Assembly: GCA_016703765.1 (NCBI GenBank)
Contig: JADJBL010000001.1
Location: forward strand, 124,001 to 188,000
Source of the DNA: Saprospirales bacterium
Lineage (GTDB): Bacteria > Bacteroidota > Bacteroidia > Chitinophagales > Saprospiraceae
Direction: 5' to 3'
Length of the DNA stretch: 64,000 bases
Position 1 is the stretch's first letter; each line of letters starts with the position of its first letter. The position numbers and the translations under genes are program-made. A model generated the notes under the pieces. It saw nothing but the letters and a program-made list of their open reading frames with translations, was not told the origin of the DNA and did not search any database. Shown here piece by piece: positions 1 to 64,000 of the stretch.

Positions 1-29
1 AAAAGTTGTTTAATTAATTTTGTTAAAAC

Positions 30-2123
30 TTAATTGGCCAGGATATCGTGCATGATTTGCAGGGTCTCCCGGAGGTGGATATCCTGGCGAATCGTTTTGA
101 CCCAGTCTTCATTGCGGGCCTTTCTTCCTTCCTCGGCTTCTATGTATGCGATATCGGATCTCAGGTTTTCCACCCCAAAAACGACATCCTGTTCGAACAG
201 CTTTTTATACGATTCATTCTGTTCGTGCATTTTTTCCTGCAGGGCGCGGAATTGCTCCAGATTCAGTGTGTATTCCGAATTGTCGCGCTGCGTTTTGAGG
301 CGCTTGGCGTTTTCCAGGATCTCCTTGAAAATCGGATCTTCCTTGACGCGCTGGGCGCTTTTCGCCTTGATCTGGTCGAGCTTTTGAACCTTGTAGACGT
401 TTTGCTCGTGGGGCACGGAAGCTATTTCCGTCCATTCCATCGGAAAGTCATTGTCCTTTTCGCCCACTTCGAGGTAGTAAAAATCGTCGGGCAACACGAT
501 ATCGGGAATGACGCCGCGGAGCTGGGTGGAGCCTCCATCGATGCGATAGAATTTCTGGATGGTCAGTTTGACCGAGCCCAGGGGCTTGATCTCGCTAAAT
601 CCGGCCACCGAGCGGTCGAGGTCGATAAAGCGCTGGACGGTGCCTTTGCCAAAGGTGGAGGGACTGCCTACCACGATGCCGCGGTTGTAATCCTGGAGCG
701 CAGCCGCGATGATCTCCGATGCGGAGGCGCTGAAAGTATTGACCATGACGACCACCGGGCCGTTCCAGGTCACGCCCGGATCGATGTCCTGCATGACGTC
801 GGGGGTGCGGCCGCGGGATTTCACCTGAACGATGGGCCCGCTTTCGACGAACAGACCGGTCATGGTGACTACATCGCGGAGCGATCCGCCGGGGTTGTCG
901 CGCAGGTCGAGCAGGATGCCTTTCACGTTTTCGGCTTTGAGTTTTTCAAGCTCTTTTCTCACATCTTCTGCGCAGCTACGGCCGTTTTCATCGGAAAAAT
1001 CGTCGTAGAAGCGGGGCAGGAAGATATAGCCGACCTTCTCTTTGGAGGAGGTGTGCAGGATGAGGGATCTGGCAAAGCCGTCCTCGAGGATGACGATATC
1101 GCGGATGATGCTGAGTTCGCCGATGCTGCCGTCCACTTTTTTGACGGTCAGGCGCACTTCGGTACCTTTTTTGCCGCGGATCAGGGAAACGACGTCATCC
1201 AGGTCCATGCCGGTCACGTCGACCGGTTCTTCATCGCCCTGGGCTACTTTGAGGATCTTGTCGTTATCCTTCAGTTCGCCCTGTTTCCATGCCGGGCCTC
1301 CCACTACGACGTTGGACACCTTGGTGAATCCGCCGTCGCTTTGGAGGCGGGCGCCGATGCCTTCGAGCTTGCCGGAGAGGTTGATGTCGAAATTTTGTTT
1401 TTCAATCGGTTCGAAATAGCCCGTATGGGGGTCGAACACATTGGTCACGGCGTTGAGGTAGGTGCTCAGGTGGTCGTCGCGATCGCGTTTGGCCAGACGC
1501 CCGTACCAATCCGTATAGACCTTGAGCACTTCTTCCCGGCTTTTCTTTTCGAGTTCTTCAAAGCTCAGGCCTTTGAGTTCTTCATCCTCCCCTTTTGCCT
1601 GGCTCTCGAGTTTTTCCTCTACGCGAGTAAGGGTTTCGTATTTGAGCATCAGGCGCCAGTCTTCGCGAAGTTGGGCTTCATCTGCCGGGAAAGGACGCTT
1701 GGAGCCGTCGAGTTCGTAGGTTTCATCCTGGGTAAAATCGAAGGGCTCTTGCAGAATTTCCTTGAAAAAAGTCTCACTCTTGGCGATCCCTTGCTGAACC
1801 AGGGAGAGGGAGAGATCGAAAAAGTCGTAATTTCCGGTGCCTGCCTCGTCGTCCAGTTGGTTTTCATACGTCGAGAGGATGGCCAGGTCTTTCTGGGTCA
1901 GCCAGCGGCGGCCCGGATCGAGGCGGTCGAGATATAGGTCGTACAGGGTTTTTGAAAAAGAGTCGTCTACTGCTTTGGGCGAAAAATGGTAACGATCTAC
2001 TCCATCGAGGATGGAATGAATCAATACGGCCTCTTTTTCGGCGTTATCTACGGGCCGGTAAAACGCGGCAACGAGCAGACAGGCAAAGAGCAGAGAAAAG
2101 AAGATGGGACCTCTGAATTTCAT
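30..2123 (-). CDS. prc: tail-specific (C-terminal processing) protease Prc/CtpA
   Basis: A 697-residue periplasmic serine protease of family S41A that degrades or trims proteins from their C-termini. The N-terminus (about residues 1-22) is a signal peptide or anchor. A PDZ domain follows at roughly 245-335 (GKLEGIGARL at its start), then the protease core. The catalytic Ser-Lys dyad is visible: Ser467 inside FSASASEI and Lys493 inside TFGKGTVQ, the same arrangement as E. coli Tsp (Ser430/Lys455). The DLRDNPGGSL motif near 407 is also typical. The C-terminal 140 residues are the charged helical tail of the long Prc subfamily. The length matches that subfamily. It stands alone and its 3' end lies at the left edge of the window. 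The start is the ATG before a clear hydrophobic segment. Confidence 0.95.
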   Translation of the reverse strand: MKFRGPIFFSLLFACLLVAAFYRPVDNAEKEAVLIHSILDGVDRYHFSPKAVDDSFSKTLYDLYLDRLDPGRRWLTQKDLAILSTYENQLDDEAGTGNYDFFDLSLSLVQQGIAKSETFFKEILQEPFDFTQDETYELDGSKRPFPADEAQLREDWRLMLKYETLTRVEEKLESQAKGEDEELKGLSFEELEKKSREEVLKVYTDWYGRLAKRDRDDHLSTYLNAVTNVFDPHTGYFEPIEKQNFDINLSGKLEGIGARLQSDGGFTKVSNVVVGGPAWKQGELKDNDKILKVAQGDEEPVDVTGMDLDDVVSLIRGKKGTEVRLTVKKVDGSIGELSIIRDIVILEDGFARSLILHTSSKEKVGYIFLPRFYDDFSDENGRSCAEDVRKELEKLKAENVKGILLDLRDNPGGSLRDVVTMTGLFVESGPIVQVKSRGRTPDVMQDIDPGVTWNGPVVVMVNTFSASASEIIAAALQDYNRGIVVGSPSTFGKGTVQRFIDLDRSVAGFSEIKPLGSVKLTIQKFYRIDGGSTQLRGVIPDIVLPDDFYYLEVGEKDNDFPMEWTEIASVPHEQNVYKVQKLDQIKAKSAQRVKEDPIFKEILENAKRLKTQRDNSEYTLNLEQFRALQEKMHEQNESYKKLFEQDVVFGVENLRSDIAYIEAEEGRKARNEDWVKTIRQDIHLRETLQIMHDILAN

Positions 2124-2330
2124 AATTGACAGTAATTTAAGCTCCGTTCATTTGAAGGGCCAATTTACAACGCTATTGCAAATTGGTAAGGTATGTGATG
2201 AAAGATTGGATTTTTAATCGGGGTAATGGTAAACAAGAAATAAATATACCGATTTTTAAAAAAAAGGTTGCCTGGGAATAGGTCAATGACAAACCTTTAA
2301 CGAATTTTAACATTAAGAAAAACGCAATTT

Positions 2331-2768
2331 ATGAAAAACTACGCACTTTTTGGGGCTTTTGTAATGGCCCTGTTTCTATCCGCAAGCGCGCTCCATGCTC
2401 AATCCTCGCCGGTCGGCATCTGGCAAACCATCGACGATGAAAGCGGAGAGCCAAAATCGCAGGTGGAGATCTACCAGAAAAACGACTTGATCTACGGAAA
2501 GGTTGTAAAGCTTTTGCCCGCCGCCACCTCCGACAAGTGCAACAATTGCCCGGGCGACAAAAAGGACCAGCCCCTCATCGGGATGGACATTTTGTGGGAG
2601 CTGCGCCCTTACGGCGATTACTGGAGCTATGGACGGATCGTCGACCCCAAGGATGGCGACGTCTATAAGTGTTCCATCTGGCTCGACGGCACGGATAAAC
2701 TCAAGGTTAGAGGCTATCTGGGCTTGTCGATGATCGGCAGAACGCAGATCTGGCATCGGGTCAAGTAA
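2331..2768 (+). CDS. DUF2147 domain secreted protein
   Basis: A 145-residue exported protein. Residues 1-23 form a signal peptide ending ALHAQ. The rest matches the DUF2147 pattern: PVGIWQTIDDESGEPKSQVE at the start, a short CNNCPG segment (two close cysteines near residues 70-73), DQPLIGMDIL, and a C-terminal stretch ending IGRTQIWHRV. The family is a small beta-barrel-like periplasmic protein without a settled function. It is divergent from prc, with a 207-bp AT-rich spacer that must hold both promoters. Identity is from recognised motifs only. Confidence 0.85.
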   Translation: MKNYALFGAFVMALFLSASALHAQSSPVGIWQTIDDESGEPKSQVEIYQKNDLIYGKVVKLLPAATSDKCNNCPGDKKDQPLIGMDILWELRPYGDYWSYGRIVDPKDGDVYKCSIWLDGTDKLKVRGYLGLSMIGRTQIWHRVK

Positions 2769-2881
2769 AGGCAAAACCGGGGTCAAACGGGCAGGTGAAA
2801 AAAATTTCCGGCCGGACAATAATTGCCCGGCAGTGAAAGTTTTACTGGTGTTCCTTAAGTTAAATAACTAATAAAGTTAGC

Positions 2882-3118
2882 ATGAAGCAAACCTTTACAC
2901 CGGACCAATTGATCCAATTCCTGTACAAGGAGACCAGCCTTACCGAGTCGCTGGCCATTGCGGAAGAACTCGAACGAGATTTGTTGCTGCTGGAGGAATA
3001 CGAAGAACTGCTGGAAGCTTATCACGAGCTCCCTCCCGTTCAGTTCAGCCCCTCCCCCCAATCCATCTCCCGCATCATGATGTACAGCGAACAAGCTGCT
3101 ATTCAGGCCGAGCCCTGA
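2882..3118 (+). CDS. small conserved hypothetical protein, 78 aa
   Basis: A short acidic, helical protein with no signal peptide or membrane segment. The N-terminal half (FTPDQLIQFLYKETSLTES) followed by a leucine/glutamate-rich helix and a C-terminal SISRIMMYS segment resembles small cytosoplasmic proteins commonly seen in Bacteroidota, but I cannot assign a function. The gene has a good ATG start, sits 113 bp after the DUF2147 gene and is followed at once by an intrinsic terminator, which supports it being a real transcription unit end. Confidence 0.6.
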   Translation: MKQTFTPDQLIQFLYKETSLTESLAIAEELERDLLLLEEYEELLEAYHELPPVQFSPSPQSISRIMMYSEQAAIQAEP

Positions 3119-3138
3119 AAAACAATCGCGTAACTTGC

Positions 3139-3180
3139 AAGCCCTTTCAAGGAGATCCCCTGGAAGGGCTTCTTTCTTTT
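3139..3180 (+). terminator. intrinsic terminator after the 78-aa gene
   Basis: Stem arms AAGCCCTT (3139-3146) and AAGGGCTT (3164-3171), extended by partial pairing inward, followed by CTTTCTTTT. It starts 21 bp after the stop codon of the preceding gene. Confidence 0.75.
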
Positions 3181-3209
3181 AAGAAGCCTTGCTCCTTTAA
3201 GAAAATTTT

Positions 3210-3278
3210 CAGAAGGGGGTGGCCTGCGGCCACCCCCTTCTGAATTGAATACCTGCCGCCTCGGCGGCAGGTATTCAA
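3210..3278. repeat. two adjacent strong palindromes upstream of recA
   Basis: First hairpin: 15-bp perfect arms at 3210-3224 and 3228-3242 with a 3-nt loop. Second hairpin: 16-bp perfect arms at 3245-3260 and 3263-3278 with a 2-nt loop. They are GC-rich and lie 2 bp apart. An A-rich tract (3279-3360) follows and leads to recA. Neither has a T-run on the plus strand, so they are not ordinary terminators for the upstream gene. They could be a cruciform, an RNA-stabilising element or a remnant of a mobile repeat. Confidence 0.7.
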
Positions 3279-3394
3279 AAAAAAATTTCTTTTTAAACAA
3301 AAAATTTTATTGAAAAACTTTTTTTTAAACAAAAAATGTTAACTTTATCCCCACAAAAAACCGGGTGCATAAAAGCGCCCTAAAACTGGAACAT

Positions 3395-4459
3395 ATGTCA
3401 CAAGAGAAGGACTCCAAAATGAAAGCCCTGTTGATGACCGTCGACCGGCTTGACAAAACCTATGGCAAAGGAACCGTGATGCGCCTGGGCGATCAAAAAG
3501 TGGTAGACGTGGAAATCATACCATCCGGATCCCTGAGCCTCGACCTGGCGCTGGGCGTCAATGGCTACGCCAAAGGGCGGATCATCGAGATCTACGGACC
3601 GGAATCGTCCGGTAAAACCACCCTGGCCATCCACGCGATCGCCGAATGCCAAAAGAAAGGCGGGCTGGCCGCCTTCATCGACGCTGAACACGCCTTCGAC
3701 CGAAGCTATGCCCAGGCGCTGGGCGTCGATACCGAAAACCTCTTTATTTCCCAACCCGACAACGGAGAGCAAGCCCTCGAAATCGCCGAAAACCTCATCC
3801 GCTCCGGCGCTATCGACATCATCGTCATCGACTCCGTCGCCGCACTGGTGCCCAGAAGCGAGATCGAAGGAGAAATGGGCGATTCCAAAATGGGCCTTCA
3901 GGCGCGACTTATGTCCCAGGCCATGCGAAAACTCACCGGGACCATCGGACGGACCGGCTGCTGCTGCGTCTTCATCAACCAGCTACGGGAGAAGATCGGC
4001 GTTATGTTCGGCAACCCGGAGACGACCACGGGCGGTAACGCCCTGAAGTTTTACGCCTCCATGCGCCTCGATATCCGCCGCACCGGCGCGGCGCTCAAAG
4101 ACAAGGAGGGCAACGTCACCGGCAACCACGTCAAGGTAAAGGTGGTCAAGAATAAACTGGCCCCCCCCTTCCGCGTCGCCGAATTCGACATCATGTACGG
4201 CGAAGGCATCTCCAAAAACGGAGAGATCGTCGACCTCGGCGTCGACCACGATATCATCCAGAAAAGCGGCGCCTGGTACAGCTATAGCGGCGCCAAAATC
4301 GCCCAGGGACGCGACTCCGCCAAACAATTCCTCGACGATAACCCCGAAGTCGCCCTGGAAATCGAACTCAAGATCAAGGAGAAAATAATCAGCGGCGGCG
4401 CCGTCAAACGTGTCGCCACCGCAGATGCCGATGAACCGTCCGAGGTTGGACAGGACTAG
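3395..4459 (+). CDS. recA: recombinase RecA
   Basis: A 354-residue DNA-dependent ATPase for homologous recombination and LexA-type co-protease activity. The Walker A motif GPESSGKT is at residues 68-75, the Walker B region reads [20 protein letters not shown], and the L2/DNA-binding region includes [18 protein letters not shown]. All core motifs are intact and the length is normal. A GTG 30 bp upstream (3365) would extend the frame, but the ATG at 3395 gives the usual N-terminus ([20 protein letters not shown]). A TAACTTTA sequence at 3340-3347 is one base off the TAnnTTTG -7 consensus and could be the promoter. No LexA box was recognised. Confidence 0.97.
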
Positions 4460-4463
4460 GATA

Positions 4464-4581
4464 AAGTTGAAAAGTTGAAAAGTTGAAAAGTTGAAAAGTT
4501 GAAAAGTTGAAAAGTTGAATAATACTTTTTGGCTTCGCCAAAAAGGCTTGTTTTGAACTTTTCAACTTTAAACTTTTCAAC
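4464..4581. repeat. octamer tandem repeat with central hairpin and inverted copy
   Basis: Six tandem copies of GTTGAAAA (about 4466-4519), a perfect 9-bp hairpin CTTTTTGGC/GCCAAAAAG (4525-4545, loop TTC), then the inverted words TTGAACTTTTCAACTTTAAACTTTTCAAC up to the stop codon of rsmG. It fills the gap between the convergent genes recA and rsmG. A nearly identical element lies at 15503-15614. It may act as a bidirectional terminator. Confidence 0.85.
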
Positions 4582-5225
4582 TATCCCTGAACGTACACCA
4601 CGTACTTCTCCTGGAAGAACTCCTCCCGAAAGAATTCCGAGATCGGAAACACCTCCGTGTACTCCCGTTTCCCCAGATCTTTTATCTCCTGTTTGATATT
4701 GCCGCCCTTTAACGCCAAGAGGCCGTTGGGCAGGGCCTGCGATTGCTTTTTGGAGATCAGGCGCCTGGACCAGGCCAGCAATTGATCCAAAGGCGATACG
4801 CCCCTCGACAGGACGAAATCGTAAGTCTCCTTCATTTCCTCCGCCCGACTGTGGAAGGCTTTTACATTTTCCAGGCCCAGGGCTTCCGCCACGGCGTTGA
4901 CCACCTGGATCTTCTTTCCCGTGCCGTCGACCAGCGTAAACAATACCTCCGGAAACAGGATAGCCAGGGGAATGCCGGGAAAGCCGCCGCCCGTGCCGAG
5001 GTCGAGGATACTCGCCCCGCTCTTGAAAGAAATTACCTTAGCTAAAGCCAGGGAGTGCAACACATGGCGCTCGTAGAGATTATCTACATCCTTCCTGGAA
5101 ATGACGTTGATATGGGCGTTCCATTCCTCGTACAAGGGCCCCAGTCGCGAAAATCGTTCCACCTGGCTGCCGTTCAGTCCGGGAAAATAGCGAAGCAATA
5201 ATTCAACAGCTGCATGTTCTTCCAT
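4581..5225 (-). CDS. rsmG: 16S rRNA (guanine-527-N7)-methyltransferase RsmG
   Basis: A SAM-dependent methyltransferase (also called GidB) that modifies G527 of 16S rRNA. The SAM-binding motif ILDLGTGGGFPGIPLAI is clear, preceded by the family signature ERHVLHSLAL and followed by DFVLSRGVSPLDQLLAW. I chose the ATG giving MEEHAAVELLLRYFPGLNG (214 aa). An in-frame start 21 bp upstream is possible but would run further into the divergent gene. The stop codon touches the end of the octamer repeat shared with recA. Divergent from the VWA gene, with a short shared promoter region. Confidence 0.93.
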   Translation of the reverse strand: MEEHAAVELLLRYFPGLNGSQVERFSRLGPLYEEWNAHINVISRKDVDNLYERHVLHSLALAKVISFKSGASILDLGTGGGFPGIPLAILFPEVLFTLVDGTGKKIQVVNAVAEALGLENVKAFHSRAEEMKETYDFVLSRGVSPLDQLLAWSRRLISKKQSQALPNGLLALKGGNIKQEIKDLGKREYTEVFPISEFFREEFFQEKYVVYVQG

Positions 5226-5318
5226 TCGATCCGAAATATGCCGCAAATTAGCGCAAGCCGGACGAAGATTTTCAGGAGGCGATCAATTATCTTTAGCGAA
5301 AGCCCAACACATTTCACA

Positions 5319-6461
5319 TTGGAAGAAGTAAGCGACAAGATCAAAAAATGGCGGCTCATCCTCGGGCAGGAATCCGACCCGGAGCGCTCCGTTTCGTTGG
5401 AAAAGGAGCAGCAGCACGTCGACTCCGCCCTGGAGGCCCTCTATCAGACCGAGCGAAAGGGCGGATTGGGCGACAGCAGCCCGAAGCTGCACCGTTGGCT
5501 CGGAGATATTCGGAAGTACTTCCCCACCCCGATGGTGCAGGTCCTTCAGCGCGACGCCATGGAACGCTTGGGCATTCAACGGATGTTGCTGGAACCGGAG
5601 CTACTGGAGTCGCTGGAACCGGATATTTCCCTGGTGAGCGCCCTGCTGGGACTCAAAAACGCCATCCCGGTCCAAACCCGCGAAACGGCGCGCATGGTGG
5701 TCCAAAAACTGGTGCGGCAACTCGAAGAACAACTCCGAACCCCTCTGGAGCAAAATGTCCGGGGCGCCCTGACCCGCTCCTCCCGAACCCGCCGGCCGAA
5801 AGGAAAGGAGATCGACTGGGACCGGACCATCCGCGCCAACCTGAAGCATTACCAGCCCGAACAAAAAAGCCTGGTCCTCGAATCCCTGATCGGCCAGGGT
5901 CGCAAAAAGCGAAGCGTGAAGGAACTCATCCTCCTGGTCGATCAAAGCGGCTCCATGATCTCCTCCATCGTGTACTCGGGCATCATCGGCTCTGTGCTGG
6001 CTTCCATCAACTCTCTGAAAACATCCTTCGTAGTATTCGACACCCAGGTGGCCGACCTCAGCGGCCTGCTGGACGACCCCCTCGAGCTTCTGTTCAGCAC
6101 CCAACTGGGTGGAGGCACGGATATCAACCAGGCCCTGGCCTATGCCCAGCAATTGGTCACCTACCCCGCCGAGACAATCCTGGTGGTGATCAGCGACCTT
6201 TACGAGGGCGGCAACGTGAGCGATACCCTGACGCGGTATCGTCAACTGGTTCACTCCGGGGTAAGGGTCCTCAATATCCTGGCCCTCAGCGACGAAGGCG
6301 CGCCCGATTACGATCGCAAGCTGGCCCGGCAATTGAGCAACATGGGGATACCCAGCTTTGCCTGCACCCCGGAAAAATTCCCCGGGCTGATGGGCGCCCT
6401 GCTGAGCGGCAGGGAGGTCGAAGCCTGGATGGAAGGAGAGGGCGTCGTACCGAAGGGCTGA
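5319..6461 (+). CDS. VWA domain protein (CoxE/YehP-like)
   Basis: About 380 residues. The N-terminal 190 residues are helical and charged (DKIKKWRLILGQE near the start). The C-terminal half is a von Willebrand A domain with a complete MIDAS start DQSGSMIS and the second motif GGGTDINQAL. Such proteins are usually partners of MoxR AAA ATPases, often with SWIM-zinc-finger proteins, but no such gene is adjacent here. The start is uncertain: the frame is open up to an ATG at 5238, which overlaps rsmG, while TTG at 5319 starts just before the conserved region and leaves a spacer. Function beyond metal-dependent protein binding is unknown. Confidence 0.8.
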   Translation: MEEVSDKIKKWRLILGQESDPERSVSLEKEQQHVDSALEALYQTERKGGLGDSSPKLHRWLGDIRKYFPTPMVQVLQRDAMERLGIQRMLLEPELLESLEPDISLVSALLGLKNAIPVQTRETARMVVQKLVRQLEEQLRTPLEQNVRGALTRSSRTRRPKGKEIDWDRTIRANLKHYQPEQKSLVLESLIGQGRKKRSVKELILLVDQSGSMISSIVYSGIIGSVLASINSLKTSFVVFDTQVADLSGLLDDPLELLFSTQLGGGTDINQALAYAQQLVTYPAETILVVISDLYEGGNVSDTLTRYRQLVHSGVRVLNILALSDEGAPDYDRKLARQLSNMGIPSFACTPEKFPGLMGALLSGREVEAWMEGEGVVPKG

Positions 6462-6462
6462 G

Positions 6463-7917
6463 CTATTGGCAACTGTTTCGGATCAATTGGCGGTAGAAGC
6501 GGATCATACGCTCGTAATTCTCCAGGCTCACCCGTTCATTTACCCCGTGCATGCCTTTCAAATCTTCCAGCGATAACAGCAAGGGCGAAAATCGGTAGAT
6601 ATGCTCGCAGACCTGCCTGTAATGCCGGGAGTCGGTATATCCCGCGCTGACCGAGGGCGCCACCACGGCGCCCGGGAATATTTCGCCGATGGTCTTTTGC
6701 AGGACCTGGAACCCAAAAGACTCCACGGAGGATGGGGCCGGAGGATCTCCCCCGTAATCGCTGTCGGCGATGGATACTTTGATGGAGGGATCGTCGATCA
6801 CTTTTTCGAGGTAGGCCTGAGTCGAGGCGATGGTTTCACCGGGCAGTATCCTGACATTGACGGTCGCCTTGACGCTCAGGGGCAACACGTTGTCCCTGAT
6901 CCCCCCTTCGATCAGGGTAGGCGCCGCGGTGGTCCGGATAATAGCATTGGCTGCGGGGTCTTCGGAGAGTTTCGAAATGAGCACCGGGGAAAACAGCCAG
7001 CGATTGGCCAGCACGATGCGATTGAGGACGCCCATTTCAGGGCCCACATAATCAAAAAATTGTCCGGTGGTCCCGCGCAGGGAGGCGGGGAAAGGGTTTT
7101 GCCGAATGCGCTCCAGGGCAAAGGCCATGGCGCCCACCGCCGTGAAAGAGGGTGGCATGGATGCGTGGCCGCCTTCCGTCCGGTCCAGTTGGAGCGTAAA
7201 GGAAACGAAGCCCTTTTCGGTCACAGCAACGGCGGCTAAAGGCGCTTCCAGGCCTTCCAGCGCATGGGAGATCGCGAAGGAGCCCTCGTCCAGGATGAAT
7301 TCGGGACGGATATCGCGGGATTCGAGCCATTGGCCTATTTGGCGGGCGCCGTTCTTCCCCTGGCTCTCCTCATCGTGCCCGAAAGCCAGGTAGAGCGTCC
7401 GCTCCGGGTAATATTCTTCGCCGATCATCCATTCGATGGCTTCCATGATGGACCAGATGCTCATTTTGTCGTCGAGTGCCCCACGTCCCCAGAGGAAGCC
7501 TTCGGCTATCGTTCCGGAAAAGGGCGGATAACGCCATGGAACCGAATCGGCGGGCACCACATCGAGGTGGCCAAGGAGCAGGACGGGGTTCAGTTTGGTC
7601 TGCTTGCCCGGCCATTTGAACAAGAGGCTTCCGCCTCCGATGCGTTCCACCTGCAATTGGCTGAATACGTTTGGAAAATGAAGTTGCAGGAGGGAATCCA
7701 ACTTACCGAATACCGAGCTGTCGGCGCCCGCGAGCGAGGGGATCTGAATGGCTGCGGAAAGGCGTTCGGAGGCGCCCATTGGCGTCGTATCCTGTGCTAT
7801 GGGTTCTACCTGCACCTGCCGGGACGAAAAAGTAATCGTCCTGCCTGCTACGATTACGACCAGGGCCAGCAAGGAGAGGAAGAAAATCCGGAAAAGCAGG
7901 CGGAAAAAAGATCTCAT
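6463..7917 (-). CDS. M20 family metallopeptidase (PM20D1/carboxypeptidase S-like)
   Basis: A 484-residue membrane-anchored zinc hydrolase. The N-terminus has one hydrophobic anchor (about residues 3-30). Metal-binding motifs of family M20 are visible: GHLDVVPAD (His and the following region), GRGALDDKMS (bridging Asp), GHDEESQGKNG (Glu-Glu), and a late GYTDSRHYR. The dimerisation domain lies between. The closest known type is the PM20D1/Gly-Xaa carboxypeptidase group. A longer frame exists upstream to 8109, but the ATG at 7917 begins the anchor and leaves room for the promoter region shared with the divergent universal stress gene. It ends 1 bp from the convergent VWA gene. Confidence 0.9.
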   Translation of the reverse strand: MRSFFRLLFRIFFLSLLALVVIVAGRTITFSSRQVQVEPIAQDTTPMGASERLSAAIQIPSLAGADSSVFGKLDSLLQLHFPNVFSQLQVERIGGGSLLFKWPGKQTKLNPVLLLGHLDVVPADSVPWRYPPFSGTIAEGFLWGRGALDDKMSIWSIMEAIEWMIGEEYYPERTLYLAFGHDEESQGKNGARQIGQWLESRDIRPEFILDEGSFAISHALEGLEAPLAAVAVTEKGFVSFTLQLDRTEGGHASMPPSFTAVGAMAFALERIRQNPFPASLRGTTGQFFDYVGPEMGVLNRIVLANRWLFSPVLISKLSEDPAANAIIRTTAAPTLIEGGIRDNVLPLSVKATVNVRILPGETIASTQAYLEKVIDDPSIKVSIADSDYGGDPPAPSSVESFGFQVLQKTIGEIFPGAVVAPSVSAGYTDSRHYRQVCEHIYRFSPLLLSLEDLKGMHGVNERVSLENYERMIRFYRQLIRNSCQ

Positions 7918-7975
7918 AAAGGAGCTATATCGGCAAATGTACAAATTTGGATTATCCCCGGCGCACCGGGCCGGT

Positions 7976-8012
7976 TGATGAAAATCATAAAGGTTGTTGA
8001 TCTTAGTCAGCG
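7976..8012. promoter_or_regulatory. paired CRP/FNR-like sites, copy 1
   Basis: Two TGA-N6-TCA sites at 7976-7987 (TTGATGAAAATCAT) and 7998-8009 (TTGATCTTAGTCAGCG). Their centres are 22 bp apart. The same arrangement occurs at 10447-10480 and 12568-12601. The proximal site is about 56 bp before the start of the universal stress gene. A TATATTG sequence at 8033-8039 may be the -7 box. Functional role is inferred. Confidence 0.7.
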
Positions 8013-8059
8013 AAGCGGGATGAAAAGAAGGATATATTGTATGTCCAAACCCATTGACC

Positions 8060-8878
8060 ATGTCAAAGAAAATCCTTTTTCCCACCGATTTCTCTCCGGA
8101 AGCAGCCAACGCCTACCTGTATGCCCATTCGCTTGCAGAGGCCCTGGATGCCCGGATCGACCTGATCAATATCTTCCATTTGCCCATTGGGGATGCCAGC
8201 AACATACCCCCGGATTATATCCAAAAAGTGCTGGACGAATCGGAAGCCGAATCCCTGGAGAAACTCAAGGAATTTGCCCGCCCGTTTTTGGGCAAACCCG
8301 CCTACGGAACCCTTCGACCGGTTTACGGCCTGTTTACGGCAATGGAGATCACGGACCTGGCAAACCAGGAAAATTACGACATGATCGTACTGGGTACTAA
8401 AGGCGAGCGCGGTGCCCTGGAGAAATTCCTTGGAAGCGTCACCAGCGAGGTCATGATGAAAGCCCCCTGTCCGGTGCTCGCCATACCTGCAGAGGCGAAA
8501 TTCAGGCCGGTAGAGCATATTGCCTACGCCACCTCGTTTGAGCCTTCGGATGAACACGCCGTGGAACAATTGATGAAACTGGCGGGTCAGCTGGCAGCCA
8601 AGGTGCATTTTGTAAACGTGAGCACGCGCGGTGAAACCCACTATATCCAGGATGTAAAAATGGAAAAGGATTATCCCTACAATTTCAGCGATTTCAGCGT
8701 GGTGTATCACGCCTCCGTTCGGGAGGGACTGGAGGAATATCTCCAGCAAAGGTCGATGGACTGGCTGGCGCTCTTCATCCCGCAACGGCGTTTATGGGAA
8801 CGTCTTTTCCATACGAGTTTTACCAAGAGGATGGTTTTTCACACCAGGGTACCTCTGTTGGTCTTCCATGGAAAATAG
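8060..8878 (+). CDS. universal stress protein, two Usp domains
   Basis: A 272-residue cytosolic protein with tandem Usp domains. The first starts KKILFPTDFSPEAANAYLYA and carries the ATP-binding-type motif VLGTKGERG followed by LGSVTSEVMMKAPCPVLAIP. The second (from about residue 150) is degenerate and ends with FTKRMVFHTRVPLLVFHG. Such two-domain forms are common in Bacteroidota. The start is the ATG at 8060; a TTG two codons earlier is less likely. It lies downstream of paired CRP/FNR-like sites and converges with the CBS gene array, with 5 bp between the stop codons. A role in energy or oxygen stress is inferred from context. Confidence 0.92.
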   Translation: MSKKILFPTDFSPEAANAYLYAHSLAEALDARIDLINIFHLPIGDASNIPPDYIQKVLDESEAESLEKLKEFARPFLGKPAYGTLRPVYGLFTAMEITDLANQENYDMIVLGTKGERGALEKFLGSVTSEVMMKAPCPVLAIPAEAKFRPVEHIAYATSFEPSDEHAVEQLMKLAGQLAAKVHFVNVSTRGETHYIQDVKMEKDYPYNFSDFSVVYHASVREGLEEYLQQRSMDWLALFIPQRRLWERLFHTSFTKRMVFHTRVPLLVFHGK

Positions 8879-8883
8879 AGATG

Positions 8884-9318
8884 TTAATCCAGACCGCTTT
8901 TCTGAAAAGCGTATTTCAACAAGTCAAACGTAGTGACCAGGCCAACGAGGGTGTTTTTCTCGACGAGGGGGATGGAGTGGAACAAATTTTCGCGGAAGAT
9001 CCCCACGGCCATAGAAATAGAGTCTGTCGGACTCAATTTGACGAGTTCGCGCGTCATCACTTCGCCGATGGTAACATTGGCATGGAAATGCGATCCCTCC
9101 ATATCCTGGTTTTTTTGGAAAGAAGTCCAGACATTGCCCAATCGCAGGTAATCCGACTTGCTGAAAATTCCCACTAAAAAGCCGTCGAGATCCACTACCG
9201 GGAGGTGGTGGATATTGTTTTTCCGGAAGGCATCCGAAGCGGCTTTGAGTGAATCGCCGGGCCGGAGGATGATCAGGTCGGTGGTCATGATGGCAGACAG
9301 GGGCAAATTGAGATCCAT
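8884..9318 (-). CDS. CBS-pair domain protein 1
   Basis: A 144-residue protein made of a single Bateman module (two CBS motifs). The first CBS has IMTTDLIILRPGDS and HHLPVVDLDGFLVGIFSKSD; the second has VMTRELVKLSPTDS and HSIPLVEKNTLVGLVTTFDL. Stand-alone CBS pairs usually bind adenine nucleotides and sense energy charge. The ATG at 9318 was chosen because its product (MDLNLPLSAIM) aligns with the starts of the paralogues at 10295 and 12489. It is the last gene of a three-gene CBS operon. Confidence 0.88.
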   Translation of the reverse strand: MDLNLPLSAIMTTDLIILRPGDSLKAASDAFRKNNIHHLPVVDLDGFLVGIFSKSDYLRLGNVWTSFQKNQDMEGSHFHANVTIGEVMTRELVKLSPTDSISMAVGIFRENLFHSIPLVEKNTLVGLVTTFDLLKYAFQKSGLD

Positions 9319-9337
9319 ACCGTGCATGTTGGGGACC

Positions 9338-9788
9338 TTAAGTAGGGAGAAAAACTTCCTGGTTGAAGAAATAGTTGAGCAGGTCAAAAGTCGTCAGGAT
9401 GCCCACCAGCAATCCTCCCTTGTCGACGATGGGTATGGCGTGGAACAGATTTTCCTTGAAATAGCCGGCAGCTATGGAGATCGAATCTTCCGGCGTGAGG
9501 GTCGCTACCTGCCGGGTCATGACATCTTCGACCAACAGGCTTTTAAACAGCCGGTCGTTGGCGGCGGCCCGCAAATCGGGGACGGAAGAGGGGAAAAGCG
9601 TTTGAAATGGAATAGTAATCCGACTTGCTGATGATCCCCACCACCCTTCCTTCTTCGTCGACCACCGGCAAATGATGAATATCGCTGGACCGGAATACCA
9701 GATGGACTTGTTCCATGGTATCCCCGGGATGGACCGTGAGCACCTCGGTGGTCATGATCTCCTTGATGGAAACGGCATTGCTTGTCAT
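9338..9788 (-). pseudogene. CBS-pair domain protein 2, frameshifted
   Basis: The N-terminal CBS motif (starting MTSNAVSIKEIMTTEVLTVH, with HHLPVVDEEGRVVGIISKSD) is read from 9788 and runs into a stop at 9543. The C-terminal CBS motif (VEDVMTRQVATLTPEDS to LVGILTTFDLLNYFF) continues in another frame and stops at 9338. Removing one base from the four-base G run at plus-strand 9590-9593 joins the halves into a protein with the same layout as its two neighbours. So either a recent frameshift or a sequencing/assembly indel. If the frame is intact in the living cell it is an ordinary CBS pair of about 149 residues. Confidence 0.8.
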
Positions 9789-9830
9789 GGCGAACCGTTT
9801 TTGAAATGGAATAATGGGCCTGTGCCCTTT

Positions 9831-10295
9831 CTATTCGATTGAATCGTCGAGTTCCAGTTCTGCCTCCGGCTCTACCGGGGATTCGAAGCTATATTGCAAA
9901 AGGTCGTGCGAGGTCACCAACCCGATCAACACGCCGTCTTCCACGATGGGGAGCGCATGAAACTTGTTGGCCAGGAAAATATCGGCTGCCAGACCGATGC
10001 TGTCGTCGGGGTCGAGCTGAACCGGGTATTTCGTCATGAACTGTTCGGCCGGCAGGTGTTCGTACACCTTGTTGGCATAGGTCCGGCCCGCAGAATCCAG
10101 AGAAAGGAGATAGGCAATCCGGAAAAAGTCTTCCTTGCTGATGATGCCGATCAGTTTCTCCCCGGAATCCGTAACCGGTATATGGTGAAAAGAATGGGTT
10201 TTAAAAATCTCTCTGATCTTTCGAGCAGTATCGTCTACGCGGACGGTGACCATATTCCTGGTCATGATACTTGAAATGGGAACATTGGGATTCAT
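9831..10295 (-). CDS. CBS-pair domain protein 3
   Basis: A 154-residue Bateman-module protein: VPISSIMTRNMVTVRVDDTA, then HHIPVTDSGEKLIGIISKED for the first CBS, and QFMTKYPVQLDPDDSIGL with HALPIVEDGVLIGLVTSHDL for the second. It ends with an acidic tail. The ATG at 10295 matches the paralogue starts. It is first in the CBS operon. Its leader contains a terminator-like hairpin 21 bp before the start codon, and paired CRP/FNR-like sites lie 150 bp upstream, shared with the divergent coiled-coil gene. Confidence 0.9.
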   Translation of the reverse strand: MNPNVPISSIMTRNMVTVRVDDTARKIREIFKTHSFHHIPVTDSGEKLIGIISKEDFFRIAYLLSLDSAGRTYANKVYEHLPAEQFMTKYPVQLDPDDSIGLAADIFLANKFHALPIVEDGVLIGLVTSHDLLQYSFESPVEPEAELELDDSIE

Positions 10296-10315
10296 GGTTC
10301 TGTATTTTTTGGGTG

Positions 10316-10347
10316 AAAAAAAGGAAGTCACACAAGTGGTGACTTCC
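10316..10347 (-). terminator. terminator-like hairpin in the leader of the CBS operon
   Basis: On the minus strand a perfect 9-bp stem (arms at 10339-10347 and 10323-10331, 7-nt loop) is followed directly by seven T residues (10316-10322), 21 nt before the ATG of CBS protein 3. This is the form of an intrinsic terminator placed inside a 5' leader, so it might act as an attenuator. No leader peptide was recognised. Confidence 0.6.
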
Positions 10348-10446
10348 ATGAACACCTCTCACATATTATTTTTTCTTATCATGGCATAAGCCACCGGACA
10401 TCACCTATTCCTTTTCAAAAATACCAGCAGACAAGACGGGGATGAA

Positions 10447-10483
10447 TGACTTTAATCAGCCATTTTGTTGATTTTGGTCAGCG
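10447..10483. promoter_or_regulatory. paired CRP/FNR-like sites, copy 2
   Basis: TGA-N6-TCA at 10447-10458 (ATGACTTTAATCAG) and at 10469-10480 (TTGATTTTGGTCAGCG), centres 22 bp apart. They lie between the CBS operon and the divergent 129-aa gene. The proximal site shares the extended form TTGATYTTRGTCAGCG with the copy at 7997-8012. Confidence 0.7.
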
Positions 10484-10541
10484 CTTTTTATGTCGGATAA
10501 AGGCGATATTTTGCACCAGAATCTTTTAAAAACGTACCATT

Positions 10542-10931
10542 ATGGAAAAGGAAACAGCCCTGTTGAGCGACCTGCACTTCGAGCACAAGGTGTGGACGAA
10601 CGAACTCGGATTTTTCGAGGATGAAATCCACACCTTCGAGCGCCGTTTGGAAGATCTGGCAAAAAAATACCTGCCCAAACGCGAGGTCATGGTCGATCTG
10701 GAGCACTTTCAAAACCAGTTCATCCGCCAAATAGAGGTGATCAACGAATTGAAGCACGATATCCGGATGCACGAACAATACCTGAGCAGAACAGCCGAAT
10801 TCAAAGCCACTTCGGCAGACCAGCCTGTGTTCAAGGATCACTCCCAGCTGCGGGAAGGCATGGAAATCTTTCGCAAGATATACGCCGAACTGAAAGCCGA
10901 TTTTTTCCGCTATGCGGCAAAATGGATCTAG
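10542..10931 (+). CDS. hypothetical coiled-coil protein, 129 aa
   Basis: A soluble, highly charged and almost wholly helical protein with heptad-like spacing (DEIHTFERRLEDLAKKYLPK, FIRQIEVINELKHDIRMHEQ). No signal peptide, no membrane segment and no recognised domain. The ATG at 10542 is 61 bp after a CRP/FNR-like site. It converges with the thioredoxin/Usp fusion gene with 12 bp between them, and a small palindrome (aggccc/gggcct, 10930-10944) spans the gap. Context suggests membership of the same stress regulon as the Usp and CBS genes; function unknown. Confidence 0.8.
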   Translation: MEKETALLSDLHFEHKVWTNELGFFEDEIHTFERRLEDLAKKYLPKREVMVDLEHFQNQFIRQIEVINELKHDIRMHEQYLSRTAEFKATSADQPVFKDHSQLREGMEIFRKIYAELKADFFRYAAKWI

Positions 10932-10943
10932 GCCCGTTGGGCC

Positions 10944-12038
10944 TTAGCTGGTGGGCACGACCAACAGGGGGAGCTTGGAGTTGATCAGGAGCCGCTTGGT
11001 GACGCTTCGGTGAAAAAAGCGCTCATAAAAACGCCTTTGCAGGGCAGTTAATACGACGAGATCGATTTTTTTCTCTCTCGCGTACTGGTTCAGGCCTTCG
11101 ACAACCGACTCGTTTTTTACCGAAGCGACTTCGACCCTTTGGCCGTTTCGTTGGAAAAGCCGTTCGATCTCGATCGTTTCCCGGTTGAATCCATTCTCCC
11201 TGCTGTCCAGGACGTGTACCAGGTGGAGGTTGGCAGAAAAGAAAACGGTCCATTTGGTGATCCAGCGGAGGATGGCGTCCTCGCCCGGCTGGTATTTGGC
11301 GGCAAAAAGAACATTTCTGTAGCTGCGGTGGGTGACGCCCCTTGGCACAAAGAGCACGGGGCATTTAGCCTGTTGGGATACCTGGGTGGACACCTGGCGC
11401 AGAACCCGGCCCAGAAAACCCGCCTCTCCCGTCGTTCCCATGACGACCAGATCGAACTTCCCCGATCGGGATAGCTCGACGATGGCCTCGGAGGGAAAGC
11501 CCAGAACCACTTCCTGGTCTATCCGCACCGCCGCTAGAACATGCCCTCCATCGAGGGGCGCATTTTCCTCGACAAATTCGCGTAACGATTCGCGCCGGCT
11601 TCGCTCAAAGGTGGCGAGCGGCTCGTCTACGAATGGGTTTCCTTCGTCAAACTCGGGCTGGTACATGTGCACCACCTTGATCGAAGCCTCGACCTCTGCG
11701 GCAAGGGCCTGAGCATAGATAAATGCGCATTTGGAGGATTCGCTGAAGTCCGTGGGAACCAGGATGTTCTTCAGGCGCAGGGTGTTCTGCTCCCTCGCGC
11801 CACAGCGCTCCAGCAGCTCGCGGATCTCTTCCACGCTGAGCACGTCATTTTCCACTACCACCTTGCCGTTGATGAGCAGGGCCGGGGTGGAGGAAATATC
11901 GAACTTCATCAGCTCGTCCACCTCGGTGATCTCCTCCAGGGTGACGTTCAGCGGGTACCGCTTGAGCGCTTCAAGGACATTGTCCTTGAGCGCTTTACTG
12001 CGGCGGCATCCGATGCCCAGTATCTGAAGGTTGATCAT
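10944..12038 (-). CDS. thioredoxin-like / universal stress / universal stress fusion protein
   Basis: A 364-residue fusion. Residues 1-80 look like the small thioredoxin-fold (thioredoxin_3, redox-active disulfide protein 2) family: MINLQILGIGCRRSKALKDN, then STPALLINGKVV with the cis-Pro position. The usual CxxC is reduced to C11-R-R-S. Residues 90-230 are a Usp domain (LKNILVPTDFSESSKCAFIY, VMGTTGEAGFLGRVLRQVS) with a nucleotide-binding glycine motif. Residues 235-364 are a second, weaker Usp domain ending FFHRSVTKRLLINSKLPLLV. It follows the CBS gene at 12061-12489 by 22 bp, so the two are probably co-transcribed. The combination suggests a redox- or nucleotide-responsive stress protein; that is inference. 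Confidence 0.85.
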   Translation of the reverse strand: MINLQILGIGCRRSKALKDNVLEALKRYPLNVTLEEITEVDELMKFDISSTPALLINGKVVVENDVLSVEEIRELLERCGAREQNTLRLKNILVPTDFSESSKCAFIYAQALAAEVEASIKVVHMYQPEFDEGNPFVDEPLATFERSRRESLREFVEENAPLDGGHVLAAVRIDQEVVLGFPSEAIVELSRSGKFDLVVMGTTGEAGFLGRVLRQVSTQVSQQAKCPVLFVPRGVTHRSYRNVLFAAKYQPGEDAILRWITKWTVFFSANLHLVHVLDSRENGFNRETIEIERLFQRNGQRVEVASVKNESVVEGLNQYAREKKIDLVVLTALQRRFYERFFHRSVTKRLLINSKLPLLVVPTS

Positions 12039-12060
12039 TTCGGGAAATCATTTTACAGGT

Positions 12061-12489
12061 TCAGGCCACAAGTGTCCCGTCTGCCAATGCGCGAATGATG
12101 TCGTGGGTGGTGACGATGCCGACCAATTGCTCGTCCTCGACAACCGGAATAGCGTGAAAGCGGTTGATCGCAAAAAGCTCAATCGCCACGTTGATCCGGT
12201 CTGTGGATTGCACCTTGGCGATTTTGGAGGTCATGATCTCATCGGCATTGTATGCCTTCAGGCGGGAATCGTTGACAAACTTGTCCTCTTCGTTTTGGGT
12301 GAAACCCCTGACGAAATAGAGATAGTCCGACTTGCTGATGATGCCGACGACGGTGTGGAAACGCACCACGGGGATGTGGTGGATCTTGTGCTGTTCGAAA
12401 ATATCCCTAACCACCGTGAGCTTGTCTTTTTCATTGACGGTGATCAAATCTTTACTCATAATTTGAGAAATGGGTGCAAGGACATCCAT
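12061..12489 (-). CDS. CBS-pair domain protein 4
   Basis: A 142-residue Bateman module, paralogous to the array at 8.9-10.3 kb. It starts MDVLAPISQIMSKDLITVNE, has HHIPVVRFHTVVGIISKSDY in the first CBS, and IMTSKIAKVQSTDRINVAIE with HAIPVVEDEQLVGIVTTHDI in the second. It is the first gene of a two-gene operon with the thioredoxin/Usp fusion. Paired CRP/FNR-like sites lie about 80-110 bp upstream, shared with the divergent heme-PAS kinase gene. Confidence 0.9.
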   Translation of the reverse strand: MDVLAPISQIMSKDLITVNEKDKLTVVRDIFEQHKIHHIPVVRFHTVVGIISKSDYLYFVRGFTQNEEDKFVNDSRLKAYNADEIMTSKIAKVQSTDRINVAIELFAINRFHAIPVVEDEQLVGIVTTHDIIRALADGTLVA

Positions 12490-12567
12490 AAAATGGTATT
12501 TTTAAAAAATGATAAAATGAGGATTGGGATTTTTACGCAAGGTCAATTTATTGAGCTGCCCTCCGAA

Positions 12568-12604
12568 TGATTTTCATCATTTGGATTTATGATTTTGGTC
12601 AACG
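12568..12604. promoter_or_regulatory. paired CRP/FNR-like sites, copy 3
   Basis: TGA-N6-TCA at 12568-12579 inside the perfect palindrome AATGATTTTCATCATT, and at 12590-12601 (ATGATTTTGGTCAACG). Centres are 22 bp apart, as in copies 1 and 2. It lies between CBS gene 4 and the FixL-like kinase, so the regulator pair may control its own expression. Confidence 0.7.
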
Positions 12605-12671
12605 AATCGCAGGCCTCATTTGGTGCTCGCTATAATTTTTTATCTTGTGCATTTGGAAAAAGGGCTTCGTA

Positions 12672-13964
12672 TTGGATCACAAACTACCAGAAAATCAGGC
12701 CTCGGATGTCGCTCTCAGGCTTCAAGCGGTTATCGAAACTGTCATCGACGGCATTATCACCATCGACGACAAGGGGATCATCGAGACGGTCAATCCGGCT
12801 GCTGCCAGGCTATTCGGCTATGAACCGGAAGAGATCGTCGGCAAAAATATCAAAAACCTGATGCCCTCCCCCTACCGGCAGCAACACGATGGATACATAG
12901 AACGCTATAAAAGCAGCGGGGAGGCCAAGATCATCGGCACCGGCCGGGAGGTCACGGGTATGCGCAAAGACGGGAGCACCTTCCCCATGCGCCTGGCCGT
13001 GAGCGAGGTTTTACTGGAAGAAAGAAGGATCTTTACCGGCATCATCCACGACCTGAGCGACGTGAAACAGGCGGAGGAAAAGATCCGCAAACTCAACGAG
13101 GAACTGGAGGAAAAGGTCATCGAACGGACTGAAGAGCTGGCCAGCGTGGTCAACAAGCTGTTGAATACCAATAAAAAGCTTCAATACGAGGTACAGGAGC
13201 GCAAATCGGCTGAAAATGCCCTGCGCGAAAGCACCCTGGAGATCCAAAAGGCGCTGGAAAAGGAGAAGGAACTGAGCGAGCTCAAGTCGAGGTTTGTCTC
13301 CATGGCTTCGCACGAATTTCGCACGCCGCTGAGCACCATCCTGTCCTCCATTTCCCTGCTGTCGCGCTATACCGAAACCAGCCAGCAGGATAAACGCGAC
13401 AAGCATATCAACCGGATCAAATCCTCGGTCCGCAACCTGACGGGCATCCTCAACGACTTTCTCTCCCTCAGCAAGCTGGAGGAGGGCAAGATCGAAAACC
13501 TGCCTTCGGAGTTCGACATCGGAGAGCTTTGCCCGGAGGTCATCGACGAGATACAGGGCCTGTTGAAAGACGGCCAGGAGATTGTACACGAAGGACTGGG
13601 AAGCCCGCTTTTCGTCAGATGGGACAAGCGGCTGGTCAAGAACATCCTGTTCAACCTTCTGTCCAATGCCATCAAGTATTCCGATGAAGGGAAAAAGATA
13701 TTCATGAAGGAAAGGCTGGAGGAAGATTTTTTCCTAATCGACATCATCGACAAGGGCATCGGGATACCGGATGCCGATCAGCCCTACCTTTTTACCCGCT
13801 TCTTCCGGGCGGCCAATGCCACCAACATCCAGGGAACCGGCCTTGGCCTCAATATCGTCAAACGGTATATTGATCTGGTGGGAGGAAGTATTACCTTTGA
13901 AAGCCAATTGAACGAAGGCACCATTTTTACCGTGTGCCTTCCCTTATTGCAAAAAAGCCTTTGA
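12672..13964 (+). CDS. FixL-like heme-PAS sensor histidine kinase
   Basis: About 430 residues, soluble. Residues 15-130 form a PAS domain very close to the oxygen sensor FixL: FGYEPEEIVGKNIKNLMPSP followed by YRQQHDGYIERY and IIGTGREVTGMRKDGSTFPM. The His of HDGY (residue 72) sits at the FixL heme-ligand position and the Arg 20 residues later (92) at the position of the ligand-gating Arg220 of B. japonicum FixL. A coiled-coil linker (135-200) leads to HisKA (MASHEFRTPLSTIL) and HATPase (NLLSNAIKYS, GTGLGLNIVKRY). No ATG exists at the start; TTG at 12672 is my choice and TTG at 12645 is possible. The response regulator gene starts 2 bp after the stop. Oxygen sensing is predicted from the heme residues, not shown. 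Confidence 0.88.
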   Translation: MDHKLPENQASDVALRLQAVIETVIDGIITIDDKGIIETVNPAAARLFGYEPEEIVGKNIKNLMPSPYRQQHDGYIERYKSSGEAKIIGTGREVTGMRKDGSTFPMRLAVSEVLLEERRIFTGIIHDLSDVKQAEEKIRKLNEELEEKVIERTEELASVVNKLLNTNKKLQYEVQERKSAENALRESTLEIQKALEKEKELSELKSRFVSMASHEFRTPLSTILSSISLLSRYTETSQQDKRDKHINRIKSSVRNLTGILNDFLSLSKLEEGKIENLPSEFDIGELCPEVIDEIQGLLKDGQEIVHEGLGSPLFVRWDKRLVKNILFNLLSNAIKYSDEGKKIFMKERLEEDFFLIDIIDKGIGIPDADQPYLFTRFFRAANATNIQGTGLGLNIVKRYIDLVGGSITFESQLNEGTIFTVCLPLLQKSL

Positions 13965-13966
13965 TA

Positions 13967-15022
13967 ATGAATAAAAAGATCCTCGTCATCGAAGACAATC
14001 CGGATGTGCGGGAAAACCTGGCAGAGATCCTCGAACTATCAAACTACCAGGTCGTGACCGCAGAAAATGGGAAAATAGGCGTGGAGATGGCCTTTGCCGA
14101 AAAACCCGACCTCGTCGTTTGCGACGTGATGATGCCCGAGCTCGACGGGTTCGGCGTGCTCCATATCCTGAGCAAAAAGCCGGAAACCGCCGATATCCCC
14201 TTCATCTTTTTGACGGCCAAAGCCGATAAATCCGACTTCCGAAAGGGCATGAACCTCGGGGCCGACGATTACATCACCAAGCCTTTTGAGGATGTGGAAC
14301 TGCTCGACGCCATCGAGACCCGCCTGAGAAAAAGCGACCGCCTGAAAAAGAGTTTCGACAAAACCGCCAACGGGCTCAACAGCTTTATCAACGAGGCTAA
14401 AGGCTACGAGGCCCTGCGCAAGCTGTCGGAGGACCGCCAGATCAAAAGCTACCAGAAAAAAGAACTGGTCTTCCAGGAGGGCGAGCACCCCCGGCAACTG
14501 TATTTCATCGGCAAGGGGAAGGTCAAGATCTTTAAAACCAACGACGACGGCAAGGAGCCCACCCTCAAGGTCCTCAAGGAAGGTGAGTTTTTCGGACATA
14601 TCGACCTCATCAAAGCCGCCAAATACAACGAATCGGCAGCCGCTACCGAGCAGACCGAGCTGGCCATCATTCCGAAGGACGACTTTTTTGCCCTCCTCTA
14701 CGCCAACAAGGACGTATCCAGCAAAATGATCAAAATGCTGGCCGACGACGTGGTCGAACAGGAAGAACAACTCCTCCACCTGGCCTATCACTCGATCCGC
14801 AAAAGGGTGGCCGAGGCCCTCATCATGCTCCACGAGCGCTACGAAGTGGGTAGCCACTCGAGCATCTCGATCCTGCGCGACGACCTGGCCAGCATCGTCG
14901 GCACCGCCAAGGAATCGGTTATCCGAACCCTGACGGATTTCAAGAACGAAAAACTCATCGACATCGAAAACGGGGTCATCACCATCCTGGATATGAAGAA
15001 GCTGACGGCCATGCCTAACTAA
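13967..15022 (+). CDS. response regulator: receiver fused to CRP/FNR-family regulator
   Basis: A 351-residue protein. Residues 1-120 are a receiver domain (ILVIEDNPDVREN, phospho-acceptor Asp53 in VVCDVMMPELDG, Thr/Lys at FLTAKAD and YITKPFE). Residues about 155-265 are a cyclic-nucleotide-binding-fold effector domain (LVFQEGEHPRQLYFIGKGKV, KEGEFFGHIDL). Residues 275-345 are a Crp-type winged helix (LRDDLASIVGTAKESVIRTL). In the recognition helix the Glu and Arg shared by CRP and FNR are kept (AKESVIR), which suits TGA/TCA half-sites. It lacks the cysteine cluster of true FNR. It thus merges the roles of FixJ and FixK in one chain, paired with the adjacent heme-PAS kinase. Start ATG overlaps nothing and lies 2 bp after the kinase stop. 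Confidence 0.92.
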   Translation: MNKKILVIEDNPDVRENLAEILELSNYQVVTAENGKIGVEMAFAEKPDLVVCDVMMPELDGFGVLHILSKKPETADIPFIFLTAKADKSDFRKGMNLGADDYITKPFEDVELLDAIETRLRKSDRLKKSFDKTANGLNSFINEAKGYEALRKLSEDRQIKSYQKKELVFQEGEHPRQLYFIGKGKVKIFKTNDDGKEPTLKVLKEGEFFGHIDLIKAAKYNESAAATEQTELAIIPKDDFFALLYANKDVSSKMIKMLADDVVEQEEQLLHLAYHSIRKRVAEALIMLHERYEVGSHSSISILRDDLASIVGTAKESVIRTLTDFKNEKLIDIENGVITILDMKKLTAMPN

Positions 15023-15196
15023 CTACAGGATATCCAGGATTAATTAAGGATCACCATGATTATCCCAAATAAACATCTTTTTGCGTACATCAGTTATTAA
15101 AAACTCTTTCATGGGCTGGCTTTTCACTCCTTCCTCTCTGTTTTTTCTCAATGCGCCCCCGACTCCTCTTCTAAAGAAAAGGAAAACCCCGTTGTA

Positions 15197-15532
15197 GTGA
15201 GCTTCACCTGCGAAACCCGCATCGACGAGGCAACGGGCTCCCCATTTAGCGAGGCGTACCTCCTGGTCGGGGAGCAAAAAGTGAAGGTGGCCGATATCGG
15301 CGCCTGCGATCCCTTCGAGGCATCCAGCTTTGCCGACTACCAAATCCCCCCCAACGCCCTAGCCGCCTGCGGCGGATGGTGGGCGGGAGCAGGCGACTAT
15401 CTCTACGTCGTCCGCGAGGAAAACACCCTCAAAGTCTTCCAGGGCTGGCAGGAGGAAGGCCAGACGGATGAGGGGTTTCACTATAAGGAGGTTTATAGCA
15501 TGAAGTTGAAAGTTGAAAAGTTGAAAAGTTGA
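15197..15532 (+). CDS. hypothetical, probably a damaged lipoprotein gene
   Basis: The annotated frame begins with GTG and encodes 111 residues (CETRIDEATGSPFSEAYLLV near the start). The same frame is open further upstream to about 15101 and encodes a lipoprotein-like stretch (LSVFSQCAPDSSSKEKEN) but has no start codon. An ATG at 15111 lies in the neighbouring frame, and adding one T to the six-T run at 15141-15146 would join it to this frame. So the signal sequence is probably broken, or the run is mis-sequenced. The last ten codons (MKLKVEKLKS) are read from the GTTGAAAA repeat, so the native C-terminus may also be replaced. No function recognised. Confidence 0.5.
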   Translation: MSFTCETRIDEATGSPFSEAYLLVGEQKVKVADIGACDPFEASSFADYQIPPNALAACGGWWAGAGDYLYVVREENTLKVFQGWQEEGQTDEGFHYKEVYSMKLKVEKLKS

Positions 15533-15614
15533 AAAGTTGAAAAGTTGAAATATTACTTTTTGGCTTTGCCAAAAAGGCTTCCTTTAAACTTTTCAACTCT
15601 TCAACTTTTCAACT
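15503..15614. repeat. octamer tandem repeat with central hairpin, second copy
   Basis: Copies of GTTGAAAA (15505-15549), a perfect hairpin CTTTTTGGC/GCCAAAAAG (15556-15576, loop TTT), then inverted words CTTTTCAACTCTTCAACTTTTCAAC. Same plan as 4464-4581. It lies between the convergent hypothetical gene and the M49-like peptidase and supplies the stop codon of the former. Confidence 0.85.
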
Positions 15615-15617
15615 CTC

Positions 15618-17255
15618 TTATAATCCCAGCACTTCCGTCCCCTGTTCGAAGACAACATCTACGGGGATGCCGGCCACCCGGAGGCGGTCGAGGTCGGCCT
15701 GGAGTTGGGGGCCGATCTTTCCTTTTTCATCTACCAGTTTTGTTACCCCGGCGTAGTCGCCGTCGCCCTGGAGGGTGAGGATCTTTTCGGAGAGGGCATC
15801 CATGGCCTGTTCCAGTTTTTCGATATTCACGCGGTAGGTAGAGTCCTCGAGGCGTTCGAAGGCGCCGTACTCCTGGAAGAAATTAAAGCGGATCATATTG
15901 GCCTTGCCGTGCGCGCTGGAGGCGCCGAAGCGGACGGAGCGGAAGATGCCCGCCATAAAGGTGATGTAGTAGTCCTTCAGGTCGCCCTGTATCTCGCCTT
16001 TCTGGTGGAGCTGCCGGATCATGTACAAGCCGAGCATATCCGCCTTGCCTTCTTCCAGTGCGGAATAATGTTCTTTCAGCGCTTCCCGCACGGTGCCTTT
16101 TTGGTCGACGGTATTTTTGATACCCAGGCCGTGGGCTACTTCGTGAAACATCGTATTGCTGAAAAAGGCGTCGAAGGTGACGTGTTTGCGCTGGTCTTCG
16201 GTGATGAGGGTCCTGGTGATGGGCAACATGATGTTGTCGAATTTGGCGCGCATCGCGTTTTTGAGCTGGAGTCGGCGGGCGCCCTTGCTGAGTTGCACCT
16301 GCTCGTCGTTGGGCAGGTTGATGGCGATGGTTTTGGAGCCGGAGTTGCAATCGCCCGCGTAGTAGATCACGTCGTAGGCATTGAGGTCGGCGTCGGCGCC
16401 TGGTTTTTCCTGCTTGTATTTGTCGGGGACGGGCAATCCTTTTTGCAGTTCGGGCAGGAAGGCAGCGTATTTGGCAAGCCGCTGGCTCCATTCCTTATCC
16501 TTAACCAGCACAAAGCACTCATAGGAGGCCTTGTAGCCGTATAGCTGGTCTTCGTAGCTTTCGATAGGGCCGATCACCACGTCGATGCCGTTGGTTTTCA
16601 TATCCATCCAGGCCAGGTCGCTGGGCTGGTAGTTGTCGGTCAGCAGGGCGTCGGCGCGGAGCTCGAGGTATTTTTTCAGTCCGGCGTCTTCGGCCAGGGC
16701 AGCGGCTTGCAGCAGCAGGGCAGAGGCCTCTTCCATTTCGGCTTTGAATTGAACGTGGAAGGGAACGGTCATCAATTCCCCGCTTTCATTCCGGCGCAGG
16801 AAGGTATAGAGGCTGGTCTTATCGGGCAGGTTGGCCTTGTCGAATTCCTCGGCCGTCATATCCAGCGGATAGAAATTGGCGCCTTTGGGCTTTTCTCCCA
16901 CCCCGTCAATGAACGGGGCGTTGCCGTCGAGGCGGTCCCAGGGTCCGTAATTGATCTCTGCGAAGCGGCGTTGCTTTTCGTCGGGGATGCCGGCCAGGAA
17001 TGCGTCTTTATCGCCGTATGCCCCGTACCAGAAGCAACGGTCCATGATCTCGCCCGCCTTGATCAACAGGGGGATCATTTGTTTTTCGTTGGCAGACAGT
17101 GCATTCAGGTCGGTCGTGAGGCGCACCTGGACGTATTTGGATAGCAAAGAGTCGATGCGGGTCATAGCAGGGGTTTCCGTTTCAGGTCCAGAGGGCTGAC
17201 AACCAAAAGCGAGAAGGAGGGCGCCAGCGCCCAAAAAAGCAGATAATAATTTCAT
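15618..17255 (-). CDS. M49-like zinc dipeptidyl peptidase, lipoprotein
   Basis: A 545-residue lipoprotein: signal MKLLSAFLGAGALLLAFGC with the lipobox Cys at residue 19. The zinc site is HEVAHGLG (HExxH form) followed about 40 residues later by SALEEGKADMLGLY, which supplies the third ligand Glu. This layout belongs to the dipeptidyl-peptidase III (M49)-like group widespread in Bacteroidota. The true M49 motif is HExxxH, so this is the bacterial relative. It probably trims peptides at the cell envelope. The ATG at 17255 was chosen over a much longer upstream frame because it begins the signal peptide. Divergent from the NYN gene with a 58-bp gap. Confidence 0.88.
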   Translation of the reverse strand: MKLLSAFLGAGALLLAFGCQPSGPETETPAMTRIDSLLSKYVQVRLTTDLNALSANEKQMIPLLIKAGEIMDRCFWYGAYGDKDAFLAGIPDEKQRRFAEINYGPWDRLDGNAPFIDGVGEKPKGANFYPLDMTAEEFDKANLPDKTSLYTFLRRNESGELMTVPFHVQFKAEMEEASALLLQAAALAEDAGLKKYLELRADALLTDNYQPSDLAWMDMKTNGIDVVIGPIESYEDQLYGYKASYECFVLVKDKEWSQRLAKYAAFLPELQKGLPVPDKYKQEKPGADADLNAYDVIYYAGDCNSGSKTIAINLPNDEQVQLSKGARRLQLKNAMRAKFDNIMLPITRTLITEDQRKHVTFDAFFSNTMFHEVAHGLGIKNTVDQKGTVREALKEHYSALEEGKADMLGLYMIRQLHQKGEIQGDLKDYYITFMAGIFRSVRFGASSAHGKANMIRFNFFQEYGAFERLEDSTYRVNIEKLEQAMDALSEKILTLQGDGDYAGVTKLVDEKGKIGPQLQADLDRLRVAGIPVDVVFEQGTEVLGL

Positions 17256-17313
17256 AACGGTTATTTTTGCCGGCAAGATACGGAAGAAACTTTTGCCTCT
17301 GGGAATTGTAAAT

Positions 17314-17844
17314 ATGGAAAGGAATTCAAATAAACAAAACATGCAAGCACCGCAAGTAAATATTAGCCAGTCCGTGGCTATCCTGATAGACGGCAATAAT
17401 ATCGAAATGAGCCTCCACGATCTGGTGGGCGACAAGAGCGCGATGTTGAACTTCGACACCCTCATTCCCAAACTGCTCATCAACCGCGCCCTGAACCGCC
17501 TGATCTATTTCCGGGAGGGCAAGAGCATTTCCTCCAAGCTGGCCGAGCGCCTGCATACATACTACCACGGCTCGGTTGTGCCATGCTACAAATCTGCCGA
17601 TATTCCGCTGACGATCAAGGCCACCCAGATCTCCCAAAAAGTCGATACCATCATCATCCTCTCCGGCGACGCCGACTACGTCGAGCTGGTCAGCCACCTC
17701 AAATCGGCGGGTGTCCGCGTGGAGATCGCCGCGGTAGAGCACTCCACCGCTCAGGTCCTCAAAGACGAAGCGGATTACTACACCCCCATCACGAAAGACG
17801 ATTGTTTTATTTACCGGCCTACCGGGACGAGGAAGAAGGGGTGA
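17314..17844 (+). CDS. NYN domain (LabA/DUF88-like) protein
   Basis: A 176-residue cytosolic protein of the PIN-like NYN fold. The conserved acidic positions are present: VAILIDGNNIEMSLH near the N-terminus and TIIILSGDADYVELVSHLKS in the second half, followed by GVRVEIAAVEHSTAQVLKDE and the closing DDCFIYRP. Family members are metal-dependent RNases or RNA-associated proteins. The ATG at 17314 is used; 17341 is an alternative. It converges with the DUF2231-like gene across a word-repeat spacer. Confidence 0.85.
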   Translation: MERNSNKQNMQAPQVNISQSVAILIDGNNIEMSLHDLVGDKSAMLNFDTLIPKLLINRALNRLIYFREGKSISSKLAERLHTYYHGSVVPCYKSADIPLTIKATQISQKVDTIIILSGDADYVELVSHLKSAGVRVEIAAVEHSTAQVLKDEADYYTPITKDDCFIYRPTGTRKKG

Positions 17845-17858
17845 GGTCCGTTGGATCG

Positions 17859-17940
17859 TTTAGAAGGTTTAGGAAGTTTAGAAGGTTTAGAGGGTTAAAA
17901 AAAACTAAACCTCCTAAACGCTCTAAACCTCCTAAACTTT
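17859..17940. repeat. imperfect inverted repeat of GTTTAGAAG words
   Basis: Left side holds four GTTTAG(A/G)AGG-like words (17859-17896), right side the inverted words CTAAACCTCCTAAACGCTCTAAACC (17903-17940). It fills the gap between convergent genes and resembles in plan, not in sequence, the elements at 4464 and 15503. It is a possible bidirectional terminator. Confidence 0.75.
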
Positions 17941-17942
17941 TC

Positions 17943-18440
17943 TCAATCCTCCCATTCTTCTTCTCTCTGATTCGGTTGCTCAACCCCCGGCACTTCCAAG
18001 GGCTTGATGATCTCGGGGTGGCGGATTTCTCCTCCAGTCAGGCCGACGCGGTAAAAGATGCCGAAGGCAACGAGGGCGACCACGCAGGCGACGATGCTCA
18101 CCGTGCGGTGGAGGTGCTCGCGGCGGCGCTGGAGCCAGAACCCGGCAAGTGCGACTACTCCGGCGAAGACCATGACCCAAAGTCCGAACTCGCCCGCCTC
18201 CTCGTGTTCGTGGATGGCGGCGTGGCTGATTCCGGGATATTCCTCTATAATCTCCTCGGCGCCCTCGCCGGTGAGAAAGGCTGGAATGGTCAGCAAGGTG
18301 AATACAACCAATGCAACCAGCCCAACCTGGTTGATCTTGCGGTCGTTGAGAATAATGCCAGCGAGAAGGACGCCTGCGGCAAAAAGGGAGCCCAGGATGG
18401 GGAAGTGGTTCAGGAGAAGGTGAAGGTGTGCGGGATTCAT
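17943..18440 (-). CDS. four-helix membrane protein, DUF2231-like
   Basis: A 165-residue integral membrane protein with four predicted transmembrane segments (about residues 12-30, 38-57, 84-102 and 112-130). The start HLHLLLNHFPILGSLFA is the recognisable signature of DUF2231-type proteins, with conserved histidines that may bind a metal or heme. A histidine/glutamate-rich loop (AAIHEHEEAGEF) lies between helices 2 and 3. The C-terminus is acidic. It follows the AsmA gene on the same strand after 84 bp. Confidence 0.7.
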   Translation of the reverse strand: MNPAHLHLLLNHFPILGSLFAAGVLLAGIILNDRKINQVGLVALVVFTLLTIPAFLTGEGAEEIIEEYPGISHAAIHEHEEAGEFGLWVMVFAGVVALAGFWLQRRREHLHRTVSIVACVVALVAFGIFYRVGLTGGEIRHPEIIKPLEVPGVEQPNQREEEWED

Positions 18441-18446
18441 ATTATT

Positions 18447-18535
18447 GAGTGTCTAGGTTGTTAGGTTATTGGGGGTTATCTAACACCTAAAAATAAACCT
18501 AACAAACTTCAAAACCTACAAACTCTAAAACCCTT
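18447..18535. repeat. imperfect inverted repeat of TAGGTT/AACCTA words
   Basis: Left words TCTAGGTTGTTAGGTTA and right words TAAACCTAACAAACTTC with further ACCTACAAACTC copies. The right end covers the last codons and stop of the AsmA gene. Same class of AT-rich word repeat as at 17859, but between co-directional genes. Confidence 0.55.
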
Positions 18536-21083
18536 CTAACACCGCCGCTTCTCCCGTATCCGCCCATGCGCCGGGTTCTTCGATAAGGTCCACATCGCCA
18601 AAGGCCTGGAGGAGGGCTTTTTTGATCTCGGCCTTGCGGGCCTCGCTCTTCGCGAAATCCTGCTTGACCGTCTTTTTGGCGGTTTTGTAGTCGAAAGAGT
18701 CGATGGTACCGAATATCTTGAAATAGAGGTTTACCAGACCGGATTTGGCCTTGATGGGCTCGAGGCCCGGGTTGTGTTGCTTGAATTTATTGGCCAGCAC
18801 CTGCCCGGCGTTGACCTTGATATTGTAGTCGATCTGGCCGGCGAAAGATTGTTCTCCGCTGACGGTGAGGTTCAGGGCGTTGCTCTGGATGAACATGGAG
18901 GGGATGTAGAGCTTGCCGTTTTTGATCTCCAGCCAGTTTTGGATATTGGCGAATTTGATCTTTCGCAGGTCTTCCACCTTGACGAAGGAAGAGAGGTTGT
19001 TGAGCAGCTCGAAGTCTTTGAGCTCTCCGTTTTCGATGCCGATGCCGGCGAAGACGATCAGCTCGTCTAACAAGAGATTTCCCTGCTCGTCGAAATTGAT
19101 AAAAAGGGCCATTTTGGTGTTGAGTGCACCCGAAAGATTGCGATCGGTGAGCATGGTCTGGCCAAAGTTGTCGGTTTGGCGAAAGAACTCCTTCACATCC
19201 ACCTGAGCGCAATCCAGTCGGGCCTGAAGCCGGAGCCGGTCTTCGAAAAAGAGCCCGCCGTTGAGGTTGAAACGGCCGCCCATGGCTTCCGCGCTGCCTT
19301 CGATGAGGAGGGTGTTTCCGTCGAAGATCAGTTTTCCCATAAAATAAGCGCCCTCCACTTTCCCGTAATTGAATTGTTTGATCTGGCAATCGAAGATACC
19401 GTCGAGGTGCGTTGCGAACCAGCCTCCTGTGGAAGGTTCGGGCGGAGCAGGCGGACCCATGATGGAATCGGTCGCCTGGGCTGCGCCCTCCTCGGCAGCA
19501 GGTGCGCTGACGATGCTCAGGAAGCGGTCGATATCGAGCATGTCGGAGCGCCAGGAGGCGTTGAAGACCAGTTTTGTATCGGAATGGAGCGAATCGGCCA
19601 GGAGCACCGGCAGCAGGTTGGAGCAGGAACCGTTGAGAACGATGTCGCTGCCCGCGCCTTCCAGTTTGAGGTCTTTGAGGGTCAGGTCGTTTCCTTTGAT
19701 CTCCAGTAGTCCGCGGTCGAAGGTGAGTTTTTCCTTTTCAAAATCCAGGGAGGCGTCGTCGAATTCGATGCGGCCGGCGAGCTGCACATTCGTCATTTTT
19801 GCCGGGTCGATCATGTCGCTGTAGCGGCCGCGGAGGCTCAGCTGCTGGATCTCCACTTCGCCGGAGCCGTCTTTCAGTCCGGCGCTGCCCACGAGGCGGG
19901 CCACCGTTTCGATGGGCACGACCCCGTCAAGCAGAAAATCGATTTGCGGATCGTCGAGGTTGCGCACCAGGAGGCTGAAATCGACCGGATTGCGGCCGAA
20001 CAGCCCTTCGAATTTCTTGATCTCGAATTCGGTCGTTTCATTGCTCCGGCCCTTGCCGTTGGTAAAACGGGCTTCGAAGGAGACGTCACGCAGGCCGGAG
20101 GGTAGCAGCTCACTTTCCAGCTTACCGCCTTTGAGGCCGAATTTGAAATGGATGTCGGGGCTGGTCCGTTCGGACTGGAGTCCCTCGACCCTTCCGTCGA
20201 AGAAAAAATCGCCGCTGCTGGAGAGCTTGCCCACCCGCTCAAGCGATTGCTGGGGGAGTAGCAGGATGAGGTCGTCGAGATGTCCTTCCTTATTGGCGAC
20301 AAAGAGGTTGAACGCCGTGCCGTCGTCGCGGACGGTCACCGTGCCATCGAGTTGGAAGAGGTTTTTCTCTACCTGTAAATCGAACTTGCGGAAATCATAG
20401 GAGCCGTTTTCCAGATCGACCGCCAGCAGGGCGTCGACCCCGATCTTTTTGTCGGGAAAATACCGGATATCGGACAGGTCGACGAAGTTGGACTGAATGG
20501 CGGCGACCATCTTCATATCGAACGCCTTGGCGGAAAACTCTCCCGACAGGTCGAGCGATTCGACATTGGCGGAGATATGCTGGAGCTGGGGTTCGTTTCG
20601 GTAGTTGAGGAATACGTGTTCGAGGCGCGCGGTTTTGAGAGAGAGTTTGGTATCTCCCGAGCCGCCGCCGGTCTTGTCCTCCCCGCTTTCTTTCCAAATG
20701 TCGTAATTCGCCTTGCCTTGTGGGTCGACATGAATTCGGAGGGCGCCGTTGGAGATCAGCACCGAGTTGACCTGGATGGCGCCGCCGAAGATGCTGGCAT
20801 AGCCAATACGGAAGGAGACCTCGCCGGCGTCGAGCAGGAGATCGCGGTTGGCGCCCTGGAGTTCCACGCCTTTGAGGACAATGGCCGCGCTGGGGAAGGA
20901 ACGGAAGAGGGTGAGATTGAAGTCCTCCACCCGCAGTTCGGTCGCGATCTGGCTATTGATCCCTTTGACGATGCGTTGCCCGACGGCGTCCTCGAACAGG
21001 GTAGAAACGGCCAGGGCGGCTCCTACGAGGAGGAGCAGCAGGATACCGATAATGAGCAGGAAGCGTTTGAGGAATCGGTTCAT
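18525..21083 (-). CDS. AsmA family protein
   Basis: An 852-residue envelope protein anchored by one N-terminal helix (FLLIIGILLLLLVGAALAVS). The AsmA N-domain is recognisable from residues 25-230 (DFNLTLFRSFPSAAIVLKGV, NSVLISNGALRIHVD). The C-terminal region is the AsmA_2-type beta-rich domain (about 560-800, with DGNTLLIEGSAEAMGGRFNL). Such proteins span the periplasm as lipid-transfer bridges in other bacteria; here the role is inferred from that family. The length is typical for Bacteroidota members. The last few codons overlap a word repeat. Confidence 0.9.
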   Translation of the reverse strand: MNRFLKRFLLIIGILLLLLVGAALAVSTLFEDAVGQRIVKGINSQIATELRVEDFNLTLFRSFPSAAIVLKGVELQGANRDLLLDAGEVSFRIGYASIFGGAIQVNSVLISNGALRIHVDPQGKANYDIWKESGEDKTGGGSGDTKLSLKTARLEHVFLNYRNEPQLQHISANVESLDLSGEFSAKAFDMKMVAAIQSNFVDLSDIRYFPDKKIGVDALLAVDLENGSYDFRKFDLQVEKNLFQLDGTVTVRDDGTAFNLFVANKEGHLDDLILLLPQQSLERVGKLSSSGDFFFDGRVEGLQSERTSPDIHFKFGLKGGKLESELLPSGLRDVSFEARFTNGKGRSNETTEFEIKKFEGLFGRNPVDFSLLVRNLDDPQIDFLLDGVVPIETVARLVGSAGLKDGSGEVEIQQLSLRGRYSDMIDPAKMTNVQLAGRIEFDDASLDFEKEKLTFDRGLLEIKGNDLTLKDLKLEGAGSDIVLNGSCSNLLPVLLADSLHSDTKLVFNASWRSDMLDIDRFLSIVSAPAAEEGAAQATDSIMGPPAPPEPSTGGWFATHLDGIFDCQIKQFNYGKVEGAYFMGKLIFDGNTLLIEGSAEAMGGRFNLNGGLFFEDRLRLQARLDCAQVDVKEFFRQTDNFGQTMLTDRNLSGALNTKMALFINFDEQGNLLLDELIVFAGIGIENGELKDFELLNNLSSFVKVEDLRKIKFANIQNWLEIKNGKLYIPSMFIQSNALNLTVSGEQSFAGQIDYNIKVNAGQVLANKFKQHNPGLEPIKAKSGLVNLYFKIFGTIDSFDYKTAKKTVKQDFAKSEARKAEIKKALLQAFGDVDLIEEPGAWADTGEAAVLEGF

Positions 21084-21189
21084 AGCGAAGGGCGTTTTTG
21101 AGGGTAGCTAGCGCAAAGGTAAGGGGAATTGGAACGGGTGTGGTGTTTGGAGGGTTAGGTTTTTTTGGTAAATTGACAGAATATAAAAC

Positions 21190-21225
21190 AAAAAAGGCCA
21201 ATAGCAATCTGTGTTGCTATTGACC
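21190..21225 (-). terminator. intrinsic terminator of tRNA-Val
   Basis: Minus-strand stem GGTCAATAGCAA/TTGCTATTGGCC (12 bp, one wobble, 6-nt loop) followed by six T residues. It lies 16 bp after the tRNA 3' end. Confidence 0.85.
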
Positions 21226-21241
21226 TTGTGGAGTTAATCTG

Positions 21242-21316
21242 TGGGCGCACACGGATTCGAACCGCGGACCCTCTGCTTGTAAGGCAGATGCTCTGAACCA
21301 GCTGAGCTATGCGCCC
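21242..21316 (-). tRNA. tRNA-Val (anticodon TAC)
   Basis: A full cloverleaf can be folded on the minus strand: acceptor GGGCGCA/TGCGCCC, D-arm TAGCTCAGCTGGTTCAGAGC, anticodon loop CTTACAA with TAC, T-arm GGTTCGAATCC. The 3' CCA is not encoded. It is followed by an intrinsic terminator. The 431-bp stretch 21084-21514 holds only this gene and two terminators. Confidence 0.95.
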
Positions 21317-21441
21317 TTCACTTAAAATCGCCTTTCTTCAAAAGCGGATGCAAACATAGGGGTTACTTAAGTCTCACGCAAGTATTTGGGAAGATTTTTC
21401 CGCTTGCAATCCCGGGGCATCCATTGAAGAATCGCAAAAAC

Positions 21442-21490
21442 AAAAAAGACGGGGCCGTATCCCTGTTCCACCAGAAGATACCGCCCCATC
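21442..21490 (-). terminator. intrinsic terminator of the T9SS propeller gene
   Basis: Minus-strand stem GATGGGGCGGTATC/GATACGGCCCCGTC with one mismatch and one wobble, then six T residues. It begins 24 bp after the stop codon at 21515. Confidence 0.85.
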
Positions 21491-21514
21491 TTTGTGCTTA
21501 GGTAAAAGCTACTG

Positions 21515-23470
21515 TTACTCCTTCACGATCCGTGCCGAGTACACCTGCTCTCCTTCGGTAATCTTCAGGAAGTACAGGCCCGCCGGGGCGTTGGAGATGT
21601 CCATGCTGGCGCCGGGCTTTTGAACCTGCAAAACGAGGCGGCCCATGTTGTCGTATACGCGTACCTCGTCGGCCTGGACATTGGTTAGCTGGATTTCGCC
21701 CCTCGTCGGGTTGGGGAAGACTTCGATGCCCGTGCCACTGATTTCAACCACCGCGCTGGGCGTCAGGTTGGTCACTTCCAGGCAGAACTCGCCGTCTACG
21801 CCGCCGTAGCCATCGATCAGCATCCGGTAGGTCGTACCTTCTACGGTGGCCAGCTCCAAACTAATATTTAAAATGTTGTTGCCTGCGTCTTCGTCGTCAT
21901 TGCAGGCTGCTGGGCTCAGGCTGCCGCAACCTCCCGTGTAAATGGCTGCCTGAGCATCACCGTCGTTGATGTAATCCGTTGCGTCGCATTGCACGCTCCG
22001 GATACGGTAGGTGTTGCCGTCGCCGGTGAAGGTAAACCAGATGGTGTGCTGGAGCCCGTCGCTGTTGAAGAAGCATTCAAAACCCTCGGCCGGGTCGCCG
22101 GTGGCGGTGGCGCCGTTGTTGTTCCAGAGGCCGGAGGTCTGGGGCTCGTTTAGGGGTTGGCCAAAGAGTGCGTTGATATCCTGAGCGCCGGCGCAGTCGT
22201 CGCCTGCCACGGCGAGTGCCACCACCACGCTGGCCGTAGCCTCGCAGCCGTTGGCATCGGTCACGGTCGCATCATAGGTTCCATTGGCCAGGCCGGTGAT
22301 CGTGGGGGTGGTTGCCCCATTGCTCCAGGCATAGGTGTATGGACTGGTTCCGCCGCTGGCATTGACCGTAGCTGTACCGTCATTGGCGCCGGTATTGGGG
22401 GTGGAGGAAGATGTGAGGGAAGGCGAGGCCACGACCGTGACGCTGGAAGTAGCGGTCTGCCCATTGATAGCCGTGTAGGTAACGGTGTACGTGCCGGGAC
22501 CGCCTGCCGCTGCAGGGTCGAAGGTGAAAGTCTCGCCATTGCCGTCGTTGGTCACGCCGGGACCGGAGTAGACGCCGCCGGTGGGGGAAGCGCCGCCGAG
22601 GCTGGCGGACGTGGCGTTGCTGCATACGGAAGGCTGGGTGGAGAACTCGGGCTGGCCAATGGTGAGTTTAGATACTTTATTACTGTTGTATTGCGTGATA
22701 AACATATCCAGGCCGTCAAATGCGGCAAGCCGCCCTCCGTTCAGGCCACTCACGACAGTTACGGCTTGTGGCATTTCCTGTCCAAGGTCAATCTTCCGGA
22801 CTTCAGTATATTCCGCCACATACAAAAAGTTGCCGTTCAGGGTAAGGCCAAACGGAGTGTCTAATCCCGAAAGAACCAGGGTGGCTGCCGGATTGGGTTG
22901 TGATTCGTCTATTTTGAATAATCCGCCAGGAGATTGGGAAATGCTATTTATCATGGTAAAATACACCACATCATTCTTGATAGCCAGCCCCCCGGAGCAA
23001 AAGCTATAGTTCGCTGGCTTGGCATAAGTGACCACATTGGAAGGCTGGGCCAGGTCAATTTTTTTAATCCCATCATTATCAGTGGAAACATACAAATAGT
23101 TATTGTGTATTAAGATGCCATTAGGATAAGCTACCGACACGACATCCACTGGAACAGGGTTGGGTTGTGTCAGGTTGATTTTGGACACTTTGTTACCTTG
23201 ATACAGGCCTATATACAATTCATCGCCAACAATGTCTAATCCGCCGGAATAGCCAAGGCTGGTCAGCACATCAGCCGGCGCCGGGTTGGGCTGTGTGATG
23301 TCAATTTTGATGACTTTTCCACCCGAACCATCCAAGCCGATATACAGGTCGTTGTCTTTCAGGGCGAGAGCCCAGGGGTTGGAAACGCCCGTCACCACAT
23401 CCACCAACTGTGCGGAAGCGGCAAATGCCATCAAACAAAACACCATCAAAAAAGTAAATCTGAGTTTCAT
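21515..23470 (-). CDS. secreted beta-propeller/SprB-repeat protein with T9SS sorting domain
   Basis: A 651-residue exported protein. Signal peptide at 1-20. Residues 22-270 are six or so NHL/propeller-like repeats with the recurring core [10 protein letters not shown] and [16 protein letters not shown]. Residues 340-420 contain a SprB-type repeat ([20 protein letters not shown] followed by [13 protein letters not shown]). Residues 425-560 form a pre-peptidase-like domain. The last 75 residues are a type A T9SS sorting domain ([21 protein letters not shown]). So it is exported by the type IX system and probably cell-surface bound. It follows the carbonic anhydrase gene by 43 bp on the same strand and may be co-transcribed. 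Confidence 0.88.
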
Positions 23471-23513
23471 GCTATAAAATTTTGGTTTATAAAAAGTCTG
23501 TTATTTCATTCGA

Positions 23514-24287
23514 TTAAAACTCCCTAATCTCCCGTCCATTCACCGCCTGTACCGGCCGGTTGTTAAATTCGAAAAGCTCGTGCACCCGCTCGATCTGCTC
23601 CGCAGAGGCCTCTACCGGCGCCTTGCGCAGCAGCCAGGTCACAACCTCCGAGCAGGGGGGCGTGGTCAGGGAACCGCCGTAGGTGTAGTAGCCGGGGTCG
23701 GCAGGAAGGAAGTCGGCGACGTTAACTTCTGTGCCGGGTTCGTAGGGCGTGCTGGATTTGGTCGGCGGTATGTGGTCGATAAAGGTGGCCAGGAAGGGGT
23801 TCTCGCTGCCCTGGGCTATCAGGACGCCCATGACCACTGCCTTCGTCTTGTCGGCGTTTTTATGTACCAGGTGTACTTCCATCTCGTATTGCTGCCCTGC
23901 TACGGTGTGCTCTGAGCTGGTGTGGAAGTGGAACTGCTCCAGTTCGTACTCCTCCCCCTCAAATACGAGCACGTTGCCGCTGCCGGCTTCGTACTCAAAC
24001 TCGGCCGTATGGCCCTTGTTCACGAGTTTGATAGGCTCGTCGTGGTAAGTGAAATCCAGGGGGGCGAGGTCCGGGTCGGGCACGGCGCCGGTGATGTCGA
24101 TGGGCGATTGGCTACCGCCGCCGCAGTCGGCCAGGCAGATGTCCCAGGATTCGGGGGCGTGTTCGCCTTCGTAGCCCCAGGTCGTATCGAAGTCGACGCA
24201 TTCGTCCGGGTCTTCGTCGGGTAGGCAAGAGGAGAGGACGAGCACAGGAAGGGCCAGGCCCAGCAGTAACATGTTTGGTGTTTTCAT
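23514..24287 (-). CDS. alpha-carbonic anhydrase lipoprotein 1
   Basis: A 257-residue zinc enzyme hydrating CO2 to bicarbonate, placed in the periplasm or outer membrane by a lipid anchor (lipobox LSSC, Cys21). Zinc ligands His120, His122 (EQFHFH) and His139 (MEVHLVH) are present, as are SQSPIDI and the closing SLTTPPCSEVVTW. An acidic linker follows the lipid site (DEDPDECVD). The ATG at 24287 begins the signal peptide; a longer upstream frame is rejected. It lies downstream of a hybrid sensor gene, separated by a terminator, a G-rich tract and two 13-bp direct repeats. Confidence 0.95.
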   Translation of the reverse strand: MKTPNMLLLGLALPVLVLSSCLPDEDPDECVDFDTTWGYEGEHAPESWDICLADCGGGSQSPIDITGAVPDPDLAPLDFTYHDEPIKLVNKGHTAEFEYEAGSGNVLVFEGEEYELEQFHFHTSSEHTVAGQQYEMEVHLVHKNADKTKAVVMGVLIAQGSENPFLATFIDHIPPTKSSTPYEPGTEVNVADFLPADPGYYTYGGSLTTPPCSEVVTWLLRKAPVEASAEQIERVHELFEFNNRPVQAVNGREIREF

Positions 24288-24312
24288 AATAGAGATGCAT
24301 TTGGTGATGGGG

Positions 24313-24369
24313 CAAATGTCGTCTGGGGCATCGGACATTTTCCGTCAACTTTGGGGCATTTTCCGTCAA
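24313..24369 (-). promoter_or_regulatory. direct-repeat operator and -7 box of carbonic anhydrase 1
   Basis: On the minus strand two identical 13-mers TTGACGGAAAATG (24369-24357 and 24348-24336) with a 21-bp pitch, followed by GACATTTG (24320-24313), which fits TAnnTTTG except its first base. The proximal repeat begins 28 nt before the box. This is a plausible site for the AraC domain of the upstream HTCS. Confidence 0.65.
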
Positions 24370-24374
24370 ACGAA

Positions 24375-24435
24375 GGGGTGGGGTGGGGGGGAGGGGTGTT
24401 GGGGGGCTTTTTCTTTTAGAACATCCGGGGGGGGG
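24375..24435 (+). other. G-quadruplex-prone G-rich tract
   Basis: Plus-strand runs of 4, 4, 7, 4, 6 and 9 G residues (24375-24378, 24380-24383, 24385-24391, 24393-24396, 24401-24406, 24427-24435) with short loops. It lies just upstream of the operator of carbonic anhydrase 1. The transcribed non-template strand is C-rich. No coding potential is evident. Confidence 0.7.
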
Positions 24436-24440
24436 CCCCC

Positions 24441-24464
24441 AAAAAAAAGCCCCTTTGAAAGGGG
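24441..24464 (-). terminator. intrinsic terminator after HTCS 1
   Basis: Minus-strand CCCCTTT/AAAGGGG hairpin followed by at least eight T residues, 70 bp after the stop of the sensor gene. It separates the sensor transcript from the carbonic anhydrase promoter. Confidence 0.75.
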
Positions 24465-24533
24465 TAACCTGTTTGAGGAAGTTTGAGCCTGGAGATGCTT
24501 GGCACCCATTCCGAAAAAGTCTTTTAACCTTTT

Positions 24534-27302
24534 CTACACCTCCGAAGGGGACTTCCCAAACCGCTGCTTGAAGCTCCGCGAAAACGCCCGCGCATCGCTG
24601 TACCCCGCCTCGGCAGCCACTTTGGCAATGGAGTCATGGGTGCGGTTCTCCAGCAATTGGCGGGCTCTGTCCAGTCGAACCTCCACGAGGTACTGCACCG
24701 GCGTCAGCCCGGTCAGGCGTTTGAGCTGGCGGAGCAGGGTCGATTCGCTCATGGCGAATTCGTCGGCCAGCATGGGGATGGTGAGCATATCGCTGGAAAG
24801 ATTTTTTTGCACAAAGGTTTCGAAACGCTCCAGCCATTCCCGGTCGGTTGCAGACAAGGCCGGGGGAGCGGCCTCTTCCAGCAGATTCTCCAGCCGTGCA
24901 GCCTGGTTGCGGAGCAAATTGCCGATCCGCGCCAACAACTCTTCCTCGTCGAAGGGCTTGAGGAGGTAGTCGTCGACCCCGATGCGCAGGGCATGCAGCT
25001 TGTCCTTCGCCTCGGCCCGGGCGGTGAGCATCACGACCGGAATGTGCCGGGTGGCGTCGTTTGACTTGAGCGCTTCGAGCAGCTGAAAACCGTCCATGAC
25101 GGGCATCATCAGGTCGCTCAATATTAGTTGGCAGTTTTCAATATTCAGTTTTCGGTTCAGGGCTTCTTCTCCATTTCCGGCGGTGATGACGTTGTATTTT
25201 TCGGAAAGGATCAGCCTGATATAGTCCTGCAACTCGGGATTATCTTCCACTACGAGTATCGTCGCCTTCGAGCTATCTTGCTTTTTTTGGATAGCTTCCG
25301 GAGTTTCCTCACTAAAAACCGAAGACTGAAAACTGAGCACTGAAAACTGAGCACTTTCTGCCAGCGAAACCGGCCACCACACCCGAAAAACCGACCCCTC
25401 ACCCAACGCACTCTTTACTTCGATATTTCCGCCAAAAAGCCGGGCGTATTCCTGGCATAAGGCCAGGCCAATGCCGGTGCCTCCTTCGGCGGGCTTGTCT
25501 GGGCGGGAGGTCTGGAAGAAGCGGTCAAACACGTGCCGCAGGTCGTCGGGATGGATGCCGGGACCGGAATCGGCTACTTCCAGTTTCAACATCCCCTCAT
25601 TCACCGATAGGATGGCCTTGATCTGCCCGCCTGGAGGGGTGAACTTGAAAGCATTGGAAAGAAGGTTGTTGAGGATCTGGCGGCATTTCGCCGGGTCGAT
25701 ATGGGCGGCGAGGGCATCGTCCATATTTGTTTCGAAAGAAAAATCGATCCGGTGGCGCTCGGCCAGCGACTCGAATTGGACGAACTGGTTGCGAAAAAAC
25801 GGCGCAAGGGCCATGGGCTGCAGGTTCGCTTCCATCTTGCCCATTTCCAGTTTTTGCAGGTCGAGAATCTCATTGACCAATTCCTGAAGCTTTTGGCCGC
25901 TGTGGTCTGCCATTTCAAGTAGGTGGGCTTGCTTTTCATTGAGTTGGCCTCCTTTCAGCAGGGTCTGGACGGGGCCGAGGATAAGCGTGAGCGGCGTACG
26001 CAGCTCGTGGCTCACATTGGCGAAAAAGTGCGATTTGGCGGCGTCGAGGCTTTTGAGTTGTTTGGAAGTCTTTCGCTGTTTGTATAGGCCGATGAAAAGG
26101 CCGGCAGCCAGCAACACCACCAGGATGGTGATGATCAGTGAATTGCGCAATTGGGATTTTCTCGACTCAAGGGCCAGTTCCGTACTCTTTTTCTCGGCAT
26201 CCAGCTTGTCTTTTTCCAGTTGCAGGTAGTAGTTCTGCATATCGAAATCTGCATTTCGTTCCTTGAGTTCTTTTTCATGGAAATACCGCTGTTTGGTGTA
26301 GTTCAGGGCCTCTGCATACAGTCCCTCTTCTTCGGCGTATTGCGCTTTCAGTTGAAAAATGCCGGATAAATGATCGTGAAGCTGCAGTTTTTCGGATTTG
26401 GATTGCGCCTCCTCCAGGAAGGATTTGGCCAAATCCCGGTTTTCCCTTTTCCATTCCAGGCCTGCCAGGGATTTGAGCATATTTACCTCCTGCCAGGGAT
26501 CGGGTTTTTCCCGGCTGAGATGGAGCGCCTTTTTGTAGTAAAGCCCGGCTTCATCCAGGTCGTTCCGGGCGTAAGCCAGTTTTGCCCGTCCTGATGCGAC
26601 CATTAATGCGATATAGCTTTCACTGGATTCGATGGGGTCGGAAATGGAGAATTGATCCAGTGCATCGATATAAGTTAAAGCCTCGTCGTAGCGCCCGGTG
26701 CTTAATGTGCAGTCGATCAGGCGGATGAGCATGTATTTGATTCCCGATGTATCCTTGTTTTGCCGGGCATTTGCCAGTAACTCCTTGAATCCGGGAAGGA
26801 TCTGATCCAGCGGAAGATAGGTAAGGCTTTCTTCCAATTTGACGAATTTAGCTTTGTTGAGCGCTGTTTGGTCGTTCAGCTGTTCGTACAGGTCAATAGC
26901 CTTTTCTATGTGAAAAACTGCTTTGCCGTGAATCCCTGCTGCGGAATAATAGCGGTCCAGACTCATATGGACGCTGGCTTCCCTCCGAAGATCCTGCTGC
27001 CGCTTGGCAAGAGCAACGATCTCTTCCCCCACAAAAATGGCTGCAGGCAGGTTGAAGCGCCGCTCCAGCTTGATCATGATGGAGTAATAGTTGTGGTACA
27101 GACAGTCGAAATCCGCGCCGCAATGGTCGCGCACCACTAAGAGGATGAAGTGCCGGGAAGTGTCGGAGGGCGAGTGGTCCAACCGGGTTTCGATGATGGG
27201 CCACAGCGCGTCAGCGCCATTGGCGCCGTTTTGGGCTTGGAGGTTTTCGAGGAATCCTGCCGCCAACAAAAGCGGCAAAATCAAACGAAAAATAAATTTC
27301 AT
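24534..27302 (-). CDS. hybrid two-component sensor/regulator (HTCS 1) with TPR input
   Basis: A 922-residue one-protein signalling chain. Signal peptide at 1-23; TPR-like helical periplasmic region at about 70-340; one transmembrane helix near 385-405 (LIITILVVLLAAGLFIGLYK); HisKA with FFANVSHELRTPLTLILGP near 424; HATPase with GGTGIGLALCQEY; receiver from about 680 (ILVVEDNPELQDYI, acceptor Asp in ILSDLMMPVMDGF); AraC-type HTH at about 830-922 (MLADEFAMSESTLLRQLKRL, IAKVAAEAGYSDARAFSRSF). The linker between HATPase and receiver (SAQFSVLSFQSSVFS) and a loop inside the receiver (NRKLNIENCQL) are encoded by AT-rich word repeats. It follows the CotH gene by 36 bp and precedes carbonic anhydrase 1, the likely target. 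Confidence 0.93.
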   Translation of the reverse strand: MKFIFRLILPLLLAAGFLENLQAQNGANGADALWPIIETRLDHSPSDTSRHFILLVVRDHCGADFDCLYHNYYSIMIKLERRFNLPAAIFVGEEIVALAKRQQDLRREASVHMSLDRYYSAAGIHGKAVFHIEKAIDLYEQLNDQTALNKAKFVKLEESLTYLPLDQILPGFKELLANARQNKDTSGIKYMLIRLIDCTLSTGRYDEALTYIDALDQFSISDPIESSESYIALMVASGRAKLAYARNDLDEAGLYYKKALHLSREKPDPWQEVNMLKSLAGLEWKRENRDLAKSFLEEAQSKSEKLQLHDHLSGIFQLKAQYAEEEGLYAEALNYTKQRYFHEKELKERNADFDMQNYYLQLEKDKLDAEKKSTELALESRKSQLRNSLIITILVVLLAAGLFIGLYKQRKTSKQLKSLDAAKSHFFANVSHELRTPLTLILGPVQTLLKGGQLNEKQAHLLEMADHSGQKLQELVNEILDLQKLEMGKMEANLQPMALAPFFRNQFVQFESLAERHRIDFSFETNMDDALAAHIDPAKCRQILNNLLSNAFKFTPPGGQIKAILSVNEGMLKLEVADSGPGIHPDDLRHVFDRFFQTSRPDKPAEGGTGIGLALCQEYARLFGGNIEVKSALGEGSVFRVWWPVSLAESAQFSVLSFQSSVFSEETPEAIQKKQDSSKATILVVEDNPELQDYIRLILSEKYNVITAGNGEEALNRKLNIENCQLILSDLMMPVMDGFQLLEALKSNDATRHIPVVMLTARAEAKDKLHALRIGVDDYLLKPFDEEELLARIGNLLRNQAARLENLLEEAAPPALSATDREWLERFETFVQKNLSSDMLTIPMLADEFAMSESTLLRQLKRLTGLTPVQYLVEVRLDRARQLLENRTHDSIAKVAAEAGYSDARAFSRSFKQRFGKSPSEV

Positions 27303-27338
27303 CTAAGGCAAAATGAGTTCTGTGTTTAAAGGTACCAA

Positions 27339-29510
27339 TTATCTCCGGATCTTCACCACCTTGCCTCTCCCCAGCACCCGGCCTTCCGCAGTAAAACTGT
27401 AGAAAAAGATCCCCTCGCCATACTGCTCCAAAGAAAACCGGCCGGCCTGGCCGGCTGTCAACTCCATTTGGCCAACCTGTTTCCCCAGGGCGTCGAACAG
27501 CGCTAACTCCCCTTTTTTCAATTCGGGATGTTCGAAGGAAAATTTCAGTTCCGTCTGGAACGGATTGGGATACACCTCGAGCCTCAGGTCGCCAGGGGAC
27601 AAGCCTTCCGAGACATTGTTGATATTGCATTCTCCGGGCATATTGGCATCCATCCAGGTCAGGCGGTTGACGAGCCAGGTCTTGAGGAAATTGAGCTCCT
27701 GCTCATACGTGGCGCCCACAAAATCGTTGGGCCAGACGTACACGCCGATCACCGGCCATTTCTCAAAATTCCGGATTCGGGCCTCTTCGATCAGCAGCGC
27801 GTTGTCGTCGATAAATTGCAACAGGCTATCGGTATGCAGTCCCGCCTGCCTCAGTTCCTCCCAGCGGCACTTGGTCATATCCTGGACCTCGGGCAGGGTA
27901 GAGAGATCCGCCACCCAGAAGGGACGCAGATAGCCCCAGTTCGCCCATACGTAAGACCAGCCCGAGGGGCCCGGACTTTCCGTTCCGAAATCGAAATTGC
28001 CGTAAGCCAGGTTGAGGTCCCAAAGCGGGCCGAAGTGGATTTTGCCGCCGTTGCTGTCCTTTTCCTTGTACATGAAAAAACTCAGCTTGTACGCGTCGAT
28101 TTGCTTGAAAATTTCCGTGGGGATCCAGTAATCTATCCAGGAAGGTACATCCACATACTGGTCGTACACCTGGCTCATCGTGGGGCCCGCCATGGCGTCT
28201 TCGAAGTCCATGACGTAGTCGCGGAGGTAGTTCTTTTGCACCTGCAGCAGGTCGCTGTGCGGAGGATCCTCGTACCTGAAAAACACATCCGAGGTGTGAG
28301 GAGAATACCAGCCGTCGTCCTCGCCGGCGTCGTGCCGGTCGATGGCGAAAATATAACCTCCGGTAAGCTCGTCGCCCGCGATGTCTTCGGGGTTCAGGGT
28401 GGCGATGTCCACGCGGTTGGCGTCTCTTTTTACTTTCTCGGTCAGCACGTACAGGCCCTCGTATTGGCCATTAATAAGGAGTTCGCACCAGCGGGTGCGG
28501 GGCGTGTAGCGGCCGGTCTGCCAGCCGATATGGTAGGATAGCACATTGCGCATCAGGCTTTTGTCGCTGTAGGGGCCGTGCAGCACCCAGTCGTTTTCCT
28601 CGGGCATGCCGAGCAGGGAGACATTGTTATTTTCGCCGTCCTCATCCTGGGTCTCAAAACCATAGTTCTTTTTCGGAAAAGCCTGGGAGGAAGAGCCCCT
28701 GACCTCTATGCCGATCTTCCCGTCGTACCCGTTGAAAGCATCCGTCAGGTAATTGCGCTCCGTGGGTCCGTTGTCGATAATGCCGAGCTGAGCTTCGATC
28801 TTGGGTTCGTTGGGAATCGTTTGTCCATTTGTATTGATGACCAACAGCGGGAGGTTGGAGGAAAAGAAAGGCGTATAAAACCAACTGGGCACGGGGTCGT
28901 AAAAATTGCTCTCGTCAACGATGCCGAAGGACAGGAAAAAGATGGCCGACATATCCGAGGAATTGGCGGTTGCATTGTGCACCTGCACGGCGAGCGTATT
29001 CGTGCCTTCGACCAGCAATTGACTCAGCTGTTGCTGGGTGATCAGAAAAGCTTCGGGCGACCCGCCCTGGTACATCAGGGCTTCCCGGTCCACAATCGAA
29101 TAGGCGGAAAAGGGGGGCGCGATACCGGCCGTTCCGATATTGGCGCGGGCAATTTCCACCCCGTTCAGGTAAGCGACGAAGGCATCGTCGTAGTCGGCAT
29201 GGAGGATGGCCGATTCGAGTTTGGAGGTATCGGTCACCACGAATTTTCTTCTCAAATGCACCGAAGCGACTGGGGAGATGATGGTGTTGTCGTCTCCAGC
29301 CGCATAGCCGATGCCACCCGTTCCCTGGGCCCAGCCCGAATCGACGAAAGAGGTGAGGGCCCAATCGCCCGGCGGTTCAGATGTGCCGGGCCGATATCGC
29401 CACAAACCTTCGGCTAATACGGCGGTTTCCCAATGGTCGATGCCGGATTGGGCGGCAACCATGAAAGGGAGGAAGAACAGGAGCAGGGAAAAGACTTTCT
29501 TGCCACACAT
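27339..29510 (-). CDS. CotH-like kinase family protein with T9SS sorting domain
   Basis: A 723-residue secreted protein. Signal peptide at 1-20 (MVAAQ). Residues 25-200 are a galactose-binding/jelly-roll-like domain (AVLAEGLWRYRPGTSEPPGD). Residues 225-620 carry the CotH fold: NYLTDAFNGYDGKIGIEVRG then SSSQAFPKKNYGFETQDEDG, DWVLHGPYSDKSLMRN, GQYEGLYVLTEKVKRD, and GKIHFGPLWDLNLAYGNFDF. The C-terminal 75 residues are a T9SS sorting domain (EVYPNPFQTELKFSF). CotH proteins are atypical protein kinases in Bacillus spores; surface function in Bacteroidota is unknown. Likely co-transcribed with HTCS 1. Confidence 0.88.
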   Translation of the reverse strand: MCGKKVFSLLLFFLPFMVAAQSGIDHWETAVLAEGLWRYRPGTSEPPGDWALTSFVDSGWAQGTGGIGYAAGDDNTIISPVASVHLRRKFVVTDTSKLESAILHADYDDAFVAYLNGVEIARANIGTAGIAPPFSAYSIVDREALMYQGGSPEAFLITQQQLSQLLVEGTNTLAVQVHNATANSSDMSAIFFLSFGIVDESNFYDPVPSWFYTPFFSSNLPLLVINTNGQTIPNEPKIEAQLGIIDNGPTERNYLTDAFNGYDGKIGIEVRGSSSQAFPKKNYGFETQDEDGENNNVSLLGMPEENDWVLHGPYSDKSLMRNVLSYHIGWQTGRYTPRTRWCELLINGQYEGLYVLTEKVKRDANRVDIATLNPEDIAGDELTGGYIFAIDRHDAGEDDGWYSPHTSDVFFRYEDPPHSDLLQVQKNYLRDYVMDFEDAMAGPTMSQVYDQYVDVPSWIDYWIPTEIFKQIDAYKLSFFMYKEKDSNGGKIHFGPLWDLNLAYGNFDFGTESPGPSGWSYVWANWGYLRPFWVADLSTLPEVQDMTKCRWEELRQAGLHTDSLLQFIDDNALLIEEARIRNFEKWPVIGVYVWPNDFVGATYEQELNFLKTWLVNRLTWMDANMPGECNINNVSEGLSPGDLRLEVYPNPFQTELKFSFEHPELKKGELALFDALGKQVGQMELTAGQAGRFSLEQYGEGIFFYSFTAEGRVLGRGKVVKIRR

Positions 29511-29722
29511 AATTCAGCTTATTTGGGCTTTAAAGTAGCAAAATTTGGCCGGGAAAGGTGACCCAATTCCGTTCATCCCTAGCGTTTCGTTTTGACGGCC
29601 AGGAGATTTTCTCATTGTTTTGAAAAGTATTGGTTAGTTTTAATGTGGGAACCGTTCGATCCCCTTCCATCCCAAAACCAGTAAAAGCAACCTGAATTAC
29701 CACTTGATGTCCGCACATCCAT

Positions 29723-32700
29723 GTGCAAACTCTTTATTTCCTGGTACTTGTGGTAGCTTACATGCTTCCCGGCTTGCAGGCGCAGGAGTATATAGCACAG
29801 GTAAAATACTTTGGTCTGGAGGACGGCCTCTCTCACAGGGATGTGCAATGCATCCACCAGGACCGTCAAGGGTTTATCTGGATCGGCACGAACTACGGGT
29901 TGAATCGCTTCGACGGGTACGATTTCAAATGGTTTACCAAAGAAAAAAATGGCCTGCAGTCCAATATTATCAGCCATATCCTGGAGGACGAGGATGGCTG
30001 GATGTGGTTAATTTACAGCAAGTCCCGGGCTTTTCCCTCGCCGTTGAGCATCGATCTGTTCAATCCCCTGACGGAGGAAGTACTTTCTCTTGAGGAAAGG
30101 TTTGGCAAGGCCCTTCCTTTCGAATTAAGGGATATTTCCAGTTTCGCTGCCTCACCGGATGGTCGTATCGCCTTTGTTACCACGGGGAAAAAACTCATTT
30201 TGTACTCCCACGAAAAAGGTTTTGAAACCGCCGACCTGGACATATATCCCTTTTCGCTGGCTCTTTTTTCGGAAAGGAATACGATCTTTGGATACGCTTC
30301 AAAGAATGACCCCAGCCTCAAAGACGTCCTTGCCGAAATAGACCTGAACGGTAAAATTCGCAACCGGTATGAGCATGACTTTCCTTTCCAATACAACTAT
30401 ATCGGCGGTATGGACCAAAACGGCGACCTCTGGTATATGTTGAAACATTGGGACCGCCGCTGGAAAACCGACCAGAAAGGGAAAATATTCAAGATCGACG
30501 CCCAGGGCATTGAGCTGGAATTTCCACTGACGCAAACACCATTGCCCCCCGGTTCGGTCAACCTCGACATCCCTGCTTATTCCAATGAATACCGCTTTTG
30601 GATAAGCCCCAATGACGGTTTTTTCTGGCTTTTCGGACGTCACAGCTTCCAGGTCTTTCACCCGGCGTCGGGCTGGTACAGCGAATTGATTTCCTCCTAC
30701 GAAGGTCTGGCCCACCCGAATGTGGTTTTTTTTGACAACATGGACAAGGCCTGGGTTGGGACGGAATTCGGGCTTTATGTGATCGAACTCAACAAAAACC
30801 CTTTTCTCACCATAGCCCACCAGAGCGCCGATGAAAAACAATCCGCTTTCAGGGGTATCACCGAGGATCCCGGGCATACGCTATGGGCATGTATCGACAG
30901 AGGGCTGGGCTGGATCAGCCGTTTCAGGCCAAAAGGCCGCCACTTCGAACGCGAAATAACCGAAAGGGAAAAAAGCGAATGGGGAAGGGGCTACAAATAT
31001 GGCATTTTCACCGACAGCAAGGGGTTCGTATGGTTTGGCTCGGGCGAAGACGAGGTCATAACCCGGTATAACCCGGCTGACGACACTTATAGGGTCATCC
31101 CCAATGCCCTCGCGCGCAAAACGGGCGAAAACAAGGTTAACATCTGGTCTTTTTTCGAAGACCGGCAAGGGCGGATCTGGTTCGGCACCGATGCAGGGGT
31201 GATCGGCTACGTCGCCGAAAACCTGGTAGTGAACACCCTCGGCGAATTGGAAGGGGTGAACCCGAAAGGAGGCTGTATCTACCAATTTCTGGAAGATAAA
31301 AATGGCCGGGTATGGGTCGCCACCGACAACGGTTTGTTTACCCTTCACCCGAAACAAAACAAGGTCAGCGCCTATAGCAGGGGTGGGCTATTTTTCCTCC
31401 GGGAAGGGGTTTTTCACATCCATGAAGACGACGACGGTTCTTTGTGGTTGGGCGCCAGTGGCCTGGGGCTTATCCATTGGTATCCGGATACCGGGAAATA
31501 CCAGCAATACACAAAAGCCGACGGGCTGTCGAACAACACCATCTACGCCGTTTACGAAGATGAGCACGACAACCTGTGGATGAGCAGCGACTACGGGATC
31601 ATCCGATTCGGTAAAAACACCCACCGGGTTACGGCTTATCTCGAAAAAGACGGCATTGCGCACCGGGAGTTCAACCGCATTTCCCATTTCCAGGGAGAAG
31701 ACGGTATGATCTACTTCGGAGGCTTAAATGGCATCACCGCCTTCTATCCCAAAGATCTGGAGGGGGAGGCCAAAAATGTCGGTATTCCGTTGGTACTGAC
31801 CGGATTTCAGCAATTTGACGACCGCCAAAATGAACTGATCGACAAAACCATTGCACTCCGTGTCTCCAATACTATCACTTTAGCCCCTAACGACCATTTC
31901 TTTCGCGTCGAGTTTGCCTTGTTGAATTTTATCGAAACTGAAAACATCCAATATGCCTATAAGATCGAAGGGGTAGATGCCGATTGGACTTATCAAATGG
32001 AAAACTCCATTCGTTTCAGCCGGCTGCCTTTCGGCGGACATATTTTGCGCATCAAAGGGCAGGCGCCCAACGGGCAATGGTCGGAAAATGAACTTGCCAT
32101 AAAAGTGTTGGTATTAAAGCCCTTTTATCTGCAAACCTGGTTTCTCATTTTCTTTTTCCTGGCTATTCCGGTCTTTGCATTGAGTTTTTACCGCTGGCGG
32201 GTCTGGACCCTTCAAAAAAACCATCAGCACCTGGAAGCCGAGGTGTTGCGGCAAACCGGAACCATCCGCAAACAAGCGGAAGAACTGCGGGAACTCGACA
32301 AAATGAAAAGCCGCTTTTTTGCCAATGTTTCCCATGAGCTGCGCACCCCGCTGACCCTGATCCTGGGGCCGGTTAATACCCTCCTGAAGTCGCAGGAATG
32401 GAGCCCTAAAAGCATCGGCCTCCTGAAGACGGTGCATTCGAATGCCCAGGACCTGCTGAAATTGGTATCCTCCATTCTGGACCTGTCGAAAATGGAGGCG
32501 GGCAAATTGGAAATGAATGAACAACCCCAGGCTTTGTTCCATTTTCTCAGGCGTTTGGTTTCCAATTTTGAATCGCATGCCCAGCAAAAGGGTATCGATT
32601 TTCTTTTCGAATACCGGGCGGAGAAAAACCTGCAATTGCTGCTGGATAAGGAAAAACTCGAAACGATCATCAACAACTTCCTATCCAATGCCTTTAAATT

Positions 32701-33856
32701 TACGCCAGGCAAAGGCGCCATCCACGTGCAGGCTGATGACCTGGGCCATTCCATCCGGATTTCGGTGAGCGATACCGGAAGGGGCATTCATCCCGGCGAC
32801 CTTCCCTTTATTTTCGACCGTTTTTTCCAGTCGCGGGCATCTGATATGCCCACGGAAGGAGGCGCCGGCATAGGCTTGGCCCTCAGCCAGGAACTGGCCC
32901 ATTTGATGGGGGGATCCATACAGGTAGAAAGCGAATTGGGCAAGGGCAGTACGTTCAGGTTCGAATTTCCGAGAAAGGAAGTGATGGGCAGCATGATTGT
33001 GCCGGAAACGGAGATCACCCAATCCCTTCCATCGGAAATGCTTAACGGATCTTACGAACAACACTCCCCCGAAAATGGATGCATCCTGATCGTCGAAGAT
33101 AACAACACATTGGGGGCCTACCTGCAAAGCATTTTATCGGCCGACTATAATGTCACTTTAACGCAAAACGGGGCGGAGGCCCTGGAAGTATTGCCCGAAT
33201 TGTCGGCATGCGGGATCTGGAAGAAAAACGGAGGGGTGGTCCTTTCGGATATCATGATGCCGGTGATGGATGGTTTTCAATTGCTCGAACGCATGAAATC
33301 CGACCCCTGCTTCGCTCATATCCCGGTCATCATGCTGACGGCCCGGGCTGACATGCAGGATAAACTGCACGCTTTGCGCACCGGGGTGGACGACTATTTG
33401 CTGAAACCTTTTTCTGAGGACGAACTGAAGGCCCGGATATCCAACCTCCTGGGTCATTACCGGCAGCGCGGGGCGCTCTCAGGGGAATTGGAGGGAGCCG
33501 GTCCGGGCGAGGACGAACCCGGGTTGCCTTCCATAGCACCCGACGATCTCCTCTGGCTGGAACGCCTGGAATCGGAAGTGCGTGAATCCGTTCAAGATGA
33601 TAGGCTAACCGTTCAGTTGATAGCGTCCAAAGTCTTCCTCAGCGAACGGCAACTGCACCGCCGCCTGAAAGCTATTACGGGCCTCTCTCCCAATGAATAC
33701 CTCCGCGAAATACGTCTCCAGGAGGCCCGCAGGTTGTTGGAAAGCCGCCTCGTCAGGAGTGTCAAGGAGGCCGCTTTCCGTGTTTGCTTCCGCGATGAGA
33801 AATACTTCGCTCAAATTTTCAAGGCTCGTTTCGGGAAAAACCCCTCCGAAATCTAG
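29723..33856 (+). CDS. hybrid two-component sensor/regulator (HTCS 2) with propeller input
   Basis: A 1377-residue canonical HTCS. Signal peptide at 1-20; periplasmic two-component-regulator propeller repeats to about residue 700 (LSHRDVQCIHQDRQGFIWIG, DNLWMSSDYGIIRFG); Y_Y_Y domain at about 720-795 (YAYKIEGVDADWTYQMEN); transmembrane helix near 803-822; HisKA H-box FFANVSHELRTPLTLILGP near 865; HATPase (GGAGIGLALSQEL); receiver from about 1121 (ILIVEDNNTLGAYL, Asp in VVLSDIMMPVMDGF); AraC HTH from about 1275. The start is GTG at 29723. In known HTCS the periplasmic ligand is often a glycan fragment; here the next gene is a carbonic anhydrase, so the ligand is unclear. Divergent from the CotH gene. 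Confidence 0.94.
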   Translation: MQTLYFLVLVVAYMLPGLQAQEYIAQVKYFGLEDGLSHRDVQCIHQDRQGFIWIGTNYGLNRFDGYDFKWFTKEKNGLQSNIISHILEDEDGWMWLIYSKSRAFPSPLSIDLFNPLTEEVLSLEERFGKALPFELRDISSFAASPDGRIAFVTTGKKLILYSHEKGFETADLDIYPFSLALFSERNTIFGYASKNDPSLKDVLAEIDLNGKIRNRYEHDFPFQYNYIGGMDQNGDLWYMLKHWDRRWKTDQKGKIFKIDAQGIELEFPLTQTPLPPGSVNLDIPAYSNEYRFWISPNDGFFWLFGRHSFQVFHPASGWYSELISSYEGLAHPNVVFFDNMDKAWVGTEFGLYVIELNKNPFLTIAHQSADEKQSAFRGITEDPGHTLWACIDRGLGWISRFRPKGRHFEREITEREKSEWGRGYKYGIFTDSKGFVWFGSGEDEVITRYNPADDTYRVIPNALARKTGENKVNIWSFFEDRQGRIWFGTDAGVIGYVAENLVVNTLGELEGVNPKGGCIYQFLEDKNGRVWVATDNGLFTLHPKQNKVSAYSRGGLFFLREGVFHIHEDDDGSLWLGASGLGLIHWYPDTGKYQQYTKADGLSNNTIYAVYEDEHDNLWMSSDYGIIRFGKNTHRVTAYLEKDGIAHREFNRISHFQGEDGMIYFGGLNGITAFYPKDLEGEAKNVGIPLVLTGFQQFDDRQNELIDKTIALRVSNTITLAPNDHFFRVEFALLNFIETENIQYAYKIEGVDADWTYQMENSIRFSRLPFGGHILRIKGQAPNGQWSENELAIKVLVLKPFYLQTWFLIFFFLAIPVFALSFYRWRVWTLQKNHQHLEAEVLRQTGTIRKQAEELRELDKMKSRFFANVSHELRTPLTLILGPVNTLLKSQEWSPKSIGLLKTVHSNAQDLLKLVSSILDLSKMEAGKLEMNEQPQALFHFLRRLVSNFESHAQQKGIDFLFEYRAEKNLQLLLDKEKLETIINNFLSNAFKFTPGKGAIHVQADDLGHSIRISVSDTGRGIHPGDLPFIFDRFFQSRASDMPTEGGAGIGLALSQELAHLMGGSIQVESELGKGSTFRFEFPRKEVMGSMIVPETEITQSLPSEMLNGSYEQHSPENGCILIVEDNNTLGAYLQSILSADYNVTLTQNGAEALEVLPELSACGIWKKNGGVVLSDIMMPVMDGFQLLERMKSDPCFAHIPVIMLTARADMQDKLHALRTGVDDYLLKPFSEDELKARISNLLGHYRQRGALSGELEGAGPGEDEPGLPSIAPDDLLWLERLESEVRESVQDDRLTVQLIASKVFLSERQLHRRLKAITGLSPNEYLREIRLQEARRLLESRLVRSVKEAAFRVCFRDEKYFAQIFKARFGKNPSEI

Positions 33857-33859
33857 CTT

Positions 33860-33918
33860 TTGTCCGATTTCTCCCCCCATGTTGTCCGATTCTTCTCCTC
33901 CCCCCGGTCCTACCTTTG
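33860..33918 (+). promoter_or_regulatory. direct-repeat operator and -7 box of carbonic anhydrase 2
   Basis: Two identical 10-mers TTGTCCGATT at 33860-33869 and 33882-33891 (22-bp pitch), followed by a perfect TAnnTTTG box TACCTTTG at 33911-33918. The proximal repeat begins 29 nt before the box, almost the same geometry as at carbonic anhydrase 1. It lies immediately after the HTCS 2 stop codon. Confidence 0.7.
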
Positions 33919-33986
33919 ACGTCGGCATATCGCGTATGTTGACCTGATTTGATTTTGCACCCATATTATTAAATAAAACATTAAAA

Positions 33987-34745
33987 ATGAAAACCTTACA
34001 CCTTCTTTTACTTGGATTTCTTGTTACATCTGTCCTGGCCCCTTCATGCAAGGAAGATGAGGATGTCGTAGACTGCGATGCGTATCATTGGGGATATGAA
34101 GGGGAAGAAGACGACGATACGTGGCTTAACTGTTATGCCGATTGCGACGGCCAATCCCAGTCACCTATCGATATCGCAGGGTCTTCTCCCGATGCAGCTC
34201 TTGCAGCATTGGAAACCCATTACGAAGCGGTTCCTATCGAATTAATCAACAATGGCCATACCGTTGAATTTGAATACGAGGCAGGAAGCGTCCTGAAATT
34301 GAACGGGGTCGATTTTACCCTGGCTCAGTTCCATTTTCACACCGAAAGCGAGCATACCATTATTGGAACCCATTACCCAATGGAGGTTCACCTTGTCCAT
34401 AAAAACGCCGCAGGCGACCTTGCCGTGGTAGGCGTCATGTTTGAGGAAGGGGCAGAAAATGCATTCTTGAAAAACTTTTCCGACCATCTTCCGGCATCCA
34501 AGGATGATCATTATTCTTCGTCCACATTGGTCAATGCGGGGGATTTATTGCCGCCTGTTGGCGCGTATTATACCTATAGCGGTTCACTGACAACGCCGCC
34601 TTGCTCGGAAATTGTAACCTGGTTTGTCATGAAAACCCCGGTGCAAGCCTCCAGCACTCAAATTCAAAACATGCATGCGATAACTCATGACAACAACCGC
34701 TCTGTACAGGGGGCCAACGGAAGGGCAATAAAAGAATACAATTAA
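33987..34745 (+). CDS. alpha-carbonic anhydrase lipoprotein 2
   Basis: A 252-residue lipoprotein (signal to Cys21, LAPSC) of the alpha-CA family. Zinc ligands His116, His118 (AQFHFH) and His134 (MEVHLVH) are intact, with SQSPIDI and SLTTPPCSEIVTW. An acidic linker (KEDEDVVDCD) follows the anchor. It is clearly paralogous to carbonic anhydrase 1 (same lipobox position, linker, and core motifs). It lies 130 bp after HTCS 2, with its own promoter and direct repeats, and is followed by a strong bidirectional terminator. Confidence 0.95.
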   Translation: MKTLHLLLLGFLVTSVLAPSCKEDEDVVDCDAYHWGYEGEEDDDTWLNCYADCDGQSQSPIDIAGSSPDAALAALETHYEAVPIELINNGHTVEFEYEAGSVLKLNGVDFTLAQFHFHTESEHTIIGTHYPMEVHLVHKNAAGDLAVVGVMFEEGAENAFLKNFSDHLPASKDDHYSSSTLVNAGDLLPPVGAYYTYSGSLTTPPCSEIVTWFVMKTPVQASSTQIQNMHAITHDNNRSVQGANGRAIKEYN

Positions 34746-34772
34746 CCAACGAGCCTCTATCCAAACAAAAAA

Positions 34773-34834
34773 CATGGGCCATCCCGACGCTTTTTTCATG
34801 ATGAAAAATGTTAGGAATGGCCCATGCTTTTGTT
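34773..34834. terminator. bidirectional intrinsic terminator
   Basis: Perfect 10-bp arms CATGGGCCAT (34773-34782) and ATGGCCCATG (34817-34826), with CTTTTGTTT after it on the plus strand and TTTTTTGTTT on the minus strand. It separates the convergent carbonic anhydrase 2 and VWA genes. Confidence 0.85.
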
Positions 34835-34854
34835 TCCCCGGCAACTGACCATCC

Positions 34855-36699
34855 TCATTCCTCCCCCGCCAACTCCCCCTGCCGCTCCACCAGCATCAAA
34901 AACTCTTCCTTTTCGACATCCTCGCCTTGCCCCATGGCGTCGGCGGCGAGGCGTCGCAATTTTTCGAAATCGAGTCCCTTGTTGTACTCCGATTCCCGCA
35001 ACAACATCCCGAAACCGGCCACCGCCGCAGAAAACCGGAACCGGTCCGTGGAACTACCAAGGGGGATGTACCGGAGGTCTACCGGATGGTCGATTAATTT
35101 GGATGTCTCCGATTCGGGTAGCTTGTAGCGGATGGCGATATGCGCTATTTCTCCGCTTTTCGTGGCTTCCGGGCTCAGCGTGGTTTGCTGGTAGCGCAGT
35201 GCTGCGTCTTTCGGCTTTTTTCGGGAGGCAGGGTCGATCAGTTCCAGTTCGTAAAGTGCGGTGACGGAATGCCCCAGACCCAATTCGCCAGCGTCTTTTT
35301 GATCGTCTTCGAAATCTTCGCTTTGGAGCACCCGGTTTTCATAGCCGACCAGGCGGTAGGATTTCACCTGAAAAGGGTTGAATTCGACCTGGATCTTCAC
35401 GTCTTTGGCAATGGCGTAGAGGGTGCCGAGAAATTCGGAGACAAAGATCTTTTTGGCCTCCTTCAAATTGTCGATATAGGCGTAGTTTCCATTCCCCTTA
35501 TCGGCCAGCATTTCCATCTTGTTGTCCTTGTAATTGCCCGTACCGAATCCCAGCACCGTGAGGAAGATCCCCTCCTGCCTCTTTTCCTCGATCATTCTGA
35601 CCAGTTCCGCATCGCTGGAGACGCCGACGTTGAAATCTCCGTCGGTGGCCAGGATCACGCGGTTGTTGCCGGGTTTCAGGAAGTGGTCCTTTGCCGTTTG
35701 ATATGCCAATTGAATACCCGCCCCGCCGGCGGTCGATCCTCCTGCCCTGAGATTTTCAATGGCCTTTAAAATCTCTTCCTTGTCCGCCCCCGACCGACTG
35801 GGCAATACCAGGCCGGCAGCTCCGGCATAGACCACAATGGCCACCCGGTCTTCGGGCCGAAGTTGCTCCACGAGCAGTTCAAAAGCCGATTTGAGGAGCG
35901 GGAGCTTTTCCGGGGAATCCATCGACCCGGAGACGTCCAATAAAAAAACCAGGTTGCTGGGGGGCAGCTTTTCCAGGTCGGCATTTTCCCCCTGCAACCC
36001 GATGTGCAACAGCTTCCGGTCTGCGTTCCAGGGGCAGTCCGACAATTCCGTATACATTTCAACGGGATGCTCTCCTTTCGGCGCGGGGTACTCGTAGTTA
36101 AAATAATTGACCATCTCCTCGACGCGGACCGCGTCTTTAGGAGGCCGTTGCCCCTGGTTGGTGAAGCGCCTCACATTGGCATAGGCCGCCCGGTCGACAT
36201 CTATGGAAAAAGTGGACAACGGCGTTTCGAACGCCAATTTCTCGTTGTTTTCTTCGATCGGGCTATAATCTTCGGTATTCCAGTCTTGTTTCGCAGCTTT
36301 CATCATTGGCTTTATTTCCAAGGGATTCGAGCGTTCTTTTCGAACCACTTGAACGGGCTCTTCATACGTTTCGGGATCGAAAGTCAAGACCGTATCGACC
36401 AGCCCGGGCAGTATATCCAGGGTCAGGATCAGGACCGAATCTCCCGGCATCAGGCTATACGCCAGCTTCGTGTATCCCGGATAGGTGATTTCGAGTTCGG
36501 TTTCGGAAGGTGAAAGCACCAGGTAGAACTCCCCACTCTGGTCCGTGGCCACCCCTTCCCCGGTGCCCTTCACCAACACATGGGCGCCCTGTAGCGGAGC
36601 GTTGTCGAAGGAACTGAATACCTGGCCGGTAATGATTACCTGACCAAAACCGAAAGAAACGCAAAAGAAGCACAGGGCCAGGAGTGAACACCTAAGCAT
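34855..36699 (-). CDS. YfbK-like VWA protein with carboxypeptidase-regulatory-like domain
   Basis: A 614-residue exported protein. Signal peptide at 1-19. Residues 22-95 are a CarboxypepD_reg-like beta-sandwich (ITGQVFSSFDNAPLQGAHVL). Residues 155-250 are the vWF-A N-terminal domain found in YfbK proteins (FETPLSTFSIDVDRAAYANV, VRVEEMVNYFNYEYPAP). The VWA domain starts at about 255 with an intact MIDAS (LLDVSGSMDS) and DGDFNVGVSSDAEL. The C-terminal 170 residues match DUF3520. These proteins are common and their role is unsettled. It stands alone. Confidence 0.9.
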   Translation of the reverse strand: MLRCSLLALCFFCVSFGFGQVIITGQVFSSFDNAPLQGAHVLVKGTGEGVATDQSGEFYLVLSPSETELEITYPGYTKLAYSLMPGDSVLILTLDILPGLVDTVLTFDPETYEEPVQVVRKERSNPLEIKPMMKAAKQDWNTEDYSPIEENNEKLAFETPLSTFSIDVDRAAYANVRRFTNQGQRPPKDAVRVEEMVNYFNYEYPAPKGEHPVEMYTELSDCPWNADRKLLHIGLQGENADLEKLPPSNLVFLLDVSGSMDSPEKLPLLKSAFELLVEQLRPEDRVAIVVYAGAAGLVLPSRSGADKEEILKAIENLRAGGSTAGGAGIQLAYQTAKDHFLKPGNNRVILATDGDFNVGVSSDAELVRMIEEKRQEGIFLTVLGFGTGNYKDNKMEMLADKGNGNYAYIDNLKEAKKIFVSEFLGTLYAIAKDVKIQVEFNPFQVKSYRLVGYENRVLQSEDFEDDQKDAGELGLGHSVTALYELELIDPASRKKPKDAALRYQQTTLSPEATKSGEIAHIAIRYKLPESETSKLIDHPVDLRYIPLGSSTDRFRFSAAVAGFGMLLRESEYNKGLDFEKLRRLAADAMGQGEDVEKEEFLMLVERQGELAGEE

Positions 36700-36778
36700 G
36701 GGGATGAAATTTAGTGATGGGGAATTTTTGACCTTTCAACCGTATAATGCGGAAAACGGGGAAAAGGAACAGGGGGAT

Positions 36779-36816
36779 AAAAATAATCCCCGCTGGAAAT
36801 GGTTTCCAGCGGGGAA
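36779..36816 (-). terminator. intrinsic terminator after the M23 gene
   Basis: Perfect 13-bp arms at 36788-36800 and 36804-36816 with a 3-nt loop. On the minus strand the stem is followed by TTATTTTTA. It lies 27 bp after the stop of the M23 peptidase gene. Confidence 0.8.
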
Positions 36817-36842
36817 TAATTGAGAAGAAAAATTTGCCCGTC

Positions 36843-38027
36843 CTACCTCGCCACCACAAACCGCTCCACCCCGCTTTCCTTCCCGGCCAGCAGCAGGAGG
36901 GTATAAGTCCCCGGCTCCAGATCCGTGACCTTCAACTCAAGGGTGTACTTGCCTGCGGGGTTCATTTCCGGATGGGAAACGGAGCGGACCAGGCGGCCCT
37001 GCACATCCAGCACATCGAGTCGGTAAGCGCCTGCTTCCGGCAAGCGGAAGTGCACGGCCAACTCATCGGAGGCAGGATTGGGCTGGCTGTAAAGCGCCAG
37101 AATGCCAGACCCCTGCCCCGGCGGAAAGGCAATCCCTGGAGGATCGGGGCCCGTAAAATTCGGGCAATTCGCCACGTCTTCCCAGACCGGTTTGTTGCAC
37201 TCGCCGATGCGGGCGTTGAACTCGCTGCCCAGCGCCACCTGAAAATCGGGAGATAAATGGATGAAGCCCTCCGCCTGAAACAGGCCGGCGGCGCCTGTCG
37301 TCACGGTCGAGGCGCCTCCTGAAGAGATCGAATTGGTGGCCATGTGCACAAACACGTTGGGAAACGCGACGTCGTTCAGGCTCAGATCGGCCTGGCAGTC
37401 GACGGGGTCGCAGGGACCGGCGGTGTATTCACTGTCATCCGTGAAAAAATTTCCATCGATCCCGCATATAACAGGAATCAGATTCACCCCGTTGATAAAA
37501 CCACCCACCGGATCGAAGGGGTCGTTGATGTCGTCGGGAACCGCTACTTCGAAATGCAGGTGATCTCCCGAGGCGCAGCCGATGTCGCCCTCATTTCCGA
37601 GGTAATCGCCCACGCAAACGACATCGTCTACCTCCCAGCCCAGGGCGTTCACGCTTCCTTTTATGAAATGGGTGTATTTGGTCCACTCCCCGTTGGGATG
37701 CTCGATCCAGACGTAGTTGTTGCAGGGCGCGCAATCCCCGCCGTCGCAATCCACGTTTTCATGGGTGTCGTCGATATGGCGGATCGTACCGTTGCCAGCA
37801 GCGACGATCTTATACGGCGCGGCGCCGTTGATGCCGATCATGTCGATCCGGCCGGGGGGAGTATGGTTCAGGTGGTCCCGGGTAATGCGCACATCGGTTC
37901 CATCTGTATATGGGATGCGGTACACCCCGTTGGAAAGGCTGAAATCCGGCTGCCCCTTGGCGGAAAAGCAGAGGACCGTAAGGAGAAGTGCCGAAAGGTA
38001 TGGAGGAATATATTTAAACTGCTTCAT
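36843..38027 (-). CDS. secreted M23 (LytM-like) metallopeptidase with T9SS sorting domain
   Basis: A 394-residue exported protein, signal peptide 1-25. The LasA/LytM fold is in residues 40-190: metal ligands are suggested by NHTPPGRIDMIG (His and Asp) and GDHLHFEVAV (HxH). Between them, YVWIEHPNGEWTKYTHF is the usual beta-strand region. M23 enzymes cut glycyl or peptidoglycan cross-bridges. The cysteine-rich inserts (CDGGDCAPC) suggest disulfides. The C-terminal 80 residues are a T9SS sorting domain (YSQPNPASDELAVHF, LEPGTYTLLLL). It follows the tail-fibre-like gene by 28 bp and is probably co-transcribed. Confidence 0.88.
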   Translation of the reverse strand: MKQFKYIPPYLSALLLTVLCFSAKGQPDFSLSNGVYRIPYTDGTDVRITRDHLNHTPPGRIDMIGINGAAPYKIVAAGNGTIRHIDDTHENVDCDGGDCAPCNNYVWIEHPNGEWTKYTHFIKGSVNALGWEVDDVVCVGDYLGNEGDIGCASGDHLHFEVAVPDDINDPFDPVGGFINGVNLIPVICGIDGNFFTDDSEYTAGPCDPVDCQADLSLNDVAFPNVFVHMATNSISSGGASTVTTGAAGLFQAEGFIHLSPDFQVALGSEFNARIGECNKPVWEDVANCPNFTGPDPPGIAFPPGQGSGILALYSQPNPASDELAVHFRLPEAGAYRLDVLDVQGRLVRSVSHPEMNPAGKYTLELKVTDLEPGTYTLLLLAGKESGVERFVVAR

Positions 38028-38055
38028 GACGCTGAATTTAGATGAATGAAAAGGG

Positions 38056-39495
38056 TTACTTTTTGCCTTTCAGCTTCTTCTTTAATTCTGCGTTTTCCAT
38101 TTCCAGTTTCTCCACTTTTTTATTCAGTTCGATGACGTAGAGAAACAGTTCCTCAATTTTTTCCTGTTGTTGCATGGCGGATTCCCCCAAGGTGAGGCCT
38201 TCCGTTTGAATTTGCCCGGCGGGCGTCATGCCGGGAAGGTGGCCATTTTCGCCGATAAAGCTTTCCACCTCGCTCAGGTCCTTCAGCTGGTATTCATTTT
38301 CAAAAACATAGTCCGGCCAGGCGGATTCCAGTTTGATGAATAATTCTTCCGCGATCGCGCTGCCGGCGACATAAAGGCTATGGTCTCCGTCGGTAAAGGT
38401 GGTGCCGATGGTGACTTTGCCATCGAAGTGCCCCTGGCCGGTCACGTCGAGGTTACCGCCGGCCTTTGTATTTCCGTTGATGTCCAGGTCGTAGTTGGTA
38501 TCCGGGGTCGAGGTTTTTATGCCGACTGTGGTTCCGTCGTCAAACAGTTGGCTGTCGCCCAGGCCGTCGGCGGTAAACTTGGCCAGGAAATTTTCCGTGC
38601 CCATGTCGGCCAGGTCCTGAGGGGTCAGCAATTTTTCCCAGTCGCTCGACCAGGCTGCGTCGTTGCCCGGATCGTGGCGGTGAAAAATCCCGTTTTCGGC
38701 AAAGAACAACTGATGGTCGTGGCTTGTCAGGCCGGGGCCCAGGGTGAGGAGCCCTCCCAGATCGCCTATGCCATCCGTCACATTAAGCGTGGCGCGCTGC
38801 TTGAGTTCGAAATAGGCCTCGTCGATGTAAGTATCGGGACCATCTTCCGGGCCTGCCGAGTGGTCGTCGATATGCAGGCGGCCGTAAAAGTCGCCGCTGG
38901 TATGGGTATTGCCTACGGTATGGAGTTCAAAATCGGGCGCGTCGGTCCCGATGCCCACCCTGCCTGCGGAGGTGATGACCATAAAATTGGACAGGCCGGG
39001 GCCAAATCCGTCGGCGCCACCGCGGAAAAAGAGGTTTCCTCCCGCGCCGTTGTACAGTTCAAAATCCATTTCGCCGCCGTTGGAGCGGTCGAAGCGGATG
39101 ACCGGCAGGTCGGGGTGCGAGACGGTGAAGAGTTGTTCCGGCAGAAAGGTGTTGACCCCTACGTTGCCGTTATCGCGGATGGTGAGGCGCATTCTGTCTC
39201 CGGTGCGAAAAACCATGTTGGCGGGGAAGGACTGGTCGGTCACCGGGCCGGTGATCCAGGACATGATGTTGGATCCCGTGTACCAGGGACCGTTGGTCAC
39301 GCTCCCGCGAAAACGTATCCAGGCCAGCGTGTCTCCTTCGGCGACGGGGCCGAATGTGTAGATCGGGTCGTAGCCGTGGTGGCGGTGAAAATCCTGGATA
39401 GGCACAGGACCGCTGTAGTTTTGGGCGGTAAGGGGGCTGATTTGAAGGGCGAGGAGCGCAAAGAGCGCAAACAATAGGCGTGCAATTTTTTGCAT
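38056..39495 (-). CDS. secreted tail-fibre-like protein with C-terminal coiled coil
   Basis: A 479-residue exported protein, signal peptide 1-24. The middle contains repeat motifs of the kind seen in phage-tail-like and endosialidase-chaperone-type proteins of Bacteroidota (DNGNVGVNTFLPEQLFTVSH, SAGRVGIGTDAPDFELHTVG). The C-terminus has the frequently seen segment WPDYVFENEYQLKDLSEVES, then HLPGMTPAGQIQ, then a coiled coil ending in lysines. No Ser/Lys endosialidase dyad was recognised, and no T9SS domain. It probably forms trimers at the cell surface. Function unknown. Confidence 0.75.
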   Translation of the reverse strand: MQKIARLLFALFALLALQISPLTAQNYSGPVPIQDFHRHHGYDPIYTFGPVAEGDTLAWIRFRGSVTNGPWYTGSNIMSWITGPVTDQSFPANMVFRTGDRMRLTIRDNGNVGVNTFLPEQLFTVSHPDLPVIRFDRSNGGEMDFELYNGAGGNLFFRGGADGFGPGLSNFMVITSAGRVGIGTDAPDFELHTVGNTHTSGDFYGRLHIDDHSAGPEDGPDTYIDEAYFELKQRATLNVTDGIGDLGGLLTLGPGLTSHDHQLFFAENGIFHRHDPGNDAAWSSDWEKLLTPQDLADMGTENFLAKFTADGLGDSQLFDDGTTVGIKTSTPDTNYDLDINGNTKAGGNLDVTGQGHFDGKVTIGTTFTDGDHSLYVAGSAIAEELFIKLESAWPDYVFENEYQLKDLSEVESFIGENGHLPGMTPAGQIQTEGLTLGESAMQQQEKIEELFLYVIELNKKVEKLEMENAELKKKLKGKK

Positions 39496-39582
39496 GGTAT
39501 CGGTTTTTTGAGTGAATAATCTTCGTTTATATCAATATGTCGTAAATAAGCAAAATTCCTGTAAGATGCTGCATTTGTATCT

Positions 39583-39590
39583 TACATTTG
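39583..39590 (+). promoter_or_regulatory. -7 box of the beta-mannosidase gene
   Basis: TACATTTG fits the Bacteroidota TAnnTTTG consensus exactly, 67 bp before the ATG at 39658. It overlaps an inverted repeat GTAAGAT/ATCTTAC (39561-39585) that may be an operator. Confidence 0.55.
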
Positions 39591-39657
39591 AACAAACTTG
39601 CCATTTACCGCGACCTTGAGGGCAATTGACCCAAATTTTATTTTTAAGCCACAGCTT

Positions 39658-42253
39658 ATGAAAATACCCCATCCCTTTTGGATAGGCTATGCTCTCGCCT
39701 TCTTATTCCTCCAAAGCTGCTCCCCCAATCGAGCCATGATCACCCTCCCCATCCATTCCGGCTGGCAATTTCGCAAAGCCGGCGACACGGCCTGGATGCC
39801 CGCCACCGTGCCCGGTACCGTCCACACAGACCTCCTGAATAACGGGCTGATCGAAGACCCCTTCTACCGCACCAACGAACGCGACCAGCAATGGATCGAC
39901 AAAGCGGACTGGGAGTATAGCACCCACTTTGAAGTGACGCCGGCCGTCTTTCACATGAAAAATATCCGGCTCGACTTCCAGGGCCTCGACACCTACGCCG
40001 ACGTGTACCTCAACGATAGCCTCCTCCTCCGGGCCGACAACTTCTTCCGCAGCTGGAAGGTCGATGCCAAACCCTGGCTCCAGGAAGGGCGAAACGAGCT
40101 CCGCATCTATTTCCACTCCCCCATAAAAATCGGCCTCCAAAAATTGGAAGCCCATGGCTACCCCCTGCCCGCTTCCAACGACCAATCCGAAAACGGGGGC
40201 ATGGGCGACAAAAGGGTCAGCGTCTTTACCCGCAAACCAGGCTACCACTACGGCTGGGACTGGGGGCCGCGCCTCGTTACCTCCGGCATCTGGGAAGGGG
40301 TGGAACTCCAGGCCTGGGACGGCCTTCGCGTCGAGGACCTGTATTTTCAACAGATTTCGGTGACGAAGGAAAAGGCCGTCCTCCGCGCCCGCTTCGAGGT
40401 GCGCTCCGACGGCGATCAAACCGCCACCTTCAAGGTCATGGACGGCAAGCAGATGCTGGCCTCGGCCCAACGCGACCTGAGCCCCGGCTTGCAGGAAATC
40501 GCACTGGATTTCGAGATCGAGCAATCCCCGGCTTTGGTGGACGAAAGAGCTGGGCGAGCCTTATTTGTACCAACTAAGAGGCCTCGTCGAAACCGGGGAC
40601 AAACATACCTCCGAAACCAGCCATGCAATCGGCCTGCGCGACATCCGCATCGTGCAGGAGGTGGATTCGGCAGGCAGTTCTTTCTACCTGGCGCTTAATG
40701 GCGTGCCGGTGTTTTGCAAGGGCGCCAATTACATCCCTAACGACGTGTTCATCCCGCGGGTGAGCGAGGCTCAATACCAAAACCTCATCGCCTCAGCCGT
40801 AGCGGCCAACATGAACATGCTGCGGGTCTGGGGCGGCGGCTTTTACGAAAAGGATCTGTTCTACGAGCTCTGCGACCAAAACGGCATCCTCGTCTGGCAG
40901 GATTTTATGTTCGCCTGCAGCATGTATCCGGGCGATAGCGCCTTCCTCGAAAACGTGCGCCTGGAGGCTGTCGACAACGTGCGACGCCTGCGCAACCACG
41001 CGAGCATCGCCCTTTGGTGCGGCAACAACGAGATCGACGTGGCCTGGGCCAATTTCGAAGAATCGCGCGGTTGGGGCTGGAAACAGCAATATAACTCCGG
41101 GCAAAGGACGGAGATCTGGGCCGCCTACGATACGGTTTTCCACCATATCCTCCCCGAAGCGGTCGGGGCCGAATCGCCGGGCTCTTTCTACTGGCCCTCC
41201 TCGCCCTATATGGGAGAAGGGAAACACGCCACCTACGACAGCGGGGCCGGAGATATTCATTACTGGGGCGTCTGGCACGGGGAACAACCTTTCAGCGATT
41301 TTCGCAAGTATATCGGCCGCTTCATGAGCGAATACGGCTTTCAATCCTTTCCGGAATTTTCTACCGTAAAAAAATATACCCTCCCCGAGGACTGGAACAT
41401 CGAGTCGGAGGTCATGGCGGCCCACCAGCGCAGCGGCATCGGCAACCTGCGCATCCGAAGCTATATGGAGCAGCATTACCGGGTGCCCGAGCGCTTCGAA
41501 GGCCAACTCTATGTAGGCCAGTTGCTGCAGGCGGAGGCCATTAAAGAAGCCATCGAGGCCCACCGAATCGCCATGCCCTATTGCATGGGCTCCCTCTACT
41601 GGCAGATCAACGATTGCTGGCCGGTGGCGTCCTGGTCGGGCATGGATTACTACCAAAACTGGAAGGCCCTGCACTACGCCGTCAAAAACGCCTTCGAACC
41701 AGTGTTGCTGGCGGCACAGGCGGATAGTTTCTCCTGCAAAATATACGGCATCTCCGACCTGATGGCGGAGAAAAAGGCCCGCCTGCAAGTCGAGCAACTG
41801 GATTTCGAAGGCCGCGTGCTGGCCGAATGGAGCCGGGAGGTAGTCCTGCCGGAAAGGGCATCCGTGTTGCTGGATTCGATCGGGCTGGATGTCCTTCGGT
41901 CCAAAGCCCCGCTCTCCGGGTCGGTGCTCCGGCTTCGTTTGCTGGAAGGAGAACGGGAGCTGCATTCCTCCCTGGTATGGCTGCTTCCGCCAAAAGACCT
42001 GGACCTGCCTGCTGAGCCCGGGATAAGCCTGAAGCTGGAGCTCGGAGCAGACCAATGGCTCATCGCCGTCCGGTCGGAAAAATTGGCCAAAAACGTCTAT
42101 TTGCAATGGGAGGATGCGGAGGGTTTTTTCTCCGAAAATTATTTCGATCTCCTTCCGGGGACGGTAAAGAAGATACGTTTCACCCCGAACGAAAAAGGGC
42201 AGAATCCCGTGGAGGGTAAATTGAAGGTAAGCTCCCTGGTCGAAATGTATTAA
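39658..42253 (+). pseudogene. beta-mannosidase (GH2), frameshifted
   Basis: Two frames together encode a full-length GH2 beta-mannosidase lipoprotein. The first (39658-about 40530) holds the signal (lipobox LQSC) and sugar-binding/Ig domains (DFQGLDTYADVYLND, YGWDWGPRLVTSGIWEG). The second, ending at 42253, holds the TIM barrel with the acid/base motif WCGNNEID and the nucleophile region MSEYGFQSFPEF. The conserved WW-TKELGEPYLYQL joint is read only in the second frame. Removing one C from CCCC at 40526-40529 restores one reading frame (SRLWWTKELGEPY). It would cut terminal beta-mannose from oligosaccharides. Either a recent pseudogene or a base-calling error. Confidence 0.88.
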
Positions 42254-42300
42254 GCCCGAATGAAAAATATGGCATAATTTCGTGGCTTACTTTCATATCC

Positions 42301-43862
42301 ATGCGCTTTACGCTTCTGCAAGGGATTCTTTATACCGTCAACATTGCCACTGCGGTCCTGTTGGCTTCCGATCTCGGCATTTTAAAGGAGAGTCATTTCG
42401 ACGTATGGGTCGATGTCGGGTACTTTCTGCTTGCGGCAGCTACGCTGGTCCTCACCATCCTCCGCAATAAAGAACAGGTCCAGGTTGCCCGCCGGGACCG
42501 GGTTGCCGTATGGCTGCTTTCCGTCATACTCATTCCCTGCACGCTTGCAGCCTTGCGCAACGCCGTGCCGGGCCTGGTCCCATACGGGCCTTACATGGAG
42601 CAGATCTACCTCGTTCTGATCTTTTTATATCTACTCTATGCCTTATCGAGGGCGACGCGCTTGTTGTACAGCGGGGCTATTAATGCCATGGTGCTTTTTG
42701 CGGGGAGTTTCGCCATCGTAATTCTGATCGGCAGCTTTTTGCTTACCCTTCCTTTGGCGACTACAACCGGTATTTCCTATATCGACGCATTGTTTACCTC
42801 CACCAGTGCCGTCAGCGTCACCGGGCTGGCTGTGGTGGATACGGGGACGACCTTTACCCTTTTCGGCCAATCGGTGATCCTCGCCCTCATCCAGGTGGGC
42901 GGATTGGGCATTCTGACCTTCACCTCTTTCTTTGCCTATTTCTTTCAAAGCGGCAATTCCTTTCGCGAGGGCATGGTCATCCGGGATATGATCAGTTCGG
43001 AAACCCTGGGCAATGTCCTTGGATTGGCAGCGAGGATCGTGGGCTTTACCCTGACGATTGAGTTGATCGGCGCCGTGTTGATCTTTTGGACCTCCGAGCC
43101 ATTTGCCTCGGATATGACTCTGGGGGAACGGACAAGAAACTATACAACAAGATCCGCTACCGCAAACAGATCGTCATGCCGGTGCGGCTAATCACCCTGA
43201 ACGCCAAGATCGTTTTGACAACTACCGGCATATTGCTCCTGGTGGGTACGGTGGTCTTCTTTTTTACCGAATACGGCAACTCGCTGAAGGAGCACCAAAC
43301 CTGGTTCGGCAAGTTCACCACCGCCTTTTTCATGTCGGCCACCCCCCGCACCGGCGGCTTCAATACGGTCGACTATACTGCGCTGACCATCCCGACCCTC
43401 ATGGTCACCCTGTTGTTTATGTGGATCGGCGCTTCGCCGGCCTCCACGGGAGGGGGTATCAAGACGACGACCTTTGCCCTCGCCACCCTCAACATCCTGG
43501 CCATCGCGCGTGGAAAACGCAGGATCGAGCTGGCTTCCCGCCAGATCAGCTCTCTGGCAGTCAACCGCGCCTTTGCCATCTTGTGCCTTTCGCTCATCGT
43601 ACTGGGTTTTTCGGTCATGTTCGTCTCCTTGTTCGAGCCGCAACTCGGTCTGATGAAGGTGGCATTTGAATGTTTTTCCGCCTTCGGAACCGTGGGTCTG
43701 AGCATGGGAGTCACCCCCACCCTAAGCCCGCCCAGCAAGATCGTAATCATCCTGACTATGTACATCGGCCGCATCGGAATGATCAACATCCTGGTGGGGA
43801 TGCTCCGGCAAATGAATGCCGAATACTACCAATATCCCAAAGAGGATATACTTATCAACTAA
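42301..43862 (+). pseudogene. TrkH/KtrB-type potassium uptake channel, internal deletion and frameshift
   Basis: The N-terminal part (297 aa, to 43191) and the C-terminal part (frame open from about 43086 to 43862) are both clearly TrkH/KtrB. Pore loop 1 (TSAVSVTGLAVVDTG), loop 3 (SATPRTGGFNTVDY) and loop 4 (SAFGTVGLSMGVTP) are present. The second pore loop and helices that should lie between VLIFWTSEP and KLYNKIRYRKQI are missing, about 65 residues, and the frame changes there (around 43110-43135). Without loop 2 no K+ filter can form. Either a true deletion or a mis-assembly. The partner KtrA gene follows intact 56 bp downstream. Confidence 0.85.
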
Positions 43863-43918
43863 AAATTCAATCCTTTTGGCTTTCAATCGGTTATTAAAAG
43901 ATCAATAATATTTTTGCA

Positions 43919-44638
43919 ATGAAAGTGATCATTTTTGGTCTCGGCAACTTCGGACAATCGCTGGCACTTTACCTCACGGAAACGGGAAGCGAGGTCATCG
44001 GAGTCGATAAAGACCTGTACAAGGTGGAGTTAATCAAAGACAAGATCGCCCATACCGTGAGCCTGGACTCCACCAACGAAATGGCTTTCGAGGTGCTTCC
44101 ACTGAAAGATACCGACGTGGCCGTCGTGGCCATCGGCGAAAACGAGGGAGCAGCCATCATCACCACGGCGATCCTGAAAAAATATCCCCATATCAAGATC
44201 ATCAGCCGTTCTTTGTCGCCGATACACGACACGGTGCTGCAGGCCATGGGCGTGCACATGATCGTGCACCCGGAGCAGGAGGCCGCCGAACGCCTGACCC
44301 GGAAACTCAACTTCAAGAAAGTGCTGGAAAACTTTATCGTCGACGAGCATTATTCCATCTCCGAGATTCGCCTCCCGACGGCCATCGAAGGGAAAACCAT
44401 CCAGGAATGCGGCTTCCGCGAAAAACATCGGCTCAATATCATCACCATCCTCCGGAAAAAGGAAAAGGCCAATATTCTGGGCAGAAAGATCAGCTATCAG
44501 GAGTCCATCGGTCTTCCTACACCGGACATGAAGTTCGAAAAGGGGGATGTGCTCGTCGTGTTCGGCTCCAATAACTCCATCGAAAATTACTGCAACGTCA
44601 ATAAGATCCCCGAAGATCAGGAACTGGTGAGCTTATAG
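43919..44638 (+). CDS. TrkA/KtrA-type potassium channel regulatory subunit
   Basis: A 239-residue cytosolic RCK protein gating the TrkH/KtrB channel. The Rossmann motif FGLGNFGQSLALYL is at residues 6-19, followed by GVDKDLYKVELI, the nucleotide-binding Asp/Lys. The RCK_C domain is at about 140-225 (SISEIRLPTAIEGKTIQECG, KGDVLVVFGSNNSIENY). The single RCK unit is the KtrA form. It lies downstream of the broken channel gene; if the break is real, this subunit is orphaned. Its 3' end overlaps the convergent reductase gene by 6 bp. Confidence 0.93.
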   Translation: MKVIIFGLGNFGQSLALYLTETGSEVIGVDKDLYKVELIKDKIAHTVSLDSTNEMAFEVLPLKDTDVAVVAIGENEGAAIITTAILKKYPHIKIISRSLSPIHDTVLQAMGVHMIVHPEQEAAERLTRKLNFKKVLENFIVDEHYSISEIRLPTAIEGKTIQECGFREKHRLNIITILRKKEKANILGRKISYQESIGLPTPDMKFEKGDVLVVFGSNNSIENYCNVNKIPEDQELVSL

Positions 44639-45154
44639 AGGGGTCAGCACCAGGTGCACCATGCCACTGGGATAGATTTTGCTCGATTGCAGTTTCAGGG
44701 AGGTAGTCACCGAACTCGGCGCGAACAGCGGCAAGCCGACGCCCAGCACCGTAGGCTGGATAAAGAGAAGGATCTCGTCGATCAGCCCCGCATTCAACAA
44801 AATGGTATTGATCTGCCCTCCGCCAACCAGCCAGATCGTCTTGCCGGGCTGCTCCTTCAAATTTCGCACAAACCCGGGAATATCTTCGGTCACGAATTCC
44901 ACATGTGGGTCCGGCAGCCTGTTTTTATCCCTCGTAAATACATAGCTTTTTTGCTCGGGGTAGGGGTTTGCCACGCCGAAGCCCCGCACCACCTCATAGG
45001 TTTTGTACCCCATCAGCACGGTATCTACACTGGAGACAAAGGCTTCATAGCCGTAGTCCTCCCCGTCGGGGGAAAACAGCCAGTCGAGTCCGCCATTCGG
45101 CCGGGCGATAAAGCTGTCGAGGCTGGAGGCGATGTATAGAGTTACCTTTCTCAT
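44633..45154 (-). CDS. dihydrofolate-reductase-like (RibD C-terminal) protein
   Basis: A 173-residue NADPH-dependent reductase-fold protein: TLYIASSLDSFIARPNGGLD at the start, the VLMGYKTYEVV helix motif, and KTIWLVGGGQINTILLNAGL. This is the small stand-alone RibD_C/DHFR family with unknown substrate, frequently near regulatory or antibiotic-related genes. The ATG at 45154 gives the conserved start and follows nrdJ by 7 bp, so it is probably co-transcribed with it. Whether it reduces folate is not evident. Confidence 0.88.
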   Translation of the reverse strand: MRKVTLYIASSLDSFIARPNGGLDWLFSPDGEDYGYEAFVSSVDTVLMGYKTYEVVRGFGVANPYPEQKSYVFTRDKNRLPDPHVEFVTEDIPGFVRNLKEQPGKTIWLVGGGQINTILLNAGLIDEILLFIQPTVLGVGLPLFAPSSVTTSLKLQSSKIYPSGMVHLVLTPL

Positions 45155-45161
45155 AAAATAA

Positions 45162-47741
45162 CTACCCACACTCCGAATACCCGCAACTCTTGCAAATCAG
45201 ACAACCCTCCTTGTAGAGCAACCCGTCGTGGTCGCCGCAATCGGGGCAGGTGCTATTGGTGGCTTGCGTACCGTCGGGGATGTATTTCTTCAGGGCGCGG
45301 ATGACGCCGTTTTTCCACGTATTGATGAATTCGTCCTCTACGTTGAGGCCTTCGATGAGGTCGATGACCTTGAGGATGGGCATGCCGTGGCGGATCACAC
45401 CGGAGAGGAGCTTGGCGTAATTCCAGTATTCTTTATTGAATGAACGCGACAGCCCTTCAATCGTAACGCGGTAGCCCTCGTGGTCGAGGAACTGAAAATC
45501 GTAGCGGTTGTGCCCGTCGGCGCCTTTGTTCTTCATAACCCAGCCCCCGTCGACGTAATCGGGCAGGCGGAAAGTATCGACGGCGCGGCCGGTGAATATC
45601 TCGTAGGGACGGCTGTCGTACAGGCCTACTACGGCGATCCAGCTCTCTTTCTCGTTCATGAACCGCACCACGTCGGCTTCCAGGCGCGGTGGGCGTTTCG
45701 GGGGCATGGTCTCCCGGAATGCGGGTTCGTTTTCTTTATTTCCGTTGTCGGAAATCAAAACGCCCGAGCGGGAACCGTCGCGGTAAATGGTGCAGCCCTT
45801 GCACCCTACCTCCCAGGCGGTCTGGTATATCTTTTTCACCATCTCGAACGTGGTCTCCTCCGGCACGTTCACCGTGACGCTGATAGAGTGGTCCACCCAT
45901 TTTTGAATAGCGCCCTGCATCTTGACCTTTTGCACCCAGTCCACATCGTTGGCCGTGGCTCCATGATAGGGCGATTTGGCCAGAATGACCTGGAGTTCAT
46001 CCGCCGGCATCTTGGTCACCTGATCGACGTCGTATCCTTTTACTTTGAGCCAGTCGACGAACTTGTGGTGAAAAACGTGGAATTCCTCCCAATGGTCGCC
46101 CACCTCGTCGATGAAGGAAACCTTGACATCCTTGTCGTTGGGGTTCACTTTGCGCCGGCGGAGGTAGCTGACCAGGAAGGTGGGCTCGATGCCCGAGGTG
46201 GTCTGCGTCATCAGGCTGGTGGTGCCGGTCGGCGCGATCGTCAGCAGGGCGATATTCCGGCGGCCGTATTTGACCATGTCGTCGTACAGTTGCGGATCGG
46301 CTTCCTTGAGGCGGTTGATGTAGGGGTTGTTGGCCTCCCGAATGGGGTCGTAGATCGGAAAGGGGCCCCTTTCCCGGGCCATCGTCACCGAGGAGCGGTA
46401 GGCGTTGACCGCCAGGCTGCGCTGCACGTTTACGGCAAACTCTATGGCTTCGTCGCTCCCGTAGCGGATACCCAGGGCGGCGAGCATATCGCCCTCCGCG
46501 GTGATGCCCACCCCCGTGCGGCGGCCTTCCACGCAGGTCTTCTGGATCTTTCTCCAAAGTTCGCGCTCAGTGGCCTTCAGGTTGTCGGCCTCGGGGTCTT
46601 TGGCAATTTTATCCTGGATGAGGGCGATCTTTTCCAGTTCCATGTCGATGATGTCGTCCATCATCCGCTGGGCCAGCTGCACGTGGGTTTCAAACTTTTT
46701 GAAGTTGAAGCTGGCACGCTCGGTAAAGGGCTGGTCCACGTAACTGAACAGGTTGATAGCCAACAGGCGGCAACTGTCGTAGGGGCAAAGCGGGATTTCC
46801 CCGCAGGGGTTGGTCGACACCGTGCGGTATCCGAGGTCGGCGTAGCAATCCGGTACCGATTCGCGGATGATGGTATCCCAGAACAGCACGCCCGGTTCGG
46901 CCGATTTCCAGGCATTGTAGATGATCTTGTCCCAGAGGTCGGACGCGTCGATCGTTTTTTCAAAAACGGGATTTTCGGACCCGATCGGGTATTGCTGGGT
47001 ATAGGGTTGTCCCGCCAGGACGGCCTTCATGAAGGCATCGTCGATGCGCACCGACACGTTGGCGCCTGTCACTTTGCCGCGCTCCATTTTTGCGTCGATA
47101 AAATCGCCCGCGTCGGGGTGCTTGATGGATACCGAGAGCATGAGGGCGCCACGCCTTCCGTCCTGAGCTACTTCCCGGGTGGAGTTGGAGTAGCGCTCCA
47201 TAAAGGGAACGATGCCCGTCGAGGTCAGGGCGCTGTTCATCACCGGAGTGCCCTTCGGGCGAAGGTGGGACAGGTCATGCCCGACGCCGCCGCGGCGTTT
47301 CATCAACTGTACCTGCTCCTCGTCGATGCGCATGATCCCGCCGTAGGAATCGGCGCCGTTTCCGATGACAAAGCAATTGGACAGGGAGGAGACCTGGTAG
47401 TTGTTTCCGATGCCCGCCATGGGACTTCCCTGGGGCACGATGTATTTGAAATTGCTGAGCAGTTCGTATAGTTGTTCCTCCGTCGCCGGGTTGGGATACT
47501 TCTGTTCGATGCGGGCCAGCTCGCGGGCGATGCGCCGGTGCATCTGGTCGGGATTTTTCTCGTAGATGCGGCCGTAAGAATCCTTGAGGGCATATTTGTT
47601 TACCCAAACGCTGGCCGCTAATTCGTCGCCGTCGAAGTAGGCGACCGATGCTTTCAGAGCTTCTTCATAGGTATAGATTTTTGGGGCCTTGCCGTTGGCT
47701 TGTACCTCCGGCTCGGACATACTGGTAACAGGGGTGTTCAT
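45162..47741 (-). CDS. nrdJ: adenosylcobalamin-dependent ribonucleotide reductase (class II)
   Basis: An 859-residue enzyme that makes deoxyribonucleotides using a B12 radical. Class II features: CFVIGNGADSYGGIM and RRGGVGHDLSHLRPKGTPV (cysteine and radical-site region), the STNPCGEIPLCPYDSC active-site loop, TGTTSLMTQTTSGIEP, and the C-terminal redox zinc-finger tail (CPDCGDHDG, CLICKSCGYSECG). No NrdA-type allosteric cone or NrdB gene is present in the window. Works with or without oxygen, fitting the oxygen-responsive island nearby. I looked for a cobalamin riboswitch upstream and found none. It may be the only RNR in the window; the genome may have others. Confidence 0.95.
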   Translation of the reverse strand: MNTPVTSMSEPEVQANGKAPKIYTYEEALKASVAYFDGDELAASVWVNKYALKDSYGRIYEKNPDQMHRRIARELARIEQKYPNPATEEQLYELLSNFKYIVPQGSPMAGIGNNYQVSSLSNCFVIGNGADSYGGIMRIDEEQVQLMKRRGGVGHDLSHLRPKGTPVMNSALTSTGIVPFMERYSNSTREVAQDGRRGALMLSVSIKHPDAGDFIDAKMERGKVTGANVSVRIDDAFMKAVLAGQPYTQQYPIGSENPVFEKTIDASDLWDKIIYNAWKSAEPGVLFWDTIIRESVPDCYADLGYRTVSTNPCGEIPLCPYDSCRLLAINLFSYVDQPFTERASFNFKKFETHVQLAQRMMDDIIDMELEKIALIQDKIAKDPEADNLKATERELWRKIQKTCVEGRRTGVGITAEGDMLAALGIRYGSDEAIEFAVNVQRSLAVNAYRSSVTMARERGPFPIYDPIREANNPYINRLKEADPQLYDDMVKYGRRNIALLTIAPTGTTSLMTQTTSGIEPTFLVSYLRRRKVNPNDKDVKVSFIDEVGDHWEEFHVFHHKFVDWLKVKGYDVDQVTKMPADELQVILAKSPYHGATANDVDWVQKVKMQGAIQKWVDHSISVTVNVPEETTFEMVKKIYQTAWEVGCKGCTIYRDGSRSGVLISDNGNKENEPAFRETMPPKRPPRLEADVVRFMNEKESWIAVVGLYDSRPYEIFTGRAVDTFRLPDYVDGGWVMKNKGADGHNRYDFQFLDHEGYRVTIEGLSRSFNKEYWNYAKLLSGVIRHGMPILKVIDLIEGLNVEDEFINTWKNGVIRALKKYIPDGTQATNSTCPDCGDHDGLLYKEGCLICKSCGYSECG

Positions 47742-47853
47742 AAAGTCCTAATTATATTTTGAATGGGAAATGGTTCCGTCTGCTTTCAAGGTACGGATAG
47801 GGATAGACAAATGGGGGAGATAGCGAGGAATAAATTTCCACAGGGTGTGGATA

Positions 47854-47936
47854 ATTAGTTTTTAGTTTTTAGTGCTTAGTTTTTAGTAGAGCTTCCTCAA
47901 CAACTAAAAACTAAGCACTAAAAACTAAAAATTAAT
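47854..47936. repeat. 34-bp near-perfect inverted repeat of TAGTTTTTAG words
   Basis: Arms 47854-47887 and 47903-47936 (29 bp perfect, extended 5 bp with one G.U pair) with a 15-nt loop. It covers the stop codon of the caspase gene and runs toward nrdJ. No T-run follows on the minus strand. Same class of word repeat as the elements at 4464, 15503 and 17859. Confidence 0.85.
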
Positions 47937-49959
47937 CTTTCGGAACCATCATCTTTAACTCCACCAGCCTCGTGATCCAATCATTGGCATTGGCATCCTG
48001 ATCTGCTTTGGCGGCGCCGATAAAACGGCTGCGCTCCGAAAGCGGGCCGGGGAGAGCGGGTAGCTCGAGGGCGGTGACGTCGACATTGTCCTCCGTGCTG
48101 GCGACAAAGAGCAGCCAGGCGGGGCTGTAGGGAAGATTGAAGGCCAGGACTTCCGGCTCGCAGGAGAGGCTGAGGGGAAACTCCCCCTGAGGCGTATAGA
48201 TCGTGTCGATGATTTTCTGCTCCCCGGGGTTGAGGCCAAAGCCGGGCGGGTTGAGGAAGTTGGGATAGGCTTCGAAATTGAGGGACAGGCTGACCACCGA
48301 TACGTACAACTTGCGGTTGTACTTATTCTTTATGGTCACGGTGACCTTTCCCGCCGGAGCGCCGTTCTGCTCGATCAGTGTGGGCGACCAAGATTCCTTT
48401 TCGAGGGGAATCTCCTCCCATTGGCCCGTTTTGTCCTCCATGTCCATTTTCAACTCCAGCGGAAAGCCTCCGCGGAACAGGAAGCTCTTCGGGTTGTGGA
48501 GGTTTCGCACGTATTCCCACTGCGCGATATGCTTCAAATGCGAGGCGATCGTCTTTTCGGGGAAGGTATCGTCCAGGTTATTGGCCGGCATGACCAGGGG
48601 ACGGATCTGCTTTTGCCCTTTCTTGTCGTGGTAATACCTTTGCTCGCCGGGGTAAGTGATCAGGTGGGCGAAGCCGTTGATGCCCTCTTTTTGGGTAATG
48701 ACGCAGTAGTCGGCCTCGAATTCTTTTTGGGTAACGGACAGGTTGCTGATCGCATCCAGTTCTTTTTTCAGCTTCTCCCCCTCCTTTTTATATGCAGCAT
48801 CCTGTTCGAGGTAAATCTTGATCGGGGCAGATTGAAAATCGGCCATGTAGCCCTTTAGCCCGTTGGCTTTCTGGGCGGTTTCCTCGTCCTTTCCTTCAAA
48901 ACGAAGGGTGGTATAGTCCGGGAATACGCCCGTGACCTGGCCCTTGAGTTTTTCCTTTCCACCTTCCACCTCCACTTCGATCACCTGGCCGCGGCCGGAG
49001 ACGCCGTGCAGGGCGCCCATGTCCATGATCCAGCCGGCCTGTTTGTTTTTGACCACGTTCCCGTAGAGGGGTCTGCCCTCTTCATTTTTTCCGAGGAAGG
49101 TGGTAAAAGCCAGGGCCAGGTCGCCCCCCTGCGCATAGATCTGGGGGGTTTGCATGTACTGGTTCTTGACATAATTTTTGATGCGGCTTCGCAGGTCGTT
49201 GTAGGTCACCGCTCCCCTGGAACGGCGCAGGATATCGAGCAGGTTTTTAGTGAAAATGCCCTCGCCCCCGACCTCGTAGGCCGATTCGTCGTTGCGGCAG
49301 GCGGCCAGCTGGATATGCTTTCCCTCGGGGATCACTTCGTACATGGGTTTCTTGCGAAGGTCTTCGGGGTCGATGTTTTTCGAGAAAATAAAATCGCTCC
49401 AGTCCCTTTTTGGGAAAGAGCCTCCCCCGAAGCGGGCGACCAGGCGTTTTTCGGCAATTTCGGGAACCTGCTCCCCCAAATGCACATTCCGGGTGTTTTC
49501 CCCGGAGTGGCAACAATCGAAAACCGTCACGATATGGGCGCCGGTTTTGTCCCAGAGTTGGTGGATCAGCCAGCGCAGCTCTTTATTGGACAGGAAGCGG
49601 TAGACCTCCCGGTCTTTCTCAACGCTGTCGTAGCAAACGAGGCATTCGAGCTTGCCGTCGGGTTCAAAGCGCCAGATCCCGGTGTCGGCAGCCTCCTGGG
49701 TGCCGTGTCCGGAGTAGTAAAAGTAGGCCACATCTCCCTTTTTAGCCTGCCCGAGGTGCTCCTGGAAGGCTTTTACGATATTGCCCTTTGTGGCGTCCTT
49801 GTCGAGAAGGGTCACGGTTTTCACTTCCTGGAAATCGGCTTTTTCTCCTTCCAGGTATTCTTTCATCCGCTGGAGGTCGTTGGCGCAACCCGGAAGCTTG
49901 GCCACCGGAGGCAGGTAATTGCTGACACCAGCCAGCAGGGCATAGAGAGTTGGTTTCAT
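47932..49959 (-). CDS. caspase-like (peptidase C14) protein with DUF4384-like tail
   Basis: A 675-residue protein without a signal peptide. The N-terminal 270 residues are a metacaspase-like domain: His85 in YYSGHGTQ and Cys150 in VFDCCHSGEN form the dyad; NKELRWLIHQLWDKTGAHIV lies between. The linker at about 310-520 is beta-rich. The C-terminal 150 residues resemble DUF4384 (KLYVSVVSLSLNFEAYP, GEQKIIDTIYTPQGEFPLS). Caspase-DUF4384 proteins occur widely in bacteria and may take part in stress or defence; no effector partner is next to it. The ATG at 49959 is chosen. It follows the spermidine-synthase-like gene by 44 bp on the same strand. Confidence 0.88.
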   Translation of the reverse strand: MKPTLYALLAGVSNYLPPVAKLPGCANDLQRMKEYLEGEKADFQEVKTVTLLDKDATKGNIVKAFQEHLGQAKKGDVAYFYYSGHGTQEAADTGIWRFEPDGKLECLVCYDSVEKDREVYRFLSNKELRWLIHQLWDKTGAHIVTVFDCCHSGENTRNVHLGEQVPEIAEKRLVARFGGGSFPKRDWSDFIFSKNIDPEDLRKKPMYEVIPEGKHIQLAACRNDESAYEVGGEGIFTKNLLDILRRSRGAVTYNDLRSRIKNYVKNQYMQTPQIYAQGGDLALAFTTFLGKNEEGRPLYGNVVKNKQAGWIMDMGALHGVSGRGQVIEVEVEGGKEKLKGQVTGVFPDYTTLRFEGKDEETAQKANGLKGYMADFQSAPIKIYLEQDAAYKKEGEKLKKELDAISNLSVTQKEFEADYCVITQKEGINGFAHLITYPGEQRYYHDKKGQKQIRPLVMPANNLDDTFPEKTIASHLKHIAQWEYVRNLHNPKSFLFRGGFPLELKMDMEDKTGQWEEIPLEKESWSPTLIEQNGAPAGKVTVTIKNKYNRKLYVSVVSLSLNFEAYPNFLNPPGFGLNPGEQKIIDTIYTPQGEFPLSLSCEPEVLAFNLPYSPAWLLFVASTEDNVDVTALELPALPGPLSERSRFIGAAKADQDANANDWITRLVELKMMVPKD

Positions 49960-50003
49960 CGTAAACAATGCCTTTTGAAGAGGTAATGAATGATCCCCTA
50001 AAA

Positions 50004-51515
50004 CTAGTATTTTTTGTATTGGGAAAAAAACAAGGTATAGGATTGATTATACAATTTCCGCCAATCGGCAGAAGCACGGGCATACATTTCGAGCTGCGGC
50101 GCCTGATCGGTGAGCACTTTGGCGGCGCTCGTATCGACAAATGCAGAGGGGATAAAATAATCCGGAAGCCCTGGCCATTGCTTTTTTTCTCTACTGCCGA
50201 TCAGCAGGAGGTTTCGCTCCTGTTCCGGGCCCGGCGTCGTAAACAGACCGATTTGAAACCCGGCCTGCTGGAGGGTTTTGTACAAACAGCGGGTAATGGC
50301 GCCCCGATCGCCCTCCAGATATCCGTAGAAGTTGATGATCAAAATGCCGTCTTCCGAGAGCCGGGCTTTTGCAGCCAGCAGCCCTTCCACCGTGAGAATA
50401 TGCTCCGGCGCCGATTCGCTGATAAAAGTATCGAAAATGATGACCTCGTATATATTAGGAGTCGTCCTTAAAAAATGCCTGGCATCGTCGATGACGACTT
50501 TTTGCCGGGCCGGCAAACCGAAATAACGAACGGCGATTTCCTTCATCCGGGCGTCGATCTCTACCACCTCCAAATCCAGGTCGAGATCGCGAAGCCTTCC
50601 CACCAGGGTGCCGCCGCCCATACCCAGCAGGAGGACCTTGCTACCCGCAGGATATGCCTCGGCAAAAAGGGGGATATACCGCGTGTATTCCCAAAAATCA
50701 AAGGCCGGGTCGTTCAGGTTCGCGACCGTTTGCAGAGTGTTGTTTACGATCAGGGCGCGCGCGGAAATGGTGCTGTCGCCGGAAGGAAGGGGAAGGTCGG
50801 CTACCTTTACCTGCCCGAGCATCCCCTCGGAATGATACAAAGTCTGGGCTCCCGCCCGTCCTGCCGTTTCCAGTTTCCAGCGCATCCCGGCGAGTCCTGC
50901 GAGCAAAGGCAGCAATACAAAAGCGACGGCGTAGACCCGGAGCCGGAGGAGGGAAAAGGCGGGAAGCAGACAGAGCAGCAAGCCGGTAGTGATGGCGGGG
51001 TAATTGATCCCCCATTGCGGAATAATGTAAAAGCCGAAGAGGAAAGTAGTGAGGATACCGCCCAGTGTGGAAACGGCGTACACCGTGCCGGCGCTGTTGC
51101 CTGCGCTTTTAATCTCGGTGTTCAGCAGGTTGATAATCAGAGGGGAAACCATTCCCATGAAAACGAGGGGCGGAAACATGAACACCAGCAGCGAAAACAC
51201 TGCCCCCCATTGAAGGGTCCAAACAAGCGTTTCCTCCATGATCCATTCGCTGGTAAAGGGCATCAGGGCGGTAAATAGTCCGGCCGCGATCATGATCCAA
51301 TACAGAAGGGCGGGCTTGTTCTGGTATTTTTGGGAAAGGATGCCACCGGCAAAGTAGCCGGTCATCAGGCCTCCCAGGGTGAGGCCCAATGCTGCGGCCC
51401 ACACGTACAGGGAGGTTCCGAAGTAAGGCGCAAGCATTTTTGCGCCAATCAGTTCACAGGCCATCACTGCGCTGCCTTCGAGAAAAGAAAGGAGGAATAA
51501 GTAATTCCGCTTCAT
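50004..51515 (-). CDS. membrane-fused spermidine-synthase-like methyltransferase-fold protein
   Basis: A 503-residue protein. Residues 1-230 have about seven transmembrane helices (MKRNYLFLLSFLEGSAVMAC, YFGTSLYVWAAALGLTLGGL). Residues 235-480 form the spermidine-synthase fold with VLLLGMGGGTLVGRL, VVEIDARMKEIA and VVIDDARHFLR. Such fused proteins rarely have the full polyamine-binding set and their reaction is unknown. The ATG at 51515 is the start of the first membrane helix. Divergent from thrS and likely co-transcribed with the caspase gene. Confidence 0.87.
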   Translation of the reverse strand: MKRNYLFLLSFLEGSAVMACELIGAKMLAPYFGTSLYVWAAALGLTLGGLMTGYFAGGILSQKYQNKPALLYWIMIAAGLFTALMPFTSEWIMEETLVWTLQWGAVFSLLVFMFPPLVFMGMVSPLIINLLNTEIKSAGNSAGTVYAVSTLGGILTTFLFGFYIIPQWGINYPAITTGLLLCLLPAFSLLRLRVYAVAFVLLPLLAGLAGMRWKLETAGRAGAQTLYHSEGMLGQVKVADLPLPSGDSTISARALIVNNTLQTVANLNDPAFDFWEYTRYIPLFAEAYPAGSKVLLLGMGGGTLVGRLRDLDLDLEVVEIDARMKEIAVRYFGLPARQKVVIDDARHFLRTTPNIYEVIIFDTFISESAPEHILTVEGLLAAKARLSEDGILIINFYGYLEGDRGAITRCLYKTLQQAGFQIGLFTTPGPEQERNLLLIGSREKKQWPGLPDYFIPSAFVDTSAAKVLTDQAPQLEMYARASADWRKLYNQSYTLFFSQYKKY

Positions 51516-51663
51516 TCTAAAAAACCTTACTTTTGCAGTCCAAATCCCGGCGCTTAAAATTAACGCTTCACCGGGTGCTTGGGGAACCAATTGACCGGGC
51601 TTTAACCTTTCGTTAATACATCCCCTCCATTACTTACGAATCAACTGATCTGAAACCGCAAAC

Positions 51664-53592
51664 ATGATACATATCACTTTACCCGACGGCTCCGTTCGCC
51701 CCTATTCCGAAGGAGTCACCGCCATGGACGTAGCCCTCTCCATCAGCGAAGGATTGGCCCGCAACGTACTCTCCGCCAAGGTCGACGGCGAGGTATGGGA
51801 TGCCTCCCGCCCTATCCAAAAAGACGCAACCCTGCAGTTGCTCACATGGGACAATCCGGAGGGGAAATCCACTTTCTGGCATTCCAGCGCCCACCTGATG
51901 GCGGAAGCCCTCGAGGCCCTTTATCCGGGCATCAAATTCGGCATCGGACCGCCTATCGAAAGCGGGTTTTACTACGATGTGGACCCGGGCGAACGGCCCA
52001 TCTCCGCCGACGATTTCAAAAAGATCGAAGACAAGATGCTGGAACTGTGCCGGCAGAAAAACAACTATATCCGCACGGAAGTCTCCAAAGCCGACGCGAT
52101 CGCCTATTTCACCGAAAAGGGCGACGAATACAAGCTCGAACTCATCCGCGACCTGGAGGACGGCCAGATCACTTTCTACCAGCAGGGCGGCTTTACCGAC
52201 CTGTGCAAGGGACCGCATATTCCCGATACGGGACGCATCAAAGCCGTCAAGCTGATGAGCCTGGCCGGGGCTTACTGGCGGGGCGACGAAAAGAACAAGC
52301 AATTGACGCGGATCTACGGCATCACCTTCCCCAAGCAAAAGGAGCTCGACGAGTACCTCGAAATGCTGGAGGAAGCCAAAAAACGCGACCACCGCAAGCT
52401 GGGCGCCGAACTGGAGTTGTTCATGTTCTCCGAAAAAGTAGGGGCGGGGTTGCCCATCTGGTTGCCCAAAGGCACGGCCCTTCGCAGCCGCCTGGAGGAT
52501 TTTCTCAAAAAAGAGCAGATCAAGCGCGGCTACACCCCGGTGATCACCCCGCATATCGGCAAGAAAGAACTCTATGTCACCTCCGGCCACTTCGCGAAAT
52601 ACGGGGAGGACAGTTTCCAGCCCATGCTGACCCCGAAAGATGGCGAGATTTTCATGCTCAAGCCGATGAACTGCCCTCACCACTGCGAGATCTTCGGCCA
52701 CCGGCCCCGATCCTATAAGGAATTGCCCCTGCGCATCGCCGAATTCGGCACGGTCTACCGCTACGAACAAAGCGGCGAGCTGCACGGCCTGACCAGGGTG
52801 CGCGGATTTACGCAAGACGATGCACACCTGTTCTGCACGGCCGACCAGGTCAAGGACGAATTCCTCGGAGTGCTCGACCTGACCACTTTTGTGCTCCGGA
52901 AACTGGGCTTTTCCAACTACACGGCGCAGATCTCTCTCCGCGATCCGGACCACAAGAGCAAGTACATCGGTTCGGATGAGAACTGGGAAAAGGCCGAGCG
53001 TGGGATCATCGAAGCGACTCAGGAGGCGGGCCTACAAACTGTGACAGCTATAGGAGAAGCGGCGTTCTACGGTCCGAAGCTCGATTTCATGGTGAAAGAC
53101 GCCCTCCGGCGCTCCTGGCAATTGGGTACCATCCAGGTCGATTACAACCTTCCCGAGCGATTTCAACTCGAGTACATCGGCGCCGACAATAAGGCTTACC
53201 GCCCCGTAATGATCCACCGCGCGCCCTTCGGCTCCATGGAGCGTTTCATCGGGGTGCTCATCGAGCATTCGGCGGGCAACTTCCCGCTCTGGCTCACGCC
53301 CGAGCAATTTGCCGTGCTACCTATCAGCGATAAATATAACGACTACGCCAGGGAAGTGCTTGCCCAGCTGTCGGCCAAAGACCTCCGCGGTATTTTGGAC
53401 GATCGCAGCGAAAAAGTGAACCGCAAGATCCGCGATGCCGAGGTGAGGAAAACGCCCTACATGGTCATCGTGGGGGAGAAAGAAGCCGAATCGCGGACGA
53501 TCTCCGTCCGAAAACACGGGGAAGGGGATCTGGGAGATATGAGCGTGGATCAGTTTGCGGATTTTCTCCACAAATTAGAGGAGGAGAATTAG
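51664..53592 (+). CDS. thrS: threonyl-tRNA synthetase
   Basis: A 642-residue class II synthetase that charges tRNA-Thr. TGS domain at 1-60; editing domain with [17 protein letters not shown] and later [10 protein letters not shown]; catalytic core with [15 protein letters not shown], the zinc-binding [10 protein letters not shown], motif 2 [20 protein letters not shown], and motif 3 [16 protein letters not shown]; anticodon-binding domain after 540. The length is normal and all motifs intact. The usual infC-rpmI-rplT operon does not follow; a short T9SS-domain gene does. Confidence 0.97.
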
Positions 53593-53658
53593 TCGGTTAG
53601 ATTGTATGAAAAAAAACCGTATATTACCTCCTGTATTTGCTGCCGCAAACCCAGAGGA

Positions 53659-53973
53659 ATGAAAAAACTTGTACTCGTTTTATTTTTTATCCTGCCCTTA
53701 GCCCTGGCCGAGGCTTCTTTACCGGAGGCCCGGGCGGAGGACGAACGCCCTGTGGCCTTTCCCAATCCCGCTTCTGATTTTATCGGCTTGTCCAACGACG
53801 ATGCGGTTCAGCAATTGGTTATTTACAATTTCAGCGGGCGGGAGGTTTGCTCTTTCCGGGCTTCCAAAGGACAACGATATAACGTATCCGGCCTTCCTTC
53901 CGGGATGTATCTGGTACAGTTCCTGGACGCGCAAAGCCGCATCTTTCACACCCAGCGTCTGCAAAAACGCTAA
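53659..53973 (+). CDS. miniature T9SS sorting-domain-only protein
   Basis: A 104-residue exported protein: a strong signal peptide (MKKLVLVLFFILPLALAEAS, cleaved after about 25) and then almost only a T9SS C-terminal sorting domain (VAFPNPASDFIGLSND, LVIYNFSGREVCSF, GLPSGMYLVQFLD). Nothing else remains to be exported. It might be a real small cargo or decoy, or the tail end of a larger gene lost upstream. The ATG at 53659 is used; an upstream frame to 53602 is open but adds a cysteine-rich stretch before the signal. Lies 66 bp after thrS. Confidence 0.75.
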   Translation: MKKLVLVLFFILPLALAEASLPEARAEDERPVAFPNPASDFIGLSNDDAVQQLVIYNFSGREVCSFRASKGQRYNVSGLPSGMYLVQFLDAQSRIFHTQRLQKR

Positions 53974-54409
53974 ATTCCTTTTTTAATTAGCCTTTTGTCT
54001 CCCCCCTTGCAATTTCAGAAAAGGGACTCGGCGCTTTTACCCTTAATTTGCGTGAAACAAAAGCGCCATACCCGTAAAATGTGACCGGGTTGGTTTAAAC
54101 CCGTCTCCTCTAAAGGGTTTTTGGCTCCTTCATTCCATTCCAAATCCGATTCTAACAATGGATTCCCTTTTGTTGGTATGAAATAACAAGAGGTTTTTCT
54201 CCTTAATGGGCAGGTATAAAATTGAGACACATTCGGGTTTATTGAATATAAACCCCTATCATTTAATGATATAAAGAGTTCAGCCCTTTACAGGAAAGCG
54301 AATTTTTTATAAATTGGCACACTCAATGCGCTATCATCTTCCGAAAAACCTATCCCGAAACCGATTGAAGAATTTTACCCAACCCGAACCTATCTTGAAA
54401 CGAATCTAT
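53974..54409. other. 436-bp intergenic region without a supported gene
   Basis: Contains two inverted repeats: GGCGCTTTT/AAAAGCGCC at 54030-54038 and 54059-54067 (20-nt loop), and GGGTTTA/TAAACCC at 54235-54241 and 54249-54255. A short minus-strand frame (54015-54230) has no recognised similarity. The promoter of the PorP/SprF gene is expected in the 3' half. Confidence 0.6.
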
Positions 54410-55435
54410 ATGAATACTCTCATGCGACTCTGCGTGGGGCTTTTGGCATTTTATGCCTGGCCCCTGTTCTCTCAGGACATCCACTTCTCGCAGTACTATC
54501 ATGCGCCGCAGCATATCAACCCTGCCCTGACTGCAATCAACCCCGGAGATATTTCCTTTACGGGCAATTACCGTTCTCAATGGAAATCCGCGCTCGATAA
54601 GCCCTACACAACGGCTTTCGTGTCGGCTGACAAGAAATTTTATCTCCGGAAAAAAGACAACCAACTGATCGGCGGCGGTCTTATGATTTATTACGACGGA
54701 GCGGGCAACGCCAACCTGAACGTAGCCCAGATCGGCCTGAGCGGGTCCTATGCCATTGCTTTCGACCGCGAGAACGTGGTCAGCTTCGGCTTACAGGCAA
54801 CCCTCAGCCAGCGCTCCTTTTCGCTCGACCGGCTCAGCTTCGACAGGCAGTATATCGACGGGACTTTCGACCCGGATGCCCCGACCTTTGAATCCTTCCA
54901 GGATATGCGAAGCTACTTTCCCTCTGTCGGGGCTGGATTCAATTTCCACGGCAAGCAATACAACAAGCGCACCCGGCTGGATATCGGGGCCGCCGCGTTC
55001 AACCTCAACAGGCCGGACCAGAGTTTCCGCGACGACGTGGCCTCCCGGCTGCCCATGCGCTTTACCCTTTATATGACTCCCACCATTCAACTCGCCAAAC
55101 ACCTGGACCTGGCCCTGTCGGGTTCGGCCCAATTCCAGGGGAGTTATGTAGAAGCCCTTGGCGGCGGAGGCCTTCGAATTCATGTCAGCCTCAAAAGAGC
55201 CAGAGAGCTCGCCTTTCAACTCGGGGCTGCCTACCGGTTTAACTCCCTCGGCGACGCCATCATACCGGGCATTGAGTTTCAGTACAGCAGCTTCCTTGTG
55301 GGCTTTACATACGATATCAACATCTCCGAATTCCAGGCCGCTACCAACCGTTATGGAGGACCGGAGCTCGCCGTCCGCTACCTGATCACCCATGTCAAAA
55401 ACCTCGACCAGTTCCGGATCTGCCGCCTGTTTTAA
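54410..55435 (+). CDS. PorP/SprF family type IX secretion outer-membrane protein
   Basis: A 341-residue outer-membrane beta-barrel. Signal peptide 1-20 (AFYAWPLFSQ), then DIHFSQYYHAPQHINPALTA, the family hallmark, and repeated amphipathic strands (ISFTGNYRSQWKSALD, GGGLMIYYDGAGNANLN). The C-terminus has the strand ending PELAVRYLITHVKN. PorP/SprF proteins help export and anchor partner adhesins with type B sorting signals. It is first in an operon with a PorE-like protein and a giant adhesin. The ATG at 54410 begins the signal peptide. Confidence 0.93.
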   Translation: MNTLMRLCVGLLAFYAWPLFSQDIHFSQYYHAPQHINPALTAINPGDISFTGNYRSQWKSALDKPYTTAFVSADKKFYLRKKDNQLIGGGLMIYYDGAGNANLNVAQIGLSGSYAIAFDRENVVSFGLQATLSQRSFSLDRLSFDRQYIDGTFDPDAPTFESFQDMRSYFPSVGAGFNFHGKQYNKRTRLDIGAAAFNLNRPDQSFRDDVASRLPMRFTLYMTPTIQLAKHLDLALSGSAQFQGSYVEALGGGGLRIHVSLKRARELAFQLGAAYRFNSLGDAIIPGIEFQYSSFLVGFTYDINISEFQAATNRYGGPELAVRYLITHVKNLDQFRICRLF

Positions 55436-55471
55436 TTATTAGCCCTTTTTCACTCCACGCCTGTCTTTCCT

Positions 55472-58174
55472 ATGAAGCGAATATACATCACCCTCCTTTT
55501 CGGCATACTTTTTCAGGGGCTCCACGGCCAAACCCTCAAAGCCTATTTGAAAGCGGCGGAAAATGCCTACGCCCAGAAAAATTATTATTCCGCCCTCACA
55601 TACTACGGCTATGCGCTGGAGGTCGACGAAGACCAACCCCTGGTCTGGTATAAGCTCGCCGAAGCCGCCAACATGCAAACCGCCTATCATCTGGCGGACA
55701 GTGCCTATCAGCAGGCCATCAATCGCAGCGACAGCCTGGCCAACCAGGATGCCCTCTACAAACTTGCCCAGGTGAAAAAACAACTGGGCGAATACCAAAC
55801 CGCCCAGGAATATTTTTACGAATTTGCCGCCCTCATCGCCGGCATCAACGACTCGCTCGCTCAAAGGGCCGTTGCCCAGGCGGAAGAATGCGAATGGGCC
55901 CGGAATATTGTCGAAACCGCCCCCCGCACCTTCCAGGTGACCAATCTCGACAGCCTTGGCATCCTGATTAACTCCCCCTATTCGGAGTTCGGCGCACAGG
56001 ATTTCCAGGAAAAACTCTACTTCACCTCCTTCCGGTTTATCAAGGAAGACGATACGTACGACCCCCAGAGGCCCTTTATGAAGATACTCAAGGGCGAAAA
56101 TGAACAAGCCGCCCTCCTTTTTCAGGAAATCAACGACGACAGCCTGCATACCGCTTATCTGGCATTCAATACCGACGCTACGAAGGTGTATTACAGCCTG
56201 TGCAGCTATGTGGCCGTTTCCGATATTCGCTGCAAGCTCTATTCCAGGGATTATTTCCCCAACGACAGTCTCGGCGCGCCCGTGGCCCTGCCCGACCCGG
56301 TGAATATGACCGGATATACCGCATCTCAGCCCAACATCGGCGTCGATCCCCAAACGGGTAAGGAGTTGCTCTTCTTCGTTTCCGACCGGCCGGGTGGAAA
56401 AGGCGATACCGATATCTGGTTTGCCGAGATCCTGTCCGACAGCACCTTCAGCGAACCGGCGAACCTATCGGCGGTCAACTCCGAGGGCTCCGAAGTGACG
56501 CCTTTTTACCACCGGACCACGCAGACCCTCTACTTCAGCACCACCGGCTGGAAAACCCTGGGCGGTTACGACGTGTACCAGTCCTCCCGTTACGGCCCGG
56601 TTTGGTCGGCCCCGGAGCATATCTCTCCTCCGGTCAACTCCAGCTTTAACGAGGTCTATTATTGGCTCAATGATACCGGCGGCGGCGGATATCTTTCTTC
56701 CAACCGAAACGGTTCCATCTTTTATCAGGACACCAAGGAGTTTTGCTGCTACGATATTTTCGAGTTTGGAAAAGAGCAGTTTGAGCTCAATATTTACACC
56801 TTCAACAAAAAAAATGGCAGTCCGCTGCCGGCCGTAGATCTGCAGCTGTATGAGATCGTCAACGGCCAGCCCAGGCTGGTAGCTTCGGGCATAAATCCCG
56901 ACGACAACAGCGTCACCTTCTATCCCGAACCGGGCAAGCTTCACGTGCTCTATTCCAATAAAAGCGGATTTCTCACCGCAGTAGATACGATCGACTTGCG
57001 CAACGTCGAACCGGGAAAAGGCAGGCTGGATTACAACGCCTACCTGACGCCTGTAGCCGCCGACCTGCAAACCCTGGTATTCGATGCCGACACCCAGGCT
57101 CCGCTGCCAGGCGCTACGGTGCAACTCCTGGAAAACGGGGTGCCGGTATCCTCCGTGACTAACGAGGCGGGCAACGAATTCCTCTTCCCTATCGACCGCT
57201 CCAAGACCTATCAGGTACTGGTGAGCCGGCCGGGGTATGAGCCCCAGACAGTCGACATCAAATTCGATTCCGACAATCCGGAATTCACAGTCGTCCAAAA
57301 GGTATACCTCAAGCGGTATGAAATGGACCTGACCACACTGGTTTACGACCGGAAAACGGAAGAGCCCCTCAAGGGCGTGACCGTGCAGTTATTTGACCCG
57401 CAGCGCCAGATCGCCATCAAGACCAACCACGAGGGCAACGATTTCAAATTCCCGATCGACCGGCGCAAGAACTATACCCTTGTCGTAGGCAAGCCGGGCT
57501 ATCACCCCGACACCATCCAGGTGATCCCCAACCGGGAAGGAGTTCCCGATTTTAACAACATCATCCAGAAGGTATATCTGCTGAAGAAGGATATCACCGA
57601 TTTCGTACCCCTCTACCTGTATTTCGACAACGACCAGCCCGATCCGGATATGGTCACGACCACTACCAAAAAGACCTATGACGATACCTATCCGCCCTTC
57701 TATGACCGCAAAGCGACCTTTATCGACGAGTACACCAAGGTGCTGCCTCAAAACGACCGCTTTCTTTCGGAACAGCTTATCGAAGCCTTTTTCGAACGGG
57801 AGGTACGGGAGGGCTACCAGTCTCTGGTGATCTTCTCGGACGAGTTGCTCAGCTACCTCAAAAAAGGCGCCACCGTGGAGGTGACCATCACGGGATTTGC
57901 CAGCCCGAGGGCAGGGAAGAAATACAACCTCGCTCTTGGTAGCCGCCGGATCTCCTCCCTGCTCAACCACTTCTATGAACACAGCAACGGGGACCTGGTT
58001 CCCTACATCAAATCGGGACACCTCAAGATCGTGGAATTATCCAGAGGCGATCTGGAAGTACCCGAAGAAGTGCGCAAGCAACTGGAAAGCGAACACGAAT
58101 CCATTTTTAGTCCGTTGGCTTCCCGCCAGCGCCGGGTAGAAATTATCGGCGTTACGGTAGGCGGCGACCGTTAG
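55472..58174 (+). CDS. PorE-like TPR/PD40/OmpA-family type IX secretion protein
   Basis: A 900-residue exported protein with the domain order known for PorE: signal peptide (1-19), TPR repeats (about 22-140; LKAYLKAAENAYAQKNYYSA), a PD40 beta-propeller (about 150-430; LFFVSDRPGGKGDTDIWFAE, YLSSNRNGSIFYQD), two carboxypeptidase-regulatory-like domains (from about 532 and 622; PLPGATVQLLENGVPVSSVT, PLKGVTVQLFDPQRQIAIKT), and a C-terminal OmpA-like domain (from 711; LYFDNDQPDP, EVTITGFASPRAGKKYNLAL) that would bind peptidoglycan. Such proteins tie the type IX attachment complex to the cell wall. Whether this one serves the core machine or only the next gene is unclear. 36 bp after PorP/SprF. Confidence 0.92.
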   Translation: MKRIYITLLFGILFQGLHGQTLKAYLKAAENAYAQKNYYSALTYYGYALEVDEDQPLVWYKLAEAANMQTAYHLADSAYQQAINRSDSLANQDALYKLAQVKKQLGEYQTAQEYFYEFAALIAGINDSLAQRAVAQAEECEWARNIVETAPRTFQVTNLDSLGILINSPYSEFGAQDFQEKLYFTSFRFIKEDDTYDPQRPFMKILKGENEQAALLFQEINDDSLHTAYLAFNTDATKVYYSLCSYVAVSDIRCKLYSRDYFPNDSLGAPVALPDPVNMTGYTASQPNIGVDPQTGKELLFFVSDRPGGKGDTDIWFAEILSDSTFSEPANLSAVNSEGSEVTPFYHRTTQTLYFSTTGWKTLGGYDVYQSSRYGPVWSAPEHISPPVNSSFNEVYYWLNDTGGGGYLSSNRNGSIFYQDTKEFCCYDIFEFGKEQFELNIYTFNKKNGSPLPAVDLQLYEIVNGQPRLVASGINPDDNSVTFYPEPGKLHVLYSNKSGFLTAVDTIDLRNVEPGKGRLDYNAYLTPVAADLQTLVFDADTQAPLPGATVQLLENGVPVSSVTNEAGNEFLFPIDRSKTYQVLVSRPGYEPQTVDIKFDSDNPEFTVVQKVYLKRYEMDLTTLVYDRKTEEPLKGVTVQLFDPQRQIAIKTNHEGNDFKFPIDRRKNYTLVVGKPGYHPDTIQVIPNREGVPDFNNIIQKVYLLKKDITDFVPLYLYFDNDQPDPDMVTTTTKKTYDDTYPPFYDRKATFIDEYTKVLPQNDRFLSEQLIEAFFEREVREGYQSLVIFSDELLSYLKKGATVEVTITGFASPRAGKKYNLALGSRRISSLLNHFYEHSNGDLVPYIKSGHLKIVELSRGDLEVPEEVRKQLESEHESIFSPLASRQRRVEIIGVTVGGDR

Positions 58175-58199
58175 AATATCCCTATCGCACAAGGCGAAC

Positions 58200-61100
58200 A
58201 TGAACATACCATCAAAACTGCCGAAAAGAATAGCAATGAAATCTACACCAAAACAAACCCTCTCCTCGTCTTTCAAGCGCTTTTTTTGGAGAGGAATAGC
58301 TTTTTTGACCTTCGCCCTGGTCCTTCTTCCGGGAAGCGATTTGAAAGCCTCCCACATCGTCGGGGGCGACATTACTTACAAGTGTCTCGGCAACAACAAG
58401 TACGAGATCATTCTCAACGTCTACCGGGATTGCTATTACGGCGACCCCCTGGCCTGGTTCGACAACCCGGCCTATATAGGCATATACAGGAAATCCAACA
58501 ACTCCCTGTTCCAGCAGGTGAACATGATCTTTTCCGGGATCAACGACACCTTGAATAATTTCATCATGGATACCTGCCTTTTTGTGCCGCCGGTGGTTTG
58601 CGTGCATGCCACGCAGTACAAGAAGATTGTGACCATCCCGTACGATGCTGCCGGATACGAGATCCTTTACATACGTTGCTGCCGTAACTTCCCTATCCAG
58701 AATATTGTGAGCCCGACCACGACAGGGTCTACCCACTGCGTCACCCTGTCGGGGCCATCGATGCTGCAATGCAACTCTACGCCCAGCTTTGGAGGAGCTG
58801 CTCCCATCTTTATTTGCGTCAATCAGCCCCTGGCATACGACCATTCCGCTGTCGACCCTAATGGCGACTCTCTTGTGTACAGGCTATTTACTCCTTTCGC
58901 AGGAGGAACCTTCGCTAACCCGCAACCGACCCCCCCGCCAATCATGCCTCCACTTCAGTTGGTTGATTGGCTTGAGGTCCCCGGTCAAGATTTTTACAGT
59001 GAAACCAACATGCTCGGGGCGACGCCTCCCGATGCACCCCTTGCCATTAATCCAAGTACGGGCTTGTTGACTGCTTTCCCCACCCTGCCTGGTTTTTTCG
59101 TGGTAGGCGTTGCCGTGGACGAATACCGCAACGGAGTGCTTTTATCTACTGTCCGGCGAGATTTTCAATATGTCGTCGGCGATTGCGGAGAAGTCATATC
59201 CACGATCTTTGCACCCGATTCCCAATGCGATGACCTCAGCGTAGAATTTGAGAACCTCAGCACCTTTGCAGATGAGTTTATCTGGTATTTCGATTGGGGC
59301 GGGAATCTTTCCCTGACTTCCACCCAGATTAACCCTACTTTCACTTTCCCCGATACCGGCACCTATATTGTCGCGCTCATCGCCGAGCCTACCAGCCAGT
59401 GCGTGGATACTTCCTTTCATCAGATCTATCTACAGTATAACTCTTTATCGGCCGATTTCGAGCTCACGGTATTCGATTGCGTGGATACCACCGTGCTCGA
59501 GCTGAACGACCTTTCCAATGACTCCGTCTCTCCCATCATATCCTGGGTGTGGGAGCTGCAATACGGTGTTATTACCCAGACATCGAACGAGCAAAACCCA
59601 CTCTTTCAGATACCCCGGGGCGTCTCCGGTACCATCACCCTGACCGTTCGATCGCAAAACGGTTGCGAACAAACTCTTTCCAAACCTTTTGAAACCGGCA
59701 CGGATGAATTTCCGCTTTCCCTGATCCCGGATGCCCATACCCTTTGCCTCGGCGATTCGGCCCTGCTGAACCCGCAGGCAAACAACATCGGTAACTATCC
59801 CTACTATTGGGAGCCCGATAACCTCTTTGCAGATCCCACCTCGCCCACCCAAACGGTATCCCCTGCAGTGAATACGGTTTATACCGTTTTCATCACGGCG
59901 GTGGACAGCCTTTGCTTTGCCCAGGCGGATATTCCGGTCACCGTGCATCCCCTGCCGCAACTGGCCTTTGATTTTACGGTCGATTGCAATGGACGGACGG
60001 TCAATTTCGACAACAACAGCGTGGGTTCAGACGGCTATTTCTGGAATTTCGGCGATCCCTCCACTACAACGGATACTTCCTCCCAAACCAACCCGATCTA
60101 TGTCTACCCCCAAACGGGTTCCTATATCGTCACGCTCACCACCGGCCTGGATGCGTTTTGCAAGGATACCATTGAGCAAGAGGTTTTGTTGCTGAATAAT
60201 ATCCTCGAAGCCGATTTCAGCTACGAGCTCGGCGATTGCGATGTCGATTCGGTCGTGGTGTTTTTTACCGACGGATCCCAAAACGATTTGAATAACACCG
60301 TTTCCTGGAGCTGGGATTTCGGCGGCCTGGGAACTTCTAACCTCCAGAACCCGAGCTTTGCGTTCTTCCTGTCCGATACCATCGAGGTGATGTACACCAT
60401 CACCACAGCGGATAACTGCCAGGACAGCATCACCCGCAAGATCTGGGTGCAACTGCCGGAAGATCAAAACCTCGCCGGCTCGATCGTGATCTGCCCGGGC
60501 GATTCCGCTCCCCTCAATCCGGGCGGCAATCCCGATCTGGTCTACCTCTGGTCGCCTCCGGACGGCCTGTCCGATCCGACCTCCCCCAACCCCATCGCCA
60601 CGCCCAGTCAGTCAACGCTTTATACTGTAATCATTTCCGTACAGGATTTCAATACCTGCTTTATTACCCGGGAAGTGGATGTCACCGTGCCGCCGGAGCT
60701 CAATTTAGCGACGAGCGGCGATGTGGATACCTGTGACCCGCAGACCACCCTTTCTGCCACGACCGATGCCCCTGCCACCATTACCTGGGTGAACGTGCCC
60801 GGTGGCCCGGTTACGGGCAATGAGGTCACGGTGCCGGTTACGGGCGTCGCCATCTATACGGTCATCGCCGAAGATGCCTTCGGATGCTCGGAGCAGGCGC
60901 AAATCACGGTGCAGGGTGGCCCGGTAGATTTCGAACTGAACGCCGACACCATTCTCGTATGTACCGATGAGCCTTTCGATGTGACCATCACCAACCTGGA
61001 TCCCAACGACGCGCTGATTTATCAGTGGGCGCCCAATCCGGCGATCGTATCGGGTGGCAATACCTGCTGCCCCGTGATCGCCAACGTCCCCGGCCAAACG

Positions 61101-64000
61101 GTGCTGTATGTCACGATCCGGAACCAGTTCGGTTGCGAAGCGCAAGATTCGGTCTTCCTGGCCATTGTCGATGAGGATATCCAACTTGACTTCGATTACG
61201 AGATCGTGGACTGCGACGGTTTGATCGTGCAGTTTACCAACCTCAGTCAGAACGGCTACGATTTCGTCTGGACATTTGGCGACCCCAATAACCCAAGCGC
61301 GGTTTCGTATGAGGATAATCCGGTCTTTACCTATTCGGATATCTCCACCTACAACGTGACCCTCAACATCCTTTACGATGTGGCCTGCGTTTTGCCCGTT
61401 ACCAAGCCGGTCGAACTGCTCGAACCCATTCTGGATGCCGATTTCAGGTATTTATACAACGATTGCGGGGAGGATTTCGTGACGATCGAATTCCACGACC
61501 TGAGCTTCAATTTCCTCAACAATACCACTAACTGGGATTGGACCTTTAGCTCCGGCGAAACCTCCACCCTCCAAAATCCCACGATCACCGTCACGGAGAG
61601 CCAGGATCTGATAGCCACCCTGGTGATCACCACCGCGCTGAACTGCACGGATACGGTATCCTATACAATCCCCGTGGAGCTTACCACCATCACCCTGGCG
61701 GATACCATCATTCTCTGCCACGGCGACACGACTTTCCTCAACCCGGGCGGCAATCCCGATTACGAATACAACTGGACCCCGGGGACCGGCTTGAGCGATC
61801 CTACGGCCGACAATCCGCTGGTTTTTGCCACTGAAACCACAACCTATAATGTGGTCGTGACCAATTTCACCGGAGATACCTGCCAGGTTTCCAGGGCGAT
61901 CACAGTGATCGTTCCCACCCTGATCAACCTGGATGCGGAGGGAGGCATGGCCATCGCCTGTAACGAACCCATTACCCTGAACGTCGTCGCCAACGTCTCC
62001 CCGCTCGATTTTACCTGGTTTAATGCCGCCGGCGACCCAATCGGGACAGGCTCCTCGATTACCGTTTTTCCAACGAATTCCACTAATTATTACGTGGAAG
62101 GATTGGATGCCTTCGGTTGTAGCGGCCGGGATACCGTAGCGGTGACCGTCCCCAATCCGGTTTTCGTGGAAATCCAGGGCGAAGCGGTTAGCTGTAATGA
62201 ACCGATAGCGCTTTCCGCCGTTACCAATGCCAATCCCGTCACTTACGCCTGGTTGGAAAATGGCCTCCCGTTTGCCGGAAATGTCCCTACCATCATCGTC
62301 GACCCCGGAGTTTCTGCGGTCTATACCGTGATCGTCGAGGATGCCTTCGGTTGCAAGGCTTCAGACGATCAGCCGGTTACCGTGCCGACCCTCATCGACA
62401 TGGAGGCGCCTGCGGATCAGGTGAACTGCAATATCCCCTCCCTCCTGGAAGCCACCGCCAACGTGGACCTCGATTATATCTGGACGGTCAACGGCGTAAT
62501 AGTGGGAATGGACTCCATTCTACCGATCGAGCCGGATAGCACGACTTTGTATGTCGTAACCGGAACGGATGAGCTGGGTTGCAAGGCGACCGACGAGGTG
62601 CTGGTGACGGTGCCTCCCTTCCTCGACGTCGTGGTGGAAGGCGACTCCGTAAGCTGCCAGCAGGCCGTGACCCTGGTAGCCCTTAGCACAGTAGGCGCTG
62701 TAACCTATGAATGGTTTGAGGGAAATACCTCCATCGGAAACAACAACGACTCGCTCGTGATCACTCCGGGCCTGACGATTGTGTACACCGTCCTTGTGAC
62801 CGACGCTTTTAATTGCAAGGCATTCGATACCGCCCTGGTCATCGTGCCGACCGAGATTGAAATGACCGCATCGCCCGATATCATTAGCTGCCAATCGCCC
62901 GTCAACCTCGAGGTTTCGGCCAACGTGCCCCTCGATTATCTCTGGACGGTCGACGGCGCCCCTGTAGCAGATACTTCTTCGATAACCGTTAATCCGGGGG
63001 TCACTACCTGGTACACGGTCGTGGGCTCCAACGATCTGGGCTGCGAAGCGGTCGACAGCGTGCAGGTCATCGTACCACCTACGATACAGTTGAGTGTAAC
63101 GCCGGACACCATAGCTTGCGAGGGGCCGATCGTCTTGTCTGCTACCGGCAACGTCCTGCTGGGATTTGAATGGTGGGCCCTGGGGATCGATACCATTCCG
63201 GGCGCCCAATTCACCGCTCTGCCGGACAGCACCGGCTGGTACTATGTGTTGGGTACGGATGACTTCGGTTGCAGAGCGATCGACAGCGTTTTCGTGACCA
63301 ACGGGATCGTGGATATTCAAACGGCGGGGATGATCATCTCTTGCCCGAAAGATTCCATCCCCCTGGAAGTGCTCAACCTCGACTCCTTTGACCAGCTTAC
63401 CTATGTCTGGACTGCGGGCACGGGAGGAACCATCCTTGGGGATACTACCCTGGACTCCATCCTCGTCAATACCATCCCCGGCGCCGTTGAGTTTTCCGTC
63501 ACTGCTACCAACCAATTCGGTTGTTCGGCCACCGAAACCGTGTCCATCGTGATGTCGGATTTCGAACCCGTCACGACCGATACCATTCCGGTCTGCGCGG
63601 GAATCGCTACGCCCATCAACCCGGGCGGCAACCCGAACTATACCTACAATTGGGAGCCCGTGATCGGAGGCATTGATCCGACGGATCCCAATCCGACCGT
63701 TATCCTTTACGAAGACCAAACCTTCAGCGTTACGATCACGGACTTCGACGGGGTGGACACCTGCTCCGCCATCCTCGAGGTGACGGTTCTCGTCAACCCC
63801 GATATCGAACTGGATGCACAGGGAGATACGACCTTGTGTGCATTCATTCCGGTTCTGCTAACGGCCACTACGACCGTCACGCCGGTTGACCTGAGTTGGT
63901 ACGACGATCCGAACCTGACCGACGAGATTGGCGAAGGAAGTTCTGTACAGGTCGAACCGGTGGGCAATACGATCTACTACGTGGTAGCGGAAGACGCCCT
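58200..64000 (+). CDS. giant PKD/Ig-repeat surface adhesin, 3' end outside the window
   Basis: A reading frame open for more than 1930 codons and still open at the window edge. It starts with a signal peptide (MNIPSKLPKRIAMKSTPKQT, then a hydrophobic core IAFLTFALVLL and ASH). The first 300 residues start ASHIVGGDITYKCLGNNKYE, the common head of gliding-associated surface proteins. Then PKD-like domains (FWNFGDPSTT, WDFGGLGTSN, WTFGDPNNPS) alternate with Ig-like modules having the core LCHGDTTFLNPGGNPDYEYN. The right 2 kb is a run of about 79-residue Ig modules. A gliding-type (type B) sorting domain is expected beyond the edge. Linked to PorP/SprF and PorE-like genes, with 25 bp between them. 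Probably an export-coupled adhesin. Confidence 0.9.
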   Translation, partial: MNIPSKLPKRIAMKSTPKQTLSSSFKRFFWRGIAFLTFALVLLPGSDLKASHIVGGDITYKCLGNNKYEIILNVYRDCYYGDPLAWFDNPAYIGIYRKSNNSLFQQVNMIFSGINDTLNNFIMDTCLFVPPVVCVHATQYKKIVTIPYDAAGYEILYIRCCRNFPIQNIVSPTTTGSTHCVTLSGPSMLQCNSTPSFGGAAPIFICVNQPLAYDHSAVDPNGDSLVYRLFTPFAGGTFANPQPTPPPIMPPLQLVDWLEVPGQDFYSETNMLGATPPDAPLAINPSTGLLTAFPTLPGFFVVGVAVDEYRNGVLLSTVRRDFQYVVGDCGEVISTIFAPDSQCDDLSVEFENLSTFADEFIWYFDWGGNLSLTSTQINPTFTFPDTGTYIVALIAEPTSQCVDTSFHQIYLQYNSLSADFELTVFDCVDTTVLELNDLSNDSVSPIISWVWELQYGVITQTSNEQNPLFQIPRGVSGTITLTVRSQNGCEQTLSKPFETGTDEFPLSLIPDAHTLCLGDSALLNPQANNIGNYPYYWEPDNLFADPTSPTQTVSPAVNTVYTVFITAVDSLCFAQADIPVTVHPLPQLAFDFTVDCNGRTVNFDNNSVGSDGYFWNFGDPSTTTDTSSQTNPIYVYPQTGSYIVTLTTGLDAFCKDTIEQEVLLLNNILEADFSYELGDCDVDSVVVFFTDGSQNDLNNTVSWSWDFGGLGTSNLQNPSFAFFLSDTIEVMYTITTADNCQDSITRKIWVQLPEDQNLAGSIVICPGDSAPLNPGGNPDLVYLWSPPDGLSDPTSPNPIATPSQSTLYTVIISVQDFNTCFITREVDVTVPPELNLATSGDVDTCDPQTTLSATTDAPATITWVNVPGGPVTGNEVTVPVTGVAIYTVIAEDAFGCSEQAQITVQGGPVDFELNADTILVCTDEPFDVTITNLDPNDALIYQWAPNPAIVSGGNTCCPVIANVPGQTVLYVTIRNQFGCEAQDSVFLAIVDEDIQLDFDYEIVDCDGLIVQFTNLSQNGYDFVWTFGDPNNPSAVSYEDNPVFTYSDISTYNVTLNILYDVACVLPVTKPVELLEPILDADFRYLYNDCGEDFVTIEFHDLSFNFLNNTTNWDWTFSSGETSTLQNPTITVTESQDLIATLVITTALNCTDTVSYTIPVELTTITLADTIILCHGDTTFLNPGGNPDYEYNWTPGTGLSDPTADNPLVFATETTTYNVVVTNFTGDTCQVSRAITVIVPTLINLDAEGGMAIACNEPITLNVVANVSPLDFTWFNAAGDPIGTGSSITVFPTNSTNYYVEGLDAFGCSGRDTVAVTVPNPVFVEIQGEAVSCNEPIALSAVTNANPVTYAWLENGLPFAGNVPTIIVDPGVSAVYTVIVEDAFGCKASDDQPVTVPTLIDMEAPADQVNCNIPSLLEATANVDLDYIWTVNGVIVGMDSILPIEPDSTTLYVVTGTDELGCKATDEVLVTVPPFLDVVVEGDSVSCQQAVTLVALSTVGAVTYEWFEGNTSIGNNNDSLVITPGLTIVYTVLVTDAFNCKAFDTALVIVPTEIEMTASPDIISCQSPVNLEVSANVPLDYLWTVDGAPVADTSSITVNPGVTTWYTVVGSNDLGCEAVDSVQVIVPPTIQLSVTPDTIACEGPIVLSATGNVLLGFEWWALGIDTIPGAQFTALPDSTGWYYVLGTDDFGCRAIDSVFVTNGIVDIQTAGMIISCPKDSIPLEVLNLDSFDQLTYVWTAGTGGTILGDTTLDSILVNTIPGAVEFSVTATNQFGCSATETVSIVMSDFEPVTTDTIPVCAGIATPINPGGNPNYTYNWEPVIGGIDPTDPNPTVILYEDQTFSVTITDFDGVDTCSAILEVTVLVNPDIELDAQGDTTLCAFIPVLLTATTTVTPVDLSWYDDPNLTDEIGEGSSVQVEPVGNTIYYVVAEDA
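62100..63600 (+). repeat. tandem Ig-like protein modules of about 79 codons
   Basis: Within the adhesin, successive modules repeat the pattern V(S/N)C then a short beta stretch, Y.W then a loop, TVxYTVxxxDxFGCxAxD and a V-V-P linker. Module linkers at about 62146, 62385, 62614 and 62850 are spaced by roughly 237 bp. Sequence identity between them is moderate, so they are old duplications. Confidence 0.75.

What the first reader, a model, noticed from the sequence alone, without database searches (positions are those of the whole stretch)
7976..12604. Three divergent promoters share paired TGA-N6-TCA sites with an exact 22-bp pitch
Seen in the sequence: sites at 7976/7998, 10447/10469 and 12568/12590, each TGA-N6-TCA, each pair exactly 22 bp apart, and each pair in a divergent spacer. 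The proximal copies share TTGATYTTRGTCAGCG-like flanks. Each six-base pattern would be expected about once in 4,096 positions by chance, so three equally spaced pairs are very unlikely to be accidental. The pattern fits CRP/FNR half-sites, and a receiver-CRP/FNR fusion is encoded next to the third pair. Together these suggest one regulon covering Usp, CBS-pair, thioredoxin-Usp and coiled-coil genes, with self-control of the kinase-regulator operon.
Basis: partly seen in the sequence, partly recalled or inferred. Interest (0 to 1): 0.9.

Follow-up and report, generated by a model that had tools for sequence, protein, structure and literature searches.

The report
Tandem-site low-oxygen regulon in Bacteroidota
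The three paired DNA sites are real and belong to a promoter design, widely conserved in this group of bacteria, that most likely lets an oxygen-sensing kinase and its CRP-like partner switch on stress and low-oxygen respiration genes together.

Summary
Three exact TGA-N6-TCA pairs with a 22-bp pitch lie in three divergent spacers; no other exact pair occurs in the window. No whole genome is held for the window, so I used relatives. In 88 loci around orthologues of the adjacent receiver-CRP/FNR protein, pairs of sites fall at 22 bp 110 times and at 23 bp 18 times; all other distances up to 60 bp together give 51. A Bacteroidota -7 box starts exactly 23 bp after the proximal site in 108 of 123 pairs; other offsets give 3 to 29. 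That puts the sites at about -41.5 and -63.5. Across 247 Bacteroidota genomes, strict pairs occur in 24 of 38 with the regulator and 8 of 209 without. Genes behind pairs include the kinase-regulator operon, CBS, Usp, Hsp20, cbb3 oxidase, FixI, FixS and HemN. The kinase's PAS domain matches FixL's oxygen-sensing haem domain. Best reading: a FixL-type kinase phosphorylates a fused receiver-CRP/FNR activator that binds tandem sites, collapsing the FixL-FixJ-FixK cascade into two proteins. DNA binding, oxygen response and cooperativity remain inferred.

The parts
7976..7987 (.). pair 1, site at about -63.5 for usp
   Evidence: exact TGA-N6-TCA
7998..8009 (.). pair 1, site at about -41.5 for usp
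   Evidence: exact TGA-N6-TCA
8033..8040 (+). -7 box TATATTGT for usp, 23 bp after the proximal site (TAnnTTGY type; 4 of 6 against TAnnTTTG)
   Evidence: position conserved in family
7934..7941 (-). possible -7 box TACATTTG facing the M20 peptidase gene, 34 bp from pair 1
6463..7917 (-). M20 family peptidase gene
   Evidence: Pfam PF01546
8060..8878 (+). universal stress protein gene
   Evidence: Pfam PF00582
8884..9342 (-). CBS-pair protein gene, likely last of the CBS operon read from pair 2
   Evidence: Pfam PF00571
9831..10295 (-). CBS-pair protein gene, first behind pair 2
   Evidence: Pfam PF00571
10416..10423 (-). -7 box TATTTTTG facing the CBS operon, exactly 23 bp from pair 2
10447..10458 (.). 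pair 2, site proximal to the CBS operon (about -41.5)
   Evidence: exact TGA-N6-TCA
10469..10480 (.). pair 2, second site
   Evidence: exact TGA-N6-TCA
10542..10931 (+).
10944..12038 (-). Thioredoxin_3 plus two Usp domains, likely in operon behind CBS 12061-12489
   Evidence: Pfam PF13192, PF00582
12061..12489 (-). CBS-pair protein gene facing pair 3
   Evidence: Pfam PF00571
12568..12579 (.). pair 3, first site
   Evidence: exact TGA-N6-TCA
12590..12601 (.). pair 3, second site
   Evidence: exact TGA-N6-TCA
12645..13964 (+). PAS histidine kinase with FixL-type haem PAS (start codon uncertain)
   Evidence: Pfam; best PDB match FixL 1d06, E 4e-33
13967..15022 (+). response-regulator receiver fused to a CRP/FNR-type DNA-binding protein
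   Evidence: Pfam PF00072, PF00027, PF13545; predicted CRP fold

Best explanation
This is the core of a low-oxygen regulon run by two proteins. A FixL-type kinase senses oxygen through its haem PAS domain (inferred from sequence). It phosphorylates the receiver domain of the neighbouring protein (inferred from operon and domains). That protein's CRP/FNR-type half binds TGAY-N4-RTCA as dimers, two dimers side by side 22 bp (about two helical turns) apart (sites shown; binding inferred). The proximal dimer sits at about -41.5, where class II CRP/FNR activators touch RNA polymerase (recalled), and the second at about -63.5 (position relative to the -7 box shown; start sites not mapped; activation inferred). 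Targets are Usp, CBS-pair, thioredoxin-Usp and the 129-aa protein here and, in relatives, also cbb3 oxidase and its assembly genes, HemN and Hsp20. The kinase-regulator operon is probably among its own targets. Both sites are kept even where only one gene lies downstream, so binding is probably cooperative (inferred).
For: Spacing: 110 pairs at 22 bp and 18 at 23 bp in 88 loci (1.51 Mb), 51 at all other distances to 60 bp; the other 63 triplet palindromes give at most 11 at 22 bp, and TGA palindromes with other gaps (0 to 14) give 0 or 1. Location: 6 of 131 pairs deep inside ORFs, random 81%; 69 divergent. Promoter: -7 box of at least 4 of 6 fixed bases at +23 in 108 of 123 pairs; other offsets from 15 to 45 give 3 to 29; at 5 of 6, 87 of 192 gene-facing directions at +23, 2 at +22, 7 at +24. 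PMC9723704 places this box at -12 to -5 in a flavobacterium. Anchoring on exact site plus exact box without looking upstream, 64 of 73 have a partner with at least 5 of 6 bases at 22 or 23 bp, against 4 of 282 control anchors. Regulator link. Targets. Kinase: FixL haem PAS is the best PDB match; haem His in 76 of 80 aligned kinases, distal Arg in 69, Ile in 62. The regulator has one Cys, in the receiver, so no FNR-type cluster.
Against: No binding, transcript or oxygen data. 14 of 38 phylum genomes with the regulator lack a strict pair and 8 of 209 without it have one pair each; in the family 18 of 123 with it lack a strict pair and 31 of 76 without a 1e-90 match have one or more. Relaxed pairs were seen in 6 of 10 family loci and 2 of 14 phylum loci of such pair-less genomes that I looked at. 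Of 15 of those 31 genomes rechecked loosely, three (G038, G089, G162) have receiver-only hits; G038 and G162 are split into very many contigs, G089 less so. Some orthologous kinases carry PAS domains that are not FixL-like although pairs are present, for example L002, so the signal may differ outside this clade. In the window, pair 3 has no good -7 box at +23 on either side and pair 1 has a TAnnTTGY type box.
Confidence: 0.8

Rival explanations
1. The sites are real CRP/FNR-type operators but another regulator of the same superfamily (an FNR, HcpR or plain CRP-like protein) is the main binder; the receiver-CRP protein is only a neighbour.
For: Three of 15 rechecked family genomes with pairs but no strong match have receiver-only hits; FNR-like tandem sites occur once in some alphaproteobacterial genomes.
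Against: Phylum-wide co-occurrence 24 of 38 against 8 of 209, and all 16 genomes with two or more strict pairs have the protein. Of the 10 CRP-like hits in the three exceptional genomes, the 8 whose helix was seen read SRQTVT, without the Glu and Arg that contact TGA in CRP and FNR (recalled); the other two were truncated or not aligned. Receiver-CRP proteins keep E-x3-R in all 24 rows and all 23 loci.
Confidence: 0.1
2. The pair is not cooperative: it is two independent sites, each serving one of two divergent genes.
For: 69 of 131 pairs are divergent; 17 of 69 divergent pairs have a box of at least 4 of 6 at +23 on both sides. On sides where no gene was called the box is still at +23 in 9 of 70 cases, above the 0 to 3 at other offsets, so some of these sides may be promoters of missed genes.
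Against: 52 pairs lie between genes pointing the same way, and the box is much rarer on sides without a gene (9 of 70 against 87 of 192), yet both sites and the exact pitch remain. 64 of 73 site-plus-box anchors have the upstream partner.
Confidence: 0.12
3. The pairs are bound by a regulator from an unrelated family, or act as repressor operators.
For: A GC-rich palindrome of clearly different sequence also forms 22-bp pairs in 13 of 121 alphaproteobacterial genomes, so a 22-bp pitch is not unique to CRP/FNR.
Against: TGAY-N4-RTCA is the FNR/FixK half-site pattern (recalled); genes behind pairs include the classic FNR/FixK set (cbb3, FixI, FixS, HemN, named from representatives); the inferred centre at -41.5 is an activator position.
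Confidence: 0.04
4. Chance or compositional artefact.
For: TGA-N6-TCA is about twice as common in the window as in shuffles.
Against: 590 strict pairs at pitch 22 in 199 genomes against 10 at pitch 28 and 3 for the reversed pattern.
Confidence: 0.01

Closest known systems
FixL-FixJ-FixK cascade of Alphaproteobacteria
   Same: Haem-PAS oxygen-sensing kinase of FixL type; CRP/FNR-type activator without an iron-sulphur cluster; targets include the cco (cbb3) operon, hemN and the regulators themselves (PMC4999443, passages read).
   Different: FixJ's receiver and FixK's CRP fold are one protein here, with no LuxR-type output (FixJ output recalled); the commonest targets near the locus are kinase, CBS and Usp genes; sites come in fixed tandem pairs.
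FNR / ANR of Proteobacteria
   Same: Half-site pattern (recalled), -41.5 placement, low-oxygen target genes including Usp in P. aeruginosa (PMC6127331, passage read).
   Different: No N-terminal cysteine cluster; the signal enters through a receiver domain. In E. coli, yfiD has FNR at -41.5 and a down-regulating site at -93.5; a second site placed at many other upstream positions still allowed induction (PMC11264516, passage read). A natural set with sites 22 bp apart is not described in what I read.
DosR dormancy regulon of mycobacteria and the lxa locus of Burkholderia
   Same: Functional analogues: many Usp genes (6 in lxa, 10 in DosR), a heat-shock protein in lxa, and FixLJ control of FixK in a relative (PMC6127331, passages read); CBS protein and haem kinases of DosR recalled.
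   Different: DosR is a LuxR/NarL-type regulator (recalled); no receiver-CRP fusion or tandem 22-bp design in the passages read.
CRP (cAMP receptor protein)
   Same: Fold and E-x3-R recognition helix.
   Different: The Glu and Arg that hold cAMP in CRP (recalled) are not conserved: GEL reads GHI, and the Arg-Ser of ERS is not kept, in the alignment.

Membership tests
FixL-type haem PAS oxygen sensor | sequence match to the FixL PAS with proximal haem His and distal Arg (roles recalled) | tested here: met
   (best match 1d06); His81 and Arg101 of P0002 aligned
FixL-type haem PAS oxygen sensor | binds haem and loses kinase activity with oxygen | not testable with these tools
   needs purified protein
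FNR | four cysteines for an oxygen-labile iron-sulphur cluster | tested here: not met
   one Cys in P0001, in the receiver; 1 to 3 Cys in the 24 aligned proteins
CRP | cAMP-binding residues (Glu72, Arg82, Ser83; numbering recalled) | tested here: not met
   Glu and Arg replaced in the alignment with CRP chains
CRP/FNR superfamily | cNMP-like domain plus Crp-type HTH | tested here: met
   PF00027, PF13545; fold match to CRP structures
FixK | CRP/FNR protein without cysteine cluster and without a receiver domain | tested here: not met
   receiver domain fused at the N-terminus
FixJ | receiver plus LuxR-type HTH (recalled) | tested here: not met
   output domain is CRP-type
class II CRP/FNR-activated promoter | activator site placed so that its centre is at -41.5, judged from the -7 box | tested here: met
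   box offset +23 with box position taken from PMC9723704; start sites themselves not mapped
class II CRP/FNR-activated promoter | activator contacts RNA polymerase and raises transcription | not testable with these tools
   needs in vitro transcription

The most novel reading that the evidence does not exclude
The receiver domain is what demands the tandem site: phosphorylated receivers pair between neighbouring CRP-type dimers, so that only two dimers locked at 22 bp on one DNA face make an active complex. Oxygen level would then be read as a cooperative, switch-like occupancy of a composite -41.5/-63.5 promoter, a third way of wiring oxygen to CRP/FNR activators beside FNR's cluster and the FixJ-to-FixK relay.
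Probability: 0.4. Interest if true: 0.85.

Novelty: new variant of a known kind. Interest (0 to 1): 0.74.

Why it matters
Low-oxygen gene control in environmental Bacteroidota such as Saprospiraceae is little known; one study assigned a Saprospiraceae CRP/FNR homologue to carbon sensing (PMC8510549, abstract and passages). Here a regulator, a readable composite promoter (two sites 22 bp apart, 23 bp to the -7 box) and a target list can be stated from sequence alone, so regulons can be predicted in uncultured genomes and the fused-receiver mechanism tested directly. It also gives small conserved genes without a known domain a likely low-oxygen role.

Tried and rejected
Chance was rejected by the spacing, gap, triplet, reversed-pattern and random-position controls. 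The idea that pairs only reflect divergent genes was judged unlikely for most cases. A plain CRP/FNR protein as the binder was looked for in three genomes with pairs but receiver-only hits; the 8 of 10 hits whose helix was seen have a different recognition helix, so G089 stays unexplained. The genome-contig scan used receiver-domain patterns, so only L001 to L008 of its 80 loci were used for spacing counts. The predicted structure (pLDDT 77, pTM 0.38) confirms the CRP fold but says nothing on how receivers pair. Literature searches with no listed paper describing this design; the library holds open-licence PMC papers only, so absence there is weak evidence. Barnard et al. 2003 on tandem FNR was not held and is known here only through a passage of PMC11264516.

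Limits of counts: the 80 loci come from 80 of the 123 genomes with a match, taken roughly in order of match strength with short contigs often skipped; with L001 to L008 (L005 and L008 from the same family sample) they make the 88. Gene calls are a simple longest-ORF method, so start codons and distances to genes are approximate. Genomes are separate species but related, so counts are not independent events. Counts of 123 and 131 pairs include the window's three. Target families named by Pfam or NCBIfam rest on one representative per cluster. The control anchors were ACT-N6-AGT sites on one strand.
Full report
OBSERVATION. The three pairs are present exactly as stated and are the only exact TGA-N6-TCA pairs at 22 bp in the window. 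A Poisson estimate from the 27 single sites gives P about 2e-7 for three pairs at one distance, about 1.5e-5 after allowing 60 distances. One search, which allowed two mismatches, also found only these three, but at that looseness 23 of its shuffles reached three, so exactness matters. All three lie in divergent spacers (for ORFs, for families).

SURROUNDINGS. Pair 1 lies between an M20 peptidase and a Usp gene. Pair 2 lies between a CBS gene that heads a run of CBS genes and a 129-aa protein without Pfam match. Pair 3 lies between a CBS gene, followed by a thioredoxin-Usp-Usp gene, and an operon of a PAS histidine kinase and a receiver-cNMP-HTH_Crp protein. The kinase's PAS domain has FixL as its best solved match (1d06, E 4e-33; also 8js5 and 1dp6), with the haem His (YRQQHDGY) and the distal Arg (IIGTGR) aligned. 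The regulator has a single Cys, in the receiver. Its recognition helix GTAKESVIRTL keeps the Glu and Arg spacing of CRP and FNR and hardly varies in 24 aligned proteins.

RELATIVES: SPACING. No whole genome is held for the window. A search with the regulator in 199 genomes of one family reached through L008 (a Saprospiraceae MAG) found it at E 1e-90 or better in 123. I took about 20 kb around it, or what the contig allowed, in 80 of these 123 genomes, and added L001 to L008. In these 88 loci (1,508,470 bases, 1029 single sites) pairs lie at 22 bp 110 times, at 23 bp 18 times, at 21 bp once, and at all other distances up to 60 bp 50 times together. The next best of the other 63 triplet palindromes has 11 at 22 bp (TTT), then 3; TGA palindromes with gaps of 0 to 5 or 7 to 14 have 0 or 1. 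Pairs of 22 or 23 bp occur in 64 of the 88 loci, and within 3 kb of the regulator gene in 57 of 86 where that gene was called.

RELATIVES: GENOME-WIDE CONTROLS. The strict pattern TGAY-N4-RTCA-N10-TGAY-N4-RTCA occurs in 136 of 199 genomes, 590 times. The reversed pattern occurs 3 times. The same sites at a 28-bp pitch occur 10 times in 8 of 199 genomes.

LOCATION AND PROMOTER. Of 131 pairs (window included), 69 are divergent, 52 lie between genes of one direction, 1 is convergent, 3 are at contig edges and 6 lie deep in an ORF; random positions lie deep in an ORF 81% of the time. A box of the Bacteroidota type TAnnTTTG starts 23 bp after the proximal site. With at least 4 of 6 fixed bases it is found in at least one direction in 108 of 123 pairs at offset 23; the other offsets from 15 to 45 give 3 to 29 (29 at offset 22, 28 at offset 34). 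Exact TAnnTTTG is found 34 times and exact TAnnTTGY 17 times at offset 23 in 192 directions; offset 24 has 2 and 8, and the offsets beyond average 0.15 and 0.13. PMC9723704 (passages and part 1 of section 15 read) places both box types at -12 to -5 in Flavobacterium psychrophilum. The proximal site is then centred at -41.5 and the distal one at -63.5. In the window, pair 1 has TATATTGT at +23 towards usp and TACATTTG at +34 towards the peptidase, pair 2 has TATTTTTG at +23 towards the CBS genes, and pair 3 has no good box at +23 on either side.

IS THE SECOND SITE NEEDED? Anchoring only on an exact site plus an exact box (73 cases), 55 have an exact partner at 22 or 23 bp and 9 more have 5 of 6 bases; 8 have 3 of 6 or fewer. 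In 282 control anchors none is exact and 4 have 5 of 6. Since pairs that face only one gene keep both sites, cooperation is more likely than two independent promoters. This is inference; on sides without a called gene a box at +23 is still seen in 9 of 70 cases.

LINK TO THE REGULATOR. In the family sample, 105 of 123 genomes with the regulator (1e-90) have a strict pair, mean 4.0, against 31 of 76 without, mean 1.3 (Fisher odds 8.5, p 9e-11). One search rechecked 15 of those 31 at a looser threshold: 11 have a weaker full-length match, G131 has a C-terminal part plus a separate receiver hit, and G038, G089 and G162 have receiver-only hits. Two genomes outside the family sample, G006 and G011, have strong matches. 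Across 247 genomes of the phylum (six of them also seen earlier), 24 of 38 with the regulator (1e-55) have strict pairs, 70 pairs in all, against 8 of 209 without, 8 pairs in all (odds 43, p 5e-17); all 16 genomes with two or more pairs have the regulator. Loci from the 14 with the regulator but no strict pair show a relaxed pair in 2. In an alphaproteobacterial order (that of Mameliella; class recalled), 25 of 121 genomes have one or two matches, 13 of these genomes with a different GC-rich palindrome; so FNR-like tandem sites exist elsewhere but are few there.

TARGETS. The 183 distinct genes facing a pair in the 88 loci and the window fall into: kinase 37 of 80 cluster members, CBS 32 of 80, Usp 23 of 123, an 80-aa protein with a hydrophobic N-terminal half 13 of 16, a 255-aa protein 9 of 14, FixI-type ATPase 8 of 17, CcoNO fusion 6 of 14, regulator itself 5 of 88, Hsp20 5 of 10, HemN 5 of 5, and smaller groups (HemN by NCBIfam above its cut-off; names from one representative each). 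Divergent CBS/kinase, the arrangement of window pair 3, is the commonest divergent case, 23. Pairs at other places of the genomes (39 stretches) face further Usp, CBS, FixI, FixS, multihaem cytochrome, cytochrome c peroxidase, rhodanese and YceI genes, but also phosphate transporters, a fatty acid hydroxylase and proteins of unknown function; one faces a distant relative of the window's 129-aa protein with a perfect box. The respiratory part resembles the FNR and FixK target set, the Usp-rich part that of DosR and lxa.

KINASES OF RELATIVES. In 80 aligned kinases the haem His position is His in 76, the distal Arg position Arg in 69, the Ile position Ile in 62, and the phosphorylated His is present in 80. 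Because His at that column also occurs in PAS domains that otherwise do not look like FixL (L002, L003, L204), 62 to 69 of 80 is the safer estimate for FixL type. In more distant orthologues other PAS types appear.

VERDICT. It is a new variant of the FixK/FNR kind: a fused receiver-CRP/FNR activator, a FixL-type kinase, and a composite tandem promoter. What is shown: sites, pitch, box distance, co-occurrence, target families, domain content. What is inferred: binding, phosphorylation, activation at low oxygen, cooperativity. Searches of open-licence literature listed no paper describing it.

Noticed in passing
window 9330-9790, minus strand: A third CBS-pair gene lies between the two intact CBS genes, but its reading frame is broken: the two halves lie in different frames. 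Pseudogene or assembly error.
   Followed up: partly
window 7934-7941: A perfect TAnnTTTG box (TACATTTG) faces the M20 peptidase gene at 34 bp from pair 1, one helical turn beyond the usual 23 bp; offset 34 is also raised in the family (28 of 123 pairs), mostly together with a box at 23 (21 of 28 directions).
   Followed up: partly
family of G008, boxes at +23: Of 51 exact -7 boxes at +23 behind pairs, 17 are of the TAnnTTGY type that PMC9723704 assigns to a possible alternative sigma factor; the window's usp promoter has this type.
   Followed up: partly
L171:9221-9445, L138:14979-15728, L161:18771-19121: Three small conserved families whose representatives have no Pfam or NCBIfam match (about 80, 255 and 125 aa) recur directly behind tandem pairs; candidate new low-oxygen genes.
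   Followed up: partly
L209 (G065) and G215:C2:2518584: Runs of three TGA-N6-TCA sites at successive 22-bp steps.
   Followed up: no
13 of 121 genomes of the order of G450: A GC-rich palindrome, TGACCRYGGTCA, forms a 22-bp pair of its own at one place per genome; looks like another regulator's tandem operator.
   Followed up: no
G089 (L238, L239, L240): Three strict pairs, one with a perfect box at +23, but only receiver-only hits to the receiver-CRP protein.
   Followed up: partly
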